DNA of 64,000 nucleotides, from the NCBI GenBank assembly GCA_030429005.1, contig JAUIDP010000008.1, positions 1-64,000 of the forward strand, in the 5' to 3' direction. Positions 1-64,000 of the stretch are shown here, piece by piece. This DNA is from Gammaproteobacteria bacterium (GTDB taxonomy: Bacteria > Pseudomonadota > Gammaproteobacteria > Steroidobacterales > Woeseiaceae). Both the position numbers and the translations under genes were made by a program. The notes beneath the pieces were generated by a model, which ran no database searches, was not told the DNA's origin, and saw only the letters and a list, made by a program, of their open reading frames with translations. Within the stretch, counting starts at the first letter, position 1, and each line of letters begins with the position of its first letter.

Positions 1-509
1 GTGGGCCAGTTGCCGTGCCAGAGCGTGTCGCCGCCATGCAGCAATCGCTTATCGCCGGCGGTGATCACCCAGCTGACCTGCTCGGAGCCGAAACCGTCAA
101 CGGCAGGCACTGCGGTGAATACGAAGCTACCGCGCACGACCGGCACATAATCGCTGGCCGGAATCACGCGCAGGCCACGCGAGGCGACGTAGGTCGCGAT
201 GGAATCGTGGCAGATGACATAGCCACGCTCACCGAGCACCTCCTTCAGGGTCTCGACATCGAAGTGGTCATTGTGCGCGTGCGTGACCAGTGCATAGCGC
301 AGGCGGGTGTCGGCGACCACCGGCACAAGGCCTTCCGGCGCCGCGCCGTCCCACAGGTCGGTGCCGACCGCATCGATCAGAACGGTCGTATCGTTCTGCA
401 CCAGCCTGACGCCTGCCCAGGTCAGGCGCTCGACCTCAAGGTCGGCAGCCACCGCCACGAGTGGGGCCAGCAACAGGCCGAGCAATGCGGTAAATCGTAT
501 AGAAAACAT
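1..509 (-). CDS. Exported MBL-fold metallohydrolase, C-terminus cut by window edge
   Basis: The reading frame starts at ATG 507-509 on the minus strand and runs off the left edge, so only about 169 residues are visible. Residues 1-21 form a typical signal peptide (MFSIRF, then a Leu/Ala/Val-rich core). A metallo-beta-lactamase fold follows, with the zinc motif THAHNDHFD (HxHxDH) near residue 78 and a later GGDTLWHGNW segment typical of the UlaG/RomA-like branch that hydrolyses phosphoesters or lactones. The substrate is unknown and the third metal ligand lies outside the window. It is divergent from the LysR gene and may be its target. Confidence 0.75.
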   Translation of the reverse strand, partial: MFSIRFTALLGLLLAPLVAVAADLEVERLTWAGVRLVQNDTTVLIDAVGTDLWDGAAPEGLVPVVADTRLRYALVTHAHNDHFDVETLKEVLGERGYVICHDSIATYVASRGLRVIPASDYVPVVRGSFVFTAVPAVDGFGSEQVSWVITAGDKRLLHGGDTLWHGNWP

Positions 510-580
510 AGGCTTGTGTCCGTCGCGACTGGAAACGCGGCATGCTAACAGGTAGACTTCATAAGCTCTACTTAATTTTT

Positions 581-596
581 CTTATCAAGCCATAAG
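581..596. promoter_or_regulatory. Dyad CTTAT-N6-ATAAG, candidate LysR operator
   Basis: The dyad lies in the 99-bp AT-rich divergent region between the MBL-fold gene and the LysR gene. It has the T-N11-A form expected of LysR-type sites. An additional ATAAG occurs at 561-565 and an AAGATCTT palindrome at 594-601. Binding by the neighbouring regulator is inferred. Confidence 0.4.
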
Positions 597-608
597 ATCT
601 TCTTACCG

Positions 609-1550
609 ATGAATCTCCGCAGCCAGGACCTTGACCTCGTGCGTTGCATCGCCGAGTCCGGCTCGCTGACGGCGGCGGCAAGGCTGTTGCATATCAGCCA
701 GTCCGCGGTCAGCCAGCGCCTCGGCAACCTGCAGGATCGTGCCGGCGTCCGGTTCTTCGAGCGCGTCGACGGCCGCATGCAGCTGACGCGCGCCGGGGAG
801 CGCGCCAACGCAGCGGCGGCCCGCGTTGCGGCGGAATTGCGCTCGGCTGAGCAGGATATCGATGCCCTGTCATCAGCGCGTGCACAGCAACTCCGGATTA
901 CGACCGAGTGTTACACCTGTTATCGCTGGTTGCCGTTTGTCGTGCGCAATATGCGCGAGCGCTTTCCGCAGCTCGCCGTGGACGTCGTACCGGAAGCCAC
1001 CGACACGCCGTGCGAAGCGCTGCTCGCCGATCGCATCGATGTCGCGCTGGTCAGCAATCCCCTCGCCGATTCCCGGCTGGGTGAAAAGGACCTGTTCGCC
1101 GACGAAATGATGGCCGTGATGAGCGACGAACATCCGTTGGCGAACTTCGATTTCCTGGACGCCAGGCAGTTCAGTGAACAGACACTGATTCTTTATACCG
1201 GCAAACGGCATGCCGTCGTCGACAAGGTACTGGCGCCGGCGGGCGTACAGGCCGGCGAGATCATCCAGGTCCGCATTACCGAAGCGATTATCGAACTTGC
1301 GCGCGCAGGCCAGGGCATCGCGGTGATTGCGGCCTGGGCGTTTGACGACTTCCCGGACCGCGACGGCCTGACGGCGATCCGCATTTCGGAGCAAGGCTTT
1401 GTGCGCAACTGGCGCGCGGCGATCAATCCCCGGGCCCGGCAGGAATATGTCGATGCTTTCGTCGACTGCGTCGGCAGCATCGGGCGGGATATCCGCACAC
1501 CGTCGTGGCGCCAGCATCTCGGCACCGAAAAGCGCAGTAGAATGGGCTGA
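609..1550 (+). CDS. LysR-family transcriptional regulator
   Basis: 313 aa, the usual family length. The N-terminus (residues 1-60) is a winged helix-turn-helix: SQDLDLVRCIAESGSLTAAA, then ISQSAVSQRLGNLQ and FFERVDGRMQLTRAGE. The remainder is the two-lobed substrate-binding domain. It contains CYTCYRW near residue 100, where an inducer pocket begins in MetR-like members. The stop codon overlaps the next start as TGATG (1548-1552), so the downstream crotonase is probably translated in the same message. The inducer is unknown. Confidence 0.9.
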   Translation: MNLRSQDLDLVRCIAESGSLTAAARLLHISQSAVSQRLGNLQDRAGVRFFERVDGRMQLTRAGERANAAAARVAAELRSAEQDIDALSSARAQQLRITTECYTCYRWLPFVVRNMRERFPQLAVDVVPEATDTPCEALLADRIDVALVSNPLADSRLGEKDLFADEMMAVMSDEHPLANFDFLDARQFSEQTLILYTGKRHAVVDKVLAPAGVQAGEIIQVRITEAIIELARAGQGIAVIAAWAFDDFPDRDGLTAIRISEQGFVRNWRAAINPRARQEYVDAFVDCVGSIGRDIRTPSWRQHLGTEKRSRMG

Positions 1551-2266
1551 TGGCATGCGTTGAATACAGCGTCCAGGACGGCATCGCGACGATCCGGATC
1601 GATGACGGCAAACGCAATGCGTTGTCGCCGGACGTGCTCAGGGAAATCTACGCCGCATTCGACCGGGCAGAAGCCGACAGGGCGGCTGTCATCCTGACCG
1701 GGCGCGACGACGTGTTCTCAGCCGGCTTCGATTTGAACGTAATGAAACGCGGCGGGACCCGGGCACTTGCCATGCTCCGCCTCGGCTATGCCCTGCCCGC
1801 CCGCGTACTGTCCTACCCGTACCCGGTCATTGCAGCGTGTAACGGTCATTCACTCGCGATGGGTGTCTTCCTGATGCTGGCGGCCGACTATGTCGTCGGC
1901 TGCCGCGGCGACTTCAGGATTGCGGCCAACGAGGTGGCGATCGGCCTGCCAATGCCACGTGTTGCTGCAGCCATGTTACGGCATCGATTGCATCCGGCCG
2001 CTTTCCAGCGAGCCGTCGTTCTGGCCGAATATTTCGACGTCGCGGCTGCAAAGAATGCCGGCTTCTTCGATACGCTGGTCGAGCCTGCTGAACTGGTACT
2101 GCACGCCCGTAACCTCGCAACCGGCTACCTGGACCTCGACCCGACGGCACACAGGAAATCCAAGCGCCGAATCCGCAAAGCGCTGGTTCGCCAGGTTCGT
2201 TTCAGCGTCTACCTGGATCTTGTCGACGCGGCACTGCTCGGTTTACGCGGCACGAAACCGCGCTGA
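1550..2266 (+). CDS. Enoyl-CoA hydratase/isomerase (crotonase) family protein
   Basis: 238 aa. The crotonase fold is recognisable from GRDDVFSAGFDL (first oxyanion-hole segment, residues 49-60) and from CNGHSLAMGVFLMLAADYVVG around residue 100, the second oxyanion-hole region. The usual catalytic Glu pair of hydratases is not evident: the equivalent stretch reads ANEVAIGLPMP. It may therefore be an isomerase, thioesterase-like or acyl-CoA hydrolase member rather than a true hydratase. It overlaps the LysR stop by one base, suggesting translational coupling. The specific acyl-CoA is unknown. Confidence 0.85.
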   Translation: MACVEYSVQDGIATIRIDDGKRNALSPDVLREIYAAFDRAEADRAAVILTGRDDVFSAGFDLNVMKRGGTRALAMLRLGYALPARVLSYPYPVIAACNGHSLAMGVFLMLAADYVVGCRGDFRIAANEVAIGLPMPRVAAAMLRHRLHPAAFQRAVVLAEYFDVAAAKNAGFFDTLVEPAELVLHARNLATGYLDLDPTAHRKSKRRIRKALVRQVRFSVYLDLVDAALLGLRGTKPR

Positions 2267-2275
2267 TGTCCGCGG

Positions 2276-3484
2276 TCAGCTTTCCTGCCGGCCGGCAATC
2301 GCCGCCGTAAAGACGACGTCAGTCGAACTGTTGAGCGCCGTTTCGGCCGAATCCTGCAGGATGCTGATCACGAATCCGACAGCAACCACCTGCATCGCGA
2401 CGTCATTGGAAATATTGAAAAGGCTGCAACTGAGTGGGATCAGCAACAACGAACCGCCGGCAACGCCCGACGCACCACAGGCCGACAGCGCGGCGACAAC
2501 ACTTAGCAACAAGGCCGTCAGGAAGTCCACGTCAGTGCCAAGTGTGTGCGTCGCTGCCAGCGTCAGCACGGTGATCGTGATGGCAGCACCGCCCATGTTG
2601 ATCGTTGCGCCCAGCGGTATCGACACGGCGTAGGTGTCCTTCTCGAGTCCCAGTCGTTCGCAAAGCGCCAGGTTCACCGGGATATTTGCTGCAGAGCTGC
2701 GCGTAAAAAATGCGGTCACACCGCTTTCGCGCAACGCAGTAAAGACGATCGGGTACGGGTTGCGGCGCGTCTTCAGCCAGACGATCAACGGGTTGATGAG
2801 CAACGCTACTGCCAGCATGCAGCCGAGCAAGACGGTCAGCAGGCGGGCGTAGCCACCCAGCACTGTCAGTCCGGACTCGGCAAGATTGCCGGCGACGAGG
2901 CCGAAGATACCGATGGGCGCCAGCCGGATGACGATGCGCACGATGTTGGTGACCGCCTCAGCCGTATCTGCCAGCATCTGCCGTGTCGTATCGGCTGCAT
3001 TGTGCAGGAAAATACCGAGCAAAACGCCCCAGACCAGGATACCGATGTAGTTACCTGTCAGTACTGCATTGACCGGGTTATCCACCAGCTTCAGCAGCAG
3101 TCCGCCCAGCACCTCGGCGATACCCTGCGGCGCGCTGACTACCTCGTCCGGCACCTGTAAGGCCAGCGTCGTCGGGAACAACATGCTCACGGTCACGGCC
3201 AGCAGTGCGGCGAGAAACGTGCCGGCCAGATACATCAGGACAATCGGGCGCAACTGGGCGGTGTGGCTCGTACGCCGGTTGGCAATTGCGGAGGCGACCA
3301 GCACGAGCACCAGGACCGGCGCGACGGCTTTCAACGCCGAAACGAACAGGTCGCCGAGCAGCATCGCCGAGGCAGCGCCATCCGGCCAGGCAAGCGACAG
3401 GACCACGCCGACGACGATACCGACGGCAATCTGCAGCACAAGACTGCCGGACAGGATGCGGTTCATGACGGACCCGGTGCTCAT
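2276..3484 (-). CDS. sstT: Serine/threonine:Na+ symporter SstT
   Basis: 402 aa, close to E. coli SstT (about 414). It belongs to the dicarboxylate/amino acid:cation symporter (GltP/DctA) family. The N-terminal segment [20 protein letters not shown] and the block [20 protein letters not shown] are SstT-like. The C-terminal re-entrant core is present as [12 protein letters not shown] (serine-rich hairpin 1), [13 protein letters not shown] (transport motif) and [16 protein letters not shown]. It imports serine and threonine with sodium across the inner membrane. The start overlaps the upstream membrane-protein stop by 4 nt (ATGA). Confidence 0.92.
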
Positions 3485-3981
3485 GCCGACCTGCCCTGTT
3501 CACGGTGTATCCAGCGCAATTGCAGCGTAATCCCCACCAGGAACAGCAGCAGCAACACCAGGTAGCAGACTTTCAATACCGGGTCGTCAAGCGTCGCCAG
3601 CAGCGGGTCACCGACCGGCAATCGCAGCAGACCATCCGTCACCGCGGGTATGCAGTGAAACAACAGCGTCGATGAAAAGCCGAGCGCCTGCAGATACCGC
3701 GACAGGCCGCGGAACACGTTGGTCGTTGCAGCCAGCAGGCCGACGAACAGTGCCAGCAGTGTCAGGATGGCCAGCGCATGCCCCGGACCGAACACACCAC
3801 GTTGAAAAATCGCCAGTGCCGTTACCGCGGTGACGAATGTCGCCGCGACGTATATCTGCCCGGCACGCGTTGTCAGCGTAATTTCCTGGTACTTCATCAA
3901 CGCAAGTGCACCGCTAACCAGTGCGGTGACCCCGATGATGGTATGAAACCATCCCAGTGGAATCATTTCCGGCATAAGCAC
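3481..3981 (-). CDS. Small integral membrane protein, DUF2306-like
   Basis: 166 aa with about five hydrophobic segments: residues 10-30, 43-60, 68-88, 97-115 and 135-155. [16 protein letters not shown] and the spacing of helices resemble the DUF2306/YesJ-type predicted membrane proteins, whose function is unknown. It is the first gene of a two-gene unit and overlaps sstT by 4 nt, so the two are probably cotranscribed. No catalytic motif is visible. Confidence 0.7.
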
Positions 3982-4083
3982 CCCCGATCGCTGCGTGCGG
4001 CGATCGTATCACGGTATGATGGCCAACTTTATCCGCAACCGGGCCGGGGGTAATGCCGACAGCAGTCGTCGACAGCGCAAACA

Positions 4084-5241
4084 TTGGATAACCGACAACG
4101 CATCACACTCGCGAGCTTCCTGGCCTATTTCGTCATGTCGGCCATGCTTGCACCCATGCCGATCATATCGGCGCCGATTGCCGAGACCTTTGGCACATCG
4201 ATCGAAGACGCTACGGCGCAGTTCAGCTGGCTGACGATGGGCATCCTCGTCGGCGCGATCGTCGCGCTGGTGATCTTCGATTTCCTGCGCATACGCTCGG
4301 TCTTCCTGCTGGTCTATACCACGATCCTTGTTTGCCTCCTGACACTGATGTTCACAGATTCGCTCGGTGCCATTGGTGTCGCGCTCGGTATAGTCGGCGT
4401 CTGCTGCGGTCTCGGCCTGGCTGCGGCCGCACTGGTGATCTCGAGAACCTACGAGACCGAGCGCCGTGCGTCCATGCTCGTCATTACCGATGCATCCTTC
4501 AGTGTCGCCGGTTTCACATTCGCTGCAGCAGCAACCGCTTTCGTTGTTGCCGGCCTGCACTGGGCCACCGTCTACCAGCTGGTCGCCACGGTCACCGTGG
4601 CAATCCTGTTGCTTGCCCTGTTCTCGACATTTCCGTCAACTGCGCCCGCCCGGGAGACAACTGCCAGCCAGGAAGCGTGGCCATTGCCATACTGGTTGTG
4701 CCTGGGCGCACTGTTCCTGTACACCCTCGGCCAGTATTCGATGCTGCTCTGGCTGCCCAATTACACGCAATCGCAACTCGGCGCATCCGCGGACCAGGCC
4801 GGTCGCCTCGTGTCAATGTTCTGGACCGGTTTGTTCGTTGCGCAGCTGCTGGTTGCCTGGTGGGTCCGCCGCATCGGCGTGCAGCGGCTGGTCCTGGTCG
4901 CCGGCACGATGACCTGCCTGTTCTCGATCCCGTTATGGACCACGAACGCGATCGGCGCGCTGCCGGCGCTCGCTTTCTTGTGGGGGCTTGCCAACTTCGG
5001 TTTGCTGAAGGTGGTCCTGTCGTTCGCAACGCAGCAGGTTCGACTGCCGACGCCACGCCTGGTGTCGGCGCTGCTGCTGGGCGCAACACTTGGAACTGCG
5101 GTCAGCCCATGGGTCACGAGCCGCATCGTGCTGGCCACCGACAACTATTTCATCCTGCAGTTCAGTACCGCCTGCTACGCCGCCCTGGCTGCGCTGTTGT
5201 TCTTCGCCGTGCGGACGCAGAGAACCGTCGCGGCAGATTAA
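4084..5241 (+). CDS. MFS transporter, TsgA-like
   Basis: 385 aa with 12 predicted membrane helices. The best match I recognise is E. coli TsgA: LVISRTYETERRASMLVITD in the first half aligns with its LITQMYEGRQRGSRLLFTD. The second half keeps CLGALFLYTLGQYSMLLWLPNY and SFATQQVRLPTPRLVSALL. Substrate and role are unknown; TsgA is only known as a selenite/temperature-suppressible gene. The start is TTG at 4084 with a poor ribosome site, so the true start could differ by a few codons. It is divergent from the sstT unit. Confidence 0.82.
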   Translation: MDNRQRITLASFLAYFVMSAMLAPMPIISAPIAETFGTSIEDATAQFSWLTMGILVGAIVALVIFDFLRIRSVFLLVYTTILVCLLTLMFTDSLGAIGVALGIVGVCCGLGLAAAALVISRTYETERRASMLVITDASFSVAGFTFAAAATAFVVAGLHWATVYQLVATVTVAILLLALFSTFPSTAPARETTASQEAWPLPYWLCLGALFLYTLGQYSMLLWLPNYTQSQLGASADQAGRLVSMFWTGLFVAQLLVAWWVRRIGVQRLVLVAGTMTCLFSIPLWTTNAIGALPALAFLWGLANFGLLKVVLSFATQQVRLPTPRLVSALLLGATLGTAVSPWVTSRIVLATDNYFILQFSTACYAALAALLFFAVRTQRTVAAD

Positions 5242-5278
5242 TCTATACTGCGCACACCGATTTCGGGGGAGATTGACC

Positions 5279-6853
5279 TTGCCAGAGAACACTCAGTCCA
5301 GTCGCATGACGCGTTTCCTAAGGGTTGTCGAGGCACTCGGCAATGCGCTGCCGCATCCGGTGACGCTGTTCGCCCTGTTCGCGATCGGCGTCATCCTGTT
5401 GAGCGGTGTACTGGGCTGGATGGAAATCTCGGTGCCCGATCCGCGACCGGTCGGTGCCAAGGGGAGAGCCGACAACGGGCTCATCGAAGTCGTCAGCCTG
5501 ATGAATGCCGACGGCGTGCGCCTGATCGTCCTGAATCTCGTGACCAACTTTACCGGTTTTGTCCCGCTCGGTACCGTGCTCGTCGCGCTGCTCGGTGTCG
5601 GCGTCGCGGAACGCTCCGGGCTGCTGACGGCAGTGATTCGCTCGATTGTCCTGAAGGCCAGTCCGAAGACGGTAACGGTTGCCATCGTATTCGCCGGTGT
5701 ACTGTCGAACACCGCCTCGGAGATGGGCTACGTCGTGCTCGTGCCGCTCGCCGCCATCGTCTACATGTCGCTCGGCCGGCATCCGCTGGCCGGACTGGCG
5801 GCCGGTTTTGCCGGCGTATCCGGCGGCTATAGTGCCAACCTGCTGCTCGGTACGGTTGACCCGTTGCTGGCGGGCATCACACAGGAAGCCGCGCGCCTGA
5901 TCGATCCCGGCTACGCGGTCGACGCGAGTGCCAACTGGTTCTTCATGATTGCCAGCACCTTCCTGATCACGCTGGTCGCCAGTTTCGTCAGCCTGAAGAT
6001 CGTTGAACCGACGCTCGGGCCGTACGACCCGTCGCAGGCCGGACTCGACGATGAGGACGAGCACCGCCTGGACCCGTTGACGACGCAGGAAAAGAAGGCG
6101 ATGCGCGCCGCAGGCATTGCCGCCCTGCTGATGATTGCCGGCATCGCCTGGATGGTGGTACCCGAAGGTGCCGTACTGCGCGACCCGGCTACCGGCCTGA
6201 TCAAGGGCTCGCCGTTCCTGAAGGGCATCGTCGCGCTGATTTTCGTGTTCTTCCTGGTACCCGGCGTGGTTTACGGCCGGATGATGGGTACGATGCGCTC
6301 CGACCGCGACGTCATCGATGCCATGGCCGGCGCGATGAGCACACTGGGCCTGTACATCGTGCTGGTGTTTTTCGCGGCACAATTCGTCAAGTTTTTTTCC
6401 TGGACCAATCTCGGCGCTGTCACCGCAGTAACCGGAGCGACTTTTCTCGAGAGCATCGGCATGACCGGTCCGTCGCTGTTCTTCTTCTTTATCCTGATCT
6501 GCGCGTTCATCAACCTGATGCTGGGCTCGGCATCGGCGCAATGGGCCGTGACGGCACCGATTTTCGTCCCGATGCTGATGATCATCGGCTATTCGCCGGA
6601 AGTCATCCAGGCTGCCTACCGAATCGGCGACTCGAGCACGAATATCATTACGCCGATGATGAGCTACTTCGGCCTGATCATGGCGTTTGCCGCGCGGTAT
6701 GTACCGAAGGCCGGCGTCGGCACGCTGATCGCAATGATGTTGCCGTACTCGGTGGCCTTTATCGTCCTTTGGAGCGCATTCTTCTTTCTCTGGGTGTTCG
6801 TACTGGGTATGCCGGTGGGACCCTCCACACCGACATACTACTCAGTCGGTTAG
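5279..6853 (+). CDS. AbgT-family transporter (p-aminobenzoyl-glutamate/antimetabolite)
   Basis: 524 aa (E. coli AbgT is 508). I chose TTG 5279 because GGGGGAGA at 5265-5272 sits 6 nt upstream; a longer in-frame extension overlaps the MFS gene and has no such site. Recognisable AbgT features are ALGNALPHPVTLFALFAIG at the start, NFTGFVPLGTVLVALLGVGVAERSG, the re-entrant SNTASEMGYVVLVPL, and SSTNIITPMMSYFGLIMAF near the end. Family members take up p-aminobenzoyl-glutamate or export sulfonamides using cation gradients. The substrate here is not determined. Confidence 0.9.
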   Translation: MPENTQSSRMTRFLRVVEALGNALPHPVTLFALFAIGVILLSGVLGWMEISVPDPRPVGAKGRADNGLIEVVSLMNADGVRLIVLNLVTNFTGFVPLGTVLVALLGVGVAERSGLLTAVIRSIVLKASPKTVTVAIVFAGVLSNTASEMGYVVLVPLAAIVYMSLGRHPLAGLAAGFAGVSGGYSANLLLGTVDPLLAGITQEAARLIDPGYAVDASANWFFMIASTFLITLVASFVSLKIVEPTLGPYDPSQAGLDDEDEHRLDPLTTQEKKAMRAAGIAALLMIAGIAWMVVPEGAVLRDPATGLIKGSPFLKGIVALIFVFFLVPGVVYGRMMGTMRSDRDVIDAMAGAMSTLGLYIVLVFFAAQFVKFFSWTNLGAVTAVTGATFLESIGMTGPSLFFFFILICAFINLMLGSASAQWAVTAPIFVPMLMIIGYSPEVIQAAYRIGDSSTNIITPMMSYFGLIMAFAARYVPKAGVGTLIAMMLPYSVAFIVLWSAFFFLWVFVLGMPVGPSTPTYYSVG

Positions 6854-6879
6854 ACCACCCGTCGCAAGGACATGCCTGC

Positions 6880-7566
6880 CTAGTGCTTTTCCGTCCTGGT
6901 CCCGCGCGGCCAGTCGTCATCGAACAGGTCTGGATTCAGCTGCAGGTTGCGCGCCATCGTCGTGAAGTCCAGCGTCGTCGTCATGCCATCACGTGTCGAA
7001 CTGAACTCCTGCCGTCGTGGCATCCACGAGGCCTGGTCGATCCACAGCGTGATCTTGCCGATGATTGCACGTTCTTCGTCCTTCTTCGGCGTCAGCTCAA
7101 GCACCAGCGTGCGTGCTTCGCCGATCTGCTCTTCGCCGAGAATCGTAATCAGGTAGCGGTCTTCCATGTCGCGCACGGCGATGCTGAAGCCGAGGCGGTA
7201 GTACGGCTCCAACCGGTCCTTGTGCCTGGACAGGGAATACTGGTTAACGGTGCTGGTCGACTTGTCGTAGTCCTGGACGGTATTGCGGTTCAGGAGCAGT
7301 ACGCGGTTACCGCCGTCCTGGCTGTAGCGAATGTCGCCTTTTTCGTTGATGAAGCCGTTGCCGGAATGCGCTGCGACCTGGTTACCGCTTGAGTCGGTCC
7401 TGGCAAAGCTGACCCGCGCCATCGCGGACTTGAAATCATCTGCCTGGCGGTCGATCTGGCGCACCGCATCATCCAGTTTCCAATCGATCGATGGCATTTG
7501 TGCGACCGACGGCATGCCAATGACCAGGCCCGTTACCACCAGAATTGCTCGCGATATGTGTTTCAT
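6880..7566 (-). CDS. LolA-like periplasmic protein
   Basis: 228 aa. An N-terminal signal peptide (residues 1-22, ending SVAQ) is followed by a mostly beta-strand protein. Segments such as FINEKGDIRYSQ, RNTVQDYDKST, LVLELTPKKDEERAIIGKITLWID and MPRRQEFSS follow the order of the LolA/LppX half-barrel fold used to carry lipids or lipoproteins. It is not the chaperone LolA itself: there is no lolB or rarA partner nearby and the sequence is divergent. It is convergent with the AbgT gene and divergent from the amidohydrolase. The cargo is unknown. Confidence 0.65.
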   Translation of the reverse strand: MKHISRAILVVTGLVIGMPSVAQMPSIDWKLDDAVRQIDRQADDFKSAMARVSFARTDSSGNQVAAHSGNGFINEKGDIRYSQDGGNRVLLLNRNTVQDYDKSTSTVNQYSLSRHKDRLEPYYRLGFSIAVRDMEDRYLITILGEEQIGEARTLVLELTPKKDEERAIIGKITLWIDQASWMPRRQEFSSTRDGMTTTLDFTTMARNLQLNPDLFDDDWPRGTRTEKH

Positions 7567-7722
7567 GTTGCCTCCCGTGTTGTTGCCTTGCCGGCAAGAC
7601 CGTTTCCGCTAAGCATAGCCCAAACATTGCCGCCCGGGTGCGCGCTTCTTTCGCTGTGCCGAATGGCGCAGTCACGAAATTCTGGTAGATTGCTGCAACG
7701 GCAACCAACGAGGTACAACCGG

Positions 7723-9009
7723 ATGGCTCGACCCAACCACCACTTCGGCGCACTGGCTGTCGCCGTGCTGGCGCTGGCTGCCGGCAATGCATGGGCGGAC
7801 GAGATCACCTATATCAAAGCGGGATCACTGTTCGATTCGCGCAGTGGCAAGGTGATGCGCAATGCAGTCATACAGGTTGCCGGTGAAAAAATTGTCTCGG
7901 TCGGCAACTCCGGTACAACCATACCGGTCGATGCAACGGTCATTGACCTGTCGTCGTCATTCGTTTTGCCCGGCCTGATGGATATGCATACGCACGTTAT
8001 CGATCATCTCGACAGCTACTTTTTCGCCGGCTATTTCCAGTCGCCACACCGGGCCACGATTGGCGGCGTGGTCAATGCCGAAAAGACGCTGCTGGCCGGC
8101 TTCACGACGATCAGGAATGTCGGCGCGAGCGACTATGCCGATGTTGCACTGCGCAACGCGATCAATGCCGGCGAGATACCCGGCCCACGCATGGCAGTTT
8201 CCGGCCCGAGCCTCGGCATAACCGGTGGTCATTGCGACAACAATACACTGAGCCACGCATTCGCAGAACGCAGCGATGGCGTTGCCGACGGGCCCTGGGC
8301 CGTGCGTGAGCAAGTGCGCAAGAACGTCAAGTACGGCGCCGACCTGACCAAGTTTTGTGCAACCGGCGGCGTGTTTTCGAAAGGTACGAAAGTCGGCATG
8401 ACCCAATACACGCTGGAAGAGATGCAGGCGATAGTCGATGAATCACACACACATGACCGCAAGGTTGCTGCACATGCGCACGGCAACGAGGGCATCAAGC
8501 GGGCAATCCTGGCCGGCGTCGATTCAATCGAGCACGCCAGCTTCCTGGACGAGGAAGCGGTACAAATGGGTATCGATCGGGACGTCTACTTTGCGCTGGA
8601 TATTTACAATACCGAATACACGCTCGAGCGTGGTGAGGCCAACGGTGTTCCGGAGGAAAACATCAACAAGGAACGCGAGGTCGGCACGCGACAACGCCAG
8701 AGTTTCACGCTGGCCGTCGAGATGGGCGCCAAGGTCGTATTCGCGACCGACTCGGGCGTCTATCCTCACGGCGACAACGGTAAGCAGTTTGCACGGGCAG
8801 TGCGCTTTGGCATGACGCCGACGCAGGCAATCCAGTCAGCAACATCGCTGACGGCCGACCTGCTCGGCTGGGAAGATCGTGTCGGCGAAATTGCGCCAGG
8901 CATGTACGCTGACATCATCGCCGTTAACGGCAACCCGCTGAACGACATCTCGGAACTCGAGGATGTCGACTTCGTCATGAAAGGCGGCGTGGTCTACAAG
9001 AACCGGTAA
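7723..9009 (+). CDS. Exported metal-dependent amidohydrolase (prolidase/Sgx9260-like)
   Basis: 428 aa from ATG 7723, which has AACGAGG just upstream; the longer frame to 7498 antisense-overlaps the previous gene. A signal peptide ends at NAWAD (residue about 26). Metal ligands are visible as MDMHTHVIDH (first HxH), DLTKFCATGG (candidate carboxylated lysine), AHAHGNEGIKRA and SIEHASFLD (histidines), and FATDSGVYPHG (aspartate). This set matches the Xaa-Pro dipeptidase/ arginine carboxypeptidase-like amidohydrolases and ochratoxinase relatives. It probably hydrolyses a dipeptide or N-acyl amino acid in the periplasm. Confidence 0.88.
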   Translation: MARPNHHFGALAVAVLALAAGNAWADEITYIKAGSLFDSRSGKVMRNAVIQVAGEKIVSVGNSGTTIPVDATVIDLSSSFVLPGLMDMHTHVIDHLDSYFFAGYFQSPHRATIGGVVNAEKTLLAGFTTIRNVGASDYADVALRNAINAGEIPGPRMAVSGPSLGITGGHCDNNTLSHAFAERSDGVADGPWAVREQVRKNVKYGADLTKFCATGGVFSKGTKVGMTQYTLEEMQAIVDESHTHDRKVAAHAHGNEGIKRAILAGVDSIEHASFLDEEAVQMGIDRDVYFALDIYNTEYTLERGEANGVPEENINKEREVGTRQRQSFTLAVEMGAKVVFATDSGVYPHGDNGKQFARAVRFGMTPTQAIQSATSLTADLLGWEDRVGEIAPGMYADIIAVNGNPLNDISELEDVDFVMKGGVVYKNR

Positions 9010-9018
9010 TATGTCAAA

Positions 9019-9038
9019 TCTGAGACGCCCGTCTCAGA
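9019..9038. terminator. Compact dyad TCTGAGACG-CC-CGTCTCAGA after amidohydrolase gene
   Basis: A perfect 9-bp inverted repeat with a 2-base centre lies 10 bp after the amidohydrolase stop. There is no T-run, so it may be a weak terminator or a protein-binding dyad for the downstream gene. Confidence 0.35.
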
Positions 9039-9128
9039 ACTGTTTCCCGGTACGTGCGGCGGTTCGCAGAATACTCCTTTATCCGTGATTAGGCTGTTTC
9101 TAGTTACAGGATTTTCTTGGAGAATTCG

Positions 9129-10502
9129 ATGGCCCACCGGTCGATTTTATCGGTCGTTCTGCTCTCGCTGGCACTGCCGTTCAACGTTCAGGCTGAAGAC
9201 ATGCAGTTGACATATGTCTTCTACGGCGCACCCGCCCAACGCGCCTGGGCTGACGGCGCCGTGCTGACTGTGAATTTCGATGGCACGGTTGCCGCGAACT
9301 ACGACTACGTGACGATAAACTCCATTGAGTCGGCAGTACTGACCCGGCCCGGTCTGCCACCATACGAGTTTCCGTCGATCAGCCCAGACGAGATCGAAAC
9401 GGTGCCGGCCGGCGGTGTTCCGACGGTTAGTTTCTCCGGTACGTTTCTGAATTTCACGGTTTGCCCGTCCGGCTTTACGACCGACTCCGATGGTAACGGC
9501 AGCCTCGACAGCTGTGAGTACGGTGTAGATGGCGGTTTCGGTTTCAGCTACGGACCTGCAGCATCCGACGGCGACCTCGCCGCTGCGGCCGATGATTCCG
9601 GCACGGCTGCCTGCGCCGGCGCATCAGGTTGCCCGGTTACCGATGCACCGATCGACCTTTCACAGTGGTTGCTGGTTGCCGACGCGGACAACGACGGCTT
9701 CCTGGATTCCGTGGACAACTGCCCGGATGTTGCAAATGGGCTGCAGCTCGACACGGATGGTGACGGTGTCGGCAATGTTTGCAGCATCGGGGACACCCAG
9801 TCTTTCTCAGACGGAACACGCCCGCTGTTCACGCCAACGATCAATTCGATCGACGAAAGCTGCATCCTGAATGGCTGGTGGGTCGGTAGCTGCGTTGTGG
9901 CGCTGGTCGAGGGAGAAGATGGCCCGGGTGACAATGCGCTGTATTACGACTCGTCCACCTCACACAATCGCCATTTCAATTTCATGACGTGGGAAGAGTA
10001 TGAATATTCTGACGGCCGATTCCTGGGTGACCTGTACAACCAGGACATCATTGCCTTAAGGTTCCGGGCGCGTCATGCTGGCGGCACCGAGCCACTGGTA
10101 TTGCGGGTCATGGTGGCCGACTCGTTCAGCGACGGCGGCACCGATTTTGCGATCTCCAACGAAACTGCGACGATCACGGTAGGTTCCGGCTGGACCGATT
10201 ACGAGATCTCGCTGGACCTGGATGACCTCGAAACCGGTACACGCCTGTTCGGCGACAAGACCATTCTTGCCCCGAGGCGGACAGCGGAAGAAATCCTGAC
10301 GGCTGTCGCGCAATTCAGCCTGCGGCATGACCCGACCGGTGCAGGCCCGGGTACACCTGCACCAACTGACGCGGCAATGGAAATTGATGATATTGAACTC
10401 GTCAGTGCAGCTGGAAGCAGCAGCATCCTGATGCTGCTGGCATTGCTTGCCATCGCCTGCCGCCGGCGAGCGTTACAACTCGCCGGCAACGTTCAGAAAT
10501 AG
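9129..10502 (+). CDS. Secreted protein with thrombospondin type-3 repeat and GlyGly-CTERM-like anchor
   Basis: 457 aa from ATG 9129, with TTGGAG ahead of it (the upstream TTG at 9117 is part of that site). A signal peptide ends near residue 22 (VQAED). A calcium-binding thrombospondin type-3 segment reads DADNDGFLDSVDNCPD and DTDGDGVGNVC (residues about 180-215). A carbohydrate-binding-like jelly-roll region probably follows. The C-terminus is a hydrophobic helix SSSILMLLALLAIACRRR, the pattern of GlyGly-CTERM/rhombosortase-type sorting tails. It is probably processed and placed on or released from the cell surface. The ligand is unknown. Confidence 0.75.
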   Translation: MAHRSILSVVLLSLALPFNVQAEDMQLTYVFYGAPAQRAWADGAVLTVNFDGTVAANYDYVTINSIESAVLTRPGLPPYEFPSISPDEIETVPAGGVPTVSFSGTFLNFTVCPSGFTTDSDGNGSLDSCEYGVDGGFGFSYGPAASDGDLAAAADDSGTAACAGASGCPVTDAPIDLSQWLLVADADNDGFLDSVDNCPDVANGLQLDTDGDGVGNVCSIGDTQSFSDGTRPLFTPTINSIDESCILNGWWVGSCVVALVEGEDGPGDNALYYDSSTSHNRHFNFMTWEEYEYSDGRFLGDLYNQDIIALRFRARHAGGTEPLVLRVMVADSFSDGGTDFAISNETATITVGSGWTDYEISLDLDDLETGTRLFGDKTILAPRRTAEEILTAVAQFSLRHDPTGAGPGTPAPTDAAMEIDDIELVSAAGSSSILMLLALLAIACRRRALQLAGNVQK

Positions 10503-10503
10503 A

Positions 10504-10683
10504 CTAGCTCAGACGGGGTCGTACCCAGTGCTGCTTGCCCAGCATTTCACCGTAAGCCGTACGATTGCCCTTGTGCTGCAGTCCGCCCTTGGGCCGCGCG
10601 GCAATTCTGGCGAAGCGGCTGCCGAGCAGGCCGATCGTTTCTTCGTCGATATCGTCCAGGAATTCCAGGTCTTTCTTGTTCAC
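10504..10683 (-). CDS. Small basic protein of unknown function (59 aa)
   Basis: A 60-codon frame starts at GTG 10683 with GAGGACC 8-10 nt upstream and stops at TAG 10504. The product begins MNKKDLEFLDDIDEETIGLL and continues with a basic half (RFARIAARPKGGLQHKGNRT) ending WVRPRLS. It has no signal peptide or membrane segment. The gene is 42 bp downstream of the acidic 93-aa gene in the same direction and may share its message. I do not recognise the family. Confidence 0.55.
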   Translation of the reverse strand: MNKKDLEFLDDIDEETIGLLGSRFARIAARPKGGLQHKGNRTAYGEMLGKQHWVRPRLS

Positions 10684-10725
10684 AGGTGTTGGTCCTCAAA
10701 AAGGAATTGATCGCGGTCACCAGGA

Positions 10726-11007
10726 CTAGTGATCAAATTCCGAGTAGTACTCGTCTGCCATCAGGTCGAAGTCGTCAGTGTCTTCGAAGTCTTCGAAATC
10801 CCGCATGGTCATGCGCAGTAATTTCTTTTCGCGAGCCCGCTCCAGCCGCCGCCATCCCGGTTCGCGCTGTCCGGGTCTTGTGCCCATCAGCTCGTCCATG
10901 ACGTCATCGTCTTCGAGGCCCATGGCCAGCAAATCGCCGTCGAAATCCGTGTCGAGGAGATCGTCCTCGGGCACTTCGTAGGCCGGTGATTCGTTTACTG
11001 TACTCAT
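10726..11007 (-). CDS. Small acidic protein, PA3496-like
   Basis: 93 aa from ATG 11007, which has GGGAGAAT upstream; the in-frame start at 11028 lacks such a site. The composition is strongly acidic at both ends (DDLLDTDFDGDLL; FEDFEDTDDFDLMADEYY). A basic helix between them (WRRLERAREKKLLRMTMRDFED) recalls the short PA3496-type 'envelope integrity' proteins, whose activity is unknown. Two MarR-type dyads lie in its promoter, so it is probably a target of the divergent MarR gene. Confidence 0.6.
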   Translation of the reverse strand: MSTVNESPAYEVPEDDLLDTDFDGDLLAMGLEDDDVMDELMGTRPGQREPGWRRLERAREKKLLRMTMRDFEDFEDTDDFDLMADEYYSEFDH

Positions 11008-11033
11008 GCTATTCTCCCGCAGAGTCAAACTAC

Positions 11034-11045
11034 CTTGACGTCAAG
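11034..11045. promoter_or_regulatory. Candidate MarR operator 1 (CTTGACGTCAAG)
   Basis: A perfect 12-bp palindrome between the divergent acidic-protein and marR genes. Its centre is 26 bp from the second copy, which puts both on about the same DNA face at 2.5 helical turns. Binding is inferred. Confidence 0.55.
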
Positions 11046-11059
11046 ATAAAACTTTTTGG

Positions 11060-11071
11060 CTTGATGTCAAG
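11060..11071. promoter_or_regulatory. Candidate MarR operator 2 (CTTGATGTCAAG)
   Basis: The same 12-bp dyad with one central change (10 of 12 positions symmetrical), 40 bp before the marR start. It probably serves autoregulation together with the first copy. Confidence 0.5.
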
Positions 11072-11110
11072 GTATTTTTTTTCATTTTTGCTTTTTGTTA
11101 ACTTGTTGTT

Positions 11111-11623
11111 ATGAAAGAAGATTTTGTTGATTCCCTGTTGCAGCAATGGGGAGAAGAGCACCCGGACAAGGACGTCTCATCGCTCAGCGTCATCGTTCGC
11201 CTGCAGTTCCTGCACAAACTCCTGCAGCGCCAGGCGACCGCGGCGCTGGCGCGCCACGGCCTCAAGCACTGGGAATACGACGTATTGTCAGTCCTGCGCC
11301 GCCAGGGCGAACCGTTCGAGTTGCCGGCCACCGAGATCGCACGCGCCGCGATGCTGACGACGGGCGCCATGACCACGCGCATCGACGGGCTCGAAGCACG
11401 CGGGCTCGTAAGGCGTCGGAGGAGCCGCGAGGACGGCCGGTCCGTTCCGGTACGTTTGACGATCCGGGGCAGGCAGCTGATCGACTATGCGATCGATACC
11501 CGACTGACCCAGGCCGACGAAGTTCTCGCCAATATCTCGGCCAAAGACCGGACACGGCTGGCATCCGACCTGCGCACGCTATTACTGGAATTCGACAGTA
11601 TGGCGGCCGATCCCCGCAACTGA
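11111..11623 (+). CDS. MarR-family transcriptional regulator
   Basis: 170 aa. The winged helix region is clear: LKHWEYDVLSVLRRQG, TEIARAAMLTTGAMTTRIDGLEARGLV (recognition helix) and RRRSREDGRSVPVRLT (wing). N- and C-terminal helices would form the dimer. The 5' sequence ATGAAAGAAGATTTTG follows an AT-rich leader with two palindromes. The ligand is unknown; candidates in the region are the acidic protein gene and itself. Confidence 0.9.
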   Translation: MKEDFVDSLLQQWGEEHPDKDVSSLSVIVRLQFLHKLLQRQATAALARHGLKHWEYDVLSVLRRQGEPFELPATEIARAAMLTTGAMTTRIDGLEARGLVRRRRSREDGRSVPVRLTIRGRQLIDYAIDTRLTQADEVLANISAKDRTRLASDLRTLLLEFDSMAADPRN

Positions 11624-11625
11624 CG

Positions 11626-12768
11626 TCATTGCACGTCAGCTGCCTGCGGGAAAGGATCCGAAAAACGCGGGTCCTGGAGCAGCGACTCGTCCGTCAGTGC
11701 GGCCAGGAACGCCAGCAGGTCGGCGCGTTCCGCATCTGACAGTTCGAATCCCCGGATGAATTCCGACTTGAACGGGCTGAGGCGGCCGTCACCGGCATTG
11801 GCACCGGATTCGAGCAGGCGTCCGCCACGTTCGTAATGTGCAATCACTTCCTCGAGAGTTGCAATGCTGCCGTCGTGCATGTACGGCGCGGTCACTGCAA
11901 CGTTGCGCAGCGTCGGCGCCTTGAAACGACCCATGTCGCGTCGCTCGCCGGTCATGTCGAACAGCCCGGTATTTTCGGCCGGGTAGCCACCGTTGCCGTC
12001 AACATTGTAGAGGCCATTGTTGTGAAAGCCGACCCGCTCGATGCGATCGTTGGCATGTGTCGTACTATCGGTGAAATTGAAGCCGCCATGACAGTGGAAA
12101 CATTCCAGGCGCTCGGAAAAAAACAGGTCCATGCCGCGTACTGCAGCGGCATCCAGCGCGCTTTCATCGCCTCCCAGATAGCGGTCGTAGGGCGAGTCGA
12201 AACTGACAATGCTGCGTACGAATGCTGCGATCGCCCGCAGCGCATTCAGCACCGAAAAAGGGTCCGCGTCATCCGGAAAGACGCGCGGAACGAGTTCCGC
12301 ATAAACAGCGTCGGAACGCAGCAGGCCGACCAGCTCGGCCTCCCGACCGCCCATTCCCATCTCCACAGGGTTGTCACCGAGCAGTGGCGTCAGCGCCTGG
12401 TCTTCCAGCTTGTCCAGCAGCGGATTCGCCCAGGTCAGGCGGCTGCCATAGGCCGTATTGACAAGGCTCATCGATCCGCGCGGGTGGATTTCACCGGTCG
12501 CACCGACAGATCGTGGACGCCCGTCGGTGAACGCCAGCGCCTGGATATGGCAGCTCGCACAAGCCGTCGTCCCGTTGACGGACAGCCGCCGGTCGTAAAA
12601 GAGCCGCCTGCCAAGTTCGACTTTCTCGGCACTCATCGGATTGTCCGCCGGAACATCCGGTCGCGGCAGGTTTTCGGCAATCGTCCAGCGGTACCCCGGG
12701 TCGTTGTGCCACGCGAAGACCGCCAGTACGAGCGCAGCAAGCGCGACTACCGGCAACAGTTTCTTCAT
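11626..12768 (-). CDS. Di-heme cytochrome c peroxidase/MauG relative, MbnH type
   Basis: 380 aa from ATG 12768, the start that overlaps the upstream gene by ATGA. It opens with an export signal/anchor (residues 1-20). Two c-type heme sites are present: CASCH at 70-74 and CFHCH at 223-227. MauG/CcpA landmarks include ELGRRLFYDRRLS, GSMSLVNTAYG, FKAPTLRNVAVTAPYMHDGS and EEVIAHYERGG. Its pairing with an MbnP-type gene identifies the 'metallo-mystery pair' subfamily. In the characterised pair, MbnH oxidises a Trp of MbnP to kynurenine. It acts in the periplasm. Confidence 0.88.
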   Translation of the reverse strand: MKKLLPVVALAALVLAVFAWHNDPGYRWTIAENLPRPDVPADNPMSAEKVELGRRLFYDRRLSVNGTTACASCHIQALAFTDGRPRSVGATGEIHPRGSMSLVNTAYGSRLTWANPLLDKLEDQALTPLLGDNPVEMGMGGREAELVGLLRSDAVYAELVPRVFPDDADPFSVLNALRAIAAFVRSIVSFDSPYDRYLGGDESALDAAAVRGMDLFFSERLECFHCHGGFNFTDSTTHANDRIERVGFHNNGLYNVDGNGGYPAENTGLFDMTGERRDMGRFKAPTLRNVAVTAPYMHDGSIATLEEVIAHYERGGRLLESGANAGDGRLSPFKSEFIRGFELSDAERADLLAFLAALTDESLLQDPRFSDPFPQAADVQ

Positions 12769-13556
12769 GGCGCCTGCTGCAGGGAAAACAGTTGTTGCTC
12801 GCCGTCCTTCCTGCCGGTCGCGTGATCGAGGCCGAGCGCGGCAAACGCCGCGGCACAATGCTTTTCTGCAGGACCCGACGAGCAGTCGGTTGGCGTCGTG
12901 TCCTGCAGCCTGCCGTCGGCCACCAGCGCTGCGAGGTCCACGAGCACCATGTCGCCCGGCGCGAAGTTCTCCAGTCGTACCGTCACGCGGTTTGGCGCGT
13001 TGCAGCCGGAAATATTCCGGATCGTGCCGCTGCAACCGGTACTGCCGAGATGCAGCCAGAAACTGTCGGACACATTTTTCAGACCGGCGCGCAGAAACTT
13101 GTAGCCACCTCGCCAGTGCCAGTGCATGTCGGGATCGCCGAGCGGCGGCTCGGCCTGCAGGGGGTCAGCGTGATTGTCGGCAAACGGCACGCCGAGTGTG
13201 AATTCAAGAGCGCGAAAAGACTGGCCGGCGACGCTGCCGCGTATGACGCTATGGGTATCCGGGGTACCGTTGATGCAACTGCCGCTGCCATCCTCGAGAT
13301 CCAGCAATGCCAGGTCGGCCTGCTGCCATGGCCCTGGTTCGAGCTCGACCGCATGCGTCGCGCCGGTTGCATCTTCGAGCCGCAGCTTGTGAACATAAAA
13401 CCGCAGATCCGACATCGTCGTCGCCATTGGGCCATCGCAGGCGATCTCTTCACCGTCGAAGGCTGCCCTGAATTCGATCTCGATCGGCGCCGGCGCTTTG
13501 TTGCAGGCGCACAGGAACGCCACGCTCGCAACGGTCATCAAATAACGCCAATTCAT
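12765..13556 (-). CDS. MbnP-family copper-binding lipoprotein (metallo-mystery pair partner)
   Basis: 263 aa. The N-terminus ends in a lipobox-like FLCAC (Cys16/18). The mature part carries the family signature: LRFYVHKLRLED, ALLDLEDGSGSCINGT, DMHWHWRGGYKF and paired cysteines (Cys40, 94, 175, 185, 225, 234). Trp146/Trp148 in the HWHW segment are candidates for the Trp that MbnH converts to kynurenine in the characterised system. The residue assignment is my inference. It is first in a two-gene operon with mbnH and probably binds Cu(I) in the periplasm. Confidence 0.88.
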   Translation of the reverse strand: MNWRYLMTVASVAFLCACNKAPAPIEIEFRAAFDGEEIACDGPMATTMSDLRFYVHKLRLEDATGATHAVELEPGPWQQADLALLDLEDGSGSCINGTPDTHSVIRGSVAGQSFRALEFTLGVPFADNHADPLQAEPPLGDPDMHWHWRGGYKFLRAGLKNVSDSFWLHLGSTGCSGTIRNISGCNAPNRVTVRLENFAPGDMVLVDLAALVADGRLQDTTPTDCSSGPAEKHCAAAFAALGLDHATGRKDGEQQLFSLQQAP

Positions 13557-13604
13557 GTCGAACCCTTCAACGAATTTTGTGTCGGATTATAGTAGCCTGC
13601 CGCC

Positions 13605-16355
13605 ATGAATATTCGACCCACGACATTCGCTATCGTTGCCTGCTTTTTCGCAGCGCCGGCGTTCGCCCATTCGGGCGACGAACCGCCGGTGTTTGTCGCG
13701 GCCGGCGGCACCGATGCCGGCAACTGCCAGGACGCAAACCAGCCATGCCTGACGATCGACTATGCGCTGAGCAAGCTTGGCAAGGGCGCACAGGTCCGGA
13801 TCGCATCGGGAGCCTACAGCATTGCCAGTGACAACGAGCTGTTCCACCTGCTGCACGGGACAGTCGACATCCAGGGCGGATTTGATGGCAAGGCAACGTT
13901 CGCAACGGCGACGTCGAGCCCGACGATCCTGACCGGCGTGCCACGAGAGTATTCCGAAGCACTGGCACAGCGCGGCTTTTTCGTCGCGCCCGACTTCAAG
14001 GCAGCGGATCGCGACCGCTACAGCAAGGTTCGGAAGGAACTGGGCAAGCATGCAGCGCTGAATGCGAGTATGTCGGCGACACCGTGCGTCGGCGGCAGTA
14101 TCAACGGCATGGCCTGTGACGATATCGACCTGTTGTCGCACGTGGGCATGGCGGACATCAGCGCCCGGCCCGGCGGTGGCCACGATGTCTGGGGCTTCGT
14201 CGACCTCAACAGCAACCGCGAGTATGCCATCATGGCATTCGATATCGGCACCGCCGTCTTCGACGTGACAGACGCCGAAAATCCGCGGGAAGTCGGTTTC
14301 ATCGATGGCCAGCTGACGTCATGGCGTGATGTCAAGGTCTACCAGTTCTGGAACAACACGGACGCGCGCTGGAACGCATACGCCTATATCACCGCTGACG
14401 GCACAACCGACGGCATGTTTGTCGTCGACCTGTCCGGCCTGCCGCACCGCGTGGCTCGCGTCAACTACACGAGCGACTTCGCGCAGGCACACAATGTGTT
14501 TGCGACCGGCACCGACTACGGCACCGGCCTGGCGCTGAACCAAACCCGGGCCACTGTCGTCGCTGCCGGCTCGGACATCAACGGCGGTCCGTATCGCGCC
14601 TATGATGTTTCCAACCCGGCCGCACCGGTCTTTTCGGTTATGCCCGGCACCGGCGGCAACGACTACATGCACGACGCTGCGTCGATGATCATCACTGACA
14701 GCCGCAAGGATACGCAATGCGTCAACGCCACGACGTACTGCGAACTGTTGTTCGACTTTAACGAGGACAGGGTCTACATCTGGGACATCACTGATGCCGA
14801 CAACCCGCAGCGACTGAGCAGCACACCGTACCCGAATGCCGGCTACGTACATTCCGGCTGGCCGAGTGAAGACAAGCAGACCCTGTTCATCCACGACGAG
14901 TTTGACGAAATCAACTTCGACCTCAAGTCGACGGTCAACATTTTCGACCTCGGCAACCTGGCCGCGCCGACAGTCCTGGCGCCATGGTCGGGCCCGACGG
15001 ACTCTATCGATCACAACGGATTTGTGCGCGGCAACCGCTATTACATGTCGAACTACGGGCGAGGCCTGACCGTGCTCGATATTACCGACCGCAGCAACGT
15101 GCAGGCTGTCGGACACCTGGATACCTTCCCGTTCACCGATGCTCGCGGCTTCTTCGGTGCCTGGGGCACGTACCCGTTTTTTCACAGCGGCAACATAGCC
15201 GTAAGTGACATCGATACCGGCTTTTACATGGTGGCCGATCGCACCCGTGACGTCGCCGCCGGACGACTGGCCTTGTCCGGCCATTCGTACGGTGGCGCCG
15301 AGGGCAGTACGTTGCAGATTCCGGTCCAGCGCCTTGGCGGCAGTGCCGGCGCCGTCAGCGTTGCCTATGAAATTGTCGGTGCAACGGCGACGGATGCCGA
15401 CGTTGCAGGTGGCACCGGTGTGCTGAACTGGAGCGACGGCGACACATCCCAGAAGTCTATCGCACTTGACCTGGTTGCCGACGGCGACGTCAGCGAAGGG
15501 CTGGAGCGGCTGCTTGTCAAACTGGTCGCACCGGCTGGCGGAGCGACTCTCGACTACCTGAATATCGCGAGTGTCTATGTCGGCGAAGCCGGCGCCGGCA
15601 GCACCGTACAGTTCTCCACCGCGGAGATTCGCATCGAGGAGCGTGGCTTCGGCACAGCCGTTGTCATATTGCAACGCAACGGCTCGGCCGCTGGCCCGGC
15701 GAGCGTCGACTATGCGCTGACCGGCAACGACGCGACACCGGGAACGGATTTCCAGGGCAATACCAGCGGCACGGTGAGCTGGCCCGACGGTGATGCCGAC
15801 CCGAAGACGCTCGAATTCCCAATCGTCGATGACAGCGTCGCCGAGGGCACCGAGTTCTTCGAGTTGGGTCTTGCGAATGCCAGCGGTGCGACCGTTGGTG
15901 GCATCAATACCGTCCGGGTTCGCCTGCTCGACGGCAATGGCAGCAGCAGTACGCCGAATGCCGTGGCCGGCGCCAACCAGACCGTCGCATCCGGTGCTGC
16001 GGTTTCACTCGACGGCAGCGGCTCGAATGATCCGGACGGTGATCCGCTGACTTACGAATGGCTACAGCTTTCCGGCCCGCCGGTCACGCTGGTGAATGCC
16101 GATTCGGCGACTGCCACGTTCACCGCGCCGAACGTCAATTCGGACAGCCTGCTGCGGTTCCAGCTGACGGTACACGACGGCTTGCTGCAAAACTCGGCAG
16201 AAACTTCCGTTACCGTGCAACGGCAGGCTGGCGGCGGCAACCAGAAGAAAGGCGGTGGCGCCACACACTGGCTGATGCTGCTGGGTTTACTGGTGCTGGC
16301 GATCCGACGCCGCGGTACGCTCCGTCAAGCCGCCGGGAGCCGACTGGCAAACTAG
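13605..16355 (+). CDS. Choice-of-anchor B surface protein with Calx-beta and PKD-like domains, GlyGly-CTERM
   Basis: 916 aa. The signal peptide ends near APAFAHSG. Residues about 160-530 form the choice-of-anchor B repeat domain, with LVIVD-like beta-propeller strands: WGFVDLNSNREYAIMAFD, GTAVFDVTDAENPREVG, VYIWDITDADNPQ, GLTVLDITDRSN. Two Calx-beta domains follow (to about 780), then an Ig/PKD-like domain (NAVAGANQTVASGAAVSLDG). The tail is KKGGGATHWLMLLGLLVLAIRRR, a textbook GlyGly-CTERM sorting signal. It is divergent from mbnP by 48 bp and probably cell-surface located. Partner and ligand are unknown. Confidence 0.85.
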   Translation: MNIRPTTFAIVACFFAAPAFAHSGDEPPVFVAAGGTDAGNCQDANQPCLTIDYALSKLGKGAQVRIASGAYSIASDNELFHLLHGTVDIQGGFDGKATFATATSSPTILTGVPREYSEALAQRGFFVAPDFKAADRDRYSKVRKELGKHAALNASMSATPCVGGSINGMACDDIDLLSHVGMADISARPGGGHDVWGFVDLNSNREYAIMAFDIGTAVFDVTDAENPREVGFIDGQLTSWRDVKVYQFWNNTDARWNAYAYITADGTTDGMFVVDLSGLPHRVARVNYTSDFAQAHNVFATGTDYGTGLALNQTRATVVAAGSDINGGPYRAYDVSNPAAPVFSVMPGTGGNDYMHDAASMIITDSRKDTQCVNATTYCELLFDFNEDRVYIWDITDADNPQRLSSTPYPNAGYVHSGWPSEDKQTLFIHDEFDEINFDLKSTVNIFDLGNLAAPTVLAPWSGPTDSIDHNGFVRGNRYYMSNYGRGLTVLDITDRSNVQAVGHLDTFPFTDARGFFGAWGTYPFFHSGNIAVSDIDTGFYMVADRTRDVAAGRLALSGHSYGGAEGSTLQIPVQRLGGSAGAVSVAYEIVGATATDADVAGGTGVLNWSDGDTSQKSIALDLVADGDVSEGLERLLVKLVAPAGGATLDYLNIASVYVGEAGAGSTVQFSTAEIRIEERGFGTAVVILQRNGSAAGPASVDYALTGNDATPGTDFQGNTSGTVSWPDGDADPKTLEFPIVDDSVAEGTEFFELGLANASGATVGGINTVRVRLLDGNGSSSTPNAVAGANQTVASGAAVSLDGSGSNDPDGDPLTYEWLQLSGPPVTLVNADSATATFTAPNVNSDSLLRFQLTVHDGLLQNSAETSVTVQRQAGGGNQKKGGGATHWLMLLGLLVLAIRRRGTLRQAAGSRLAN

Positions 16356-16804
16356 TCTTCGTTCAGCTCAGTGTAGTGCAGGCTGACGACTTTCCACTCA
16401 CCGTCGATCTTGTTCCATACGTCAGTCTCGAACGCCCTGAGGTTCGCAACCTGGCCGTCATAGCGGGCTTTGTTAGTGACGAAATAGGTACTGATAGCCA
16501 CGTTGCCACCCGGCAGAACCTGGATGACGATGTCTGACATCTCGTTCAGCAGGACACCGTCGCCTGAATCGATCAGTGCGTGCCATTGTTCTTCGTACAC
16601 CGCCAGGTCCTGGCGCTCGCCCGAGAAAAATACCGTCGCATCGTCGGCGTAGTAATCGAAGTACGCGGCAACGTCATTGGTTGCATAGGCCTTGTTGAAA
16701 CCATCGAGCGCCGCCTCGATTTCGGCCTCAACGGATTCTGCATGGGCTGTGAACGCCACGAGACAAGCCAGCGCTGCCAGTAACCCGCTCATTGTTTTTC
16801 TCAT
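16352..16804 (-). CDS. Exported NTF2-like (SnoaL/DUF4440) protein
   Basis: 150 aa from ATG 16804, with GGGGAAAC upstream. The signal peptide ends AHAES. The body is a cone-shaped NTF2-like fold: IEAALDGFNKAYATNDVAAYFDYYADDATVFFSG, then YFVTNKARYDGQ and DVWNKIDGEWKVVSLHYTEL. It resembles DUF4440/SnoaL_3 proteins, usually of unknown ligand. Its stop shares the bases CTAG (16352-16355) with the stop of the convergent surface-protein gene. Confidence 0.78.
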   Translation of the reverse strand: MRKTMSGLLAALACLVAFTAHAESVEAEIEAALDGFNKAYATNDVAAYFDYYADDATVFFSGERQDLAVYEEQWHALIDSGDGVLLNEMSDIVIQVLPGGNVAISTYFVTNKARYDGQVANLRAFETDVWNKIDGEWKVVSLHYTELNED

Positions 16805-16881
16805 TGTGTTTCCCCGGAGACTGCTGTTGAGCACACAGGATGCCTCGATTCCGGGCCCGGGACAATGCGGTCCGAATGTCG

Positions 16882-17337
16882 CTACGGCGACTCGATGCAG
16901 CTCTTCAGCTGCGGCAACACGAACGACTTCCAGCCGTTTTTGAGCTGTTGCCAGAATTGCTCAACGGCATGTCGCGGGAACTGCTCCCAGCCGGAGTGCG
17001 TCAGCAATACCCTGGTCCTGCCCCGGGCGATTGCTGCCAGGCTGATCGTTACGAAGGTTTTTGGCGTGCCGGGCAGGTACCAGCTGAATTCCATGCGGCT
17101 GTTCGACTCGAGAGCCAGCAGCTCGCAATGGGTTGCACCTTCGATATCGCCGCGTTCACGCTTGTCGGCATTCGGCTGCATATAGAATACGTGCCCTGTT
17201 GTGGCTTCAAATTGCAGGCAACCAAGCCACTCCCCGACTGACACCGGATCAGCCATTGCCTGCCACACCGTCTCGACCGGCGCATCGATTTCGATCGACT
17301 CGACAATGTCATCGAGAGCGTCCTGCGGCGGCGTCAT
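16882..17337 (-). CDS. SRPBCC (AHSA1/START-like) domain protein
   Basis: 151 aa from ATG 17337, chosen because AGGAG at 17347-17351 lies 9 nt upstream; a TTG at 17367 would overlap the ArsR gene. Family landmarks are DDIVESIEIDAPVETVWQAMADP at the start and GGTRVxLTHSGW-type text (GRTRVLLTHSGWEQF) near residue 115. AHSA1-like SRPBCC proteins bind hydrophobic ligands. Pairing with an ArsR regulator directly upstream is a very common arrangement. The ligand is unknown. Confidence 0.85.
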   Translation of the reverse strand: MTPPQDALDDIVESIEIDAPVETVWQAMADPVSVGEWLGCLQFEATTGHVFYMQPNADKRERGDIEGATHCELLALESNSRMEFSWYLPGTPKTFVTISLAAIARGRTRVLLTHSGWEQFPRHAVEQFWQQLKNGWKSFVLPQLKSCIESP

Positions 17338-17356
17338 GTTCCGGCACTCCTGGCAT

Positions 17357-17659
17357 TCATTCGACAAGATCCTTCAGTGACTGCAGGCGGCTGCCCCAGA
17401 AAGACCGGATCCATTGCTGCACTTCCTGCAACGGCTCCGGGTTGGTCGCGTAGATGCGTTGCCTGCCACGCTTCGTCTCGGTTACCAGCCTGGCGTCTTT
17501 CAGGACCCGCAGGTGCTTCGACACGGCCGGCCGGCTGATCTCGAAGCGATCGGCCAGCTCCTTAACGGCCGTCGGTTGGCGGGCGAGCATGGCAATGATG
17601 TGCCGGCGGGTCGGGTCGGCGATCGCGGTGTAAACCTGTTGTTGCTGGGATGCTGGCAT
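17357..17659 (-). CDS. ArsR/SmtB-family transcriptional regulator
   Basis: 100 aa from ATG 17659, with GGAGAG upstream. Winged-helix text is clear: YTAIADPTRRHIIAMLARQPTAV, then ELADRFEISRPAVSKHLRVLKDARLV and RGRQRIYATNPEPLQEV. No metal-binding Cys pair is visible, so it is more likely a non-metal sensor of the type paired with SRPBCC genes. Two tandem GGTAAC-N6-GTTACC sites cover its own start region, implying autorepression. Confidence 0.88.
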   Translation of the reverse strand: MPASQQQQVYTAIADPTRRHIIAMLARQPTAVKELADRFEISRPAVSKHLRVLKDARLVTETKRGRQRIYATNPEPLQEVQQWIRSFWGSRLQSLKDLVE

Positions 17660-17662
17660 ACT

Positions 17663-17680
17663 GGTAACTCTCCGGTTACG
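17663..17680. promoter_or_regulatory. Candidate ArsR operator A (GGTAAC-N6-GTTACG)
   Basis: An inverted repeat overlapping the ribosome site of the arsR-like gene. It has the same arm spacing as the copy 25 bp away, with one arm base changed. Confidence 0.55.
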
Positions 17681-17687
17681 AGTTAAA

Positions 17688-17705
17688 GGTAACTGACTGG
17701 TTACC
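17688..17705. promoter_or_regulatory. Candidate ArsR operator B (GGTAAC-N6-GTTACC)
   Basis: A perfect 6-bp-arm inverted repeat, 25 bp upstream of operator A. The duplicated architecture, just ahead of arsR, supports an autoregulatory site. Confidence 0.6.
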
Positions 17706-17818
17706 ATTTGTCAAAAACACCTGCCGGTTTCCGGCAACGTGTCGCTGCGGATTCTTCCGGGCTTATGGGCAAAGCCGCATACGCAGCGTATGATTCCTGC
17801 GTTGGACAGGGAGGAAAA

Positions 17819-18661
17819 ATGACAAGAACAACAACTCCGGCAAGCCTGCTGATGCTGGCTATCGCCCTGGCACCAGGTGCAGCGATCGCCGATGAGTCGT
17901 CAGACGTGCATCCACAGTTGCGCAGCAACTGGTGGATTGATGTCGGCAGCTACTACCCGACCCGCAAGTTCACATTGTCCGCGAAAGGCAATTTATCCGG
18001 CGAGAACATAGAACACGAATTTGATGAGAAGCTGGGTCTCGATGAACGTGACCCGTTGTTCGAAGCGCAGATCGGTTGGCAATTCGGCGACAAGTGGGGC
18101 GTCGCCGCACAGTATTTCAATTCATCCAAAGATGCTCGCCGAACACTCAGCGAAGACGTTGAATGGGAAGACGTCGTCTACGAGGTCGGAGCCGATGTCC
18201 GTGCCGGAACCGAACTGTCGGTCACACGGCTGGTTTTTTCGCGACGTTTCTATGACCAGGGACCACACGATTTTCGACTGGCGATCGGTCTGCACCTGCT
18301 GGACCTCAGCGCGTACATTTCCGGGCAGGCCAATGTCGGCAACATGAATTCGGAATTTCGCAAGAGCGAGAACAGCGTGTCGGCACCACTGCCCAATATC
18401 GGTGCCTGGTACCGCTACTCACCGAGCGACAAGTGGCTGTTTTCACTGCGCGGTGACTGGCTCGAGGCATCGGTGGACGATGTTTCCGGGTCAATCATCA
18501 ATCTTGCTGCCGGCGTCAACTACAGCATCCTGGACAACGTTGGCATCGGCCTTGGCTATCAGCGCTTCAGCCTGGACGCCAAGTTGAGCGAGTCAAACTG
18601 GAAAGGCACTGCGGACCTGACGTTCGAGGGCCCGACCTTGTTCATCAGCGGTTACTGGTAA
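17819..18661 (+). CDS. Outer-membrane beta-barrel protein of unknown function
   Basis: 280 aa from ATG 17819 (GGGAGG just upstream). The signal peptide ends AAIADE. The mature chain alternates aromatic/hydrophobic strands (WWIDVGSYYPTRKFTLSA, WGVAAQYFNSS, FRLAIGLHLLDLSAYISG, WLFSLRGDWLEASV, VGIGLGYQRFSLDA) and ends LFISGYW. The terminal aromatic residue is the usual BAM recognition signal. About ten strands are suggested. No pore motif or ligand is recognisable. Confidence 0.7.
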   Translation: MTRTTTPASLLMLAIALAPGAAIADESSDVHPQLRSNWWIDVGSYYPTRKFTLSAKGNLSGENIEHEFDEKLGLDERDPLFEAQIGWQFGDKWGVAAQYFNSSKDARRTLSEDVEWEDVVYEVGADVRAGTELSVTRLVFSRRFYDQGPHDFRLAIGLHLLDLSAYISGQANVGNMNSEFRKSENSVSAPLPNIGAWYRYSPSDKWLFSLRGDWLEASVDDVSGSIINLAAGVNYSILDNVGIGLGYQRFSLDAKLSESNWKGTADLTFEGPTLFISGYW

Positions 18662-18666
18662 GCACG

Positions 18667-21600
18667 CTACTTCTCGATCGTGTACAGGATATCCAGCGAC
18701 TGGTTCTCGCCGGCGCCGGCCTCCAGCGTCAGGTTGCGGTTCAGCCGGTAGCGCAACAACAGCGTACCGAGCTGACTGAACACGCCGTAGGCGTAGCGCG
18801 CATACAGGCGCGAGTTGACCTGCTTACCGGCCACCAGTGCTGTCGTTTCCCCGCCGTCCCCCGCCAGCGACAGCTCGTCAACGCCAATTGACTGGCCGAT
18901 CTGGTCGGTAATTCGCGTTACCTGGCGCAGGCCGAGGGCGACAGCCGCGCCGGACAGCTCGCCGCCTTCGGTATCGGACGCCTGGCTCAATGGCCTGCCG
19001 AGAACCAGGTAGGCGAGCGCGTCTGCATCCGCCATCGCAGGTTCCGAGAACACCGTTGTCGTCAGGTTTTGTGCGCGCCCGCGCAGGCGAATGCCGGCTT
19101 TGACCGTGCCATCGAACTCCTCGATGACGCGGACCGCGCGCACATCCACCAACGGATCGTCCAGCGGTCCCGTGAACACCAGTTCGCCCTGCTCGATCTC
19201 CAGGTCCTGACCCTGCATTGCGTAGCTTCCGTCAACGAGCGTCAATTTGCCCTCGGCGCTGACCGGCCGGTTCGCGGGTTGCCTGAACAGGATGTTGCCG
19301 CGCAGGCGGGTTTCGAGACCCAGTGCTTCGAACTGCACATCATCACCGAGTACCAGGCGGGTTTCGCCAGTGATACGCGTTTCTCGCGTTATCGTGCTGT
19401 CCTCCCCGAGCACGACCACGTCCGGCGAAACCTTGACAGCACTGACCGGCACCTCACGCGGTGTGATCTCTGCACGCGGCACGTCGAGCTGCCCGCTGAT
19501 ATGCCAGCCATCGAGGTTGCCAGTGAGCTGGATATCGGGTGAACCCCAGACGCGATACTCCGGCCAGTTCACGAGCTCGGCGCCTTTGCCGGTCACGCGA
19601 AAGCTTGCCCGTCGTTCCGGTAGCATCAGGTCCTGCAGCCTCCCGGAAAGCTGCAGCGTGCCGGAACCTGACCGGGCTGAGCCTTCAACAGTTGCATGAC
19701 CATCCGACGCACCGGCAACAGAAACGCCCACCTCCTTCAGCCGGACGTTCCAGGCAGGAACAGCAACTCCACCGTCGCGCCAGTTGGCCGTTCCGGAGAA
19801 CGTCGGGGCATTCAGCGGGCCACGCGCGGCGATGTCGGCGGAAATCGTGCCGGCAAACGAATCAATCTGTGGAACCAGCGCCGGAATCCAGCTCCAGTCG
19901 GCGCCGCCCAGTTGCAATCTGCCGCTCATCAGCGCATCCGGCGCAAGGGATTCGAGCGTTATCCAAAAGCCGGCTGAAACACCAGGGTCCATCTCGATGC
20001 TCCCCTGTGCCGTTACCCGGTTGTCCACAAGCGTTGCACCAGCCTCCGCCCGGCGCACTTGCAGATCGGTGATGTCACCGTTCGCCTCGACGACCCTGAG
20101 ATTGGTGCCGGACTGCGACCAGCGCAAGCTGCCGTTCCAGACGCCGGCCGTGCGCACCAGGTCGGCATCGGCACTGGCTGAACCCGACAGCTGGTAATTC
20201 GACGGCAACAAATCATTGCCGAGTTCCAGCGGCACATCCCGGATCGCCGCTCGTAGTTGCAGGTTGTCGCCACCGATGCTGAGTTGTTCGATCTGCAATC
20301 TGCCGAGCGCCCCAAGCCACTCGTTTTGCATCAATGCCAGCACGTCGTCCGCGTATTGAAAGGCGAACGGTTCCTGCAACACCCAGTCACCGACGCGGGA
20401 CTGGCTGAACGTCGCCGAACGCACACTGCCGGACACGTCCCCGTCGTCGAACAATACGTCGGCACTGCCGTCCAGCAGCATGTCCTCGTATGCCCAATGA
20501 ACATTGAGGTCGCCGCGATTACCCCGGATCTCGACATTACCGTTGACCGCACCCGGCAGCCCTGGCCGCAGCTGGCCGAGGTCGGGCGCTTCGACCTCCG
20601 CTGACAGTGTCAGCCGACCGTCAACCTGCTCGCCATCGAACCGAACCTGGTTGGTACCGGCATGCAACACGCAATCGCTGCAGCGCCAGCGCCCGGCAGC
20701 CAGCAGCGCCTCGCCGGTTGCCTGTACCTCGATGTCGTTGATATCTCCCGCAGCGACCAGCCGGCTGGCCGATAGTGTCCCGGCTGCGTCGATCGACAGT
20801 TCAGCGGTGGCGGTCAGCTCACCGAACAGCTTGCTGTTCAGTAGCTGCGGATCCAGCCGTTCTACGACAGCATCGGCGGTCGCCGACAATTCCGGTGTGC
20901 GAACCAGGCTGCCGACCAGGTCGAGCTCGACCAGGTCATTGCTGATGTTTGCGGAGAAACTCGACAATGCGTCGAGGTTGCCCCGGGCCGTACCCTCGAG
21001 CGTGTAATCGATGCCGTCGTTTTCAAAGTCTGCGCGAATCCGGGCATCGGCCGCATCGAAGCTACCCTCGAGTTCGATCTCGCCATTGTTGAACGGCCGC
21101 TCGGCAATCGTCCACGTCTGCCAGCGGATCGCCGCGTCAAACCCGGGCTGTACGCGCCCGATGAGGAATAACTCACCGCTGACATTCGCCGGGTACGGAC
21201 CCGATACCTGTTGCTGGAATCGAAGCGCCGCAAGGCTGCCCGATACCTTGCCATTGCCCGACCAGTCGCTTTCGAGCAGCTCCCAGCTGACGTCGCCGCT
21301 GGTCTCGACCGGCCCCGCCAGGCGAATCGACAGCGCTGTCACCTGCGCCCGTACCTTGTCCCGTTGTGCGCGCACCTCGTCCGCCGTGAATCGCCTGCCG
21401 TCAGCCCGCAGCCCCCGGACAACGATGTTTCGCATGACCAGCGGCTGCTCGCCGCCCTCCAGCTCAAGGCGCGATATCGCGGCGTTCCGGACGGCCATCG
21501 CCAGCGGCAGCGACGGCATGTCAATCTGCAACATCTGCGGATCGTCCGGGCGCGGGACCAGGCTCTGGCGGTGGACGGACCGTGCGTGCAGATCGTCGAT

Positions 21601-21897
21601 GGTCAGCCGGCCGGCGACGATGGCCGGCCAGAAAAGATCGAACGCGACATTGTTGAGCTCCAGTCGTTGCGTTGCGTCAGCATAGACAAGCGTATCGATC
21701 TGCATGCCGCGCCAGAGCGTTCCGTCGAACGCATCGACCGACAGCGAACCCGGCAACGCCTTGTCTGCGCGTGTAATAACCCAGCGCGTTCCGTTCTCGG
21801 TATTGAGTACGAATGCAAGCAGCGAGAACGCAACCGTCGCCACCAGCAGGACCAGCAGCACGGCCCGGAATAACCACCTTGCAAGAAAGCCGATCAC
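18667..21897 (-). CDS. tamB: Translocation and assembly module subunit TamB
   Basis: 1076 aa (E. coli TamB is 1259). An N-terminal membrane anchor (residues 8-32) is followed by a long beta-helical AsmA/TamB region. The C-terminal DUF490 domain is conserved: LDDPLVDVRAVRVIEEFDGTVKAGIRLRG, ADALAYLVLGRPLSQAS and SLYARYAYGVF-type text. Its start overlaps the tamA stop by 4 nt. With TamA it bridges the envelope, moving phospholipid and helping outer-membrane protein insertion. Confidence 0.93.
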   Translation of the reverse strand: MIGFLARWLFRAVLLVLLVATVAFSLLAFVLNTENGTRWVITRADKALPGSLSVDAFDGTLWRGMQIDTLVYADATQRLELNNVAFDLFWPAIVAGRLTIDDLHARSVHRQSLVPRPDDPQMLQIDMPSLPLAMAVRNAAISRLELEGGEQPLVMRNIVVRGLRADGRRFTADEVRAQRDKVRAQVTALSIRLAGPVETSGDVSWELLESDWSGNGKVSGSLAALRFQQQVSGPYPANVSGELFLIGRVQPGFDAAIRWQTWTIAERPFNNGEIELEGSFDAADARIRADFENDGIDYTLEGTARGNLDALSSFSANISNDLVELDLVGSLVRTPELSATADAVVERLDPQLLNSKLFGELTATAELSIDAAGTLSASRLVAAGDINDIEVQATGEALLAAGRWRCSDCVLHAGTNQVRFDGEQVDGRLTLSAEVEAPDLGQLRPGLPGAVNGNVEIRGNRGDLNVHWAYEDMLLDGSADVLFDDGDVSGSVRSATFSQSRVGDWVLQEPFAFQYADDVLALMQNEWLGALGRLQIEQLSIGGDNLQLRAAIRDVPLELGNDLLPSNYQLSGSASADADLVRTAGVWNGSLRWSQSGTNLRVVEANGDITDLQVRRAEAGATLVDNRVTAQGSIEMDPGVSAGFWITLESLAPDALMSGRLQLGGADWSWIPALVPQIDSFAGTISADIAARGPLNAPTFSGTANWRDGGVAVPAWNVRLKEVGVSVAGASDGHATVEGSARSGSGTLQLSGRLQDLMLPERRASFRVTGKGAELVNWPEYRVWGSPDIQLTGNLDGWHISGQLDVPRAEITPREVPVSAVKVSPDVVVLGEDSTITRETRITGETRLVLGDDVQFEALGLETRLRGNILFRQPANRPVSAEGKLTLVDGSYAMQGQDLEIEQGELVFTGPLDDPLVDVRAVRVIEEFDGTVKAGIRLRGRAQNLTTTVFSEPAMADADALAYLVLGRPLSQASDTEGGELSGAAVALGLRQVTRITDQIGQSIGVDELSLAGDGGETTALVAGKQVNSRLYARYAYGVFSQLGTLLLRYRLNRNLTLEAGAGENQSLDILYTIEK

Positions 21898-23627
21898 AGG
21901 TCCGGCCCCAGGCTGATGTGAATCCTTAAGTTCTCGTCCGGGTTGTCCAGCGGGTGGGCAAAGTCCAGGCGCAAGGGGCCGACAGGGGAGTACCAGCGTA
22001 CACCGACGCCAACGCCGGTATACAGGTCGATATCCGCCTCGTCGAACGCATCGCCGGTATCAACGAACGCGGCGATTGCCCACTGCTCGCCGAACAGCCG
22101 GTCTATCTCGAGGCTGGCATCGAGCTGGTTGCTGCCGCCGATCACCTCGCCGTCGGCATCCACGGGGCCGAGGGACTCGAATTCGTAGCCACGTACGCTG
22201 TTGTCACCGCCGGCGAAGAAGCGCACCGATGCCGGCAACTCGGCCAGCCGGTCTTTCATCGTCATGCCGACCGTTGCACGCGCCAGCAAGCGGGTGCGAT
22301 CCGTCAACGAACGCACCCACTTTGTTTTGAGTTGCAACTGCAGGAAACTGGTGTCCGAACCCAGCGCCTCTGCAGCACCACGAACATCCACGTTCAGCCG
22401 AAAGCCGGCAACCGCCCGGCTCAGTGCGCGGCCGCGCGCGGTCTCCCAGTTGGTGCCGAATATGATCAGCTGGCTGGTCGATTCCTGGTCCGCAACCGTG
22501 TAATCCTCGTAGAGGTAGTCGAGATAGCGGGTTTGCAGCCATTTCTCGCCCAGGTTCCGGGAGCGGCGGAAGCCGAGTTTGAAACTGTCCTGCTCACTGG
22601 TATCGGTTTTTTCGTGTTTGAGACCGGAGACAATGCTGAACCATTCGTGGCGCGGGTCCTTTTTCGGCCAGCGATACGAAAAGTTCAGCTCACTGTTAAC
22701 GGGTGAGGCAAACAGCTTGCCTTCGAACTGGTGGCCACGGTCGTTGATTCGCCGATTGACGTAGCCGAGACGGCCGTTCGGCCCGAGATCGGTTGAAAAG
22801 CCGGCGCCCGCCGAGTAGACACTGCGCTTCGCGGGTACCAGTTGCACATTGACCGGAACAATATTGTGCTCGGTGTCCAGCGGCTCGGTGTCGATCGCGA
22901 CGGTGGCGAAATAGCCGCTGCCGCTGAGTGCCTCGTAGAGTTCGTTGATGGCGCGGGACGAATACTGTTCGCCGGGGCGGATATCGGTGTAACCCTGCAG
23001 CAGCCTGTCTCTCAAGATTCCCTGCGTAAACGAGACTTCCCCGAAACGATAGCGCGCCCCGCTCTGCAGGTGCATCGCCAGGTCTGCTGCCCGGTCTTCC
23101 TTGTCGACAAGCACCTTGCTCGACTCATATTCGGCCTCGAAGAAACCGGCGTTGGTCGCCGCGCGCAGCAGTGCGGCCTTGAAGCTCTCGTACTGGCCGT
23201 GATCGAAAACGTCGCCCGCTTTCGGCCGCAACGCCTCGCTGCGTGCGATGAAAGCCGGATCGTCGGCTGCATCGCCGTCCAGTTGAATGTCGACAGTACG
23301 CAGACGCACCGGCTTGCCTGCATCAACCGTGAAATCGGCGTGCCAGCAGGCATCGCTCCAGCGCAGCGACTTGCTGATGGTCGGTTCGTAATAGCCGAGG
23401 GCACGCAGCGCCGTGACGATGTCCTGGTCGGCGTTGCGAAACAGGCGTTCGATCCGCCAGCGCGCGGAATCGCAGCCGGTGCTGGCCAGCGGCGACAACG
23501 CCATGACGTTGGCCGTCTGCCGGTCGTTCAGTCCGGACACGCTCATCTCTGCCCGGCCGCCGGACCAGGCGACCAGCAGGAAAAGAGCCATGCTGACAAG
23601 ACAGAAGGTTTTCAAAATCAGGCTCAT
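21894..23627 (-). CDS. tamA: Autotransporter assembly complex outer-membrane protein TamA
   Basis: 577 aa (E. coli TamA is 577). After a signal peptide, three POTRA domains occupy about residues 35-265. A 16-strand Omp85 barrel follows with LRFFAGGDNSVRGYEFESLGP-like motif (RFFAGGDNSVRGYE near residue 470) and ends with VGPLRLDFAHPL and HISLGPDL. First gene of the tamA-tamB operon. Confidence 0.95.
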   Translation of the reverse strand: MSLILKTFCLVSMALFLLVAWSGGRAEMSVSGLNDRQTANVMALSPLASTGCDSARWRIERLFRNADQDIVTALRALGYYEPTISKSLRWSDACWHADFTVDAGKPVRLRTVDIQLDGDAADDPAFIARSEALRPKAGDVFDHGQYESFKAALLRAATNAGFFEAEYESSKVLVDKEDRAADLAMHLQSGARYRFGEVSFTQGILRDRLLQGYTDIRPGEQYSSRAINELYEALSGSGYFATVAIDTEPLDTEHNIVPVNVQLVPAKRSVYSAGAGFSTDLGPNGRLGYVNRRINDRGHQFEGKLFASPVNSELNFSYRWPKKDPRHEWFSIVSGLKHEKTDTSEQDSFKLGFRRSRNLGEKWLQTRYLDYLYEDYTVADQESTSQLIIFGTNWETARGRALSRAVAGFRLNVDVRGAAEALGSDTSFLQLQLKTKWVRSLTDRTRLLARATVGMTMKDRLAELPASVRFFAGGDNSVRGYEFESLGPVDADGEVIGGSNQLDASLEIDRLFGEQWAIAAFVDTGDAFDEADIDLYTGVGVGVRWYSPVGPLRLDFAHPLDNPDENLRIHISLGPDL

Positions 23628-23700
23628 GCCGGATGAATTGCTCAGAGGTCGTGCTGGATCAATTGTGACAGTTTATGGCCCGGAAGCACCGATCTTTCCG

Positions 23701-23725
23701 CTAAACCACGCAAACAGGGGTTTAG
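23701..23725. terminator. Stem-loop CTAAACC...GGTTTAG between tamA and the next minus-strand gene
   Basis: A 7-bp stem with an 11-base loop, just after the stop of the 24-kb hypothetical gene and upstream of tamA on the minus strand. It has no T-tract, so termination is only a possibility. Confidence 0.3.
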
Positions 23726-23726
23726 A

Positions 23727-24386
23727 CTAGCGGATGCTGCAAAAGATCTGTGAACGGATGTGGCTGACCTTGTCGCCTGACTGCAATCGGTAAAATGCAC
23801 GCAACCTGTCCAGCGTCCCGCGCGCATCCTGCTGCAACTGCTGGCGCAAGCTGTAGCAGTAGCGAGCCGCATAGTCATTTGCGTCGTAGTACCGGCCGGC
23901 CTGTTCGTCATTCAGATCGTCGCGAAAGCTGACGTTGTCGAATAGCAGACCGTGCAGGTTTCGCGACAGGCGCCGGTTCGCCTGTTGCATGGCGATCAGC
24001 ATCGTCGTGACAAACTTGTCAATCTCGCCTTGTAGCTCCAGCTCGAACAGCGACAGCGTTCGGTCCGAGGCGGCTTTCCACGCGACGCAACTGAAGTGAC
24101 TGACACCCTCGATGACCTGCCACAGTTCGTCGAGCATGCAGGTTCGCAGCCGGTCGAGTGGCCGGCCGGACTCGACGCGCTGCAGCATGTCCTCGTCGAG
24201 GAACAGTGACAACGACAGTGCGTCACTGTCCTCTGCAATCAATAACGACTCGCGCGTGCCGCCGAGCATTTCTCCCTGTGCCAGCGATTGCGCCAGCACC
24301 GGGTCCGTGACCAGGAAGTCACGAACATCGTAGTCGCGATCGAGACCGTAGATATTCGAGAGCTGCTGCTGCAGGATATCGATCAT
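23727..24386 (-). CDS. Conserved-looking protein of unknown function (partner of next gene)
   Basis: About 219 aa if started at ATG 24386 (MIDILQQQLSNIYGL); an upstream TTG-type start to 24464 would overlap its neighbour. It is soluble and largely helical: DYDVRDFLVTDPVLAQSLAQ, LLIAEDSDALSLSLFLDE, HFSCVAWKAASDRTLSLFELELQGEIDK, NLHGLLFDNVSFRDD. It contains no metal or nucleotide motif I recognise. It lies 13 bp downstream of the other unknown gene on the same strand, so the two probably form one operon. Confidence 0.6.
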   Translation of the reverse strand: MIDILQQQLSNIYGLDRDYDVRDFLVTDPVLAQSLAQGEMLGGTRESLLIAEDSDALSLSLFLDEDMLQRVESGRPLDRLRTCMLDELWQVIEGVSHFSCVAWKAASDRTLSLFELELQGEIDKFVTTMLIAMQQANRRLSRNLHGLLFDNVSFRDDLNDEQAGRYYDANDYAARYCYSLRQQLQQDARGTLDRLRAFYRLQSGDKVSHIRSQIFCSIR

Positions 24387-24399
24387 CGCGCGTCCCGCG

Positions 24400-25026
24400 T
24401 CAGTGTCGCCCGCCCGGCGTGGCAATCGGCACGATACCCTGTTGCCGCAATTGCTGTTCAGCACGTTTGCTGCCGGTTTTCAGCCAGATTTCGTACTGCC
24501 GCAATACCGACATGCTCGACTCGGGACAGCCATCATCGCGCACCTCCTGCAACACATCGATCAGGACGCAAAACTTGTTTGCCAGCTCACGCCAGACATC
24601 GGCAAAGACATTGCCACGGAAGGTGCCTGCCACTTCTTCGGAAAGAACGCCATATGCGTTCTGCCCCATGCCGATGTAGTAGTCGATGTCCACTGCCCTG
24701 TTCGCCAGGTGATTCGAGAAAAAGCCGGAAACGAACAATGCAACATCACCGATCCGGCGCAGCAGGCGGTTTCGCTCATCGGTCGTTGGCGCTTCCGCGG
24801 CGTCGGCCAGCATCAGCGCCAGCGGCCGGATGCCGTAGACCTCGCCGTCGTCTTCGTAGAGATTCTCGGAGCGGGAGAACGCCGTCATCATGTTGACGAC
24901 GTAGTGAGTTGCGTGCGGATCAACCGTTACGCTCTGTTGCGCAACTGCGGCATCGATGGAACTACGAAAGTAGTCACAAAGATCGTGAACCGGTACCACC
25001 CGGCCCTGTGTCGACCATGCACCCAT
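24400..25026 (-). CDS. Conserved-looking helical protein of unknown function
   Basis: 208 aa with a strong site GGAGGTGTTGAT before ATG 25026. It is all-helical with VPVHDLCDYFRSSIDAAVAQQ, HYVVNMMTAFSRSENLYEDD, LLRRIGDVALFVSGFFSNHL and YYIGMGQNAYGVLSE. It has no signal peptide or membrane helix. I have the impression that similar proteins are widespread as hypotheticals in beta- and gammaproteobacteria, but I know of no function. First gene of a two-gene unit, divergent from the sirtuin gene. Confidence 0.65.
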   Translation of the reverse strand: MGAWSTQGRVVPVHDLCDYFRSSIDAAVAQQSVTVDPHATHYVVNMMTAFSRSENLYEDDGEVYGIRPLALMLADAAEAPTTDERNRLLRRIGDVALFVSGFFSNHLANRAVDIDYYIGMGQNAYGVLSEEVAGTFRGNVFADVWRELANKFCVLIDVLQEVRDDGCPESSMSVLRQYEIWLKTGSKRAEQQLRQQGIVPIATPGGRH

Positions 25027-25152
25027 ATCAACACCTCCTTCGCTGCATCCAGTTATAGCTTAAACATAATGAATCGTTTGTGAACAGATTCACGTTCTCA
25101 CCGGCCAACACAGCAGTTGACGCAACCCGTCTGGCTGGTGCCAAATTCCTGT

Positions 25153-25965
25153 ATGCAGTCGCCCGCAGAAGACCTTGCCGGATTCCTGGATCGCGCCTCG
25201 ACGCTGGCGATTCTGACCGGCGCCGGCGTCAGTACGGCCTCCGGTATTCCCGACTATCGCGACCGGGACGGCAATTCGAAAGTCAGGACGCCGATACAGT
25301 TCCAGGAATTCGTCGGCAGCTACCGAATGCGGCAACGCTACTGGGCACGCAGCTCTGTCGGCTGGCAACGATTCTCCGGGGCCGAGCCGAATGACGCGCA
25401 CCTCGCGCTGGCGGAACTGGAGTCCCTTGGACGCATCGATACGTTGATCACACAGAACGTCGACGGACTGCATCGTGCCGCCGGCAGTCGCAAAATCATT
25501 CACCTGCACGGCGACCTCGCCGGCGTGACCTGCCTGCAATGTGATCAACGTTTGCCGCGGCGCGAGTTTCAGCAACGACTGCAGAAAGCCAATGCCGCCT
25601 GGCATGCGCAGGTTTTTGCCGTGCGACCCGACGGTGACGCCGAACTGGCCGAGGACAACATTGACGAATTCGTCGTGCCGGACTGCGAGGATTGTGGCGG
25701 CATGCTGAAGCCCGATGTCGTCCTGTTCGGCGAAAACGTGCCACGGCAACGCGTTGCCGACGCGACCTCGGCCGTTGCCCGTAGCGATGCATTGCTGATT
25801 CTCGGCTCATCCCTGATGGTGTTTTCCGGTTTTCGGTTTGCCCGCCAGGCTTTCGAGCTGGGCAGGCCGATTGCGATCGTCAACCAGGGCAGGACCCGTG
25901 CCGATGACCTGGCGACGCTGAAGATAGAGGCCGACTGCACGAAAATTTTGCCTGCCCTGGTGTAA
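25153..25965 (+). CDS. Sir2-family NAD-dependent deacylase (class II sirtuin-like)
   Basis: 270 aa from ATG 25153; an in-frame TTG at 25117 is an alternative and neither has a strong ribosome site. Sirtuin motifs run in order: GAGVSTASGIPDYR, TQNVDGLH with the catalytic His in HLHG, zinc pairs CLQC and CEDCGG, LKPDVVLFGENVP, LGSSLMVFSGFR and IVNQGRTRAD. The sequence resembles SIRT4-type class II enzymes, which remove acyl groups from lysines using NAD in the cytoplasm. Confidence 0.92.
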   Translation: MQSPAEDLAGFLDRASTLAILTGAGVSTASGIPDYRDRDGNSKVRTPIQFQEFVGSYRMRQRYWARSSVGWQRFSGAEPNDAHLALAELESLGRIDTLITQNVDGLHRAAGSRKIIHLHGDLAGVTCLQCDQRLPRREFQQRLQKANAAWHAQVFAVRPDGDAELAEDNIDEFVVPDCEDCGGMLKPDVVLFGENVPRQRVADATSAVARSDALLILGSSLMVFSGFRFARQAFELGRPIAIVNQGRTRADDLATLKIEADCTKILPALV

Positions 25966-26016
25966 CTTTGGGCAGATTCCGCGGTCTATAAGCGAAACAA
26001 TTTTGGGGGTACCAAT

Positions 26017-27909
26017 ATGAACAAGACCAGATTCCTGGTTACGGCAGCTTTTGCCTTGATTTATTCGACCGCTGCTGTCGCACAAGACGCAGCGCCGGTC
26101 GATCCGAAATACACCTGGGACCTGAGTGACCTGTACGCGTCGGTCGAAGACTGGGACGAGGCACGCCAGCAGGTCATGGCGAACTTCGAAAAAATCGAAC
26201 AGCGCCGCGGCACGCTCGGCAAGAGCGCAGATGACCTGTACCAGACCTACCGCCTGGTCTCGGACACGCTGAAAGAAGCCGGACGTGTGTACGTTTATGC
26301 GTCTATGAACAACGACGAGGACCAGCGCAATTCCGAAACCCAGGAACGCAGCCAGCTCGCCGGCATCATGTTCTCGCGCTTCGGCGAGTCTACCGCGTGG
26401 ATGCAGCCGGAGCTGATCAGCGTCGGCCGCGAAGTAATCGAAGCGTACATCGCCGAAGACGAGCGGTTGGCGCCTTTCGCATTTCAACTGGACAACGCGC
26501 TGCGCAATGCGCCGCACACGCTGGGCGAGGAAGCAGAGCAAACGTTATCCTATTTCACGCAGTCGTTTGCGGCACCGTCGACGACCTACCAGATGCTGGC
26601 CAATTCGGACATTCCGTGGCCGACCATCACGCTGGCCGACGGCGAAGAAGTACTGGTCAATTCCCAGGGCTACAATCGCGCCCGCAGCAGCCTGAATCGT
26701 GACGACCGCAAACTTGCGTTCGACACGTTCTGGGGCAAGTGGGCCGAATACCGCAGTGCGACCGGCCTGGTCCTGAATTCGCACATCCAGACCCAGGTGG
26801 CGCTGGCCAAGGCACGCAATTACGACAGCGTACTGCACCGCGAACTGCACCAGGACAACCTGCCACCCGCCGTGTACCACACGCTGGTCGAGCAGGTGAA
26901 CAAGGCACTGCCGACGCTGCACCGTTACTTTCGCCTGCGTGCACGCATGCTCGGCGTCGAGCAGATGCACTACTACGACATCTATCCACCACTGGTATCA
27001 CTCGACAAGGAATTCGATATCGAAACCAGCATGGCGCTAACACTGGACGCCATGCAGGTTCTCGGCGATGACTGGGTCGATATGCAGCGTGATGCCATGA
27101 GCGAGCGCTGGATGCATGTCTATCCGCAGCCCGGCAAACGCTCCGGTGCCTACATGCAGGGGTTCGCCTATGACGTACACCCGTACCTGCTGCTAAACCA
27201 CAATGATGACTATGCCGGCTTGTCGACACTGGCACACGAGTGGGGCCATGCAATGCACACCTTGTATGCGCAACAGCGGCAACCGTTCGAGACCGCCAGT
27301 TACGCAACCTTCATTGCGGAGATTCCATCGACATCGCTGCAGCTGATCCTGCAGGATTACATGAGCAAAAACGCCGAATCCATCGATGAACAGCTGTTCT
27401 ACCTCGGTGAGGGCCTCGAGGGTATGCGTGGCACATTTTTCCGCCAGACGATGTTTGCCGAATTCGAGTTGGCATTGTACGAAGCTGCCGAAAAAGGCGA
27501 AGCGCTGACCGGCGAACGCATGTCCGAGATGTACGGCGAGATCCTGCGTCGTTACCACGGTCATGACGAAGGCGTTGTCATCATCGACGACCTGTACACC
27601 AACGAGTGGCTGTTTATCCCGCATTTCTACCGCAACATGTACGTGTTCCAGTACGCGACATCGCAAACGGCAGGCACCGCGCTGTACGAGAAAATCGTCA
27701 ACGAGGGCGAGGCCGGCGTTGAAAACTTCAAGGACCTGCTGCGAGCGGGCGGCTCGGACTACCCGTACAAGCTGCTGGTGCGGGCCGGTGTCGACCTGGC
27801 GCAACCGGAACCGTATGAGGCGATGGTGCGCAAAATGAATGCTGTCATGGACGAAGTGGAACGCCTGCTGGACATCAAGGAGTCGATGAGCCAGGCCGCG
27901 GCCGAGTAG
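26017..27909 (+). CDS. pepF: Exported oligoendopeptidase F (M3 metallopeptidase)
   Basis: 630 aa from ATG 26017 with TTTTGGGGGT upstream. An N-terminal signal peptide (to AVAQDA) makes this a periplasmic rather than cytoplasmic member. The zinc site is H407-E-W-G-H411 in LAHEWGHAMH, followed by EIPST containing the third ligand Glu. The helical M3B body includes LSYFTQSFAAPSTTYQML and the ADGEEVLVNSQGYN region. It degrades short peptides, about 7-17 residues in characterised members. An unlinked, single-gene unit by spacing. Confidence 0.93.
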   Translation: MNKTRFLVTAAFALIYSTAAVAQDAAPVDPKYTWDLSDLYASVEDWDEARQQVMANFEKIEQRRGTLGKSADDLYQTYRLVSDTLKEAGRVYVYASMNNDEDQRNSETQERSQLAGIMFSRFGESTAWMQPELISVGREVIEAYIAEDERLAPFAFQLDNALRNAPHTLGEEAEQTLSYFTQSFAAPSTTYQMLANSDIPWPTITLADGEEVLVNSQGYNRARSSLNRDDRKLAFDTFWGKWAEYRSATGLVLNSHIQTQVALAKARNYDSVLHRELHQDNLPPAVYHTLVEQVNKALPTLHRYFRLRARMLGVEQMHYYDIYPPLVSLDKEFDIETSMALTLDAMQVLGDDWVDMQRDAMSERWMHVYPQPGKRSGAYMQGFAYDVHPYLLLNHNDDYAGLSTLAHEWGHAMHTLYAQQRQPFETASYATFIAEIPSTSLQLILQDYMSKNAESIDEQLFYLGEGLEGMRGTFFRQTMFAEFELALYEAAEKGEALTGERMSEMYGEILRRYHGHDEGVVIIDDLYTNEWLFIPHFYRNMYVFQYATSQTAGTALYEKIVNEGEAGVENFKDLLRAGGSDYPYKLLVRAGVDLAQPEPYEAMVRKMNAVMDEVERLLDIKESMSQAAAE

Positions 27910-28036
27910 CGTTGCCAGAAGGGGTCAGAGCCCTTCCCGCTGACACCTTCCGGTTTTGACCCTTCCATGCGACCGGTTTTTTCGGCCCGGGCCGTCTAAC
28001 GGACGGACACCCCGGATTCGACGAACGGGATTCGCA

Positions 28037-28504
28037 TTGAAAGTAGGCCAGATATACCTGGACAAGACGTCCGGCGACCGTGCACAACAGTTTCAGTCGA
28101 TCATCGAAAGCCTCGACAGGCTCGCGATCGAGCAACACGTGCTGGTCGCCTCGCCGGAGCTTGCCCGGCGCCTTGGCGGGCTGCCGTATGTAGCTGTCGG
28201 CCCGGTTGTCAGTACGCCGGTCATGGCCTATTGCCTGATGCCGGAGATCGACGTTGCGCACGCTCACGATCCGCGGGCCGGCCAGGTCGGGCTGCTGCTG
28301 ACACTGACTCGCTCCACGCCGTACGTACTCAGCGCCGGCGACTCGCAGCACGGCAGCCGGAACCCGCTGCACGCTTCGATTCGCGAGCGCGCCCGGCAAT
28401 CGATCGACACAGAGGTGCTGCGTGCTGACGAACTCATCGCGGCCTACCGCGGCGCCATTGCGGCGCTAGCGAAACGTCCAGAGCACTCCGACCGCAGGCA
28501 ATAG
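28037..28504 (+). CDS. Glycosyltransferase-like N-terminal domain protein, unknown function
   Basis: 155 aa if started at TTG 28037 (MKVGQIYLDKTSGDR); an upstream in-frame extension to 27956 runs through a repeat-like spacer. The order of strands, especially VGPVVSTPVMAYCLMPEIDVAHAHDPRAGQVG followed by LTRSTPYVLSAGD, matches the N-terminal Rossmann half of GT4 enzymes (the 'DIVHAHD...' motif). There is no C-terminal donor-binding domain, so it may be a truncated relic or a single-domain relative. Its last 39 bp overlap the convergent TonB-receptor gene. Confidence 0.45.
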   Translation: MKVGQIYLDKTSGDRAQQFQSIIESLDRLAIEQHVLVASPELARRLGGLPYVAVGPVVSTPVMAYCLMPEIDVAHAHDPRAGQVGLLLTLTRSTPYVLSAGDSQHGSRNPLHASIRERARQSIDTEVLRADELIAAYRGAIAALAKRPEHSDRRQ

Positions 28505-30790
28505 CGGCATCCAGTAGTCCAGCCCGCGCTCGAACTCCAGCTCGCCGGTGTCTTCGTCTTCTTCGAGATCGAAGTCCAGGCAACATTCATTGCGCCGGTT
28601 GGTCAGGTTCGAGACCTCGACAAAGACCATCAAGGAGCCACGCTGCAATTCCCAGGTGCGGGCAATCCGCACATCCAGGCTGGCAAAAGGTGCGTGGCGG
28701 TCACTGTTGCGTGGACCCGGTATCGCGACATACACAGGGTCGCCGGCAGCATCCTCACCATCCTCGACCAGGTACAGCTCGGTCAGCGGCCAGCCAGAGT
28801 GAACGCTGGCCGCGACGGCAACATCCCAGTTCGAACCGCTCCAGCTCAGGCCGCCCTGGAACGCATGCCGCTGGTCCCAGCTGCGCAGCTGGTCGCGACG
28901 GTTGATGCGGTCGGTTGCCTCTGAAAGCACGTATGTCGCCCACCAGTGCAGCGGCCCGTCAGCACGCTCCAGCGATAACTCGAGACCCTTGGATTCCGCG
29001 CTGCGCGGATCGAGACGAACGCGGTCCGGTTGCACCTCGGGAATCAGGCCCAGCGGATCGTAGAGATTCTCGAACCTCGGGCGAACCTGTTGTATATCCT
29101 TGTAGAACACTTCCGCCCGCAGCGAATAACCGCCCGCGAAGCGGCGATGTATGCCGGCGATGAAATGGTCTGCACGCTGGGCCGGCCAGAAGTTCGTGAT
29201 GCCATCCTCGATCTGCAGTTCGTTGATTTCCTGCGACTGGTGATAGCGCCCCCAGGACAGCCTGAGGTCCGTATTGTCACCCAGGGACCGCATCAGGCTG
29301 AGGCGTGGACTCAGTTGCGCATCCGACGAGTTGTCGGTGTAGGTCTGGTCGTCCCAGCGCAGTCCCCACTCCAGCAGCACCTGGTCAGATATTTTCCAGC
29401 GATCCGCAAAGTAGACCGCGTATGCCCCACCTTCCGGCGACGTGGCCAGGTCCAGGCTGCTCGACTCGTCCTGGCCGATAAACAGGGCTTGCAACCCGAA
29501 ATACTCGGCAGTGTTCCGGTAAACGTAGTCGGCATCGGCGTACTTGATGTTCAGGCCCCATTTGAGCTGGTGCCGCTCCGTCGATGCATAGGCGAAGTCC
29601 TGGCGAAACTCGACCTGGCGGACCCGCCGGTCATCCGCGACCGTCGCCACGATTTTTTCCTCGTCATTCAGCGAGCCGTTGCGCTGGTTGTCGAATGCGA
29701 CCACGGAAAACACGGTCCGGCTGTTGAGTTCGTCCGACCAGTGATTGTCCAGCGCAAACCAGAACTGAGCGTTCTTCGTGTTGCTGACTACACGCTCCAG
29801 TTCCTCCGGATCCGATTCGAGTATCAGTTCCACGCTGTCGTCGGCGTACAAGGCGTTGACGGACAGCGTCGCGTTGGCTGTCACATCCCAGGTGTAGTCG
29901 GCAAAGATGTCGTAATAGGACGGTGAGCCGAGGTCCGGGTTGATAACCAGGTCGAGATTGCCGCGGCGCGCAGAGAATACCCAGCTTCGATCCGCATCGT
30001 TTCCGGCAGTCAGCAATGAGGTATTGAAGACGCTCAGGCCGACCTCGGTGTGCCTCGGTTTGAGCGCCTCGAGCGACTCCATCAGGACCATGCCGCTCAT
30101 GCGATTGCCGAACTGCACCGGGAACCCGCCGGTGTAGACTTCGACCCCTTCGATCGCGCGCGCGTCGATGGAACTGAAAATGCTCTGGTAGTCACGAATA
30201 TGGTACGGGTCGAACAGGCGCTGGCCATTGAGCATGACGCCGATCTCGCTCGCTTCACCACCACGAAAATGCGTTTTCGCCGACGCGCCGCTGGCCGCCG
30301 CACCGGGCAGGCGTTGCACGGCGCGTATCGGGTCCTCGCCGATATCCGGCAGGTTCTGGATCGTGCGCTGGTCCAGGTCAAATCGCGACGTCGAAATGTC
30401 CCGCAGTATTTCGTAGCGGCTGGCCGTGACCGCGATGGACTCGAACTCGGGCTCCGGCGGCGAAGATTCCGGCAACGCCTGCTGGGGACTGGCCGGACTG
30501 TCGTTGTCGTCATTCACCCGGATGACGAGGTAGATATCGTCTTCGGTGCGGATCGTCAGCCCGTGCGGTCGCAGGATCTGCAATGCGATTTGCAGCGGTT
30601 CTCCGGGCGATGGTTCCGATTCGACCAGCAGGTCGGGCGTCACCAGGTTGGTGCTGTACGCGAAATTCAGTCCGTCCTCGCGAAACGCGTCGAGCACCTC
30701 GGCAACCGGACGCCCCGCATATTGCACAGCGGGTGCCTCCTGGGCCCAGGCCACGAGTGGCAAGAACACTATGCAAACCAGCAATCGCAA
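28466..30790 (-). CDS. TonB-dependent receptor with STN signalling domain
   Basis: 774 aa. After a signal peptide (to WAQEAP) comes an STN (secretin/TonB short N-terminal) domain at residues 22-90 (AGRPVAEVLDAFREDGLNFAYSTN, LLQIALQILRPHGLTI-type text). The plug (ITASRYEI..., VQRLPGAAASG, HFRGGEASEIGVMLNGQRLFDP) follows, then a 22-strand barrel ending VGVLWTFR. The STN domain and the upstream FecR and ECF sigma genes indicate trans-envelope signalling. The substrate is unknown and need not be iron. Confidence 0.88.
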   Translation of the reverse strand: MRLLVCIVFLPLVAWAQEAPAVQYAGRPVAEVLDAFREDGLNFAYSTNLVTPDLLVESEPSPGEPLQIALQILRPHGLTIRTEDDIYLVIRVNDDNDSPASPQQALPESSPPEPEFESIAVTASRYEILRDISTSRFDLDQRTIQNLPDIGEDPIRAVQRLPGAAASGASAKTHFRGGEASEIGVMLNGQRLFDPYHIRDYQSIFSSIDARAIEGVEVYTGGFPVQFGNRMSGMVLMESLEALKPRHTEVGLSVFNTSLLTAGNDADRSWVFSARRGNLDLVINPDLGSPSYYDIFADYTWDVTANATLSVNALYADDSVELILESDPEELERVVSNTKNAQFWFALDNHWSDELNSRTVFSVVAFDNQRNGSLNDEEKIVATVADDRRVRQVEFRQDFAYASTERHQLKWGLNIKYADADYVYRNTAEYFGLQALFIGQDESSSLDLATSPEGGAYAVYFADRWKISDQVLLEWGLRWDDQTYTDNSSDAQLSPRLSLMRSLGDNTDLRLSWGRYHQSQEINELQIEDGITNFWPAQRADHFIAGIHRRFAGGYSLRAEVFYKDIQQVRPRFENLYDPLGLIPEVQPDRVRLDPRSAESKGLELSLERADGPLHWWATYVLSEATDRINRRDQLRSWDQRHAFQGGLSWSGSNWDVAVAASVHSGWPLTELYLVEDGEDAAGDPVYVAIPGPRNSDRHAPFASLDVRIARTWELQRGSLMVFVEVSNLTNRRNECCLDFDLEEDEDTGELEFERGLDYWMPLLPAVGVLWTFR

Positions 30791-30812
30791 AACAGTGTTT
30801 CCCCCCTGTTAA

Positions 30813-31802
30813 CTACTCGGAAACGAGTATGCGTGCTCCCTCGGCGTCAAAACGTGCGTCCAGGTCCATCGTCAGCATGCGCAGTCGCAACTCGGTACGC
30901 GGGTCCTTATTGACCGCTCCGCGCAACTCGGTGGCTTTTGCCGTTTGTTCGGCCGCCACCGTAAATTCCACCGCGTAACCGGTTTCGCGACCAACCCATT
31001 GCAGGAAATCGTAGGCCGACATGCCATCGACGCTGATACTCGGCGCGACCGCTTCCACCCAGGCCCACTCCGCATCGATACCCGAGGTATTCGTTACCTG
31101 TGGTCGCCTGCCGCTCTTGAACTCGGCGCGCTGCCCCCGGTGTACTGCCTGCTCGTACGCGGTTTCGCCAACATGAACCCTGCCCTCGCGCACACTCACG
31201 ACGAGGCGTTCCGACTGCGTTTCGGTCATGAATTGTGTGCCAACGTGCGAGACCACGCCCAGCGACGTGTGAACAGTGAAATTGCTGGCCGGAACGTCTC
31301 CGACCGAGTCGAAATAGATCCTGCCGGCGTGCAGGTATACCTCACCCGCAGAAACGAATTCGACGCGTGTTCTCTGGTCGACTCGCAACGATCCGCCGCC
31401 GTGCCAGCGCAGACCGGCTGCAGAATCCGCACCGGTCTGCAAAACCTGCCCGGCCATGAAATTCGACAGGTCTGTACTGCCTGTCGTTTCCGTATCGCCG
31501 CCAATCAGCCTGAGCGTACCGAAACTGCGTTCAAGTTCCGCAACCTCGATGGCCGGCACATCGACCTGGCGAAGGCTGGTCAGCGCAACGAGGACCGCCA
31601 GCAGCACGGTCGCGGCTGCAGCGATATTCCGACCCGTTTTCCAGCGCCGGGAGCGACCGCTTACCGCCAGCCATTCCTGCCGCACCGCCGAGCGCACTTC
31701 GCTTTCGACCTCGGCTGGCGGCATCGGCCGCGGTGCCGCCTTGCTCAACAGGTCCTCGACCGCGTCGCGGTGCCGGTCAGTCGTGCTATCGCTCGTATTC
31801 AT
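30813..31802 (-). CDS. FecR-family anti-sigma regulator
   Basis: 329 aa. The cytoplasmic N-terminus (about 60 residues) is followed by one transmembrane helix (NIAAAATVLLAVLVALTSL), then a periplasmic FecR domain: VDQRTRVEFVSAGEVYLHAGRIYFD and VSHVGTQFMTETQSERLVVSVREGRVHV. The C-terminus has an STN-like fold (MSAYDFLQWVGRETGYAVEF). It would hold the ECF sigma until the TonB receptor reports substrate. It overlaps the sigma gene by ATGA. Confidence 0.9.
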   Translation of the reverse strand: MNTSDSTTDRHRDAVEDLLSKAAPRPMPPAEVESEVRSAVRQEWLAVSGRSRRWKTGRNIAAAATVLLAVLVALTSLRQVDVPAIEVAELERSFGTLRLIGGDTETTGSTDLSNFMAGQVLQTGADSAAGLRWHGGGSLRVDQRTRVEFVSAGEVYLHAGRIYFDSVGDVPASNFTVHTSLGVVSHVGTQFMTETQSERLVVSVREGRVHVGETAYEQAVHRGQRAEFKSGRRPQVTNTSGIDAEWAWVEAVAPSISVDGMSAYDFLQWVGRETGYAVEFTVAAEQTAKATELRGAVNKDPRTELRLRMLTMDLDARFDAEGARILVSE

Positions 31803-32416
31803 GATTTTGCCAATCCATCATGGGTGGGAACTGCGGTATTGAGTGCGCCGTAGACCTCGGCGAAGGCACGTTTTGCCCGTGCCAGCAAAGACTGGGTTGC
31901 CTCGGCACCGATATCCAGCCGCGTCGAAATTTCTTTGACCGAATGTCCTTCAACGTATTTCCATTCCAGTACATCGCCATACTTTGGCGGCAGCCTGTCG
32001 AGGGCGACCTGGATCAGGCGCAGGGCTTCGACGCGCTGGTAGTTTCGTTCCGGACTGTCGGCGACCGGTGCCTGCAACGAATCCACGGCCGCCTGTACCT
32101 CCGGGTAATCCTCGACCAGCACGATGTGCTCGCGATAGCGGCCCTGGCGTTTCAGCCAGTCGCTGATTTCGTTGCGGCAAATAGCACACAACCAGGTGAA
32201 CATTGCAGACTCGGCCCGGTAGGTGTGCAGCTTGCGCACAGCCCGGGTCAGCGTTGACTGCGCGATTTCCCGGGCGCCTTCCGGATCGTCGCCGATCCTT
32301 GCCAGCGAAAACCGGTACAACCTCGCGAAGTTGTCGTCGAAGAACCGGTCGAACGCACGAGTATCGCCAGCGAGCAGCTGTTTCGCGAGCTTCCTGTCGT
32401 CCAGATATACCGGCAT
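31799..32416 (-). CDS. ECF-type RNA polymerase sigma factor
   Basis: 205 aa. Sigma region 2 spans residues 10-85 (DRFFDDNFARLYRFSLARIGD, REIAQSTLTRAVRKLHTYR, MFTWLCAICRNEISDWLKRQ). Region 4 spans about 125-190 (IQVALDRLPPKYGDVLEWKYVEGHSVKEISTRLDI, TQSLLARAKRAFAEVYG). It precedes FecR and a TonB receptor, the order of iron/ligand-responsive surface-signalling systems. The promoter it recognises cannot be read from here. Confidence 0.9.
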   Translation of the reverse strand: MPVYLDDRKLAKQLLAGDTRAFDRFFDDNFARLYRFSLARIGDDPEGAREIAQSTLTRAVRKLHTYRAESAMFTWLCAICRNEISDWLKRQGRYREHIVLVEDYPEVQAAVDSLQAPVADSPERNYQRVEALRLIQVALDRLPPKYGDVLEWKYVEGHSVKEISTRLDIGAEATQSLLARAKRAFAEVYGALNTAVPTHDGLAKS

Positions 32417-32502
32417 AGCAACATTCTCCCTGTCCGCACAGTTAGACGGGCGCGACGGGAAAAATCGGTTGTTTTCATTCTACGCCTGCCGCCCGAAACA
32501 CG

Positions 32503-33210
32503 TCACATCGCCGGGTACAGGGCGTGGAACTGCGCTTCGTCGCTGAGCTCATCCAGCAATTCCAGCGCTCTTTCGCGCACTTCCGGGTCCGGATCGCGCA
32601 GGGCCTGGCTGATTATGTTCACCGCCCGGCTGTCATCCAGGTCGCCCAGGGCAGCCACTGCGGTTGCGCGGACGCGCGCATCGGCATCGTGCAACGCCAG
32701 TTCGAGGTATGCGGCCGCGGAGTAGCCGCCTGCGCCGGCCAGTGCCTCAACAGCCCTCGCTCGTGCCGCCGGATCCGCGTCCGCCGTTGCGCTGGCGATG
32801 GCTGCCAACGCTTCATCGCCGCCGATTTGCTCGAGTGCCTCCATGGCGGCGTTGCGAACGCGCGGATCTTCGTCGCCGAGCGCATAGCCCAGGATGGCAA
32901 TCGCCTCGTCCGTGGCCAGGTGCCGTAGTGCCCGAATCGCGTCTTTTCGGTCACCCACCGTGCCCTGCGTAACGACCGCCTCGAGAAAGCCGGCGCGTGC
33001 CGGTGCGTAATCGATTTCGGCTATCGCCGTGACGACGTCAACCTGCCGTTCCTCTTCGCTGTGTCCGTTGTCAGCATCGGCTGCGGTTGCCGCCAGAAAA
33101 GCCGGGCGTTCAGGAACGCCCGGCGGGTCGGTGACGGAGCTGCCGAGGTAGAGCAACCCGGCACCCAGGGGGATGATGGCGAGAAGACTACTCCTCTTCT
33201 TCATCTTCAT
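32503..33210 (-). CDS. HEAT-repeat protein with N-terminal membrane anchor
   Basis: About 235 aa from ATG 33210 (MKMKKRSSLLAII...); ATG 33204 is equally possible and both overlap the end of the upstream gene. A signal/anchor helix (IIPLGAGLLYLGSSV) is followed by five or so HEAT/PBS-lyase-type repeats: DAIRALRHLATDEAIAILGYALGDEDPRVRNAAMEALEQIG and similar units to the C-terminus. It is probably a periplasmic or membrane-tethered scaffold. It lies between the acidic protein and the ECF sigma genes, all minus strand. Confidence 0.75.
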   Translation of the reverse strand: MKMKKRSSLLAIIPLGAGLLYLGSSVTDPPGVPERPAFLAATAADADNGHSEEERQVDVVTAIAEIDYAPARAGFLEAVVTQGTVGDRKDAIRALRHLATDEAIAILGYALGDEDPRVRNAAMEALEQIGGDEALAAIASATADADPAARARAVEALAGAGGYSAAAYLELALHDADARVRATAVAALGDLDDSRAVNIISQALRDPDPEVRERALELLDELSDEAQFHALYPAM

Positions 33211-34063
33211 CGTCGAAACCACAGCCATTCTCTTCGGTTTCGTTGACGCAGATCTCGTCCACTTCAGTGAACGTTGCATTGTCGTCAAAGCCAATAGCGC
33301 CGATCTCGATTTTCACCGGGGTGTTGTCCGGCAGTGTTTCGAGATAGTCGTCGGGTACCTCGACTTCGAGTTCCGCGGCATCACCCGGAATGCGCACGAC
33401 GTAGGTGTAGGTCCCGACGATACCGTCGACATCCGGCTCCATTACGACTTCCCAGGCGGCAACCGGCACGTCCCCCGGTGCCATCGGCAGCAACTCCATG
33501 CCATCGGAGCACTCGCCGAGATCGTCGCCGGGCTCCCAGCTGATTTCGCCCTCGACGTCTTCTCCGTCGAACTCTTCTTCGTATTCCAGCTCCGTCGGCG
33601 CAGCCGGCAAGTTGAACGTCAGTTCGCTGGCGCCGAACGAAAGCTCCCAGCCGTCACTCACACCGAAGAAACGATAGGTGCCAGCGTCCCAGCGATCCAG
33701 GAACTCAGGCAGCGTAACGAAGTCTTCATCGTCGTTTTCGTCGTCGTCATCCGTCGTTGGATCGAAACACAGGGGTTCCGCGCTCTCGGCGAAGGTTTCG
33801 GTAAGGTATTGCCTGGCTAGTTCGCGACGTGTCGTGTAGGCAAACAGCTTGCGGTGTTTCGGATTGAACAACGCTGCGTGTCGCAGGTTGTCGCCGTCCA
33901 TCAGGAAATGAAAACCGATGTCGCCGTCGGTTGAGTTAATTTCGACCAGGACCTTGCACTCGCCGAAGTCGCCGCAGGGTTCGGTTGCGGCGGCACTGCC
34001 TGCAAGCAGCAAACCCACTGCCGCGCCGATTGCTGTCCTGGTAAAGGTGTTGTTGGTTGTCAT
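33188..34063 (-). CDS. Secreted highly acidic protein of unknown function
   Basis: 291 aa from ATG 34063 with GGGAGATCACC upstream. A signal peptide ends AAATEP. Paired cysteines (CGDFGEC near the start, CSDG, CVNETEENGC near the end) suggest disulfides. Acidic stretches such as DDDDENDDEDF and the C-terminal GFDDEDEEEE give a very low pI, as in calcium-binding or salt-adapted secreted proteins. It is the first gene of a series that includes the HEAT protein and, after a gap, the ECF sigma/FecR/TonB genes. I do not recognise the family. Confidence 0.65.
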   Translation of the reverse strand: MTTNNTFTRTAIGAAVGLLLAGSAAATEPCGDFGECKVLVEINSTDGDIGFHFLMDGDNLRHAALFNPKHRKLFAYTTRRELARQYLTETFAESAEPLCFDPTTDDDDENDDEDFVTLPEFLDRWDAGTYRFFGVSDGWELSFGASELTFNLPAAPTELEYEEEFDGEDVEGEISWEPGDDLGECSDGMELLPMAPGDVPVAAWEVVMEPDVDGIVGTYTYVVRIPGDAAELEVEVPDDYLETLPDNTPVKIEIGAIGFDDNATFTEVDEICVNETEENGCGFDDEDEEEE

Positions 34064-34122
34064 GGTGATCTCCCGTCCGATGTACACCCTTAGACGGGTC
34101 ACCTGCGGGAAATCGGTCTTGG

Positions 34123-34299
34123 CTACTCGTCGAACTCGCCCTTGTCGTAGCGCTTCAGGAACTGCTTGATGAACTTGCGTACTTCGCGCGCTGCGGACGT
34201 ATCCACGTCCTGGCAGGCGTCGATAAACCGGTCACGTATATCTTTGGGCAATCGCAGCACAAGCTGTGCATCTTTTTTCTTCTTATTGCCTTTACCCAC
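34123..34299 (-). CDS. Ribbon-helix-helix (CopG/Arc-like) DNA-binding protein, 58 aa
   Basis: GTG 34299 opens a 58-codon frame that stops at TAG 34123. A lysine-rich arm (GKGNKKKKD) precedes a ribbon-helix-helix layout: strand AQLVLRLPKD, helix 1 IRDRFIDACQDV, turn, helix 2 TSAAREVRKFIKQFLKRY, and an acidic tail. RHH proteins bind DNA as dimers through the strand. Two copies of a 16-bp site and a 12-bp palindrome lie in the 220-bp region separating it from the divergent secreted-protein gene, so it probably represses both. Confidence 0.65.
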   Translation of the reverse strand: MGKGNKKKKDAQLVLRLPKDIRDRFIDACQDVDTSAAREVRKFIKQFLKRYDKGEFDE

Positions 34300-34358
34300 A
34301 GTGTCAGCCTGATCCTTGGTTCGGGCGGCTTTGCCGGCCGGTTTTTTTAACGGCTGCT

Positions 34359-34374
34359 CAGTGTATATACATTT
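34359..34374. promoter_or_regulatory. Repeated site CAGTGTATATACATTT (copy 1)
   Basis: Exact 16-bp match to 34485-34500 in the same orientation, with a GTATATAC palindromic core. It lies close upstream of the RHH gene. Candidate operator for the RHH protein. Confidence 0.55.
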
Positions 34375-34454
34375 GCTAGTCGTTGTCTATCGAACAGGGC
34401 CAAAAATAATGTTACGCGTATGTTACGGAAAAACCTGGAAAAAATGTGAGCCAG

Positions 34455-34466
34455 GTTGTATACAAC
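34455..34466. promoter_or_regulatory. Palindrome GTTGTATACAAC
   Basis: A perfect 12-bp palindrome between the two 16-bp copies. It shares the GTATAC core with them, so it may be a third binding site of the same protein. Confidence 0.45.
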
Positions 34467-34484
34467 GACGGTACAGATGATGTA

Positions 34485-34500
34485 CAGTGTATATACATTT
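34485..34500. promoter_or_regulatory. Repeated site CAGTGTATATACATTT (copy 2)
   Basis: Ends 20 bp before the secreted-protein start and just upstream of its ribosome site, so it would overlap the transcription start region. Candidate operator repressing that gene. Confidence 0.55.
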
Positions 34501-34520
34501 TGGGCAGCAGGAGCGATCCC

Positions 34521-35090
34521 ATGCGTAAATTAACTCTGGCATTACTTGTATTCACATCGTCACTTGGCGCTTTTTCTTCGAGTGCGTTAGCAGCAGACAG
34601 TCATAACTCATCCTCTGACCGCACGGTCATGGTCTTCGGCAAATTCCGGCTGTTGAAGAACGGCGAGGAAACCCAGCTCGGTACGGGCTTTTTCAGCAAC
34701 GTGGCTGCGCTGCGCCTGTATCGCGCTGACGACCAGGAAGAATTCACGGTCCGCGTTGGTGAGAACGGCGAGTTTGCCCGCGAACTGACACCCGGCGACT
34801 ACTATGTCATGAACATTTCCTTCAAGTACCGTGGCGAAACGGTGCGTCCGGAAACCAACTTCATGTTCAACGTGTCCGATGACGGCCAGCCGAATTACGT
34901 CGGCACGATTACGCTGGCGGCCAAGTTCCGCAACGGCTATCACGGGTCGAAAGGCAATTTCGATCGCTTCCTGATCAGCAATGAGTGTGCGAGCGAATGC
35001 GAGCGGCGACTGGCCGAACTCGGGCTCGAGAACAGCGTTGCCGTTACGTCCTTGCCGCAATGGCAGCAGCAGGTCGCGTTCAGCCGCTAG
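34521..35090 (+). CDS. Secreted protein of unknown function, beta-sandwich-like
   Basis: 189 aa from ATG 34521, with AGGAG 7 nt upstream. A signal peptide ends SALAAD. The mature part has short beta strands (TVMVFGKFRLLKNGEE, AALRLYRADDQEEFTVRVGENGEFARELTPGDYYVMNISF) resembling carboxypeptidase-regulatory/transthyretin-like domains. A C-terminal Cys pair sits in NECASECERRLAEL. It is followed by a strong terminator and controlled by the repeated sites upstream. No family name can be given. Confidence 0.65.
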   Translation: MRKLTLALLVFTSSLGAFSSSALAADSHNSSSDRTVMVFGKFRLLKNGEETQLGTGFFSNVAALRLYRADDQEEFTVRVGENGEFARELTPGDYYVMNISFKYRGETVRPETNFMFNVSDDGQPNYVGTITLAAKFRNGYHGSKGNFDRFLISNECASECERRLAELGLENSVAVTSLPQWQQQVAFSR

Positions 35091-35115
35091 GCTTCAGCTC
35101 GACCCTGACAACTCA

Positions 35116-35149
35116 GGCCACGATACCTGTACGGTATCGTGGCCTTTTT
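35116..35149 (+). terminator. Rho-independent terminator
   Basis: A 12-bp perfect stem (GGCCACGATACC / GGTATCGTGGCC, 5-base loop) is followed by TTTTT. It ends the plus-strand secreted-protein gene and, being symmetrical, may also help end the convergent dgkA unit. Confidence 0.9.
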
Positions 35150-35166
35150 CTTGCTCTCGAACTCGG

Positions 35167-35538
35167 CTAACCGAAGCGCTGCCAGGCAACCGCACCCCAG
35201 ACCAGCACGACGACGACCAGCCCGACAAACACCGCTGCCGATCCCAGGTCCTTGGCCCGACCCGACAGAACATGGTGCTCGTCACCGTGGCGATCGATCG
35301 CTGCTTCAACTGCCGAATTCAGCAACTCGACGATCAGCACCAGCAGCAGCACCGCGATCAGCAGCGCCTGCTCGACGATGGTCTGGCCGAGCCAGAAAGC
35401 CAGCGGCGTCAGGAGGACCGCTAGCGCCAATTCCTGCCGGAACGCGGCTTCATATTTCCAGGCGTGCGCAAAACCCTGTGCGGAAAACTGGGTCGCGCGA
35501 ATGATCCGGCGTATGCCGGTGTTGCCGGGTTTACCCAA
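35167..35538 (-). CDS. dgkA: Diacylglycerol kinase DgkA
   Basis: 123 aa (E. coli DgkA is 122). Three membrane helices plus an amphipathic N-terminus. The active-site segment FRQELALAVLL followed by VELLNSAVEAAIDRHGDEHH and GRAKDLGSAAVFV is diagnostic: catalytic Glu and Asn residues are intact. It phosphorylates diacylglycerol to phosphatidic acid in the inner membrane. Last gene of a three-gene unit with a PlcP-like and a PAP2 gene. Confidence 0.95.
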   Translation of the reverse strand: MGKPGNTGIRRIIRATQFSAQGFAHAWKYEAAFRQELALAVLLTPLAFWLGQTIVEQALLIAVLLLVLIVELLNSAVEAAIDRHGDEHHVLSGRAKDLGSAAVFVGLVVVVLVWGAVAWQRFG

Positions 35539-35550
35539 AACTGATTTCCG

Positions 35551-36318
35551 TCAGGCGGCTGATACCACTGATTCTATTACAGTGTCGCTTTGCCAGCCCA
35601 GGATTCCGAGTTGTCCGTCTGAGTTTTCTGCCAGCGCAGTGCCATGCTCGACCCAGTCGCCATCGTTGGCGTACAGCGTGCCATTGATCGTGCGGATGGC
35701 CGGCCGGTGGATGTGTCCGCAAACAATTCCGTCGTAGCCGCGCCCGGCGGCATACTCCGCAGCAATCGCTTCGAAACGCTGTATGTATTCCTGCGCGCCG
35801 CGCATCTTCTCCTTGACCAGTGCACTCAGTGGAAAATAATCCTGGCCGAGACAGCGGCGGAGCCTGTTCAGCGTTTCATCAAGCTGCCGTACGACAAAAT
35901 AGGCGGCCGCGCCAAACTTTTCGAGATTGGTGCCCATGCGAATGCACTCGTCGAGGACATCACCGTGCGTCACCAGCAATCTCTTGCCGCCTGGCGTCAC
36001 ATGGCAGGCTTCGAGCAGCACCGGGATGCCGCAGATGTCGCGGCCGGCGATCGAGCGAAACTCGAAATCGTGATTGCCGGGTATGTAGATAACTTCGGTA
36101 CCGCGGCTGGCCAGCGAGATCAGTTCGGAGACCACGCGCATGTGGGTGTCGGCAAACAGCGGCCGCGACTTCATGCTTTGCAGGTCCACGACATCGCCGA
36201 CCAGGTAAATCCGGTCGGCTGCGGTTTCTTCGAGAAAGTGCAGCAATTCTTCGGCGCGCGAAGACCTGGTGCCCAGGTGAATATCGGATAGCCAGAGGGT
36301 ACGGTAACCGGTGCTCAC
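35551..36318 (-). CDS. PlcP/LpxH-family metallophosphoesterase
   Basis: 255 aa from GTG 36318, which has GGAG upstream. Calcineurin-like metal motifs: LSDIHLG, YLVGDVVD, IPGNHD, THGDVLD and CGHIHRP. The pattern TLWLSDIHLGTR ... RGTEVIYIPGNHD ... NDGDWVEH fits the PlcP branch, phospholipases C that strip head groups during phosphate starvation in marine and soil bacteria, better than true LpxH of lipid A synthesis. Automated pipelines usually call this family UDP-2,3-diacylglucosamine diphosphatase. It lies between DgkA and PAP2. Confidence 0.8.
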   Translation of the reverse strand: MSTGYRTLWLSDIHLGTRSSRAEELLHFLEETAADRIYLVGDVVDLQSMKSRPLFADTHMRVVSELISLASRGTEVIYIPGNHDFEFRSIAGRDICGIPVLLEACHVTPGGKRLLVTHGDVLDECIRMGTNLEKFGAAAYFVVRQLDETLNRLRRCLGQDYFPLSALVKEKMRGAQEYIQRFEAIAAEYAAGRGYDGIVCGHIHRPAIRTINGTLYANDGDWVEHGTALAENSDGQLGILGWQSDTVIESVVSAA

Positions 36319-36328
36319 GGGTCGCTCC

Positions 36329-36841
36329 TTACATGAGAGAAAGACTGACTCCTGCGAGCGACAGGCCGATGGCCGCGCCAACGATGACATCGCTCGGGTA
36401 ATGCAAGCCGAGTATCACGCGCGAGGCGGCAACCAGGATTGCAAACGGAATGGCTATGACGGCCAGGGCAGGCTCCAGCACCAGCAGCATGGCCGAGAAG
36501 CTGCTCGCGTGCAGCGTATGCCCGGACGGGAAACTGTAGCGATCAAGCGGTGCGGTAGCGCACTGGATGCCAAAGTGATTCATGTAGGGACGCTCGCGTA
36601 CGAGCCGGTTCTTGAGCAACTTGTAGAGCAACACACCGACACCGGCCGTCAGCGCCATTTGCAATACAGCCGGCAGCGCGGATGGCCCCTGTATCCAGAG
36701 CATGGCCAGGCCCATCATGACCCAGATGCCGCCATCGCCGAGCTTGCTGACAACGGTAAAGAAACTGCGAACCGAGGAGTTCCTGCTGAGCTGGTTGACG
36801 CGGAGGCAGAAGTTTCCTTCCACATCGTTCAGGTAAGACAT
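36329..36841 (-). CDS. PAP2-family lipid phosphatase
   Basis: 170 aa from ATG 36841; GTG 36853 with GGGGG upstream is an alternative start. Six-helix PAP2 fold with the three active-site motifs: KNRLVRERP, YSFPSGH and SRVILGLHYPSDV. The enzyme removes phosphate from lipid phosphates such as phosphatidate or phosphatidylglycerol phosphate. First gene of the lipid operon, divergent from the glycosyltransferase. Confidence 0.9.
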   Translation of the reverse strand: MSYLNDVEGNFCLRVNQLSRNSSVRSFFTVVSKLGDGGIWVMMGLAMLWIQGPSALPAVLQMALTAGVGVLLYKLLKNRLVRERPYMNHFGIQCATAPLDRYSFPSGHTLHASSFSAMLLVLEPALAVIAIPFAILVAASRVILGLHYPSDVIVGAAIGLSLAGVSLSLM

Positions 36842-36963
36842 GAGTTCGACCACAGGCCATCCCCCGGGGTTTTTCAACGCTGACGAGTTTGCACGCAGGA
36901 TGCGTCAGTTCGCTTACGAGTTTGTGACACGACAGTGAAATTTGACGGTGGGGTTTAAAGCAA

Positions 36964-36981
36964 TCGTCATATCCCTGTAAC
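36964..36981 (+). promoter_or_regulatory. Pho-box-like site upstream of the glycosyltransferase
   Basis: TCGTCATATCCCTGTAAC matches the PhoB direct-repeat consensus CTGTCATAWAWCTGTCAY at 13 of 18 positions, with the GTCA/GTAA halves 11 bp apart. It begins 50 bp before the glycosyltransferase start. Regulation by phosphate is inferred. Confidence 0.45.
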
Positions 36982-37013
36982 GCAAAGTTCAAACAGGAAC
37001 TCGAAGATGCGGT

Positions 37014-38048
37014 ATGCGTATTGCAATTGCGACGGATGCCTGGGAGCCGCAGGTTAACGGTGTCGTTACAACGCTGGGGCAGACCCGTGATGAGCTCGAG
37101 CGACAGGGACACGAGGTGCTGATGATCACTCCGGAAGGCCGGCGCACGATCCCGTGCCCGACCTACCCGGAGATTCGTTTGACGCTATTCGCCAGCCGTG
37201 GCGTCGAACGGGACCTTGCAGAATTTCAGCCCGACTGCGTGCACATTGCCACGGAAGGCACCCTGGGCCTCGCAACCCGCCGCTGGTGCAAGCGCTTTAG
37301 GATGCCTTTTACGACGGCCTACCACACACAGTTTCCGGAATATGTGCGGGCGCGTTTCCCGATCCCGGTTTCCTGGACTGTCGCGGCGCTCAAGTGGTTC
37401 CACAAGCCCGCGGTCCGGACGATGGTGCCAACAGAAGGTATCCGGCAGCTGCTCATCGACCGTGGCTTCGAGGACGTCGTAATCTGGTCACGTGGCGTGG
37501 AGACGGATGTATTCAAACCCGTTGACCCGGTCGACTATGACGTCGAGCGTCCGGTCTGGGTTTACGTTGGCCGCGTCGCCGTGGAGAAGAATATCGAGGC
37601 TTTCCTGGATCTCGAGCTTACCGGCAGCAAGGTCATCATCGGCGACGGGCCGGATCGTGAACGCCTGGTTCGCGAGTACCCGGACTGCCATTTCCTTGGC
37701 TACAAATTCGGCCGCGAACTGGCGCGGCACCTGGCAGGAGCAGATGTTTTCGTATTCCCGAGCAAAACCGACACCTTTGGCATCGTCATGCTGGAAGCAA
37801 TGGCTTGTGGATTGCCAGTCGCAGCATACCCCGTTACCGGCCCCATCGACGTTGTCCGCGATGGCGAGACCGGCATCCTGCACGATGACCTCAAGACCGC
37901 CTGCATCAAGGCGCTCGCACTCGACGGCAGCGTGGCACGCAGGTTCGCCGAGGGCCGCAACTGGCAACGGTCCACCGAACAGTTCGCCACCAACCTGGCA
38001 CCCGTTCCCGACAACCGGCGCGAGACAATAAAAACAGCCACCCCGTAA
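37014..38048 (+). CDS. GT4-family glycosyltransferase (SqdX/MgtA-like lipid glycosyltransferase)
   Basis: 344 aa. N-terminal acceptor domain MRIAIATDAWEPQVNGVVTTL is the signature of SqdX/PimB-like GT4 enzymes. The donor domain has VGRVAVEKNIEAFL, the nucleotide-sugar loop and the FPSKTDTFGIVMLEAMACGLPVAA motif containing EX7E-type residues. Such enzymes glycosylate diacylglycerol. A Pho-box-like site upstream and divergent PAP2/PlcP/DgkA genes suggest formation of glycolipids that replace phospholipids. The acceptor and sugar are unproven. Confidence 0.85.
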   Translation: MRIAIATDAWEPQVNGVVTTLGQTRDELERQGHEVLMITPEGRRTIPCPTYPEIRLTLFASRGVERDLAEFQPDCVHIATEGTLGLATRRWCKRFRMPFTTAYHTQFPEYVRARFPIPVSWTVAALKWFHKPAVRTMVPTEGIRQLLIDRGFEDVVIWSRGVETDVFKPVDPVDYDVERPVWVYVGRVAVEKNIEAFLDLELTGSKVIIGDGPDRERLVREYPDCHFLGYKFGRELARHLAGADVFVFPSKTDTFGIVMLEAMACGLPVAAYPVTGPIDVVRDGETGILHDDLKTACIKALALDGSVARRFAEGRNWQRSTEQFATNLAPVPDNRRETIKTATP

Positions 38049-38127
38049 AAAAACCGTGACAGTTACTACTTACACCTTTTTTTGAGTTCCGAAAAAGGGT
38101 GTAAGTAGTAACTGTCACGGTTTTTTT
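38047..38127. repeat. Large perfect inverted repeat, 30-bp arms (terminator or REP-like element)
   Basis: Arms at 38047-38076 and 38098-38127 are perfect 30-bp reverse complements; extra A/T pairing extends the hairpin across the 21-bp centre. The outer ends are A7 and T7 next to ACCGTGACAG. It starts inside the glycosyltransferase stop codon and ends 20 bp before panB. It would terminate transcription in both directions, but the arm length is beyond ordinary terminators. Confidence 0.85.
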
Positions 38128-38147
38128 CTGTGGTAGGCTCCTTCGCC

Positions 38148-38978
38148 ATGTACACGCAGCTTGAACAGCGCGGCATGTCGGATCCGCCCGTCAACATCGG
38201 CACCTTGCGACGTATGAAACAGGATGGCGAGCCGATCGCCTGCCTGACGGCTTATGACGCGAGTTATGCCGCTGTCGTCGATGCCGCGAGAACCGACCTG
38301 GTCCTGGTCGGGGACTCACTCGGCATGGTTGTCCAGGGGCACGATACGACGGTGCCGGTAACGGTCGAAGACATCATCTATCACTCGCGAGCGGTGGCGC
38401 GCGGATTGCGGCATGCATTCATGGTCGCTGACATGCCGTTCATGAGCTACACGAGCCCGGAGCAGGCCCTCGAAAACTCGGTGCGGCTGATGCAGGAAGG
38501 TGGCGCGATGATGATCAAACTGGAAGGCGGTGTCGGCCAGATTGAGATCGTCGAACACCTGGCCCGTCATGATATCCCGGTATGCGCGCACGTCGGCCTC
38601 AAGCCGCAGTCAGTGCACAAGATCGGCGGTTTTCGCGTGCAGGGCCGGGAACCGGATGAACAGGCACGGCTCGTGAATGCCGCAGCGCGGCTGCAGGATG
38701 CCGGTGCGGACATCGTGCTGCTGGAGTGCGTACCGAACGAGGTTGGCAAAGCAGTCACCGAGGAACTCGATGTCCCGGTCATCGGGATCGGCGCAGGCCC
38801 GGATGTGGACGGACAGATACTGGTTCTGTACGACATCCTCGATATCACGATGGGGCGCACGCCGCGGTTCGTACGCAACTTCCAGGAAGGGCATGACTCG
38901 CCGCGGGCGGCCGTCGAAGCCTACGTCCTGGCGGTGAAAAACCGCGAGTACCCGGCGCCCGAACACTGTTTCTCCTGA
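38148..38978 (+). CDS. panB: 3-methyl-2-oxobutanoate hydroxymethyltransferase PanB
   Basis: 276 aa from ATG 38148; ATG 38175 (267 aa) is also plausible and closer to the family length. Family blocks: CLTAYDASYA, LVGDSLGMVVQGHDTTVPVTVEDI (metal/substrate), MADMPFMSYTSP-type (VADMPFMSYTSPE), MMIKLEGG, VCAHVGLKPQSV and GIGAGPDVDGQILVLYD. It makes ketopantoate, step one of pantothenate synthesis. First gene of panB-panC-coaX. Confidence 0.95.
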   Translation: MYTQLEQRGMSDPPVNIGTLRRMKQDGEPIACLTAYDASYAAVVDAARTDLVLVGDSLGMVVQGHDTTVPVTVEDIIYHSRAVARGLRHAFMVADMPFMSYTSPEQALENSVRLMQEGGAMMIKLEGGVGQIEIVEHLARHDIPVCAHVGLKPQSVHKIGGFRVQGREPDEQARLVNAAARLQDAGADIVLLECVPNEVGKAVTEELDVPVIGIGAGPDVDGQILVLYDILDITMGRTPRFVRNFQEGHDSPRAAVEAYVLAVKNREYPAPEHCFS

Positions 38979-39003
38979 CCCGCCGGCCCCGTTTCTTACC
39001 GGC

Positions 39004-39855
39004 ATGCAGACCGTCTCCGGAAAAACTGTCCTTCGCCAGGCGGTGGCGGGCTGGCGGGCGGCCGGCGAACGCGTCGCCATCGTACCAACCATGGGCAGCC
39101 TGCACGGCGGGCACCTGAGCCTTGTCGAGACAGCACGGCGCATTGCCGACCGGGTCGTTGCCACCATTTTCGTCAATCCAACCCAGTTCGGGCCAGGCGA
39201 GGACTACGCAGTTTACCCGCGCTCGCTGGACAGCGACGCCGACAAGCTGGCAGCGGCCGGGGCTGACCTTCTGTTTGCACCGAGTGTTGCAGCGGTCTAC
39301 CCGTTCGGCATCGAACAGGCCACCCGGGTCATCGTTCCGGGCATGACCGAGCGCCTCTGCGGCGCATCGAGGCCCGGGCATTTCGACGGCGTTACATCCG
39401 TCGTTGCCCGGCTGTTCGCCCTGGTGCAACCCGATGTCGCCGTATTCGGCCAGAAGGATTTTCAACAACAGCTGGTTATCCGGCGAATGGTCGAGGATCT
39501 CGGACTGCCGATCGAGGTTGCCGTTGCCCCAATCGTTCGCGAAGCGGACGGACTGGCCATGAGCTCACGCAATGCCTATCTCGGTACGGACGAACGCCAG
39601 GCTGCCACAGCGATTTACCAGGTTCTCACCGCCGCGGCGGAAGAAGTCCGGTGCGGCAACCGGGACTTCGCCGCGATCGAGGAGAACGCTGCATCAAAAC
39701 TTGCGAAGTCGGTCAGCCGCGTCGAGTACCTTGCCATCCGCCGAGCCGACGACCTTGCACCACCGCAGACTGGCAGCGGGCAACTGGTCGTGCTGGCGGC
39801 TGCATTGATCGGCAAGGTACGCCTGATCGACAACGTCCTGGTCGATATCGGATGA
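39004..39855 (+). CDS. panC: Pantothenate synthetase PanC
   Basis: 283 aa. ATP-binding VPTMGSLHGGHLSLV (HxGH) near residue 30, FVNPTQFGPGEDYAVYPR, FGQKDFQQQLVIRRMV and the KMSKS-like VREADGLAMSSRNAYL. Condenses pantoate with beta-alanine. It starts 25 bp after panB and overlaps coaX by ATGA. Confidence 0.96.
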   Translation: MQTVSGKTVLRQAVAGWRAAGERVAIVPTMGSLHGGHLSLVETARRIADRVVATIFVNPTQFGPGEDYAVYPRSLDSDADKLAAAGADLLFAPSVAAVYPFGIEQATRVIVPGMTERLCGASRPGHFDGVTSVVARLFALVQPDVAVFGQKDFQQQLVIRRMVEDLGLPIEVAVAPIVREADGLAMSSRNAYLGTDERQAATAIYQVLTAAAEEVRCGNRDFAAIEENAASKLAKSVSRVEYLAIRRADDLAPPQTGSGQLVVLAAALIGKVRLIDNVLVDIG

Positions 39856-40652
39856 CGACACTGTTGCTGGACATAGGTAACTCGCGCCTGAAATGGGGCG
39901 TACTCGTTGACGGTGCGATTCGCGATACCGGCAGCCTGCCAGTGCGTAATATCGCCCAGGCCGACGCGGTGTTCGAAGAAAAACTCCCGCAGCAAATCGC
40001 GTCGGCGATTGCCTGCAACGTTGCCGGCCCGGAGGTTGCGACCGCACTCGGAAACTGCATCGATGCACGGTATGGCATCACACCACGATTCATTCAGTCG
40101 ACCAAAACCGCCGGCGACGTGCAAAACGCCTACGCGGAGCCGGGCCGTCTCGGCGTCGATCGCTGGGTCGCATTGATCGGCGCTCGCGCGGCGACAAGTG
40201 CAGCGTGCCTCGTCGTCGACGCCGGCACTGCAATTACACTCGACGCGATGGATCGGCACGGTCGGCACCTCGGTGGCCAGATCCTGCCGGGGCTGCGCCT
40301 GATGGCCGGTGCACTGAATCGCAATACCAGCGACCTCCCGGGAACCGAGTCGGACACCTGGCTCAGCGTTGAGGCCGCGAAGCCGTTCGCAAACTCGACA
40401 CGAGATGCGATCGCCCAGGGGATCATGTCTGCCGTACTCGGTTCTATCGATCGCGGCATGCGAGCCATAGGCAAGTTAGACGCGGACGCGTCACTGGTGC
40501 TGACCGGCGGCGACGCCGGGGCTATCCGGCAGCAGATTCAGCTCCCGGCCGACTTTCGACCCGACCTCGTGCTCGAAGGACTGGCCTGCCTCGCTCGGGC
40601 AGAGCCTACGTCGTCGTCCGTGCAACCGGGGCGCGAGCAGCCGGCCCGGTAG
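39852..40652 (+). CDS. coaX: Type III pantothenate kinase CoaX
   Basis: 266 aa from ATG 39852, overlapping the panC stop by ATGA. ASKHA-fold signatures: LLLDIGNSRLKWG, GVDRWVALIGAR, LVVDAGTAITLDAMD and GGQILPGLRLM. First committed step of coenzyme A synthesis. Having coaX right after panBC puts the whole pantothenate-to-phosphopantothenate route in one operon. The last 47 bp overlap the convergent AI-2E transporter gene. Confidence 0.93.
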   Translation: MTTLLLDIGNSRLKWGVLVDGAIRDTGSLPVRNIAQADAVFEEKLPQQIASAIACNVAGPEVATALGNCIDARYGITPRFIQSTKTAGDVQNAYAEPGRLGVDRWVALIGARAATSAACLVVDAGTAITLDAMDRHGRHLGGQILPGLRLMAGALNRNTSDLPGTESDTWLSVEAAKPFANSTRDAIAQGIMSAVLGSIDRGMRAIGKLDADASLVLTGGDAGAIRQQIQLPADFRPDLVLEGLACLARAEPTSSSVQPGREQPAR

Positions 40653-41739
40653 CTGCAAGCCCGGCGGCATCGTCACGCCGGATGAAATTACCGACGACAT
40701 TCAGGCCGGGCACGTGGTCAGCAACCACCTTGAGACTGGTAATAATCGGGACCGCCATCAATGCGCCGGCAACACCCCACAACCAGCCCCAGAAGATGAT
40801 GGCCAGGAACACGACCAGCGGATGCACTGACAGGCGATGGCCGAGGACGGCCGGTGTCAGCAACTGGCCCTCGACAATGGTCAGCACCAGGAACGCCAAC
40901 GGTACCTTCAGTGCAGCCGTCAACGTGTCGAATGTGGTTATCCCGACAATCGTCAGCACAGCGGCTGTCGCGAGGGCACCGACATAGGGTGCAAAGTTGA
41001 ACAAGCCTGCAATCGCACCCCACAGCAGCGGGTTCGGCACCTGCAACAGGTGCATCGTCAGCGCAACCGCCGCACCGAGAAAGAAATTGACGACGGTGAC
41101 GGTGGCGAGGTAGCGGGACAGGTCAGACTGGACCTGCCGCGCGATTGCGACGATACGCCGGCGCTCGGTCCAGCTTCTTCCGCAACGCGTGGCCCTGCGC
41201 AGCATCGTGTCGCCGGAGGCCAGCAGGAAATAGGTCAGGAAAACAACGATACCGGTTGACGCTGCAATTTCAGCCAAGTGGCCCACGGCACTCGTCAGCA
41301 CACCGGGACTCTTTACGACAACCTCGGTGGTTTCCGGTGGCGCGTCGCTTTGGGTCAGGTCGTCGACCTCCTTGGCGAGTTCCTGGATACCGCTTAGCTG
41401 ATCTTCTGCTGCGAACGCCTGCTTGACTTCCCGTACCGACTGCGGCGCTTCGGTGAGCCAGCGCTCAGCCGGGTCCGCGAGGCCACCGACGGCAACCACA
41501 ACGAAACCGACCAGTGCGGCAACCAGCGCGGCAGCAGACAGGGCCGGCGGAATACCGTGGCGGCCCAGCGTTTTGACGACCGGCGACAGCAACAGGTTCA
41601 GCAGCAGTGCAATCGCAACAGGCACAAAAAGATCGGCAGCGCCATGCAGAACCGCGAGGATGGCGAGAAACAGCAATGCCAGCAGCGCTGGCGATGTTGT
41701 ATTGCGGCTGCCTGTAGCCGACTTCTCTGCGGTATGCAT
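40606..41739 (-). CDS. AI-2E/PerM-family membrane transporter
   Basis: 377 aa from ATG 41739, which shares one base with the upstream stop (TGATG). Eight or so membrane helices: ALLALLFLAILAVLHGAADLFVPVAIALLLNLLLSPVV at the start, GIVVFLTYFLLASGD, and LWGAIAGLFNFAPYVGALATAAV plus FWGWLWGVAGALMAVPII at the end, all typical of the AI-2E exporter/PerM family. The substrate is unknown; some members are sodium/proton exchangers. Last gene of the DUF1328-DUF883-holin unit. Confidence 0.85.
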   Translation of the reverse strand: MHTAEKSATGSRNTTSPALLALLFLAILAVLHGAADLFVPVAIALLLNLLLSPVVKTLGRHGIPPALSAAALVAALVGFVVVAVGGLADPAERWLTEAPQSVREVKQAFAAEDQLSGIQELAKEVDDLTQSDAPPETTEVVVKSPGVLTSAVGHLAEIAASTGIVVFLTYFLLASGDTMLRRATRCGRSWTERRRIVAIARQVQSDLSRYLATVTVVNFFLGAAVALTMHLLQVPNPLLWGAIAGLFNFAPYVGALATAAVLTIVGITTFDTLTAALKVPLAFLVLTIVEGQLLTPAVLGHRLSVHPLVVFLAIIFWGWLWGVAGALMAVPIITSLKVVADHVPGLNVVGNFIRRDDAAGLAATGPAARAPVARTTT

Positions 41740-42008
41740 CAGATCACGCCCGTACCACGCCATGCGAGTACTGATGCATTGGCAACGCCGACGGCAGCCC
41801 GGCGTAGTCGTTTCCGGTTCAGCCCCGGGTTGCCGATTGCGCCCCACAGCGTGCCGGCAGCGAAAGACCAGGCGAGCGCGTGCGGATTGCCGAACGTCTC
41901 CTGGTTCCAGCCATGTATCGCTTGCTGGTGTTTCCTGGCTTCCTGCGTGTCCTGCCGCGCTTTAGCAGCCAGCCGGTCGACTTCAGCCACGTGGTCGCGC
42001 CAGCTCAT
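41739..42008 (-). CDS. Small uncharacterised protein in envelope-stress operon
   Basis: 89 aa. A charged helical N-terminus (WRDHVAEVDRLAAKARQDTQEARKHQQ) precedes a weakly hydrophobic segment (HALAWSFAAGTLWGAIG) and a basic tail (NRKRLRRAAVGVAN). It may be a peripheral inner-membrane protein. It overlaps the holin-like gene by 4 nt upstream and the AI-2E gene downstream by one base, so it is translated in the same series. The family is unknown to me. Confidence 0.55.
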   Translation of the reverse strand: MSWRDHVAEVDRLAAKARQDTQEARKHQQAIHGWNQETFGNPHALAWSFAAGTLWGAIGNPGLNRKRLRRAAVGVANASVLAWRGTGVI

Positions 42009-42427
42009 TGGCCGCTATCCGGGTGTGAGAACTGCTCACGCGTCACGCGAAACTCGAGCTTGCTGCTGAGATTCAGCGCGGAACGCCACAGGATCCTCGC
42101 GGCGACAGCATGAGCCAGCGCCAGCGTCAGTGTTGCGATCCACAGCGGAATGTCCTGCGAGTCGAGGAATTGCAGCGCAACCACGACAGCCAGCGCCCAG
42201 GCGCCGAAGGCAAACCCTGCCGCAAGCATTCCGAGGAACGCCATCAGCGCAATGCTGGTCGCGGCAAGTTTTGCTTCGGCGACGGCCAGGCGAGCAATTG
42301 AATTCGCCCGTGAACGGGTCGCTTTGAGCCAGCCTTTCGCATGCTCTTCAATGCCTGCTACCGTCTCGGTTGCTGCGGCCGCTGGCGTGCCGCTCTGCAC
42401 CGCCCTGTCGTCAGTAGTGCTTTGCAT
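42005..42427 (-). CDS. Phage-holin-superfamily-III (DUF1469)-like membrane protein
   Basis: 140 aa. An amphipathic N-terminus ending in RSRANSIARLAVAEAKLAATS is followed by two membrane helices (IALMAFLGMLAAGFAFGAWALAVVVALQFL and IPLWIATLTLALAHAVAARIL). This is the YqjE-type holin-X layout, found beside DUF883 genes in many proteobacteria. Despite the family name it is chromosomal envelope-stress equipment, not phage lysis. One base separates it from the DUF883 stop. Confidence 0.75.
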   Translation of the reverse strand: MQSTTDDRAVQSGTPAAAATETVAGIEEHAKGWLKATRSRANSIARLAVAEAKLAATSIALMAFLGMLAAGFAFGAWALAVVVALQFLDSQDIPLWIATLTLALAHAVAARILWRSALNLSSKLEFRVTREQFSHPDSGQ

Positions 42428-42428
42428 G

Positions 42429-42698
42429 CTAGCGACGCAGCAGTGTGCTCACCAGGACGCCTGCCGCAAATGCGATGCCGGCCGACGTAACGGGTCGTTC
42501 CCTGACGAAGGACTCCATCTTCTCGAGCGACTCGTCAATCTGGTCGCGCGCCTTCTCCTGGGTTGCTTCAACCTTGTTGCCGGCATTCGCTGCTGTTTCG
42601 CGAATTTTCATCTCCACCGGCCCTGCCTTCGCAGCAGTCTCGTCGATGACGTCGTGTGCCGTCTTGGCAACGCGCGTCGTTGTTGTTGCCTTGCTCAT
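42429..42698 (-). CDS. DUF883 (ElaB/YqjD) inner-membrane ribosome-associated protein
   Basis: 89 aa. A long amphipathic helix with repeats (KTAHDVIDETAAK, AANAGNKVEATQEKARDQIDESLEKMESFVRERP) ends with the C-terminal glycine-zipper membrane anchor TSAGIAFAAGVLVSTLLRR. The family (ElaB, YqjD, YgaM) tethers ribosomes to the membrane in stationary phase. It lies second in the sigma-54 unit, after DUF1328. Confidence 0.85.
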   Translation of the reverse strand: MSKATTTTRVAKTAHDVIDETAAKAGPVEMKIRETAANAGNKVEATQEKARDQIDESLEKMESFVRERPVTSAGIAFAAGVLVSTLLRR

Positions 42699-42746
42699 AT
42701 CAGTGTCTCCTCTCGTTTCAGGTTATGCGGTTCTTCGCGAGCCTGC

Positions 42747-42920
42747 CTAGACCGGCGGCCTGCCGCGAAGCGCACCGAATACGGCGCTGATCACCAGCAG
42801 AACCAGGAATACGAAGAACAGGATCTTGGCGATTCCGGCAGCTGCACCTGCGATTCCGCCAAAGCCCAGTACACCCGCGATGACCGCGAGAATGAAAAAA
42901 CCCAAAGCCCATGAAAGCAT
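42747..42920 (-). CDS. DUF1328 small membrane protein (YtjA-like)
   Basis: 57 aa from ATG 42920 with GAGGAGA upstream. Two membrane helices: [20 protein letters not shown] then [20 protein letters not shown] and a RGRPPV tail, the DUF1328/YtjA pattern. It is a stress-induced inner-membrane peptide of unknown mechanism. First gene of a five-gene minus-strand unit behind a -24/-12 promoter at 42993-43009. Confidence 0.85.
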
Positions 42921-42992
42921 CGTCTATGTCTCCTCTGTTGGTCGATGTGTCTGGCCACATACGTCGTCGAATGCGGCCTACGGTGATGCAGA

Positions 42993-43009
42993 TGCAGATA
43001 CCGTGCCAA
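42993..43009 (-). promoter_or_regulatory. Sigma-54 promoter for the DUF1328-to-AI-2E unit
   Basis: Minus-strand TTGGCACG-GTAT-CTGCA fits YTGGCACG-N4-TTGCW with one change; GG and GC are 12 bp apart as required. The expected start is near 42982, leaving a leader of about 60 nt to ATG 42920. Confidence 0.8.
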
Positions 43010-43171
43010 CCTGCTCGTGACGATCGTCAGCCGCATCGATACTGGGTTCCGGCGCCGAAGTGCAGCCAAAGCGGCGCTTGCCAATTGAAATATTTACAAG
43101 GCTGCGCAAGCTTTACCCGGTTTCGAACGCGCCAATTCCCTGTACGCGTTGCCACTGCGGGCTTTCCCGGG

Positions 43172-43188
43172 TTGGCATGCAGATTGCA
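43172..43188 (+). promoter_or_regulatory. Sigma-54 promoter for the BON/CsbD unit
   Basis: TTGGCATG-CAGA-TTGCA matches the -24/-12 consensus at all but one base, with GG-to-GC spacing of 12. The expected start is near 43199, about 60 bp before ATG 43260. Confidence 0.8.
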
Positions 43189-43259
43189 ACGATCCTGTTG
43201 AAGGCTGGCGTCACGCTGGTCTTTATCGAAATCTTTTAGTCACGCAGGAGGATCTGGAT

Positions 43260-43889
43260 ATGAAACGACAAGCACTTACAGTACTGGCGGCAAGCTCACT
43301 GGCAATCGGCGCTGTTGCTGCGCCGTACGCATACGCCGGCGAAGAAAAGTCGCAGCACAACAACGTGGAGCAAAGCGTTGACGGCATGCAGCGCGCGATC
43401 ACCGATGCATGGCTTGACGGCAAGCTCGAAACAGCGTTGTTGCTCAACGAGCACCTGAACTCTTTCAGCATTGATACCGAAGTGCAGAACAACGTGGCCA
43501 TTCTCAGTGGCACGGTCGAATCGGACATCGATCGCGACCTTGCCGTCGAGATCGCCAGGTCGGTAGATGGTGTTTCCAAAGTCAAAGACATGCTTGTAGT
43601 CGACAAGCAGAAGGCCGATGAGAACAGGGAGAGCGATGCGGCCATGTCGCGCAACGGCTTTCGCCAGTCCATCGCAAACGCAACGCTGACAGCGCGGATC
43701 AAGACCGAGTTGCTGGTCAATTCGAACACAGCCGGTCTGTCTATCGATGTCGACTCCGACGATGGCCAGGTAACCCTGTCCGGCGAAGTTGAATCGGACC
43801 AGGAAAAGGAACTCGCCGAGCGAATCGCCGAGAACACTGATGGTGCCTATTCAGTCGACAACCAACTGACCGTTGCCAGTTCGAGCTAG
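43260..43889 (+). CDS. OsmY-like periplasmic protein with two BON domains
   Basis: 209 aa from ATG 43260 with AGGAGG upstream. The signal peptide ends AYAGEE. BON domain 1 covers about residues 45-115 (ITDAWLDGKLETALLLNEHLNSFSIDTEVQNNVAILSGTVES) and BON domain 2 about 135-205 (TARIKTELLVNSNTAGLSIDVDSDDGQVTLSGEVES). BON proteins bind phospholipid and are induced by osmotic or envelope stress. Behind a sigma-54 promoter and followed by CsbD. Confidence 0.9.
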   Translation: MKRQALTVLAASSLAIGAVAAPYAYAGEEKSQHNNVEQSVDGMQRAITDAWLDGKLETALLLNEHLNSFSIDTEVQNNVAILSGTVESDIDRDLAVEIARSVDGVSKVKDMLVVDKQKADENRESDAAMSRNGFRQSIANATLTARIKTELLVNSNTAGLSIDVDSDDGQVTLSGEVESDQEKELAERIAENTDGAYSVDNQLTVASSS

Positions 43890-43938
43890 GCAATCCGCGT
43901 AAAGCTGAATTTCAACCTACCAGAAAGGAGATTTTGTA

Positions 43939-44142
43939 ATGAACGAATATCGCATCAAGGGCAACTGGAACGAGCTCAAAGGCAAAGCAAAGCAGAAGTG
44001 GGGCGAGCTGACTGATGATGAACTGGACCAGATCGACGGGGCCACTGATCAGTTGGTTGGCGCAATCCAGAAGCACTACGGGCGCACCTACGACGAGGCA
44101 AAGCGCGAGGTTGAAGCCTGGCGCGACGCAGCGAACAGCTGA
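43939..44142 (+). CDS. CsbD-family general stress protein
   Basis: 67 aa with GAAAGGAG upstream. The sequence (MNEYRIKGNWNELKGKAKQ, KWGELTDDELDQIDG, GRTYDEAKREVEAW) is a clear CsbD-like helical protein (YjbJ type), abundant under stress and of unknown biochemical role. It follows the BON gene by 49 bp and is ended by the terminator at 44183. Confidence 0.93.
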   Translation: MNEYRIKGNWNELKGKAKQKWGELTDDELDQIDGATDQLVGAIQKHYGRTYDEAKREVEAWRDAANS

Positions 44143-44182
44143 TTTGCCGCGTCCTGCCCGGCCTCAGTTGATCGAGGCCGGC

Positions 44183-44216
44183 ACCGGCGGTGTTTGTAAC
44201 ACCGCCGGTTTTTTTT
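44183..44216 (+). terminator. Rho-independent terminator after csbD-like gene
   Basis: 12-bp stem ACCGGCGGTGTT / AACACCGCCGGT, 3-base loop, then eight T. It separates the BON/CsbD unit from the convergent response-regulator genes. Confidence 0.93.
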
Positions 44217-44228
44217 GCCCGGAAAACG

Positions 44229-44627
44229 TCAGGCCGCAGCGGCAATCGCCTCGGCGAGCCTGGCCAGTGAAATGGGTTTGCGAAAATAGCGAAACACGGC
44301 GAGGTCGGACGTCGCATCCACGAGCTCGTCGATTGGATGTGCTGTAACAAAGATAACCGGCGTCGCATACCGGCCCTGGATCTCACGGGCAACGTCCGCG
44401 CCGTTGCCGCCCTTCCCCAGTCGCCAGTCACAAACAAGCACGTCTATATCGCTCGTTTCCGCCTGCCGGATCGCTGCTTCTGCATCCGCAGCAGTCAGCA
44501 CTTCGTAACCGCAATGCGACAGGTACAGACGACTGGCCTCGCGCGCATTCGGTTCGTCTTCTACGACCAGCACTTTCGGCTGGGCGGTGTTGCGTTCGGG
44601 TCCGCTGTTGGCCTCGGTCAGATTCAT
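44229..44627 (-). CDS. Single-domain response regulator (receiver only)
   Basis: 132 aa. CheY-like receiver with acidic pocket VVEDEPN, phospho-acceptor Asp67 in VLVCDWRLG, Thr in VIFVTAH and Lys in YFRKPIS. It has no output domain. It lies 6 bp downstream of the sigma-54 activator gene on the same strand and is probably a phosphate sink or relay for the LOV kinase. Confidence 0.88.
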   Translation of the reverse strand: MNLTEANSGPERNTAQPKVLVVEDEPNAREASRLYLSHCGYEVLTAADAEAAIRQAETSDIDVLVCDWRLGKGGNGADVAREIQGRYATPVIFVTAHPIDELVDATSDLAVFRYFRKPISLARLAEAIAAAA

Positions 44628-44633
44628 ACGGAA

Positions 44634-45962
44634 TCAACCCTTACCGACCTGGTTGTCGGCGTTCTCGTCTTCGTATTCACGTAACCTATTATACAAAGTT
44701 TTGAGACTCACCCCGAGACTGGCAGCCGCTGCCTTTTTATCGCCCTTGTACTGTTCGAGCGTCGCGAGGATGAGATCCTTCTCCACATCGGCAATCGATC
44801 GGCCGACTCGAATTCCCTCGACATCGCCCGGCAGTGCATCGTCAAACTGCTCCGGCGCCTGGACGACACCATCGTTTGCCATGATGTAGGCGCGGTGCAC
44901 AGTATGTTTCAACTCCCTGACGTTGCCTGGCCACGTGTGCTTTTCGAGAGCGTCCAGCGCCTCTGCGGAAAAACGGTGCTCGGTATCGTTGCTGGCATTG
45001 AGCTGTTGCAGAAAATGTTCGGCAAGCAGCGTGACGTCACCCTGCCGCTCTCGCAGCGGTGGCAAGCTAATGGGAAACACACGCAACCGAAAATACAGGT
45101 CTTCTCGCAGTTTGCCGTCCTTGACCGCCTGTGCCGGATCGCGATTGGTAGCAGCAATCAAGCGCACATTGACATCGAATTCCTGTTCGGCACCGACGCG
45201 CAATACACGGCTCGTTTCCAGGACACGCAACAGGTGTGTCTGCATCTCGGTCGGCATCTCGGTGATTTCGTCGAGAAACAGCGTGCCGTCATTGGCACGT
45301 TCGAAGAAGCCGGCGTGCCGCTTGTTGGCGCCGGTAAAACTGCCTTTCTCGTGGCCGAACAGCTGGCTCGACACCAGTTCGGCCGACAATCCACCGCAAT
45401 TGACCGGCACAAACGAGCCGTCAAGATCGCTCAAGCGATGGATGGCATCGGCGACCAGTTCTTTGCCGGTTCCACTCTCGCCCTGGATGAAGACCGTGCT
45501 GTCTGTCGGTGCCACCTGCTTGATCTGGTCGAAAACCGCACGCATCGTATCGCTGGCACCGAGCAGCTGGCCGAGCCGCGCATCATCTTCATCGATCGCG
45601 TCATCGGCAGAACTGGCGACCGCGTTCAGCAGCCCGATCAGATCGCGGGGCTCGATCGGTTTTTTCATATAGCTGACGCCGTCGCCGGCCATTCCGCCGA
45701 TCAGCGACTTGATGCCTGAATGACCGGTAATAATGACGATCTTCTGTGGACGTTTTTCCGTAAACGCGTCCAGTAATTCCAGACCGCTGCCGTCGGGCAA
45801 CATCAGGTCGAGAAGTAATACGTCAGGAACACCTTTTGCCAGTGCCTGGCGCGCTGCCGCAAGTGTGTTTGCAGTGACAACGCCATGATCCTGCAGTCGC
45901 AGATACTCTGCGAGCCCGCTGGTAAACCCCGGTTCGTCGTCAACGATCAGTATTTGCGCCAT
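44634..45962 (-). CDS. NtrC-class sigma-54-dependent response regulator
   Basis: 442 aa. Receiver domain (residues 1-120, IVDDEPG, Asp52 in LLLDLMLP, KKPIEP). AAA+ domain (about 140-370) with Walker A GESGTGKE, the sigma-54 contact loop KGSFTGA (the usual GAFTGA with Ser for Ala), Walker B GTLFLDEI and the R-finger region LREDLYFRLRVFPI. FIS-type HTH at the end (ATLEQYKGDKKAAAASLGVSLKTLYNRL). It activates -24/-12 promoters after phosphorylation. Four such promoters flank it; divergent from the LOV kinase. Confidence 0.93.
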   Translation of the reverse strand: MAQILIVDDEPGFTSGLAEYLRLQDHGVVTANTLAAARQALAKGVPDVLLLDLMLPDGSGLELLDAFTEKRPQKIVIITGHSGIKSLIGGMAGDGVSYMKKPIEPRDLIGLLNAVASSADDAIDEDDARLGQLLGASDTMRAVFDQIKQVAPTDSTVFIQGESGTGKELVADAIHRLSDLDGSFVPVNCGGLSAELVSSQLFGHEKGSFTGANKRHAGFFERANDGTLFLDEITEMPTEMQTHLLRVLETSRVLRVGAEQEFDVNVRLIAATNRDPAQAVKDGKLREDLYFRLRVFPISLPPLRERQGDVTLLAEHFLQQLNASNDTEHRFSAEALDALEKHTWPGNVRELKHTVHRAYIMANDGVVQAPEQFDDALPGDVEGIRVGRSIADVEKDLILATLEQYKGDKKAAAASLGVSLKTLYNRLREYEDENADNQVGKG

Positions 45963-46022
45963 AAGGTCCGTCTCTCCAGTACGCTACAATGATACGCCGC
46001 GCAACAGCACAAAAGCCAAACA

Positions 46023-48053
46023 ATGAATTCAAGCAGCGCACACCTGAGGCAAAGAATCTCCGGCAGGATCTACCTGCTGGCGGCTGCTGTCATTCTGTTG
46101 ACCGCCGGCATCTACCTGTGGGGCTTTCTCGTCGAGCGATACCCGGGCAGCGCGGCCCTGATCGGCCAGGCATCGATGAAGGTCAATACGACCGCCGGTT
46201 TCCTCGTCGCGGGATTGCTGCTGGCGTGCGCGCGGATCCGGCCGCCGTTATTGCAGGGAATCATACGCTGGCTGCTGGCAATACCATTGTTTCTGCTCGG
46301 CGCCCTGACGTTGTTCCAGTACGTCAGCGGCGTCGACCTGCGCCTCGACCAGATGCTCGCGGCAGCGCCCAGGTATGAAGCACTGACGTCGTCGCCCGGA
46401 CGCATGTCACCGGTCAGTGCCAGCGGCTTCATGATGTTTGCACTGGCGATAATGATCGATCACTGGCAAACCGGTGTAGCCAGGGGCTGGAGCCGCACCT
46501 TTGCGACGATTCTGACGCTGGTCGCACTGACATCGCTGCTCGGCTATGCCTACGGCGCCCCGGCGTTGTACCTCGGCACCGGCGAAACGACCGCAATGTC
46601 ATTGCTGGCATCCATCCTGTTCCTGGTCCTCGGGATCGGCACGATCTGGATCCGCGCAGAGTACGGCCTGCCCGCGATGCTGGCCGAACAGTCTGTCGTC
46701 GGCACGCACATTCGCGCTTTGATTCCGATGGTGGTTGGTGCACCGATTCTTGTCGGTGCTGCAGTCGCCGCTGGCTACAGCCGTCACTACGAAGGACCGT
46801 TCGGCATTGCACTGACCGTGCTGGGTTCGGTTGTGGCCGCCGGCCTGGTTGCCGTGGTGTCGATAATCCTGCTGCGGCGCGCCGAAAGCGAGCTGTACAT
46901 CAAGGACCGGGCACTTGCCGCTACGACCAACGGCGTCATCATTACCGACCACCGTCACCCGAACGAGCCAATTGTTTTTGTGAATGCAGCCTTCAGCGAG
47001 ATCACCGGCTACGCGGAGGACGAGACTATTGGCCGCAACTGCCGGTTCCTGAACCGGGGCGCAGAGAACCCCGCGGACGTGCTGGCCGAGCTGCGCGACT
47101 GCATCAGGAATCCATGCCGCGCAACCTTTGAATTGCAGAATATGCGCAGCGATGGCAACAAGTTCTGGAATAGGCTGAGTATTGCGCCGATCGAGGACTA
47201 TGAAGGCAAGGTGACCCACTTCGTCGGGGTCATGGTCGACATCAGCGATCGCCGCGCACAGGAAACCCGGCTCAGTGATGCCCTGGATGAGGCACGCACT
47301 GCCAATGACATGCGCAACACGTTCGTGCGCCTCGTCAGCCATGAGTTGCGAACACCGCTAAACGCGGCACTGACATGGATTCGGCTACTGGAAGTAGACG
47401 ACTCGCCCGGCATCCGTGACAAGGGGCTGAAAGTTGTCGCACAGAGCATCGATTCGCAGTCGCGCCTGATTGACGACCTCGTGGATGTCACGCGATTCAC
47501 GGCTGCAGGGGTACGGCTGCAGCTGGACGATGTCGACGTCGCAGAAATTCTCAGGACGACCACCGAGGAATTGCGGCCATCGATCGAAGTCGACCACGAT
47601 TTCATTGTGGAAATCGACGATGGTGACTACAGCGGCAGGATGGATCCGTTGCGTATTCAACAGGTGCTGCGCAATCTCGTCACGAATGCGAACAAGTACA
47701 CGCCTGCAGGCGGTCGCATCCAGGTGCGCCTCACAGCCGATGATGCGAAGATACATTTCTACGTTGTCGACAACGGCAAGGGCCTGACGCAGGACCACAT
47801 CGACAATATCTTCGAGCCGTTCTGGCGTGCCGATTCCCACCAACCCGGCCTTGGCGTCGGTCTGTCCATCGTGGCCGCCCTGGTCAGCGCGCATTCCGGC
47901 ACGATAGTCGCGCACAGTGACGGCCCCGGCCAGGGCAGCACATTCAAGGTCCGCTTGCCGCGACAGGCCAGTGCCGCAGAAATTGCAGTGACACACGATG
48001 CGGACGCGCTCAGCATGACCGGCACGCACGCCGCGGCAGTCGATCAAAGCTGA
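46023..48053 (+). CDS. Membrane LOV/PAS-domain sensor histidine kinase
   Basis: 676 aa. Residues 10-290 hold about eight membrane helices of unknown sensory type. A PAS domain of LOV class follows at about 298-402: FVNAAFSEITGY, then GRNCRFLN with the cysteine at 340 that forms the flavin adduct in true LOV domains, the flavin-contact Asn segment NMRSDGNKFWN and VTHFVGVMVDIS. Kinase: His440 in VSHELRTPLNAAL, ATP lid with DNGKGLTQ and GVGLSIVAALVSAHSG. Partner of the adjacent response regulators. Two Gln positions differ from canonical LOV, so light sensing is plausible, not proven. Confidence 0.88.
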   Translation: MNSSSAHLRQRISGRIYLLAAAVILLTAGIYLWGFLVERYPGSAALIGQASMKVNTTAGFLVAGLLLACARIRPPLLQGIIRWLLAIPLFLLGALTLFQYVSGVDLRLDQMLAAAPRYEALTSSPGRMSPVSASGFMMFALAIMIDHWQTGVARGWSRTFATILTLVALTSLLGYAYGAPALYLGTGETTAMSLLASILFLVLGIGTIWIRAEYGLPAMLAEQSVVGTHIRALIPMVVGAPILVGAAVAAGYSRHYEGPFGIALTVLGSVVAAGLVAVVSIILLRRAESELYIKDRALAATTNGVIITDHRHPNEPIVFVNAAFSEITGYAEDETIGRNCRFLNRGAENPADVLAELRDCIRNPCRATFELQNMRSDGNKFWNRLSIAPIEDYEGKVTHFVGVMVDISDRRAQETRLSDALDEARTANDMRNTFVRLVSHELRTPLNAALTWIRLLEVDDSPGIRDKGLKVVAQSIDSQSRLIDDLVDVTRFTAAGVRLQLDDVDVAEILRTTTEELRPSIEVDHDFIVEIDDGDYSGRMDPLRIQQVLRNLVTNANKYTPAGGRIQVRLTADDAKIHFYVVDNGKGLTQDHIDNIFEPFWRADSHQPGLGVGLSIVAALVSAHSGTIVAHSDGPGQGSTFKVRLPRQASAAEIAVTHDADALSMTGTHAAAVDQS

Positions 48054-48061
48054 GCGGGCCG

Positions 48062-49255
48062 CTACAGCCAGTATTCGATGGCCCGGCTGACCAACTCCCG
48101 GCAGCGATCCAGCAGCGGGCGTTTCCGCCAGTCGGCAAGCGTCACCGCGTTGGCCTGCTCGATGTCGGCCAGGAACTGTGCTTCCATCTGCTCGCCGAAA
48201 TTCTTGCCGTAGATGACGGCATTGACCTCGTCGTTGTGCAGGAAGCTCCGGTAATCCAGGTTACTGGAACCGACGGTAGACCAGGTGCCGTCGATGACCG
48301 CGGTTTTCGCGTGCAGGACGTTTTCCCGGGACTCATAAATTCGCACACCGTTTCTCAGCAGTCTGCCGTAGCGCGATCGCGATGCATGCACGACGAAGTC
48401 CGTATCCGAGAAGCCGGGAACCAGGATCCTGACGTCGACACCGCGCTTCGCCGCAGCGATCACCCGGTCCATGAAGTGCTTGTCAGGTGCGAAATAACCC
48501 TGGGTTATCCAGATGCGGCGCTCCGCAATCCGCATCGCCTCCCGGTAGGCATGAAATATCGCTGACTCCTCGTCATCGCCACCCACTGCGTGCAGTACGG
48601 CAACGACGTCGTCGCATTTTTCAGGCAATGCGCAGGGCAGCTTGCCGGGCACCGGTAGCTGGCCTTTTTCCGCCTCCCAGTTCATCGCGAAGATTCCCTC
48701 GAACGCAATCGCGGCCGGCCCTTCGACCTGTATGTGTGTATCGCGCCAGCCGGTTGCCAGCGGGTCGAACTGGCGCGGATCGCTCGACGCAAGCGAGTAG
48801 GTCTGGCTGATATTGATACCGCCGGCAAAAGCGACGCGGCTGTCGACGATCAGCAACTTTCGATGCGTGCGATTGTTGGCGCAGAGCGGGTTGCCGCCGG
48901 CAATCGGGTTGACCGCGTTGTAGGCGAGTACATCTATCCCGGCATCTTCCAGGTCACGAAAGAACTGCTCGTCGCTTTCGCGACTGCCCAGGCTGTCGTA
49001 GATGACCCGCACGGCAACACCGGCATTGCATCGCTCGGTAAGCGCTCGCGCAAATTTCCTGCCAACCTCGCCATCGCCGAAAATGTAGGTTTCCAGGTGA
49101 ATCGATGACTTCGCCGAGGCGATCGCCGACAGCATGGCCGCATAGGTTTGCGGGCCGTCAATCAGCAACCTGACGTGGCTGTTCCTGTACAGGGGCGCAT
49201 CACTCAGTGCGTCGATCGTTTGCAGCAATCCGGCTGTCTCGTTCGTTTCCTGCAT
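48062..49255 (-). CDS. PLD-family cardiolipin synthase (ClsB-like)
   Basis: 397 aa from ATG 49255 with AGGAG upstream. Two phospholipase D catalytic HKD motifs: HRKLLIVDSRVAFAGG and HAKTAVIDGTWSTVGSSN. There is no N-terminal membrane helix, as in ClsB. It makes cardiolipin by transphosphatidylation at the inner membrane. Behind a minus-strand sigma-54 promoter at 49295-49311, so membrane composition probably answers to the same regulator. Confidence 0.9.
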   Translation of the reverse strand: MQETNETAGLLQTIDALSDAPLYRNSHVRLLIDGPQTYAAMLSAIASAKSSIHLETYIFGDGEVGRKFARALTERCNAGVAVRVIYDSLGSRESDEQFFRDLEDAGIDVLAYNAVNPIAGGNPLCANNRTHRKLLIVDSRVAFAGGINISQTYSLASSDPRQFDPLATGWRDTHIQVEGPAAIAFEGIFAMNWEAEKGQLPVPGKLPCALPEKCDDVVAVLHAVGGDDEESAIFHAYREAMRIAERRIWITQGYFAPDKHFMDRVIAAAKRGVDVRILVPGFSDTDFVVHASRSRYGRLLRNGVRIYESRENVLHAKTAVIDGTWSTVGSSNLDYRSFLHNDEVNAVIYGKNFGEQMEAQFLADIEQANAVTLADWRKRPLLDRCRELVSRAIEYWL

Positions 49256-49294
49256 ATCGGTACTCCTGCAAAGCCAGTACGTAGCTGTTTTGGC

Positions 49295-49311
49295 TGCAGG
49301 TTTCGTGCCAG
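49295..49311 (-). promoter_or_regulatory. Sigma-54 promoter for the cardiolipin synthase gene
   Basis: Minus-strand CTGGCACG-AAAC-CTGCA, one change from YTGGCACG-N4-TTGCW, GG-to-GC spacing 12. The expected start is near 49284. Confidence 0.8.
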
Positions 49312-49372
49312 CCGTGCATCTCCGGAACATGCCGGGTTCGCCGCCCGGTCAGCGCCGGTCGGCATTCCGTTT

Positions 49373-49388
49373 TTACATCGCAATGTAA
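49373..49388. promoter_or_regulatory. Inverted repeat TTACAT-CGCA-ATGTAA, candidate activator site
   Basis: Perfect 6-bp arms with a 4-bp centre. It lies about 72 bp and 84 bp from the two flanking sigma-54 promoters, suitable for an enhancer-binding protein serving both. Binding by the nearby NtrC-class regulator is inferred. Confidence 0.5.
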
Positions 49389-49462
49389 TTTTTTCCCCGG
49401 CAGCCACCGCTGCAGACCCGCTCGCAGCCGCGAAATCGTTGCCACGACTACGCTGCAGCCGG

Positions 49463-49479
49463 GTGGCACGGTCCTTGCT
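49463..49479 (+). promoter_or_regulatory. Sigma-54 promoter for the lipoprotein/PA2779/amidoligase unit
   Basis: GTGGCACG-GTCC-TTGCT: a perfect TGGCACG-N4-TTGC core with spacing 12. The expected start is near 49490, about 68 bp before ATG 49558. Confidence 0.85.
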
Positions 49480-49557
49480 TGTTTACTTGCAACACGGGCA
49501 GATCATGGCCCGCAGCACGATAACCGTTGGATTTCTGTCAACCTGGAGGATAACGTC

Positions 49558-49743
49558 ATGAACAATTCACTAAAAATTGCAGCAGTACTGGCCTCGGCTT
49601 TCCTGTTCTATGGTTGCGAAGAAGGACCTATGGAAAATGCAGGAGAAGAAATTGACAATGCGACTACCGATGTTGGCAATGCAATTGAAGACGCCTGCGA
49701 AGACGTCAAGGATGCTGCCGGCGCCGAAGACAAGGACTGCTAG
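49558..49743 (+). CDS. Small lipoprotein of the entericidin-like kind
   Basis: 61 aa with GGAGG upstream. A lipobox-type signal ends at FLFYGC. The mature peptide is an acidic amphipathic helix: NAGEEIDNATTDVGNAIEDACEDVKDAAG. Similar short lipoproteins occur beside CsbD and DUF883 genes. First gene behind a perfect sigma-54 promoter and followed by PA2779-like and PA2778-like genes. Confidence 0.7.
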   Translation: MNNSLKIAAVLASAFLFYGCEEGPMENAGEEIDNATTDVGNAIEDACEDVKDAAGAEDKDC

Positions 49744-49786
49744 AAAACCGGCAGGCTTTCGCCGCGCGTAACCACAGGAGCTATTC

Positions 49787-50170
49787 ATGAAGACAACAGC
49801 GTGCAGAAATTTTGTCGCGAGCATCACTTCGATCGCCATTCTCAGCCTGGGGCTGTCCCCGGTAGCAACGGCTGGCGTAATCGATACGCAACAACTGATC
49901 GACGCCGAACAACGGCGCGAGACTATTTCGCGTATCGAAGCCACTCTCCTGCGTGACGATGTCGCGCAACAACTGGTTGAGCATGGAGTCGATCCGGAAG
50001 ATGTCCTGGCACGCGTCGGCAGTCTCACGAATGCCGAGCTCATGGCACTGGACGGCCAGATCAGCGAGCAGGTTGCAGGTGGCAGTGCCCTGGGCGTCAT
50101 AGGCGCTGTGTTCCTCGTGCTCCTGATACTTGAAGTGGTTGGTGTAACCGACGTCTTCAAGTCGATCTAG
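49787..50170 (+). CDS. PA2779-family protein
   Basis: 127 aa. Signal peptide ending ATAGV, then an amphipathic helix (TQQLIDAEQRRETISRIEATLLRDDVAQQLVEHGVDPEDV) and a C-terminal membrane helix (ALGVIGAVFLVLLILEVVGVTDVF). This is the PA2779 layout, a conserved protein found just upstream of a PA2778-type cysteine peptidase. The role is unknown; the small helical protein may be the peptidase's substrate. Confidence 0.85.
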   Translation: MKTTACRNFVASITSIAILSLGLSPVATAGVIDTQQLIDAEQRRETISRIEATLLRDDVAQQLVEHGVDPEDVLARVGSLTNAELMALDGQISEQVAGGSALGVIGAVFLVLLILEVVGVTDVFKSI

Positions 50171-50176
50171 GCCGCC

Positions 50177-51151
50177 ATGCCAGCCCAACCGCGCTGGCTG
50201 CTCATCGGGCTTGTCGCCGGCCTGACCGGCTGTGCATCGATACCCGATGAGGCTGCGAGACTCGACAGGACCGCCGGTCCTGTCGAGCTCACCGCAACCC
50301 CGTTCTTTCCCCAGGACGAGTACCAGTGCGGCCCCGCCGCACTTGCAACGGTGCTTGCTCAAAGCGGTGTCGACACCTCGGCACGCGACCTGGTAGCCGA
50401 GGTCTACATTCCGGCACGGCAGGGCAGCCTGCGGGAAGAGATGCTGGCCGCGGCGCGTACAGCGGATCGTGTTCCCTATGTTCTCGACCCGTCCGTGGCC
50501 GCACTGCAAGCCGAACTGCTGGCGGGGCGGCCGGTGCTGGTGCTGCAAAACCTCGGCATCGATGCCCTGCCGCGCTGGCACTATGCCGTCGTCGTCGGTA
50601 TTGACCCGGACAATGAAACGGTTTTCCTGCGTTCCGGCACCGAGCGGCGGCGCGAAACTGCGCTGCGGACATTCCTGCGAACCTGGCAACGAAGTGGCTT
50701 CTGGGCCTTTATCACGCTGCCTCCAGGCGAGCTACCCGCCAATGGAGAACCGCTCAGGTTTGCCGAGGCGGTTGCGGCCACCGACCGGGCCGGAAATGCC
50801 GGGAGCGCACTAACAAGCTGGCGGGCGGCCGCCCGGCAGTGGCCGGAAGACTCCGTCGTGCTCTTCGGCCTCGCGAATGCCGAATTCCGGCAGGGCAACT
50901 ATCCTGACGCAAGCGCGAACTACGATCGGGCAATCGAGGTCCGGCCGGACAACCTCCTCGCCCGCAATAATCTCGCCCTCGCACTTGCGCACCAGGGCAG
51001 GCGCGCCGAAGCATTGCAGCGTATCGCCGAAGTGCTCGAGGCGGCCGGCGCAGACGACCCGTTGCGTCCCGAGTATTTGCGCACACTGCAGGAAATTCGC
51101 GAGATGCCGCAGCCTGCTGCTGCGGGCCGGAACCCTGCTGGCGGTACATAG
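50177..51151 (+). CDS. PA2778-family C39-like cysteine peptidase lipoprotein with TPR
   Basis: 324 aa. Lipobox AGLTGC at residues 15-20. A C39-like peptidase domain follows: FFPQDEYQCGPAALATVL (Gln/catalytic Cys), VLQNLGIDALPRWHYAVVVGID (catalytic His) and Asp nearby. The second half (about 210-300) has TPR repeats (SVVLFGLANAEFRQGNYPDASANYDRAIEVRPDN). It probably cleaves a peptide leader in the periplasm, possibly of the PA2779 neighbour. Six bp after PA2779. Confidence 0.85.
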   Translation: MPAQPRWLLIGLVAGLTGCASIPDEAARLDRTAGPVELTATPFFPQDEYQCGPAALATVLAQSGVDTSARDLVAEVYIPARQGSLREEMLAAARTADRVPYVLDPSVAALQAELLAGRPVLVLQNLGIDALPRWHYAVVVGIDPDNETVFLRSGTERRRETALRTFLRTWQRSGFWAFITLPPGELPANGEPLRFAEAVAATDRAGNAGSALTSWRAAARQWPEDSVVLFGLANAEFRQGNYPDASANYDRAIEVRPDNLLARNNLALALAHQGRRAEALQRIAEVLEAAGADDPLRPEYLRTLQEIREMPQPAAAGRNPAGGT

Positions 51152-52153
51152 ATGCCGCGCAGCAACAGCTGGAACATGCCGGAAAGTACGCTCAGGCAGG
51201 ACGGTAAGCCACGCCAGGTCGGTGTCGAGATCGAGTTGCAGGGAATTCCGGTGGACCGACTGGCACAACTTGTTCAGCGGGTGCTGGGCGGCAACATTCA
51301 GGCAGTTTCCCGTTCCGAATACCAAGTCGACGTAACCGGCCAGGGAACCTGGCGCGTCGAAGTTGACTACGAGTTGCTGAAGGAAATGGCGAGGGAAGAG
51401 GCAGCGGCCGACACCGGTGACGGACCACTGGCACGAACCGTGGCAATCGAGGCGCTGGATGCCGTGTCAGCTCTCGTCGTTCCCTGCGAGATCGTCAGCC
51501 CACCACTGCCGATGGCAACCGTCGGTGAGCCGATGGACGCTGTCGTTAATGCCGCCCGCGACGCCGGTGGCAACGGCACTCGCGCCGCCCTGGTTTATGC
51601 CTTCGGTGTACACCTCAACATCGAGCCGCCCGACTTACAGGCCGCTACGATACTCAACTACCTGCGTGCGTTTGTCTGCCTGTTCGACTGGATCGTATGG
51701 AAAGGCCAGATCGACCTGGCACGGCGAGTGACACCGTACATCCGGCCGTTTCCGCGCGCCTACCAGGCTCGCATCCTGGACCCGGACTACCAACCCGATC
51801 ATGCCGAACTCATTGCCGACTACCTCGAGTTCAATGCGACGCGAAACCGGGCACTGGACATGCTGCCGCTGTTCTCGACAATCGACGAAGCGGCAATCAG
51901 GGATACTGTAAGCGACGGGCGAGTTAACGCGCGCCCGGCTTTTCACTACCGGCTGGCAAACAGCTGTGTCGACGAACCCGGCTGGAGCATTGCCGACCCC
52001 TGGAACCGCTGGTTGAAAATCGAACAACTGGCGGCGGACGACAAGGCCCTCGCGACGATGTGCAGCGACATGCTGGCCGACTCGGAACGCATGCTGCATC
52101 CGCTGGACAACCGGTGGCGCGAGACGATCCAGCGTTGGGTGGACTTATCCTGA
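51152..52153 (+). CDS. Amidoligase-family protein
   Basis: 333 aa, directly after the PA2778 stop. It matches the Amidoligase_2 family (COOH-NH2 ligases of glutamine-synthetase fold): GVEIELQGIPVDRLAQLV at the start, VPCEIVSPPLPMA, HLNIEPPDLQAATILNYLRAF, and PWNRWLKIEQL at the end. Members are predicted to form amide bonds with ATP on small molecules or proteins, usually next to a glutamine amidotransferase, as here. Product unknown. Confidence 0.8.
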   Translation: MPRSNSWNMPESTLRQDGKPRQVGVEIELQGIPVDRLAQLVQRVLGGNIQAVSRSEYQVDVTGQGTWRVEVDYELLKEMAREEAAADTGDGPLARTVAIEALDAVSALVVPCEIVSPPLPMATVGEPMDAVVNAARDAGGNGTRAALVYAFGVHLNIEPPDLQAATILNYLRAFVCLFDWIVWKGQIDLARRVTPYIRPFPRAYQARILDPDYQPDHAELIADYLEFNATRNRALDMLPLFSTIDEAAIRDTVSDGRVNARPAFHYRLANSCVDEPGWSIADPWNRWLKIEQLAADDKALATMCSDMLADSERMLHPLDNRWRETIQRWVDLS

Positions 52154-52815
52154 TCGGCGTTACAGGTCCGGCTCACGGCATCCGCTGGGCGTGGTGGGCG
52201 ACGCGCTGGCACCTGCGTCGTTGCGGCGCGACTCCCCGGTACCTGCACGCCGCATCCGGCTATCCCGATGCCGACTTTGCCGGCTTCGTCATTGGCGGTG
52301 GCAATGATGTTGACCCGGCGATTTATGGCGGCGATGTATCGGCGTCGCGCAGTGTTGATCCGTTGCGCGACCAGTTTGAGCTGAGTGTTCTCGATCTTGC
52401 TGCCGAGCGCGAATTGCCGGTCCTCGGCATCTGTCGCGGAGCTCAGCTGATGAATGTCTACGCCGGCGGCACCTTGCACAGCGATTTGCAAGGCATGCGC
52501 CGCGAAACGTCCAACAAAGGCACATTGCTGCCCAGGAAACGGGTGGACGTCAGCCCCGGTTCACAGCTTGCGGCGATGCTCGGAGCCGAGACCAGTTGCG
52601 TCAACAGCCTGCATCACCAGGCGGTGAAGTCGCTCGGCAACGGCCTGGCTGTCAGCGCCCGGGATCGCGATGACATCGTACAGGGCATCGAGTCCACCGC
52701 GGCGCCGCTGCGACTTGGCGTGCAATGGCATCCGGAATACCTGCCGCAGCGCCGTGACCAGCGCAGACTGTTTCGCGAATTCACCCATTATTGCCGCAGG
52801 CGCGCATCCCGGTAA
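52135..52815 (+). CDS. Class I glutamine amidotransferase (gamma-glutamyl hydrolase C26 type)
   Basis: 226 aa from TTG 52135, overlapping the amidoligase by 19 nt; upstream in-frame starts are possible. The triad region: GICRGAQLMNVYAGG (nucleophile Cys), HHQAVKSLG and GVQWHPEYLPQ. Resembles PuuD-type gamma-glutamyl-gamma-aminobutyrate hydrolases. Coupled translation with the amidoligase suggests one supplies or trims gamma-glutamyl products made by the other. The last 28 bp overlap the convergent second C26 gene. Confidence 0.85.
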   Translation: MGGLILIGVTGPAHGIRWAWWATRWHLRRCGATPRYLHAASGYPDADFAGFVIGGGNDVDPAIYGGDVSASRSVDPLRDQFELSVLDLAAERELPVLGICRGAQLMNVYAGGTLHSDLQGMRRETSNKGTLLPRKRVDVSPGSQLAAMLGAETSCVNSLHHQAVKSLGNGLAVSARDRDDIVQGIESTAAPLRLGVQWHPEYLPQRRDQRRLFREFTHYCRRRASR

Positions 52816-53651
52816 CGCTCGGCTGCTTCGCGAAACGCGCCGAACAGCTTTTGCTGGCGGCTGTCCCACGGCAGCACCTCGGCATGCCACTGCACACCAA
52901 GCATGCCGAAGGGCTTGCCCGTAGCGACCTCGATCGCTTCCGGCGTGCCGTCCGGCGCGCGGGCAACGATCCGGACACCTGCACCCGGCGCATCCACGTA
53001 CTGGCCATGAAAAGTCACAACGCCGGGCAGTTCGGTGGCCCCGAGGATGCGCGCCAGCCGCGTATTTTCCGCTACCGTGACAGCATGGCCACCCCAGTAG
53101 CGTTTGTGTCGCCGGAATCTTGCGCTGTCTTCGCGAAAATCGCCCAGCGTGCCGCCGCGATGGACGTTGAGCAGCTGCGCCCCGCGACAAATCCCCAGTA
53201 CCGGCATGCCTTCCCGGTCCGCCAATTCCAGCAGCGCCAGCTCAAAGTCGTCGCGTGCAGGATTGACGTCCTGGCTGACGCTCGCATCGCCGTTATAGTG
53301 CTCGGCGCCGACGTCGCCACCACCGCTGAGCAGCAGGCCATCGATATCCTGCATCCAGTCCTGTGCACTGCTGTCCCGTGGGATCTCGGCAAAATTCATC
53401 AGTACCGGCCGCATACCGGCTTTGCGCAGTGCGCGGATGTAGGTCCAGCGATTGAGTCCGGCTCGATGCCAGAGCGTGCGATCGACCGACACGAGCACTC
53501 GCGGTGCATCGTCGCCCGGGTCCGGCTCGTAAAACCATACCGCGTAAAGCGCGACCACGATGAACAGCGCCAGGACGACCCGACGCACGATTCGCTTCGC
53601 GATAGCGGGTTTTGCCGGAGCCTGTCCTAGTCCTGCCACAGCGGCGGGCAC
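52788..53651 (-). CDS. Membrane-anchored C26-type glutamine amidotransferase
   Basis: 287 aa from GTG 53651, overlapping the sulfotransferase stop. Residues 22-42 form a membrane helix (VVLALFIVVALYAVWFYEP). The rest is a C26 domain: GLLLSGGGDVGAEHY, GICRGAQLLNVHRGG, VVTFHGQYVDAPG and GVQWHAEVLPWD. A second copy of the same enzyme type sits in the opposite direction, so this one acts at the membrane and the first in the cytoplasm. Substrate unknown. Confidence 0.8.
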   Translation of the reverse strand: MPAAVAGLGQAPAKPAIAKRIVRRVVLALFIVVALYAVWFYEPDPGDDAPRVLVSVDRTLWHRAGLNRWTYIRALRKAGMRPVLMNFAEIPRDSSAQDWMQDIDGLLLSGGGDVGAEHYNGDASVSQDVNPARDDFELALLELADREGMPVLGICRGAQLLNVHRGGTLGDFREDSARFRRHKRYWGGHAVTVAENTRLARILGATELPGVVTFHGQYVDAPGAGVRIVARAPDGTPEAIEVATGKPFGMLGVQWHAEVLPWDSRQQKLFGAFREAAERYRDARLRQ

Positions 53652-54655
53652 AGTGGCGTCGGGTCTGCGTCCAGTTGTTTCTTCAAGCGGCTGTTGCCGG
53701 TCTTGTATTGCGGGCGCATGTCGCCATTGACCGCACGCTCGAGGAGTTCGGTCAGTTGCGGCCGCAGCGTCGCGAATGCCCCGGGTTTCGCCAGCCCCGT
53801 GTACTCGCGCGGATAGCCGAAGCGATCCATCAGGTCACCGTTGTAGGCCTCAACGATACGGACTTTGCCGCCGGACAAGCCCTTGCGGTACTTGCGAAAA
53901 TTCTGCGTCATCAACGGTTGTGACAGGTTCTCGCGCGGCCCGCCTTTGACGGCGAGGTTCTGCGCGTGATCGGCCTCGTGAAATTTCTGCATGCGTTCAT
54001 CGAACTCCAGGCCGAGAAAGTCACAGAGCTTTGCCACCGTGCCGTTGAAATCCGCTACGAGGTCTTCGTAGCGTTGCAGATGCACACGCTCCGGGCCGAG
54101 TAGTCCATAGGCTGTCAATCCGCCAAGCTGGTCTTCGCGCCAGACATTCATGGCATTGCGAATCGAGCCGAACTTGTTACCGAGCCAGCGGCTGCGGCGT
54201 GCCACGCAGGAAAGCAGGTAATCACGCGGGTCGCGCACCTGGAAGATAAAGCGCGCGTCGGGAAAGCAGTCGACCAGGAAAAACAACATCTGGTGGAGAT
54301 TGTTTTCCTTGATGAAAGCGTGCTTGCCGCTGGCTTCCGGCGGCATCTCCTGGTAAATGAAACGCGCTACGTCGCGCGGCACCAGGCTCGTCTGTGCATC
54401 CACCCAGTCCCGGAAGCGCTGCGCCTCCTCATCACCACGATACTTCGCTATCCGCGCAGCGGCACTGTCTGTCAAGACCTGCCAGGCACCGGACGTCGTG
54501 CAATCACCGACCACTTCGTGCAGTCGCATCAACAAGTCGCGACCGAGATGATACGGCGGGTGCGCGTAGACCTTCGGGTGCTCGCCGGCGATGGATGCGA
54601 TCAGGTTGGACCCCGAGCGCTCCGAGCAAATCAGGAAAATGGGTGCTGCAGACAT
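53627..54655 (-). CDS. PAPS-dependent sulfotransferase
   Basis: 342 aa from ATG 54655; the longer frame to 54802 runs through a hairpin spacer. The 5'-phosphosulfate loop is FLICSERSGSNLIASI (residues 6-21) and the 3'-phosphate-binding text is QVRDPRDYLLSCVARRS. The C-terminus contains LGLEFDERMQKF. Transfers sulfate from PAPS to an alcohol, amine or glycan. Overlaps the membrane C26 gene by 25 bp. Confidence 0.88.
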   Translation of the reverse strand: MSAAPIFLICSERSGSNLIASIAGEHPKVYAHPPYHLGRDLLMRLHEVVGDCTTSGAWQVLTDSAAARIAKYRGDEEAQRFRDWVDAQTSLVPRDVARFIYQEMPPEASGKHAFIKENNLHQMLFFLVDCFPDARFIFQVRDPRDYLLSCVARRSRWLGNKFGSIRNAMNVWREDQLGGLTAYGLLGPERVHLQRYEDLVADFNGTVAKLCDFLGLEFDERMQKFHEADHAQNLAVKGGPRENLSQPLMTQNFRKYRKGLSGGKVRIVEAYNGDLMDRFGYPREYTGLAKPGAFATLRPQLTELLERAVNGDMRPQYKTGNSRLKKQLDADPTPLCPPLWQD

Positions 54656-54699
54656 TGTGCCGCAGTATATCCCACGGACAGCGGCTTGCGCGGTCGCGA

Positions 54700-54738
54700 A
54701 AGGGGCCAGGACCCACTCCGGTTCCGCCCTGGCCCCTT
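54700..54738. repeat. Hairpin AAGGGGCCAGG...CCTGGCCCCTT
   Basis: An 11-bp perfect stem with a 17-base loop between the sulfotransferase start and the secreted-protein stop, both minus strand. It probably ends transcription of the upstream secreted-protein gene. The GGGGCCAGG/GACCC wording recalls the spacer at 27918-27936. Confidence 0.7.
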
Positions 54739-54750
54739 CGTGCTTATTTA

Positions 54751-55449
54751 CTACTGGCGACGGACCACCATCTCCTGTACTTCTGGCAACTGCCCGGCGC
54801 ACGCGGCCAGGACGTCGTCGGATTCGGAAGGTCGTTCGACGAACGATGTCATGTAGCCGTGAATGCCGACCTCGACGACAAACGGTGTGCCTCGATTGCC
54901 CTCCACGGCTTCATAGAATGAGCCGCCAACGTCTTCGTTCGACACGCCGGGCGCATAGAACATGACGTGCGGGGGCACACGCATCAGGTGCTCATTGTTG
55001 GCGTTCCATACGTAGTTGAAGTTCGACATCATGTAACTGATACCGGAACGCGCGGGCGGCAACAGCTCCTCTTTCTCTGCGAGCTCGGTAAATTTCGCCC
55101 GACGCTCGGCCACCGACATGCCCGACAGCGACCATCGGGATTTCTGCATGATGCCCGGAATGATCGTGTCGGCGCCGGCCGCATCCACACATTGCGGAAT
55201 CATTGCGTCCGCATGATTGCGTTCGACAATACAGGTGAATGGCCCGTCCTTCTTGCGCGTCATCCTGAATCCGTCATCGGTCAGTGAATACACGGAGGCT
55301 TGCTCGCGCAGCCGTGCCGGCAATGCCGACAACGCCAGCGCTTCTTCGCAGGCTATCGAGTGCTTCCGCACCTCATCGCCGATTGCCGGTGTCGTGGCGA
55401 TTCCTGCCGCAAGCACAACCGCCGCCGCCAGTTTGTCCAGGTGTTGCAT
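54751..55449 (-). CDS. Secreted protein of unknown function
   Basis: 232 aa. Signal peptide ending ATTPAIGDE. The body has EEALALSALPARLREQASVYSL, FTCIVERNHADAMIPQCVDAAGADTI, a helix MSVAERRAKFTELAEKEELL and VPPHVMFYAPGVSNEDVGGS. Four cysteines could form two disulfides. No catalytic motif is recognised. It stands alone between hairpins and the two-component genes. Confidence 0.6.
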   Translation of the reverse strand: MQHLDKLAAAVVLAAGIATTPAIGDEVRKHSIACEEALALSALPARLREQASVYSLTDDGFRMTRKKDGPFTCIVERNHADAMIPQCVDAAGADTIIPGIMQKSRWSLSGMSVAERRAKFTELAEKEELLPPARSGISYMMSNFNYVWNANNEHLMRVPPHVMFYAPGVSNEDVGGSFYEAVEGNRGTPFVVEVGIHGYMTSFVERPSESDDVLAACAGQLPEVQEMVVRRQ

Positions 55450-55551
55450 AGTCCTGACTCCTCTTGTGTTCGGAACGACCGAGTGTGTTGCAGCGGCTGC
55501 AATCCTGCAGCTGGCAGTTTGAGAGCAGCGATTTTTGTTTGCCAGGGGGCG

Positions 55552-56670
55552 TCAGCCTGAGGGACCGGTTGCCAACAAATCCACGGGAATCGTCACGACA
55601 GTGCGGTAACCGCCCGCAGTCGAACCGGACTCAACCCGGGTAGTGCCGCCGTATCGCAGCTGCAGGCGTTCACGCAGGTTGCTGATGCCGAATCCCCCGG
55701 TCGTCGGTGACGGTGTTACAGCCTGGCCATCATCGGCAATGGCCAGTGTCAGCGCGTTGCCGGCAATGCCGGCGGATATGCTGACCGTTACCGTCGTCGA
55801 CGACACGCTGACGGCATGCTTGATCGCATTTTCGATCGCCGGCTGCAGCACGAAAGCCGGCACCTGCAGGTCGAGCGTTTCCGGATCGATATCCCAGGTC
55901 ACGACCAGCCGCTCGCCAAAGCGGATTTTTTCCAGCGACAGGTAGGCTTTGCAAAAGCTGACCTCCTGCCGCAGCGCCACATCGTCGGCCCGTGACAGCC
56001 GCAACGCGCGGCGCAGCAACTCGCCGAGTTTTTCGAGCGCCTGGTATGCCCGGTCCCGCTGGTCCGAGTCGATCAGTGCGCCGATGCTGTTCAATGCATT
56101 GAACAGGAAATGCGGGTTCATCTGCATCATCAGGGAGTCGACCCGCGCCCGGTTCAGCTGGTTGTCCAGTTGCGCGGCATGCACTTTCGCATCCGCTGCC
56201 TCGCGCTGGCGTAAAAGGCTCAGTCGATAGAACTTGAGCGCCAGGCAGCACAGCACGATCAGTGCGTAGGTGAAGAAACTCATCAGGTGATAACCCGGTG
56301 CCCGCTCGCCGAGCAGCCATTCATGCCACGCCTCCTGGTGCGCAACGAGGCCGAGGGCAAACGACAACGTGACGAGTACGACGAGGTGCACGGAAACGGT
56401 AACCAGCAGACCCGCTCCGCTGTAGGGCAACCGGTCGGTGAGCCGGTAGATAAACGGCGACAGCAGCCCCCACAGGTAATAGTACAGGCCGATCTTCGTA
56501 AAGATCGTCCACCAGACCGCCATGCCGGGTGCACCGTTGCCGATGTAGACCGCCGTAACCGGAATCGCCGCGAGCAATGACCAGCCGAGAAAGGATATAG
56601 CGAGCACACGCCAGCGGCGGCGCCAGAAGCCGCCAGGCCCGGTCGAGTTTTGCGCGGCGGCACCCAGCAT
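55552..56670 (-). CDS. LytS-type sensor histidine kinase
   Basis: 372 aa. Four hydrophobic segments in residues 20-160, then the His_kinase (LytS/YehU) domain with phospho-acceptor His in MNPHFLFNALNSIGALI and an ATPase domain (VPAFVLQPAIENAIKHAV, GFGISNLRERLQLRYG). Partner of the LytTR regulator, whose stop overlaps its start by one base (TGATG). The stimulus is unknown. Confidence 0.92.
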   Translation of the reverse strand: MLGAAAQNSTGPGGFWRRRWRVLAISFLGWSLLAAIPVTAVYIGNGAPGMAVWWTIFTKIGLYYYLWGLLSPFIYRLTDRLPYSGAGLLVTVSVHLVVLVTLSFALGLVAHQEAWHEWLLGERAPGYHLMSFFTYALIVLCCLALKFYRLSLLRQREAADAKVHAAQLDNQLNRARVDSLMMQMNPHFLFNALNSIGALIDSDQRDRAYQALEKLGELLRRALRLSRADDVALRQEVSFCKAYLSLEKIRFGERLVVTWDIDPETLDLQVPAFVLQPAIENAIKHAVSVSSTTVTVSISAGIAGNALTLAIADDGQAVTPSPTTGGFGISNLRERLQLRYGGTTRVESGSTAGGYRTVVTIPVDLLATGPSG

Positions 56671-57434
56671 CAGTTGTTTGCGCGTGAACAGGCCAGCAAT
56701 TCCGATATCACGGCGCGGCGGTTACGCGCGACATCCAGAATGTTGCCGTCGGTCATTTCCGCTCGATAGCGCCCGTCGCTGCTGAGCACACCAGTCACGT
56801 GGTTCTTGTTGATCAGTGTCGATCGGTGGATGCGGAGAAAGGTCTTGTTCGACAATCCACGGGAGAATTGCCGCAGCGACTGCGACAGCATGTATTCACC
56901 CCGGCCGTTGGTGTGCAGTCGAACATACTGGTTGGCAGCGGCAACCCAGACGATGTCATCCGGCAACAGGCTGACCAGCGCGTCGCCACTGCGAACGATG
57001 AGCGGCTCCGCGACGTCGACAGCGACGCCGCCGATACGCTGCCTGGCACGCCGGATCGCCGCGGCAAAATGCCGCTTGCTGACCGGCTTGACCAGGTAGT
57101 CGCGCACAGCCACCTCGAAAGCCTGCAATGCATAGGAGTCGTGCGCCGTGACGAAGATGATATAAGGCGGGACATCCCGCGTGGCCAGTTGCTCGGCAAC
57201 CGAGATACCGTCCAGGCTCGGCATCTGGATATCCAGCAACAACAACTGCGGATCGTAACTGGCGACGGCTGCCAGGGCTTCCGAACCGCTCGCCGCCGTA
57301 CCGACCAGCTCGAGTCCAGCATCGCGCCGAACCAGGCTGCTCATCAGGTCGCGCGCGAGGGGTTCGTCGTCCACGACGAGCGTGCGAATACGCGGCTGGC
57401 GAGTCGCGCCGCGAGCTGAATTTGCCGGGCACAT
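56670..57434 (-). CDS. LytTR-family response regulator
   Basis: 254 aa. Receiver with DDEP, phospho-acceptor Asp in LLLLDIQMPSLDG and Lys in YLVKPVS, then a C-terminal LytTR DNA-binding domain (IVWVAAANQYVRLHTNGRGEYML, RIHRSTLINKNHVTGVLSSDGRYRAEM). Works with the LytS kinase one base downstream. Targets unknown; the promoter region upstream has no clear LytTR repeat. Confidence 0.92.
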   Translation of the reverse strand: MCPANSARGATRQPRIRTLVVDDEPLARDLMSSLVRRDAGLELVGTAASGSEALAAVASYDPQLLLLDIQMPSLDGISVAEQLATRDVPPYIIFVTAHDSYALQAFEVAVRDYLVKPVSKRHFAAAIRRARQRIGGVAVDVAEPLIVRSGDALVSLLPDDIVWVAAANQYVRLHTNGRGEYMLSQSLRQFSRGLSNKTFLRIHRSTLINKNHVTGVLSSDGRYRAEMTDGNILDVARNRRAVISELLACSRANN

Positions 57435-57517
57435 CGGTCAATTGGAGCACGCCGGCCGCGCCGGGTCGAGAGACGCCTTGCGAACGGGACGAAATCCCGG
57501 CGAGCTGGCGCGTTTCA

Positions 57518-58315
57518 CTATTTCGCGGTCCAGGCCCCATCTATCGGCAGTACTGCACCCGTGATCGATGCAGCGGCATCATCACAGAGATACAGGGCCA
57601 GCGCCGCGATTTCGTCAACGCCAATCAGCCTGCCGGTCGGTTGCGATGCCAGTACCACCTCTTCGAAGGCCTGGTCCCGCGACACACTGTGCGCGCGGGC
57701 AACATTGTCCAGTTGCAAACTCACCAGCGGCGTATCGACGAAACCCGGCGCAATGGCATTGACCGTCACGCCGCCGGCGGCGGCTTCCAGTGCAACAGTC
57801 TTCGTCAGTCCGGCGACGCCGTGTTTGGCCGACACATAGGCGGACTTGTACGGTGAGGCGACCAGCGCATGCGCCGACGCAATATTGATAATGCGACCCC
57901 AACCGGCTCGTTTCATTGCAGGCAGGGCGCAGCGGACCGCATGGAATACCGAGCTGAGATTGATCGCAATGATGTCATCCCAGCGTTCTGCCGGAAAATC
58001 CTCCACGGGTGCAACGTGCTGAATGCCGGCGTTATTGACGAGAATATCGACTTGACCAAATTCCGTTTCGGCACATTCAATCATGCTGGCGATGTCAGCC
58101 GGGTTGCGCATATCGGCAGCATTGAATGTGATCTTTCCATGCGCCACCGAGCGCACCTCGGTAATCGCGCTCTCAACGTTCTCTGCAGACCCCAGGCCAT
58201 TCATAACCACGTTGGCGCCAGCAACACCGAGTAGCCGGGCGATTGCCAGGCCAATGCCACTCGTCGATCCCGTCACCAGCGCAGTCCTGCCAGTGAGTGT
58301 CTGTGTCGCCGTCAT
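57518..58315 (-). CDS. bdhA: 3-hydroxybutyrate dehydrogenase (SDR family)
   Basis: 265 aa. NAD-binding GSTSGIGLAIA, LVNNAGIQHVAPVEDF, catalytic Ser/Tyr/Lys in IINIASAHALVASPYKSAYVSAKHG. The SAHALVASPYKSAYVSAKHG block is characteristic of D-3-hydroxybutyrate dehydrogenases, which oxidise 3-hydroxybutyrate to acetoacetate. Last gene of the minus-strand MFS/dehydrogenase pair and part of the putative PHB-use locus. Identity to BdhA is by motif only. Confidence 0.88.
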   Translation of the reverse strand: MTATQTLTGRTALVTGSTSGIGLAIARLLGVAGANVVMNGLGSAENVESAITEVRSVAHGKITFNAADMRNPADIASMIECAETEFGQVDILVNNAGIQHVAPVEDFPAERWDDIIAINLSSVFHAVRCALPAMKRAGWGRIINIASAHALVASPYKSAYVSAKHGVAGLTKTVALEAAAGGVTVNAIAPGFVDTPLVSLQLDNVARAHSVSRDQAFEEVVLASQPTGRLIGVDEIAALALYLCDDAAASITGAVLPIDGAWTAK

Positions 58316-59575
58316 CTAATCCTCCCAGTCCCTTGCGATGAATCGAGCACTCCAGAAAAACAGGGCTGCAGCCGCAACGTAAAACAGGCTCCCGGAGAGC
58401 ACGGCATAGCGAAGCGACTCGTTGCCAAAACGAGCTTCGAGGCTGTCTGAAATGACGCCAAGCGCGACCGTGCCGGCACCGATGCCGATCAGGTTGTTGA
58501 TAAACAGGAAGATCGCGGATGCCGTTGCACGCATACTCGCCGGCGCCACATGCTGGATTGCGGACAACACGGGTCCGAGCCACGCCAACCCCAGAGCTGT
58601 CGGCACCAGCATTGCGAAGAAGGTAATCACCAGGTTTGTCGACAACATTGCGAGCACGTACAGAGGCACCGTACCAACGAAAGCAATGGCCGGGACCAGC
58701 ACATACCAGGATCGTTTGGCCGCACCGAGTCGGTCGGCCAACATGCCACCGAGCCAGATACCGATGAGGCCACCTACCAGCACGATCGTTCCATAGAACA
58801 TCGACGCTTCCACCAGTGTCATGCCGAAACTCCGGTTGAAAAACGACGGCAACCAGAAAAACAGGCCGTAACCCATCATCGATGACGATGCCGCGCCCAG
58901 CGAAATGATCCAGAAACTTTTCTTCGTTGCGAGCGTTGCCAGGATTTTGCTGAACGCGGCTTTCTGCACGGTTTGCGCCGAGTCGTAACGCCCTCTTTCG
59001 GGCTCTGCGACGGTCAGCTTGAACAGCGGTGCGATCACGATGCCGGCGATGCCGACGACAAAAAATGCGTAGCGCCAGTCAATTTCTGTTGCTATGTAGC
59101 CGCCGAAGTAGATGCCCAGCGCGCTGCCGATCGGTATGCCAAACGAGTAGACACTGAGTGCCCTGGCGCGTTGCCGCGACGGAAAGTAGTCCGAAATCAG
59201 TGAATAGGCCGGGGCAACGCCGCCTGCTTCACCGACACCGACGCCCAGCCTGGCGAGGAACAGTTGCCAGAAGTTGTTGGCAAGGCCACAGACCGCGGTC
59301 ATCGCACTCCAGACCGTCAATGCGCCCGTCATTATCCAGGTTCGGTTGAAACGGTCCGCCAGCATGGCAATCGGGATGCCCAGTGCCGTGTAAAACAGCG
59401 CAAACGCCAGTCCGCCCATCAGCCCCAACTGGGTGTCGGTCAGCCCGAGGTCCGCCTTTATCGGCACCGCCAGAATGCCGATAATCTGTCGGTCAATGAA
59501 GTTGAACGTATATACCAGCACGAGCATGGCCATGACGTACGCCCGGTACGCCGCGGTAGGTGAATTTGCAGTCAT
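58316..59575 (-). CDS. MFS transporter of the spinster-like group
   Basis: 419 aa from ATG 59575; GTG 59584 is an alternative. 12 helices with FNFIDRQIIGILAVPIKADLGLTDTQLGLMGGLAFALFYT, the MFS motif DRFNRTWIMTGALTVWSAMT and VGVGEAGGVAPAYSLI. This spinster-like (phthalate/carboxylate permease) type carries small organic acids. The next base after its stop is the dehydrogenase start, so it probably brings in hydroxybutyrate or oligomers. Confidence 0.85.
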   Translation of the reverse strand: MTANSPTAAYRAYVMAMLVLVYTFNFIDRQIIGILAVPIKADLGLTDTQLGLMGGLAFALFYTALGIPIAMLADRFNRTWIMTGALTVWSAMTAVCGLANNFWQLFLARLGVGVGEAGGVAPAYSLISDYFPSRQRARALSVYSFGIPIGSALGIYFGGYIATEIDWRYAFFVVGIAGIVIAPLFKLTVAEPERGRYDSAQTVQKAAFSKILATLATKKSFWIISLGAASSSMMGYGLFFWLPSFFNRSFGMTLVEASMFYGTIVLVGGLIGIWLGGMLADRLGAAKRSWYVLVPAIAFVGTVPLYVLAMLSTNLVITFFAMLVPTALGLAWLGPVLSAIQHVAPASMRATASAIFLFINNLIGIGAGTVALGVISDSLEARFGNESLRYAVLSGSLFYVAAAALFFWSARFIARDWED

Positions 59576-59600
59576 GGTGTGCACGGTAGCAGATGGATTG

Positions 59601-59633
59601 GCACCTCAAAAACCGTGACGGTTTTTGAGGTGC
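59601..59633. repeat. Hairpin GCACCTCAAAAACC...GGTTTTTGAGGTGC
   Basis: 14-bp perfect stem with a 5-base GTGAC loop, between the TonB-receptor stop and the MFS start (both minus strand). It would reduce readthrough to the MFS/dehydrogenase genes. It shares ACCGTGAC-GGTTTTT wording with the large inverted repeat at 38047-38127. Confidence 0.8.
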
Positions 59634-59648
59634 GGACAACCATAACGG

Positions 59649-61949
59649 TCAGAAGCTGTATTCTGCCGTCGCCGTTACGGTCATGGGGGGACCATAAAAG
59701 CCGGTCACGTTGCCCTCGAGGCCGAGGCCCGGAAAATCGTAACCGGCAACAATATATTCCTCGTCCGTCAGGTTCTTGCCATGAATCCCGATTCGCCAGC
59801 GGCCATCATCATCTTCCCAGACCAGCGAAAGGTCTACCAGTGTATAAGCTTCCTGGTCGAGCAACGGACTCGGGATTTCGAACTGGCTGACGTCGTCCTG
59901 GTAGTTAATCGACGGAATGATAAAGAAAGCACCGCTATTGCCAAACAGTGACAATGGCCATTCGATCGTGGCCGACAGGTCGGCGGAATACTCCGGCGTG
60001 TTCTGGATGACTGCGACATCAGTAAAGTCGTCGTCGTTGACGAAAAAGTCTTCGAATTCACCGTCGAAATAGCCGAGCGCCCAGGACAGGGAGAAATGGT
60101 CATTGGCGCGGAAGCTGCCCTCGAATTCGAGGCCACGAATATCAGCGCTACCGGCATTGGTCGTGGAGCCGGCAAAGGTATCCTGGATACCGTCACCGGT
60201 CGTGTCGATGCCAATCGACCCGGGCACCTGGTAGTCGGTGTAGTCCATTACGAATGCCGCCACGGCCGAGAAAAGCCGGCCATCGAGGGCCGTCGTTTTC
60301 CAGCCAAGCTCGTAGGACTCGACGGTTTCCGGGCGAAAATTCATGTACTCGAAAATTTCGTCGTCGCTGACGGTGCCATCGTTATTGATATCGGTGGCAG
60401 CTGAAGTCTGGCCGCGTGGATCGAAGCCGCCGCCTTTGAAGCCTTCGCTGTAGGTGAGGTAGAGATTGCTCGAGTCGGCCACGGCCCAACTGATCGAGAC
60501 CCTCGGCGTAAATTCAGTCCACTCGTCGCTGCCGTTGAAATCGGATGTGACAGCGAAGAGTTCCGCGTTGCCGCCGAATTTCGGCGATATGCCGCTGCAT
60601 CCGGGATCAGTCATCGGACAGACGAACGATCGGCGCCAGACTCGCGATACCCGTTCATCGGACGTGTAGCGACCACCGAACGAGATGTTCCACGAATCGG
60701 TAAGGTCATAGGAGAAGTCGGCGAAGATGGACCAGGTATTGGTGTCGACGTCACCGTAGGTATTGGCATTGAATCCCGGCAGCCCGAGCACCGCGCCGAG
60801 TTGCCCGAGTACGACATCGAACTCATTGAATGCATTGGCATCGAGGTAGTAATAGCCCAGGACTCCGCTCAGTCGCTCGCCGGTATAGACGGCCTGCAAC
60901 TCTGTCGAGAACTGCTCATTTTCGTAGTTGACCGGTACGTCCAGGTCGGCAGCCGGCAGGCTGTCGAAGTCGATCGGCGACCAGGTGCTGTCGGACCGGT
61001 CGGCGATAATGGCCTTGAAAGTCCACTCATCGCTGGCATCCACCTGCGCAAGCAGCGAAATTCCTTCTGACTCTACATCCTGCTTCGGCACTGCAAGTGC
61101 GCCACGCGTATCAAACACGTCTTTCAGTATCGGTGCACCTGAAACGGCGCCTTCCATCAGGCGATGACCAAACTTCGGACTGGAATTGTCTTCCGTGTAG
61201 TCGCCGGACAGCCTGAGCAGGAATGCATCAGTGACGTCCCATTCGATGGTGCCGCGGAAACCGAGAACGTCTTTGTCGTATTGCTCGGTGCCCAGGGTCA
61301 GGTTGTCACCGTAACCATCGCGCGTGTACTTCGCGATCGCACCGCCGATCCGGAACGAATCGCTCAATGGTGTCGATGCGATAACGAGTCCGTCCAGCTG
61401 ATTGTAGTTGCCGACGGATCCGCGCAATTTGACGTAAGGCTGGTCGCCCAGCGTATGCGTCACATACTTGATTGCACCACCGATGGTGTTGCGGCCATAC
61501 AGAGTACCCTGCGGACCGCGCAGGACTTCGATGCGCTCAACATCGTAGAGATCAAGCACGGCTGCATGGGGCCGGTTGAAATACACGTCGTCGAGGTACA
61601 GTCCGACACCGGACTCATAGCCGGCAACCGGATCCTGCTGGCCCGCGCCGCGTATAAATGCCGACAATGTTGAGTTGGTTCCGCGGGAAACTTCGAGCGT
61701 GACATTCGGGCTTTTCCTGGCGACCTCGACAATATCGACGATTCCCACCCTGTCGAGTTCGTCGCCACCAAAAAGTGAGACCGAGATTGGCACTTCCTGC
61801 AGGTTTTCGTCCCTGCGGCGCGCCGACGTAACGATGATTTCTTCAATGCCGTTTTCGCTGGCGCCTTGCGCCTCCGCGGATTCCGGCACCAGCATCAGCG
61901 CCCCTGATAAGACAACACCCAGCGCAGCAAAGCTTGTGGACCATTGCAT
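59649..61949 (-). CDS. TonB-dependent receptor of the putative PHB-use locus
   Basis: 766 aa. Signal peptide (to AEAQGAS), TonB box IEEIIVTSARRRDENLQEVPISV, plug domain with VARKSPNVTLEVSRGTNSTLSAFIRGAGQQDP and IEVLRGPQGTLYGRNTIGG, then a barrel ending VTATAEYSF. The class is the broad organic-solute/lipid/carbohydrate importing group rather than siderophore-specific. Preceded by two TetR-type operators and followed by MFS and dehydrogenase genes, so oligomer import is suggested. Confidence 0.9.
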   Translation of the reverse strand: MQWSTSFAALGVVLSGALMLVPESAEAQGASENGIEEIIVTSARRRDENLQEVPISVSLFGGDELDRVGIVDIVEVARKSPNVTLEVSRGTNSTLSAFIRGAGQQDPVAGYESGVGLYLDDVYFNRPHAAVLDLYDVERIEVLRGPQGTLYGRNTIGGAIKYVTHTLGDQPYVKLRGSVGNYNQLDGLVIASTPLSDSFRIGGAIAKYTRDGYGDNLTLGTEQYDKDVLGFRGTIEWDVTDAFLLRLSGDYTEDNSSPKFGHRLMEGAVSGAPILKDVFDTRGALAVPKQDVESEGISLLAQVDASDEWTFKAIIADRSDSTWSPIDFDSLPAADLDVPVNYENEQFSTELQAVYTGERLSGVLGYYYLDANAFNEFDVVLGQLGAVLGLPGFNANTYGDVDTNTWSIFADFSYDLTDSWNISFGGRYTSDERVSRVWRRSFVCPMTDPGCSGISPKFGGNAELFAVTSDFNGSDEWTEFTPRVSISWAVADSSNLYLTYSEGFKGGGFDPRGQTSAATDINNDGTVSDDEIFEYMNFRPETVESYELGWKTTALDGRLFSAVAAFVMDYTDYQVPGSIGIDTTGDGIQDTFAGSTTNAGSADIRGLEFEGSFRANDHFSLSWALGYFDGEFEDFFVNDDDFTDVAVIQNTPEYSADLSATIEWPLSLFGNSGAFFIIPSINYQDDVSQFEIPSPLLDQEAYTLVDLSLVWEDDDGRWRIGIHGKNLTDEEYIVAGYDFPGLGLEGNVTGFYGPPMTVTATAEYSF

Positions 61950-61968
61950 GATTTGCCCCCCGACTTAA

Positions 61969-61984
61969 TTCAACGTTCGATGAA
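61969..61984. promoter_or_regulatory. TetR operator copy 1 (TTCAAC-N4-GATGAA)
   Basis: 16-bp inverted repeat 20 bp before the TonB-receptor start, one arm base changed from the perfect copy at 62752-62767. Part of a four-copy set at both sides of the TetR gene. Confidence 0.65.
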
Positions 61985-61994
61985 TAGATACTAT

Positions 61995-62010
61995 TTCAAC
62001 GTTGGTTGAA
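61995..62010. promoter_or_regulatory. TetR operator copy 2 (TTCAAC-N4-GTTGAA)
   Basis: Perfect arms, 26 bp from copy 1, in the promoter of the TonB-receptor gene. Confidence 0.75.
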
Positions 62011-62047
62011 TGGCAACACCGATCGCAAGCTGTTGAAATTCTTTCCT

Positions 62048-62698
62048 TTACCGGGAATTTTCAGCGCACAGGGCGCGAAAACCGGCCGCGGCGAAACGTG
62101 CCATCCGGGCACGCGCTGCCGCCATATCGGCCGAGTCGCACAACCCGTCAGAGAGATTGTTCAGGCGGCCGGTCTCAGCAATCGTCAGCGTCAGGGCGCC
62201 GGACAGGAAGTGATAACTCCAGAACATGTCGGCCTCATCGCAACCGGGCACCGCGCGTCGAATCGTCTCTATGAAACGGCGTACCAGCGGGTCGAAATAC
62301 TTGGTCATCAACTCGCCTCCCCATTCCGGTGAATTGTTGATCTGTGCAACCAGCGCCATGTAACTACGCCATTCGTCCGGAGCTTCGGCGAGCATGTCAA
62401 GCAGCGGATCCGTGAAGGCACCGATGATTTCTTCGAGACTTGGTTCATCGTCCGGGTGGCGCTCCTCGACCTGGCGCAATGCCGCGAGGCGCTTCTCATT
62501 CATCAATTCTGCGCGACGCAATAGAACGGCATCGAACAGGTCGCGCTTCGACTTGAAATGGTAATACGCAAGCGCGACATCGGCGCCAGCCTTGGACATG
62601 ATCTGCCGAACGGTAACGCCCTCAAAGCCGCGATTGGCAAAAAGCTCTTCGGCGGCATCCAGAATGCGGTTCCTGGTGCCCTCTGCATTGTTCCTCAT
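62048..62698 (-). CDS. TetR/AcrR-family transcriptional repressor
   Basis: 216 aa from ATG 62698; an in-frame TTG at 62737 would lie inside the operator. The N-terminal helix-turn-helix is clear: RNRILDAAEELFANRGFEGVTVRQIMSKAGADVALAYYHFKSKRDLF. The C-terminal ligand domain is of the AcrR/CerR-like sort, with EWRSYMALVAQINNSPEW. It probably represses the TonB-receptor and alpha/beta-hydrolase units through the four TTCAAC-N4-GTTGAA sites, released by a hydroxybutyrate-related effector. The effector is inferred. Confidence 0.9.
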   Translation of the reverse strand: MRNNAEGTRNRILDAAEELFANRGFEGVTVRQIMSKAGADVALAYYHFKSKRDLFDAVLLRRAELMNEKRLAALRQVEERHPDDEPSLEEIIGAFTDPLLDMLAEAPDEWRSYMALVAQINNSPEWGGELMTKYFDPLVRRFIETIRRAVPGCDEADMFWSYHFLSGALTLTIAETGRLNNLSDGLCDSADMAAARARMARFAAAGFRALCAENSR

Positions 62699-62729
62699 GC
62701 CTGCGATAGTAGGGATTGCCGACTTGCAC

Positions 62730-62745
62730 TTCAACAAATGCTGAA
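62730..62745. promoter_or_regulatory. TetR operator copy 3 (TTCAAC-N4-GCTGAA)
   Basis: One arm base changed. It lies between the divergent tetR and alpha/beta-hydrolase genes, 22 bp from copy 4. Confidence 0.65.
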
Positions 62746-62751
62746 CTACCG

Positions 62752-62767
62752 TTCAACAAATGTTGAA
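62752..62767. promoter_or_regulatory. TetR operator copy 4 (TTCAAC-N4-GTTGAA)
   Basis: Perfect arms. Ends 25 bp before the hydrolase ATG 62793, so a bound repressor would cover the promoter or start site and also the tetR promoter. Confidence 0.8.
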
Positions 62768-62792
62768 GTCGGGGTTGACGAGGACGGCTGGC

Positions 62793-63656
62793 ATGGTGAG
62801 TTACACCGAACACAGACTGCAGAACCGCACGGGACTGAAGCTGTACTACCGTCACTATGGCAGTAAGGCGACAGGCTTGCCGGTCGTGTGCCTGCCCGGC
62901 ATCACCCGAAACAGTCGCGACTTTCACGAGATCGCAACGCACCTCGGTGCACGGCACCCGGTTGTGACGATGGATTTTCGTGGCCGCGGTTTTTCCGACT
63001 GGGACCCGCAATGGCGCAATTACCAGCCAGCAACCTACCCCGGTGACGTACTCGAGATCCTGGATCACCTCGCGATCGATCGCTTTGTTCTGCTGGGTAC
63101 ATCTCTCGGAGGCATTGTTTCGATGCTGCTCGCAAAATCTCACCCCGAGCGCATCCAGGCGATCATCCTCAATGACATCTGTCCGGAAATCGGCGCAGAA
63201 GGGCTCGCCCGTATCAAGAACTATATCGGCCGTGCGGTACCGGTGAGCAACTGGTCCGAAGCGGTGGCCCAGGCGCGTGAAACGTATGCGTTGGCGTGGC
63301 CCGGGCTGTCCGACGAGGAATGGCTTGTGCAGGCACGGCGCGGCTACCGCGAAGATGCAAACGGCGTTCCGGTGCTCGATATGGACCCGAAAGTGGGCGA
63401 TGCCGCGAGGGTGGTATCGACGTCACCCGGTGACCCGTGGCAGCTGTTCGAGGACATTGCCTGCAAGCCGGTACTGGTACTGCACGGCAAGACTTCCGAC
63501 ATCCTGACGTTCGACCTCGTCGAGCGAATGCGCGCAATCAAACCTGACCTCGTACATGTCGTTGTCGAGAATCGCGGCCACACGCCGATCCTGAACGAGC
63601 CGGAGTGTATCGACGGCATAGACCACTTCCTTGCTGAACACGGGAAAATACGATGA
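62793..63656 (+). CDS. Alpha/beta-hydrolase (candidate hydroxybutyrate-oligomer or ester hydrolase)
   Basis: 287 aa from ATG 62793, with GAGG about 10 nt upstream. Nucleophile elbow LLGTSLGGIVS, oxyanion VVCLPGITRNSRDF, acidic residue in LVLHGKTSDILTFDLV and His in VENRGHTPILNEPECI. It has no signal peptide, so it is cytoplasmic. Overlaps the depolymerase gene by ATGA. In this locus it probably cleaves short oligomers imported by the TonB receptor and MFS carrier. Confidence 0.85.
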   Translation: MVSYTEHRLQNRTGLKLYYRHYGSKATGLPVVCLPGITRNSRDFHEIATHLGARHPVVTMDFRGRGFSDWDPQWRNYQPATYPGDVLEILDHLAIDRFVLLGTSLGGIVSMLLAKSHPERIQAIILNDICPEIGAEGLARIKNYIGRAVPVSNWSEAVAQARETYALAWPGLSDEEWLVQARRGYREDANGVPVLDMDPKVGDAARVVSTSPGDPWQLFEDIACKPVLVLHGKTSDILTFDLVERMRAIKPDLVHVVVENRGHTPILNEPECIDGIDHFLAEHGKIR

Positions 63657-64000
63657 TGAAAAACCCGACACTCGCAGCGATCGCCTGCTGCGCACTGGTG
63701 GCTTGCGAACAGGGCGGCACGCCCCAAGCCAATGAAAAACTCGCCGCGGTAAACGCATTGCCGCAAGTAACCGTATCGGGGCTCTCGTCCGGCGGCTACA
63801 TGGCCAGCCAGTTCCAGCTCGCGAACTCGGCGAACGTTACCGGCGCTGCAGTCATCGCCGCTGGACCATGGGGTTGTGCCGGAGGGGATATCGGCACGGC
63901 ACTCGCGGGCTGTATTTCGGGAGAGGACATCGACGTAACAGCACTGCAGTCAACCGCCGCCGCAATGGCAGATGACGGACGCATCGACGCGCTCGATAAT
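63653..64000 (+). CDS. Exported PHA/PHB depolymerase lipoprotein, start only
   Basis: The first 116 residues are visible from ATG 63653 and the gene runs off the right edge. A lipobox-type signal ends LVACEQ, so the protein is lipid-anchored. The next part, VTVSGLSSGGYMASQFQLANS, contains the nucleophile GLSSG and matches the type 2 short-chain-length polyhydroxyalkanoate depolymerase family; GPWGCAGG with later Cys is also typical. It would release hydroxybutyrate oligomers outside the inner membrane. Confidence 0.8.
   Translation, partial: MMKNPTLAAIACCALVACEQGGTPQANEKLAAVNALPQVTVSGLSSGGYMASQFQLANSANVTGAAVIAAGPWGCAGGDIGTALAGCISGEDIDVTALQSTAAAMADDGRIDALDN

Follow-up and report, generated by a model that had tools for sequence, protein, structure and literature searches.

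Whether a LOV domain can go on working as a sensor once both of its conserved glutamines have been replaced is the question raised by a histidine kinase gene in a stretch of 64,000 nucleotides (the window) from a Gammaproteobacteria bacterium of the Woeseiaceae (assembly GCA_030429005.1, contig JAUIDP010000008.1, positions 1 to 64,000 of the forward strand). A preliminary description had taken the PAS domain of this kinase to be LOV-like, with the photoactive cysteine retained and two glutamines altered, and had suggested that it could feed a light or redox signal into a sigma-54 envelope regulon. The residues named there (the cysteine, the two replacements and both asparagines of NMRSDGNKFWN) were all verified at their codons, and the domain coordinates given (46920-47250) agree with those found here. 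The relevant features of the kinase gene are as follows.

46023-48053, + strand: membrane-anchored LOV histidine kinase of 676 amino acids (P0001), an open reading frame with Pfam matches to PAS_9, HisKA and HATPase_c and with five orthologues
46056-46889, + strand: membrane domain at the N-terminus (residues 12-289) with about eight helices (hydropathy and a low-confidence model)
46917-47252, + strand: LOV domain, about residues 299-410 (sequence search, model, Foldseek and motif-free profiles)
47040-47042, + strand: Cys340 in GRNCRFLN, at the place of the adduct-forming cysteine of LOV domains; codon TGC in the window, Cys invariant in 6/6 orthologues
47052-47054, + strand: Asn344, replacing Gln (Q66 of YtvA); Asn in 6/6
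47139-47141, + strand: Asn373 (N94 of YtvA), in NMRSDGNKFWN; invariant in 6/6
47169-47171, + strand: Asn383 (N104 of YtvA), in NMRSDGNKFWN; invariant in 6/6
47232-47234, + strand: Met404 in GVMVD, where canonical LOV domains have the signalling Gln (Q123 of YtvA); residues across the six orthologues are M, V, L, A, I and V
47310-47966, + strand: HisKA (residues 430-493, phospho-acceptor His440) and HATPase_c (residues 541-648), by Pfam

When 296 genomes of the order and 107 of the family were searched, five orthologues of the same build were identified, four from the same family (G647, G530, G463 and G676) and one from another family of the order (G469); over the whole length, they share 49-54% identity with the window protein. 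Within the family, the kinase was present in 5 of the 107 genomes, the window's own included, while another family genome (G005) passed the search threshold on account of a different and shorter LOV protein that carries the standard motif. Many LOV domains were also found in samples of the class (369 genomes) and the phylum (398 genomes), which contain few genomes from the window's order; the best of these scored 144 and 140 bits, as compared to 222 bits for the window's own domain. When genome contigs were scanned with the whole kinase, three loci were found, which matched in or near the kinase core only, and none was a LOV orthologue.

The Pfam matches of the kinase cover residues 303-409 (PAS_9), 430-493 (HisKA) and 541-648 (HATPase_c), and the core keeps the His and the key ATP-site motif residues in all six proteins, as in a sensor histidine kinase. 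Ahead of the LOV domain lies the membrane domain, for which neither Pfam nor NCBIfam contained a matching family. Hydropathy gave seven stretches for this domain in the window protein, and every one of the five orthologues had eight, although the method is a rough guide, given one clearly false stretch inside the kinase part in four of the six proteins. The full-length model (mean pLDDT 61.8, a low confidence), used alongside hydropathy solely for a rough helix count, had eight long helices in the N-terminal part, with the last membrane helix continuing as far as the LOV domain. TSSPGRM and SMK.NT are among the conserved stretches of the membrane domain, and a weaker relative of this domain, with 27% identity, lies within an open frame of 1327 residues in G463 (L163). 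Downstream of the LOV domain, 34 residues separate the phospho-acceptor His from the Asp of the DIT motif in all six orthologues, a constant spacing that would be expected for a signal passing through a coiled coil of set register. A rule that would give the sign of a light response from linker length was sought in the literature, but the passages found allowed no sign to be safely derived.

Judged by its sequence, the kinase domain belongs to the LOV family, as the preliminary description had claimed. A phmmer search of PDB sequences gave 154 distinct matches at E up to 0.001, and the best 60 of these were led by LOV domains of Meiothermus ruber (4.2e-29) and Chloroflexus aggregans, with phototropin, YtvA and further LOV entries after these. 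Against NCBIfam, the domain alone scored 119 bits for the YtvA family and 108 bits for the blue-light-activated histidine kinases, both below the whole-protein cut-offs, and 61 bits for the general PAS box, above the cut-off. The whole kinase scored 122 bits for the YtvA family (NF052652, cut-off 250) and 106 bits for BluLightHisKinLov (NF052306, cut-off 450), with the LOV part alone contributing; as both scores are below the curated cut-offs, the kinase is assigned to neither family. The predicted structure agrees with the LOV assignment: a model of the domain built from 62 aligned domains had a pLDDT of 94.4, the best 50 of 573 Foldseek matches (E up to 0.001) were all LOV domains or LOV-derived, the best match reached a TM of 0.93, and MrLOVe was matched at an E of 4.7e-15. 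A structural aligner gave a Z of about 21 to Brucella LOV-HK and of 19-21 to LOV domains; the PAS domain of the EAG1 channel followed at 18.9, and the fold alone can therefore not decide between LOV and PAS.

The possibility that this is an ordinary PAS domain with a chance cysteine is thus favored to some degree by the matches to general PAS models above their cut-offs and by the indecisive fold, but it is very improbable, as the sequence searches, profiles and tree all group the domain with LOV. In a tree of 99 domains, the 89 LOV-like rows, which include the six orthologues, were separated from 10 PAS rows with a support of 100/99, where the PAS rows, having been caught with the same profile as the LOV rows, represent LOV-near PAS domains. 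The six orthologues formed one clade (100/98), whose placing beside other LOV-like domains was weakly supported (90/74). With the motif columns removed, the six orthologues scored 119-129 bits to the canonical LOV profile and 77-95 bits to the profile of PAS rows, of which 21, again LOV-near ones, were used in this comparison, and a quick motif-free tree still kept the three groups separate, with modest support (70 for canonical LOV, 87 for PAS). The assignment is hence independent of the motif. Moreover, the missing last-strand glutamine bars the term canonical rather than the term LOV, since natural Gln-less members of the family have been published.

Conservation among the orthologues indicates which parts of the pocket have been retained. 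The nine LOV-defining residues of Dietler et al. are G59, N61, C62, R63, F64, L65, Q66, N94 and N104 in YtvA numbering, and the window domain keeps eight of these, the exception being Q66, replaced by Asn344; it is thereby among the domains selected by the Gln-less LOV filter of Dietler 2022 (eight of nine residues and no Gln123). All nine columns were invariant in the six orthologues, as compared to 34 of the 112 domain columns (hypergeometric p 9.5e-6, calculated on columns that are not independent, seven of the nine being within one motif). The motif NCRFLN was found in every orthologue, always without the last-strand Gln, and the last-strand site carried five different hydrophobic residues among the six. 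The Cys340 codon is TGC in five genes and TGT in one, and the Asn344 codon is AAC or AAT, showing that silent change has occurred at both. At the phosphate side, the Arg that corresponds to R79 of YtvA, which has been named as a flavin ligand (PMC3836802), is Arg in five orthologues and His in one. As both substitutions are common to all six orthologues, they represent a trait of the lineage and not a chance variant. The invariant Cys and Asn columns next to a drifting last-strand site fit a pocket that may still hold flavin and still use the cysteine, and that would no longer use the last-strand glutamine.

Substitutions of this kind have precedents. About 350 natural Gln-less LOV cases have been recognized by sequence, with the last-strand Gln mostly replaced by aliphatic residues, and receptors of this type retain signalling, in many cases at reduced strength (PMC9098866, 2022). 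In Mesorhizobium loti, a LOV diguanylate cyclase that has Met in place of the Gln dropped from 145 to 30 Miller units in blue light, and behaved similarly when the Met was turned into Gln (PMC9098866); a missing Gln therefore need not abolish signal transmission. For the other place, a scan of a flavin reporter found that changing Gln66 to Leu abolished function, and that function was retained when Gln123 was changed to Leu (PMC4041573). EL222 from Erythrobacter provides a natural LOV domain in which the Q66 place is changed, to Ala79, with adduct decay measured, and the passage on it treats this place alone, while the window domain is changed at both (PMC4161478). Each substitution alone is therefore preceded, by the Met of M. 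loti and the Ala of EL222, respectively. No report of both being fixed in one lineage, and no match for NCRFLN as a motif, was found in the literature searched, although relatives could be among the roughly 350 published Gln-less cases.

The neighborhood of the kinase gene suggests to what the domain may be connected, and includes the following features.

42994-43008, - strand: sigma-54 type site TGGCACGGTATCTGC; the gene for a small membrane protein (42429-42698) begins 296 bases downstream of it
43173-43187, + strand: -24/-12 sigma-54 type site TGGCATGCAGATTGC, ahead of the gene for a BON-domain protein (probable start 43260)
44229-44627, - strand: single-domain response regulator (receiver only), by Pfam; in 8/8 loci compared, the window included
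44634-45962, - strand: NtrC-type sigma-54 response regulator (P0002), divergent neighbor of the kinase; Response_reg, Sigma54_activat and HTH_8
49296-49310, - strand: sigma-54 type site TGGCACGAAACCTGC, ahead of the gene for a PLD-family protein (probable start 49255, with 49330 as the start of the longest open reading frame)

The sigma-54 regulator gene lies 60 bases from the kinase gene, in the opposite direction, and is 69-73% identical in six of the seven other loci compared. Near the kinase it was found in five of the six orthologue loci, and the single receiver in all six; for the kinase locus of G530 no close match to the regulator was found, although such an absence is no proof, as first-look candidates were scored in part (e.g., 12 of 39). 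Conversely, G007, whose contig ends just past the PLD gene, and G638 carry the regulator without the LOV kinase in the sequence available. Going by gene linkage, the kinase is likely to have the sigma-54 regulator as its partner, in a pairing that is not strict. A kinase without a Pfam PAS match is encoded in G638 (L155:4394-6115, - strand), near the PLD and sigma-54 regulator genes; its position where the orthologous loci carry the LOV kinase makes a swap of the input protein possible.

Sites of the sigma-54 type were found upstream of the BON gene in 4/4 regions, of the PLD gene in 4/4 and of the DUF883-like gene in 3/4 (the name for gene 42429-42698 comes from a match below Pfam's cut-off). 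The score threshold was fixed before the genes were inspected, while the choice of genes, and of a range from 480 bases upstream to 120 downstream, was made with the sites already known, and the total of 11/12 is therefore not an unbiased test. The overall rate would give about 0.7 in 12, and single-base shuffles gave a mean of 0.12 and a maximum of 2. By comparison, sites occurred on the opposite strands of 4/12 target regions, partly because some targets are divergent neighbors, and in 1/21 upstream regions of regulator and kinase genes; across the whole window, with up to two mismatches, there were 55 site matches as compared to 37.5 in shuffles. The weight of these sites is in their recurrence at orthologous genes across different genomes. 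As they were found in 7/8 target regions of loci with the LOV kinase and also in 4/4 of the two loci without it (G007 and G638), the sites go with the regulator and not with the kinase; they would be evidence of a sigma-54 regulon under the regulator, and would bear on the kinase solely through it. BON, PLD and small membrane proteins could, going by their family names, contribute to envelope upkeep. The idea of a sigma-54 envelope regulon is supported by the sites beside envelope-type genes; the linkage of the kinase to the regulator has exceptions. A perfect site, TGGCACGGTCCTTGC, is located at 49464-49478 (+ strand), about 300 bases upstream of a DUF6627 gene at 49787, with genes for a TPR/C39-like peptidase and an amidoligase next in line; none of the seven other loci compared yielded a DUF6627 gene. 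A further perfect site was seen in L084 (3836-3850, - strand).

Taking these observations into consideration, we regard it as reasonably probable that the gene encodes a membrane LOV kinase with a flavin adduct at Cys340 and a Gln-free relay to His440, driving a sigma-54 envelope regulon. Flavin held in the LOV domain would form a light-driven adduct with Cys340. With Met404 at the last-strand site, protonation of the flavin would have to be relayed without a Gln, probably via water or via the contacts of Asn344, Asn373 and Asn383, and the change would then travel through the fixed-length linker to His440. The kinase would in turn set the phosphorylation of neighboring receivers, most likely those of the sigma-54 regulator (44634-45962) and the single receiver (44229-44627), and the sigma-54 regulator would drive the BON, PLD and small membrane-protein genes, which may tend the cell envelope. 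This reading is weakened by the lost function of the Gln66 to Leu reporter, by the His at the R79 place in one orthologue, by the rarity of the kinase within the family, by the exceptions to the linkage and by the late choice of target genes. As to other light-related genes, photolyase was found in 6/6 genomes and, being common in the controls as well (8/14), is weak support for life in light; rhodopsin matched in 0/6 genomes and likewise in none of the controls, so that this absence carries no weight, and BLUF matched in 0/6 genomes and 1/14 controls.

The same pocket could, however, serve a different signal. If reduction of the flavin, by oxygen or redox state, were what the kinase detects, the cysteine adduct would be a side branch and the changed glutamines would tune the flavin potential; the retained pocket would suit flavin in any role, and LOV receptors have been suggested to descend from redox-active flavoproteins (PMC9098866). 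Such a sensor would nevertheless have no evident use for Cys340, which is invariant in all six proteins while the last-strand site takes five residues, and is unlikely for this reason. The domain could also have become blind to light, a LOV-derived PAS domain that dimerises and passes on the real signal, which the membrane domain would sense. Loss of the Gln was accompanied by loss of the Cys among the LOV-like domains collected here, with 21 of the 89 lacking both, which counts against a working LOV domain, and the conserved stretches of the membrane domain would be consistent with a sensing function there. Since a mere relay needs none of the nine LOV-defining columns, their invariance in six proteins (p 9.5e-6 on non-independent columns) argues against this explanation, which we hold to be quite improbable. 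The light-driven kinase set out above, or more broadly a working light or redox sensor of unusual make, is probably what the gene encodes. A bolder version, in which the lineage rebuilt its flavin contacts by fixing Asn at the Q66 place and dispensing with the last Gln, and in which the rerouted light signal and a membrane signal together control the sigma-54 envelope program, is put forward tentatively and may well be too specific.

Compared to known systems, the less usual features of this kinase would be the two Gln changes together, the roughly eight membrane helices at the N-terminus and the linkage to a sigma-54 regulator. LOV domains in histidine kinases are likewise found in Brucella LOV-HK, Erythrobacter EL346 and Meiothermus ruber Mrub_1259, which are among the closest structures; the membrane domain sets the window kinase apart from these, even though natural membrane-bound LOV kinases may exist elsewhere. 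EL222, by comparison, is a soluble LOV-HTH transcription factor. Single changes at both Gln places are represented by engineered CagFbFP variants with solved structures, i.e., Q148 (N, V, H, E, K, R and D) and Q89E, the structure title of the latter naming FMN; these differ in being laboratory mutants of a fluorescent reporter, made in a C85A base construct and without natural signalling. With the Gln-less LOV receptors as described in PMC9098866, the window domain shares the retained LOV residues and the replaced last-strand Gln, to which its lineage adds Asn at Q66 in every orthologue, a membrane anchor and a sigma-54 neighbor. A review from 2019 portrays LOV and phytochrome receptors in particular as cytosolic and soluble (PMC6798134); no membrane-bound LOV histidine kinase was described among the most relevant papers, and those most relevant to LOV kinases, blue light and the envelope made no mention of sigma-54. 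If the proposed reading is correct, the six orthologues, with five residues at the last-strand site and one fixed second change, would provide a natural test case for LOV signalling without the last-strand Gln, light or redox would be tied to envelope upkeep through sigma-54, and membrane input and flavin input would meet in a single kinase.

The 89 LOV-like domains were collected as best matches only, from loci drawn with the window domain, with a profile of five of the six orthologues, or in earlier searches. Among them, 66 have the Cys, and 24 of these 66, the six orthologues included, are without the last Gln, a proportion that is no survey figure given the biased set. The Cys is missing in 21 of the 45 Gln-less domains and in 2 of the 44 with Gln, so that 21 of the 23 Cys-less domains also have no last Gln. 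Asn at the Q66 place was found in two other collected domains, L050, without the last Gln, and L118, with it. A DNA pattern for NCRFLN matched in 49 of the 369 genomes of the class, and 12 of the 30 loci listed were in frame; two of the 12 were LOV domains, i.e., L044, which is the same place as L118 and keeps the last Gln, and L050, which has Ile there, and the pattern matches were set aside as mostly noise. Seven domains from large proteins of family f10 in the same order (L060-L062, L064, L065, L067 and L068) form a separate clade with NCRFLQ and a Leu in place of the last Gln, which by these residues is a further Gln-less LOV lineage. Three LOV-like domains of family f14 (L074, L076 and L082) have lost the Cys and kept the two Asn, and carry Met, His or Tyr where the last Gln would be, and nine domains of family f10 (L066, L069, L072, L073, L075, L077, L079, L080 and L083) have the same Cys-less features; these domains are perhaps flavin sensors that operate without an adduct.
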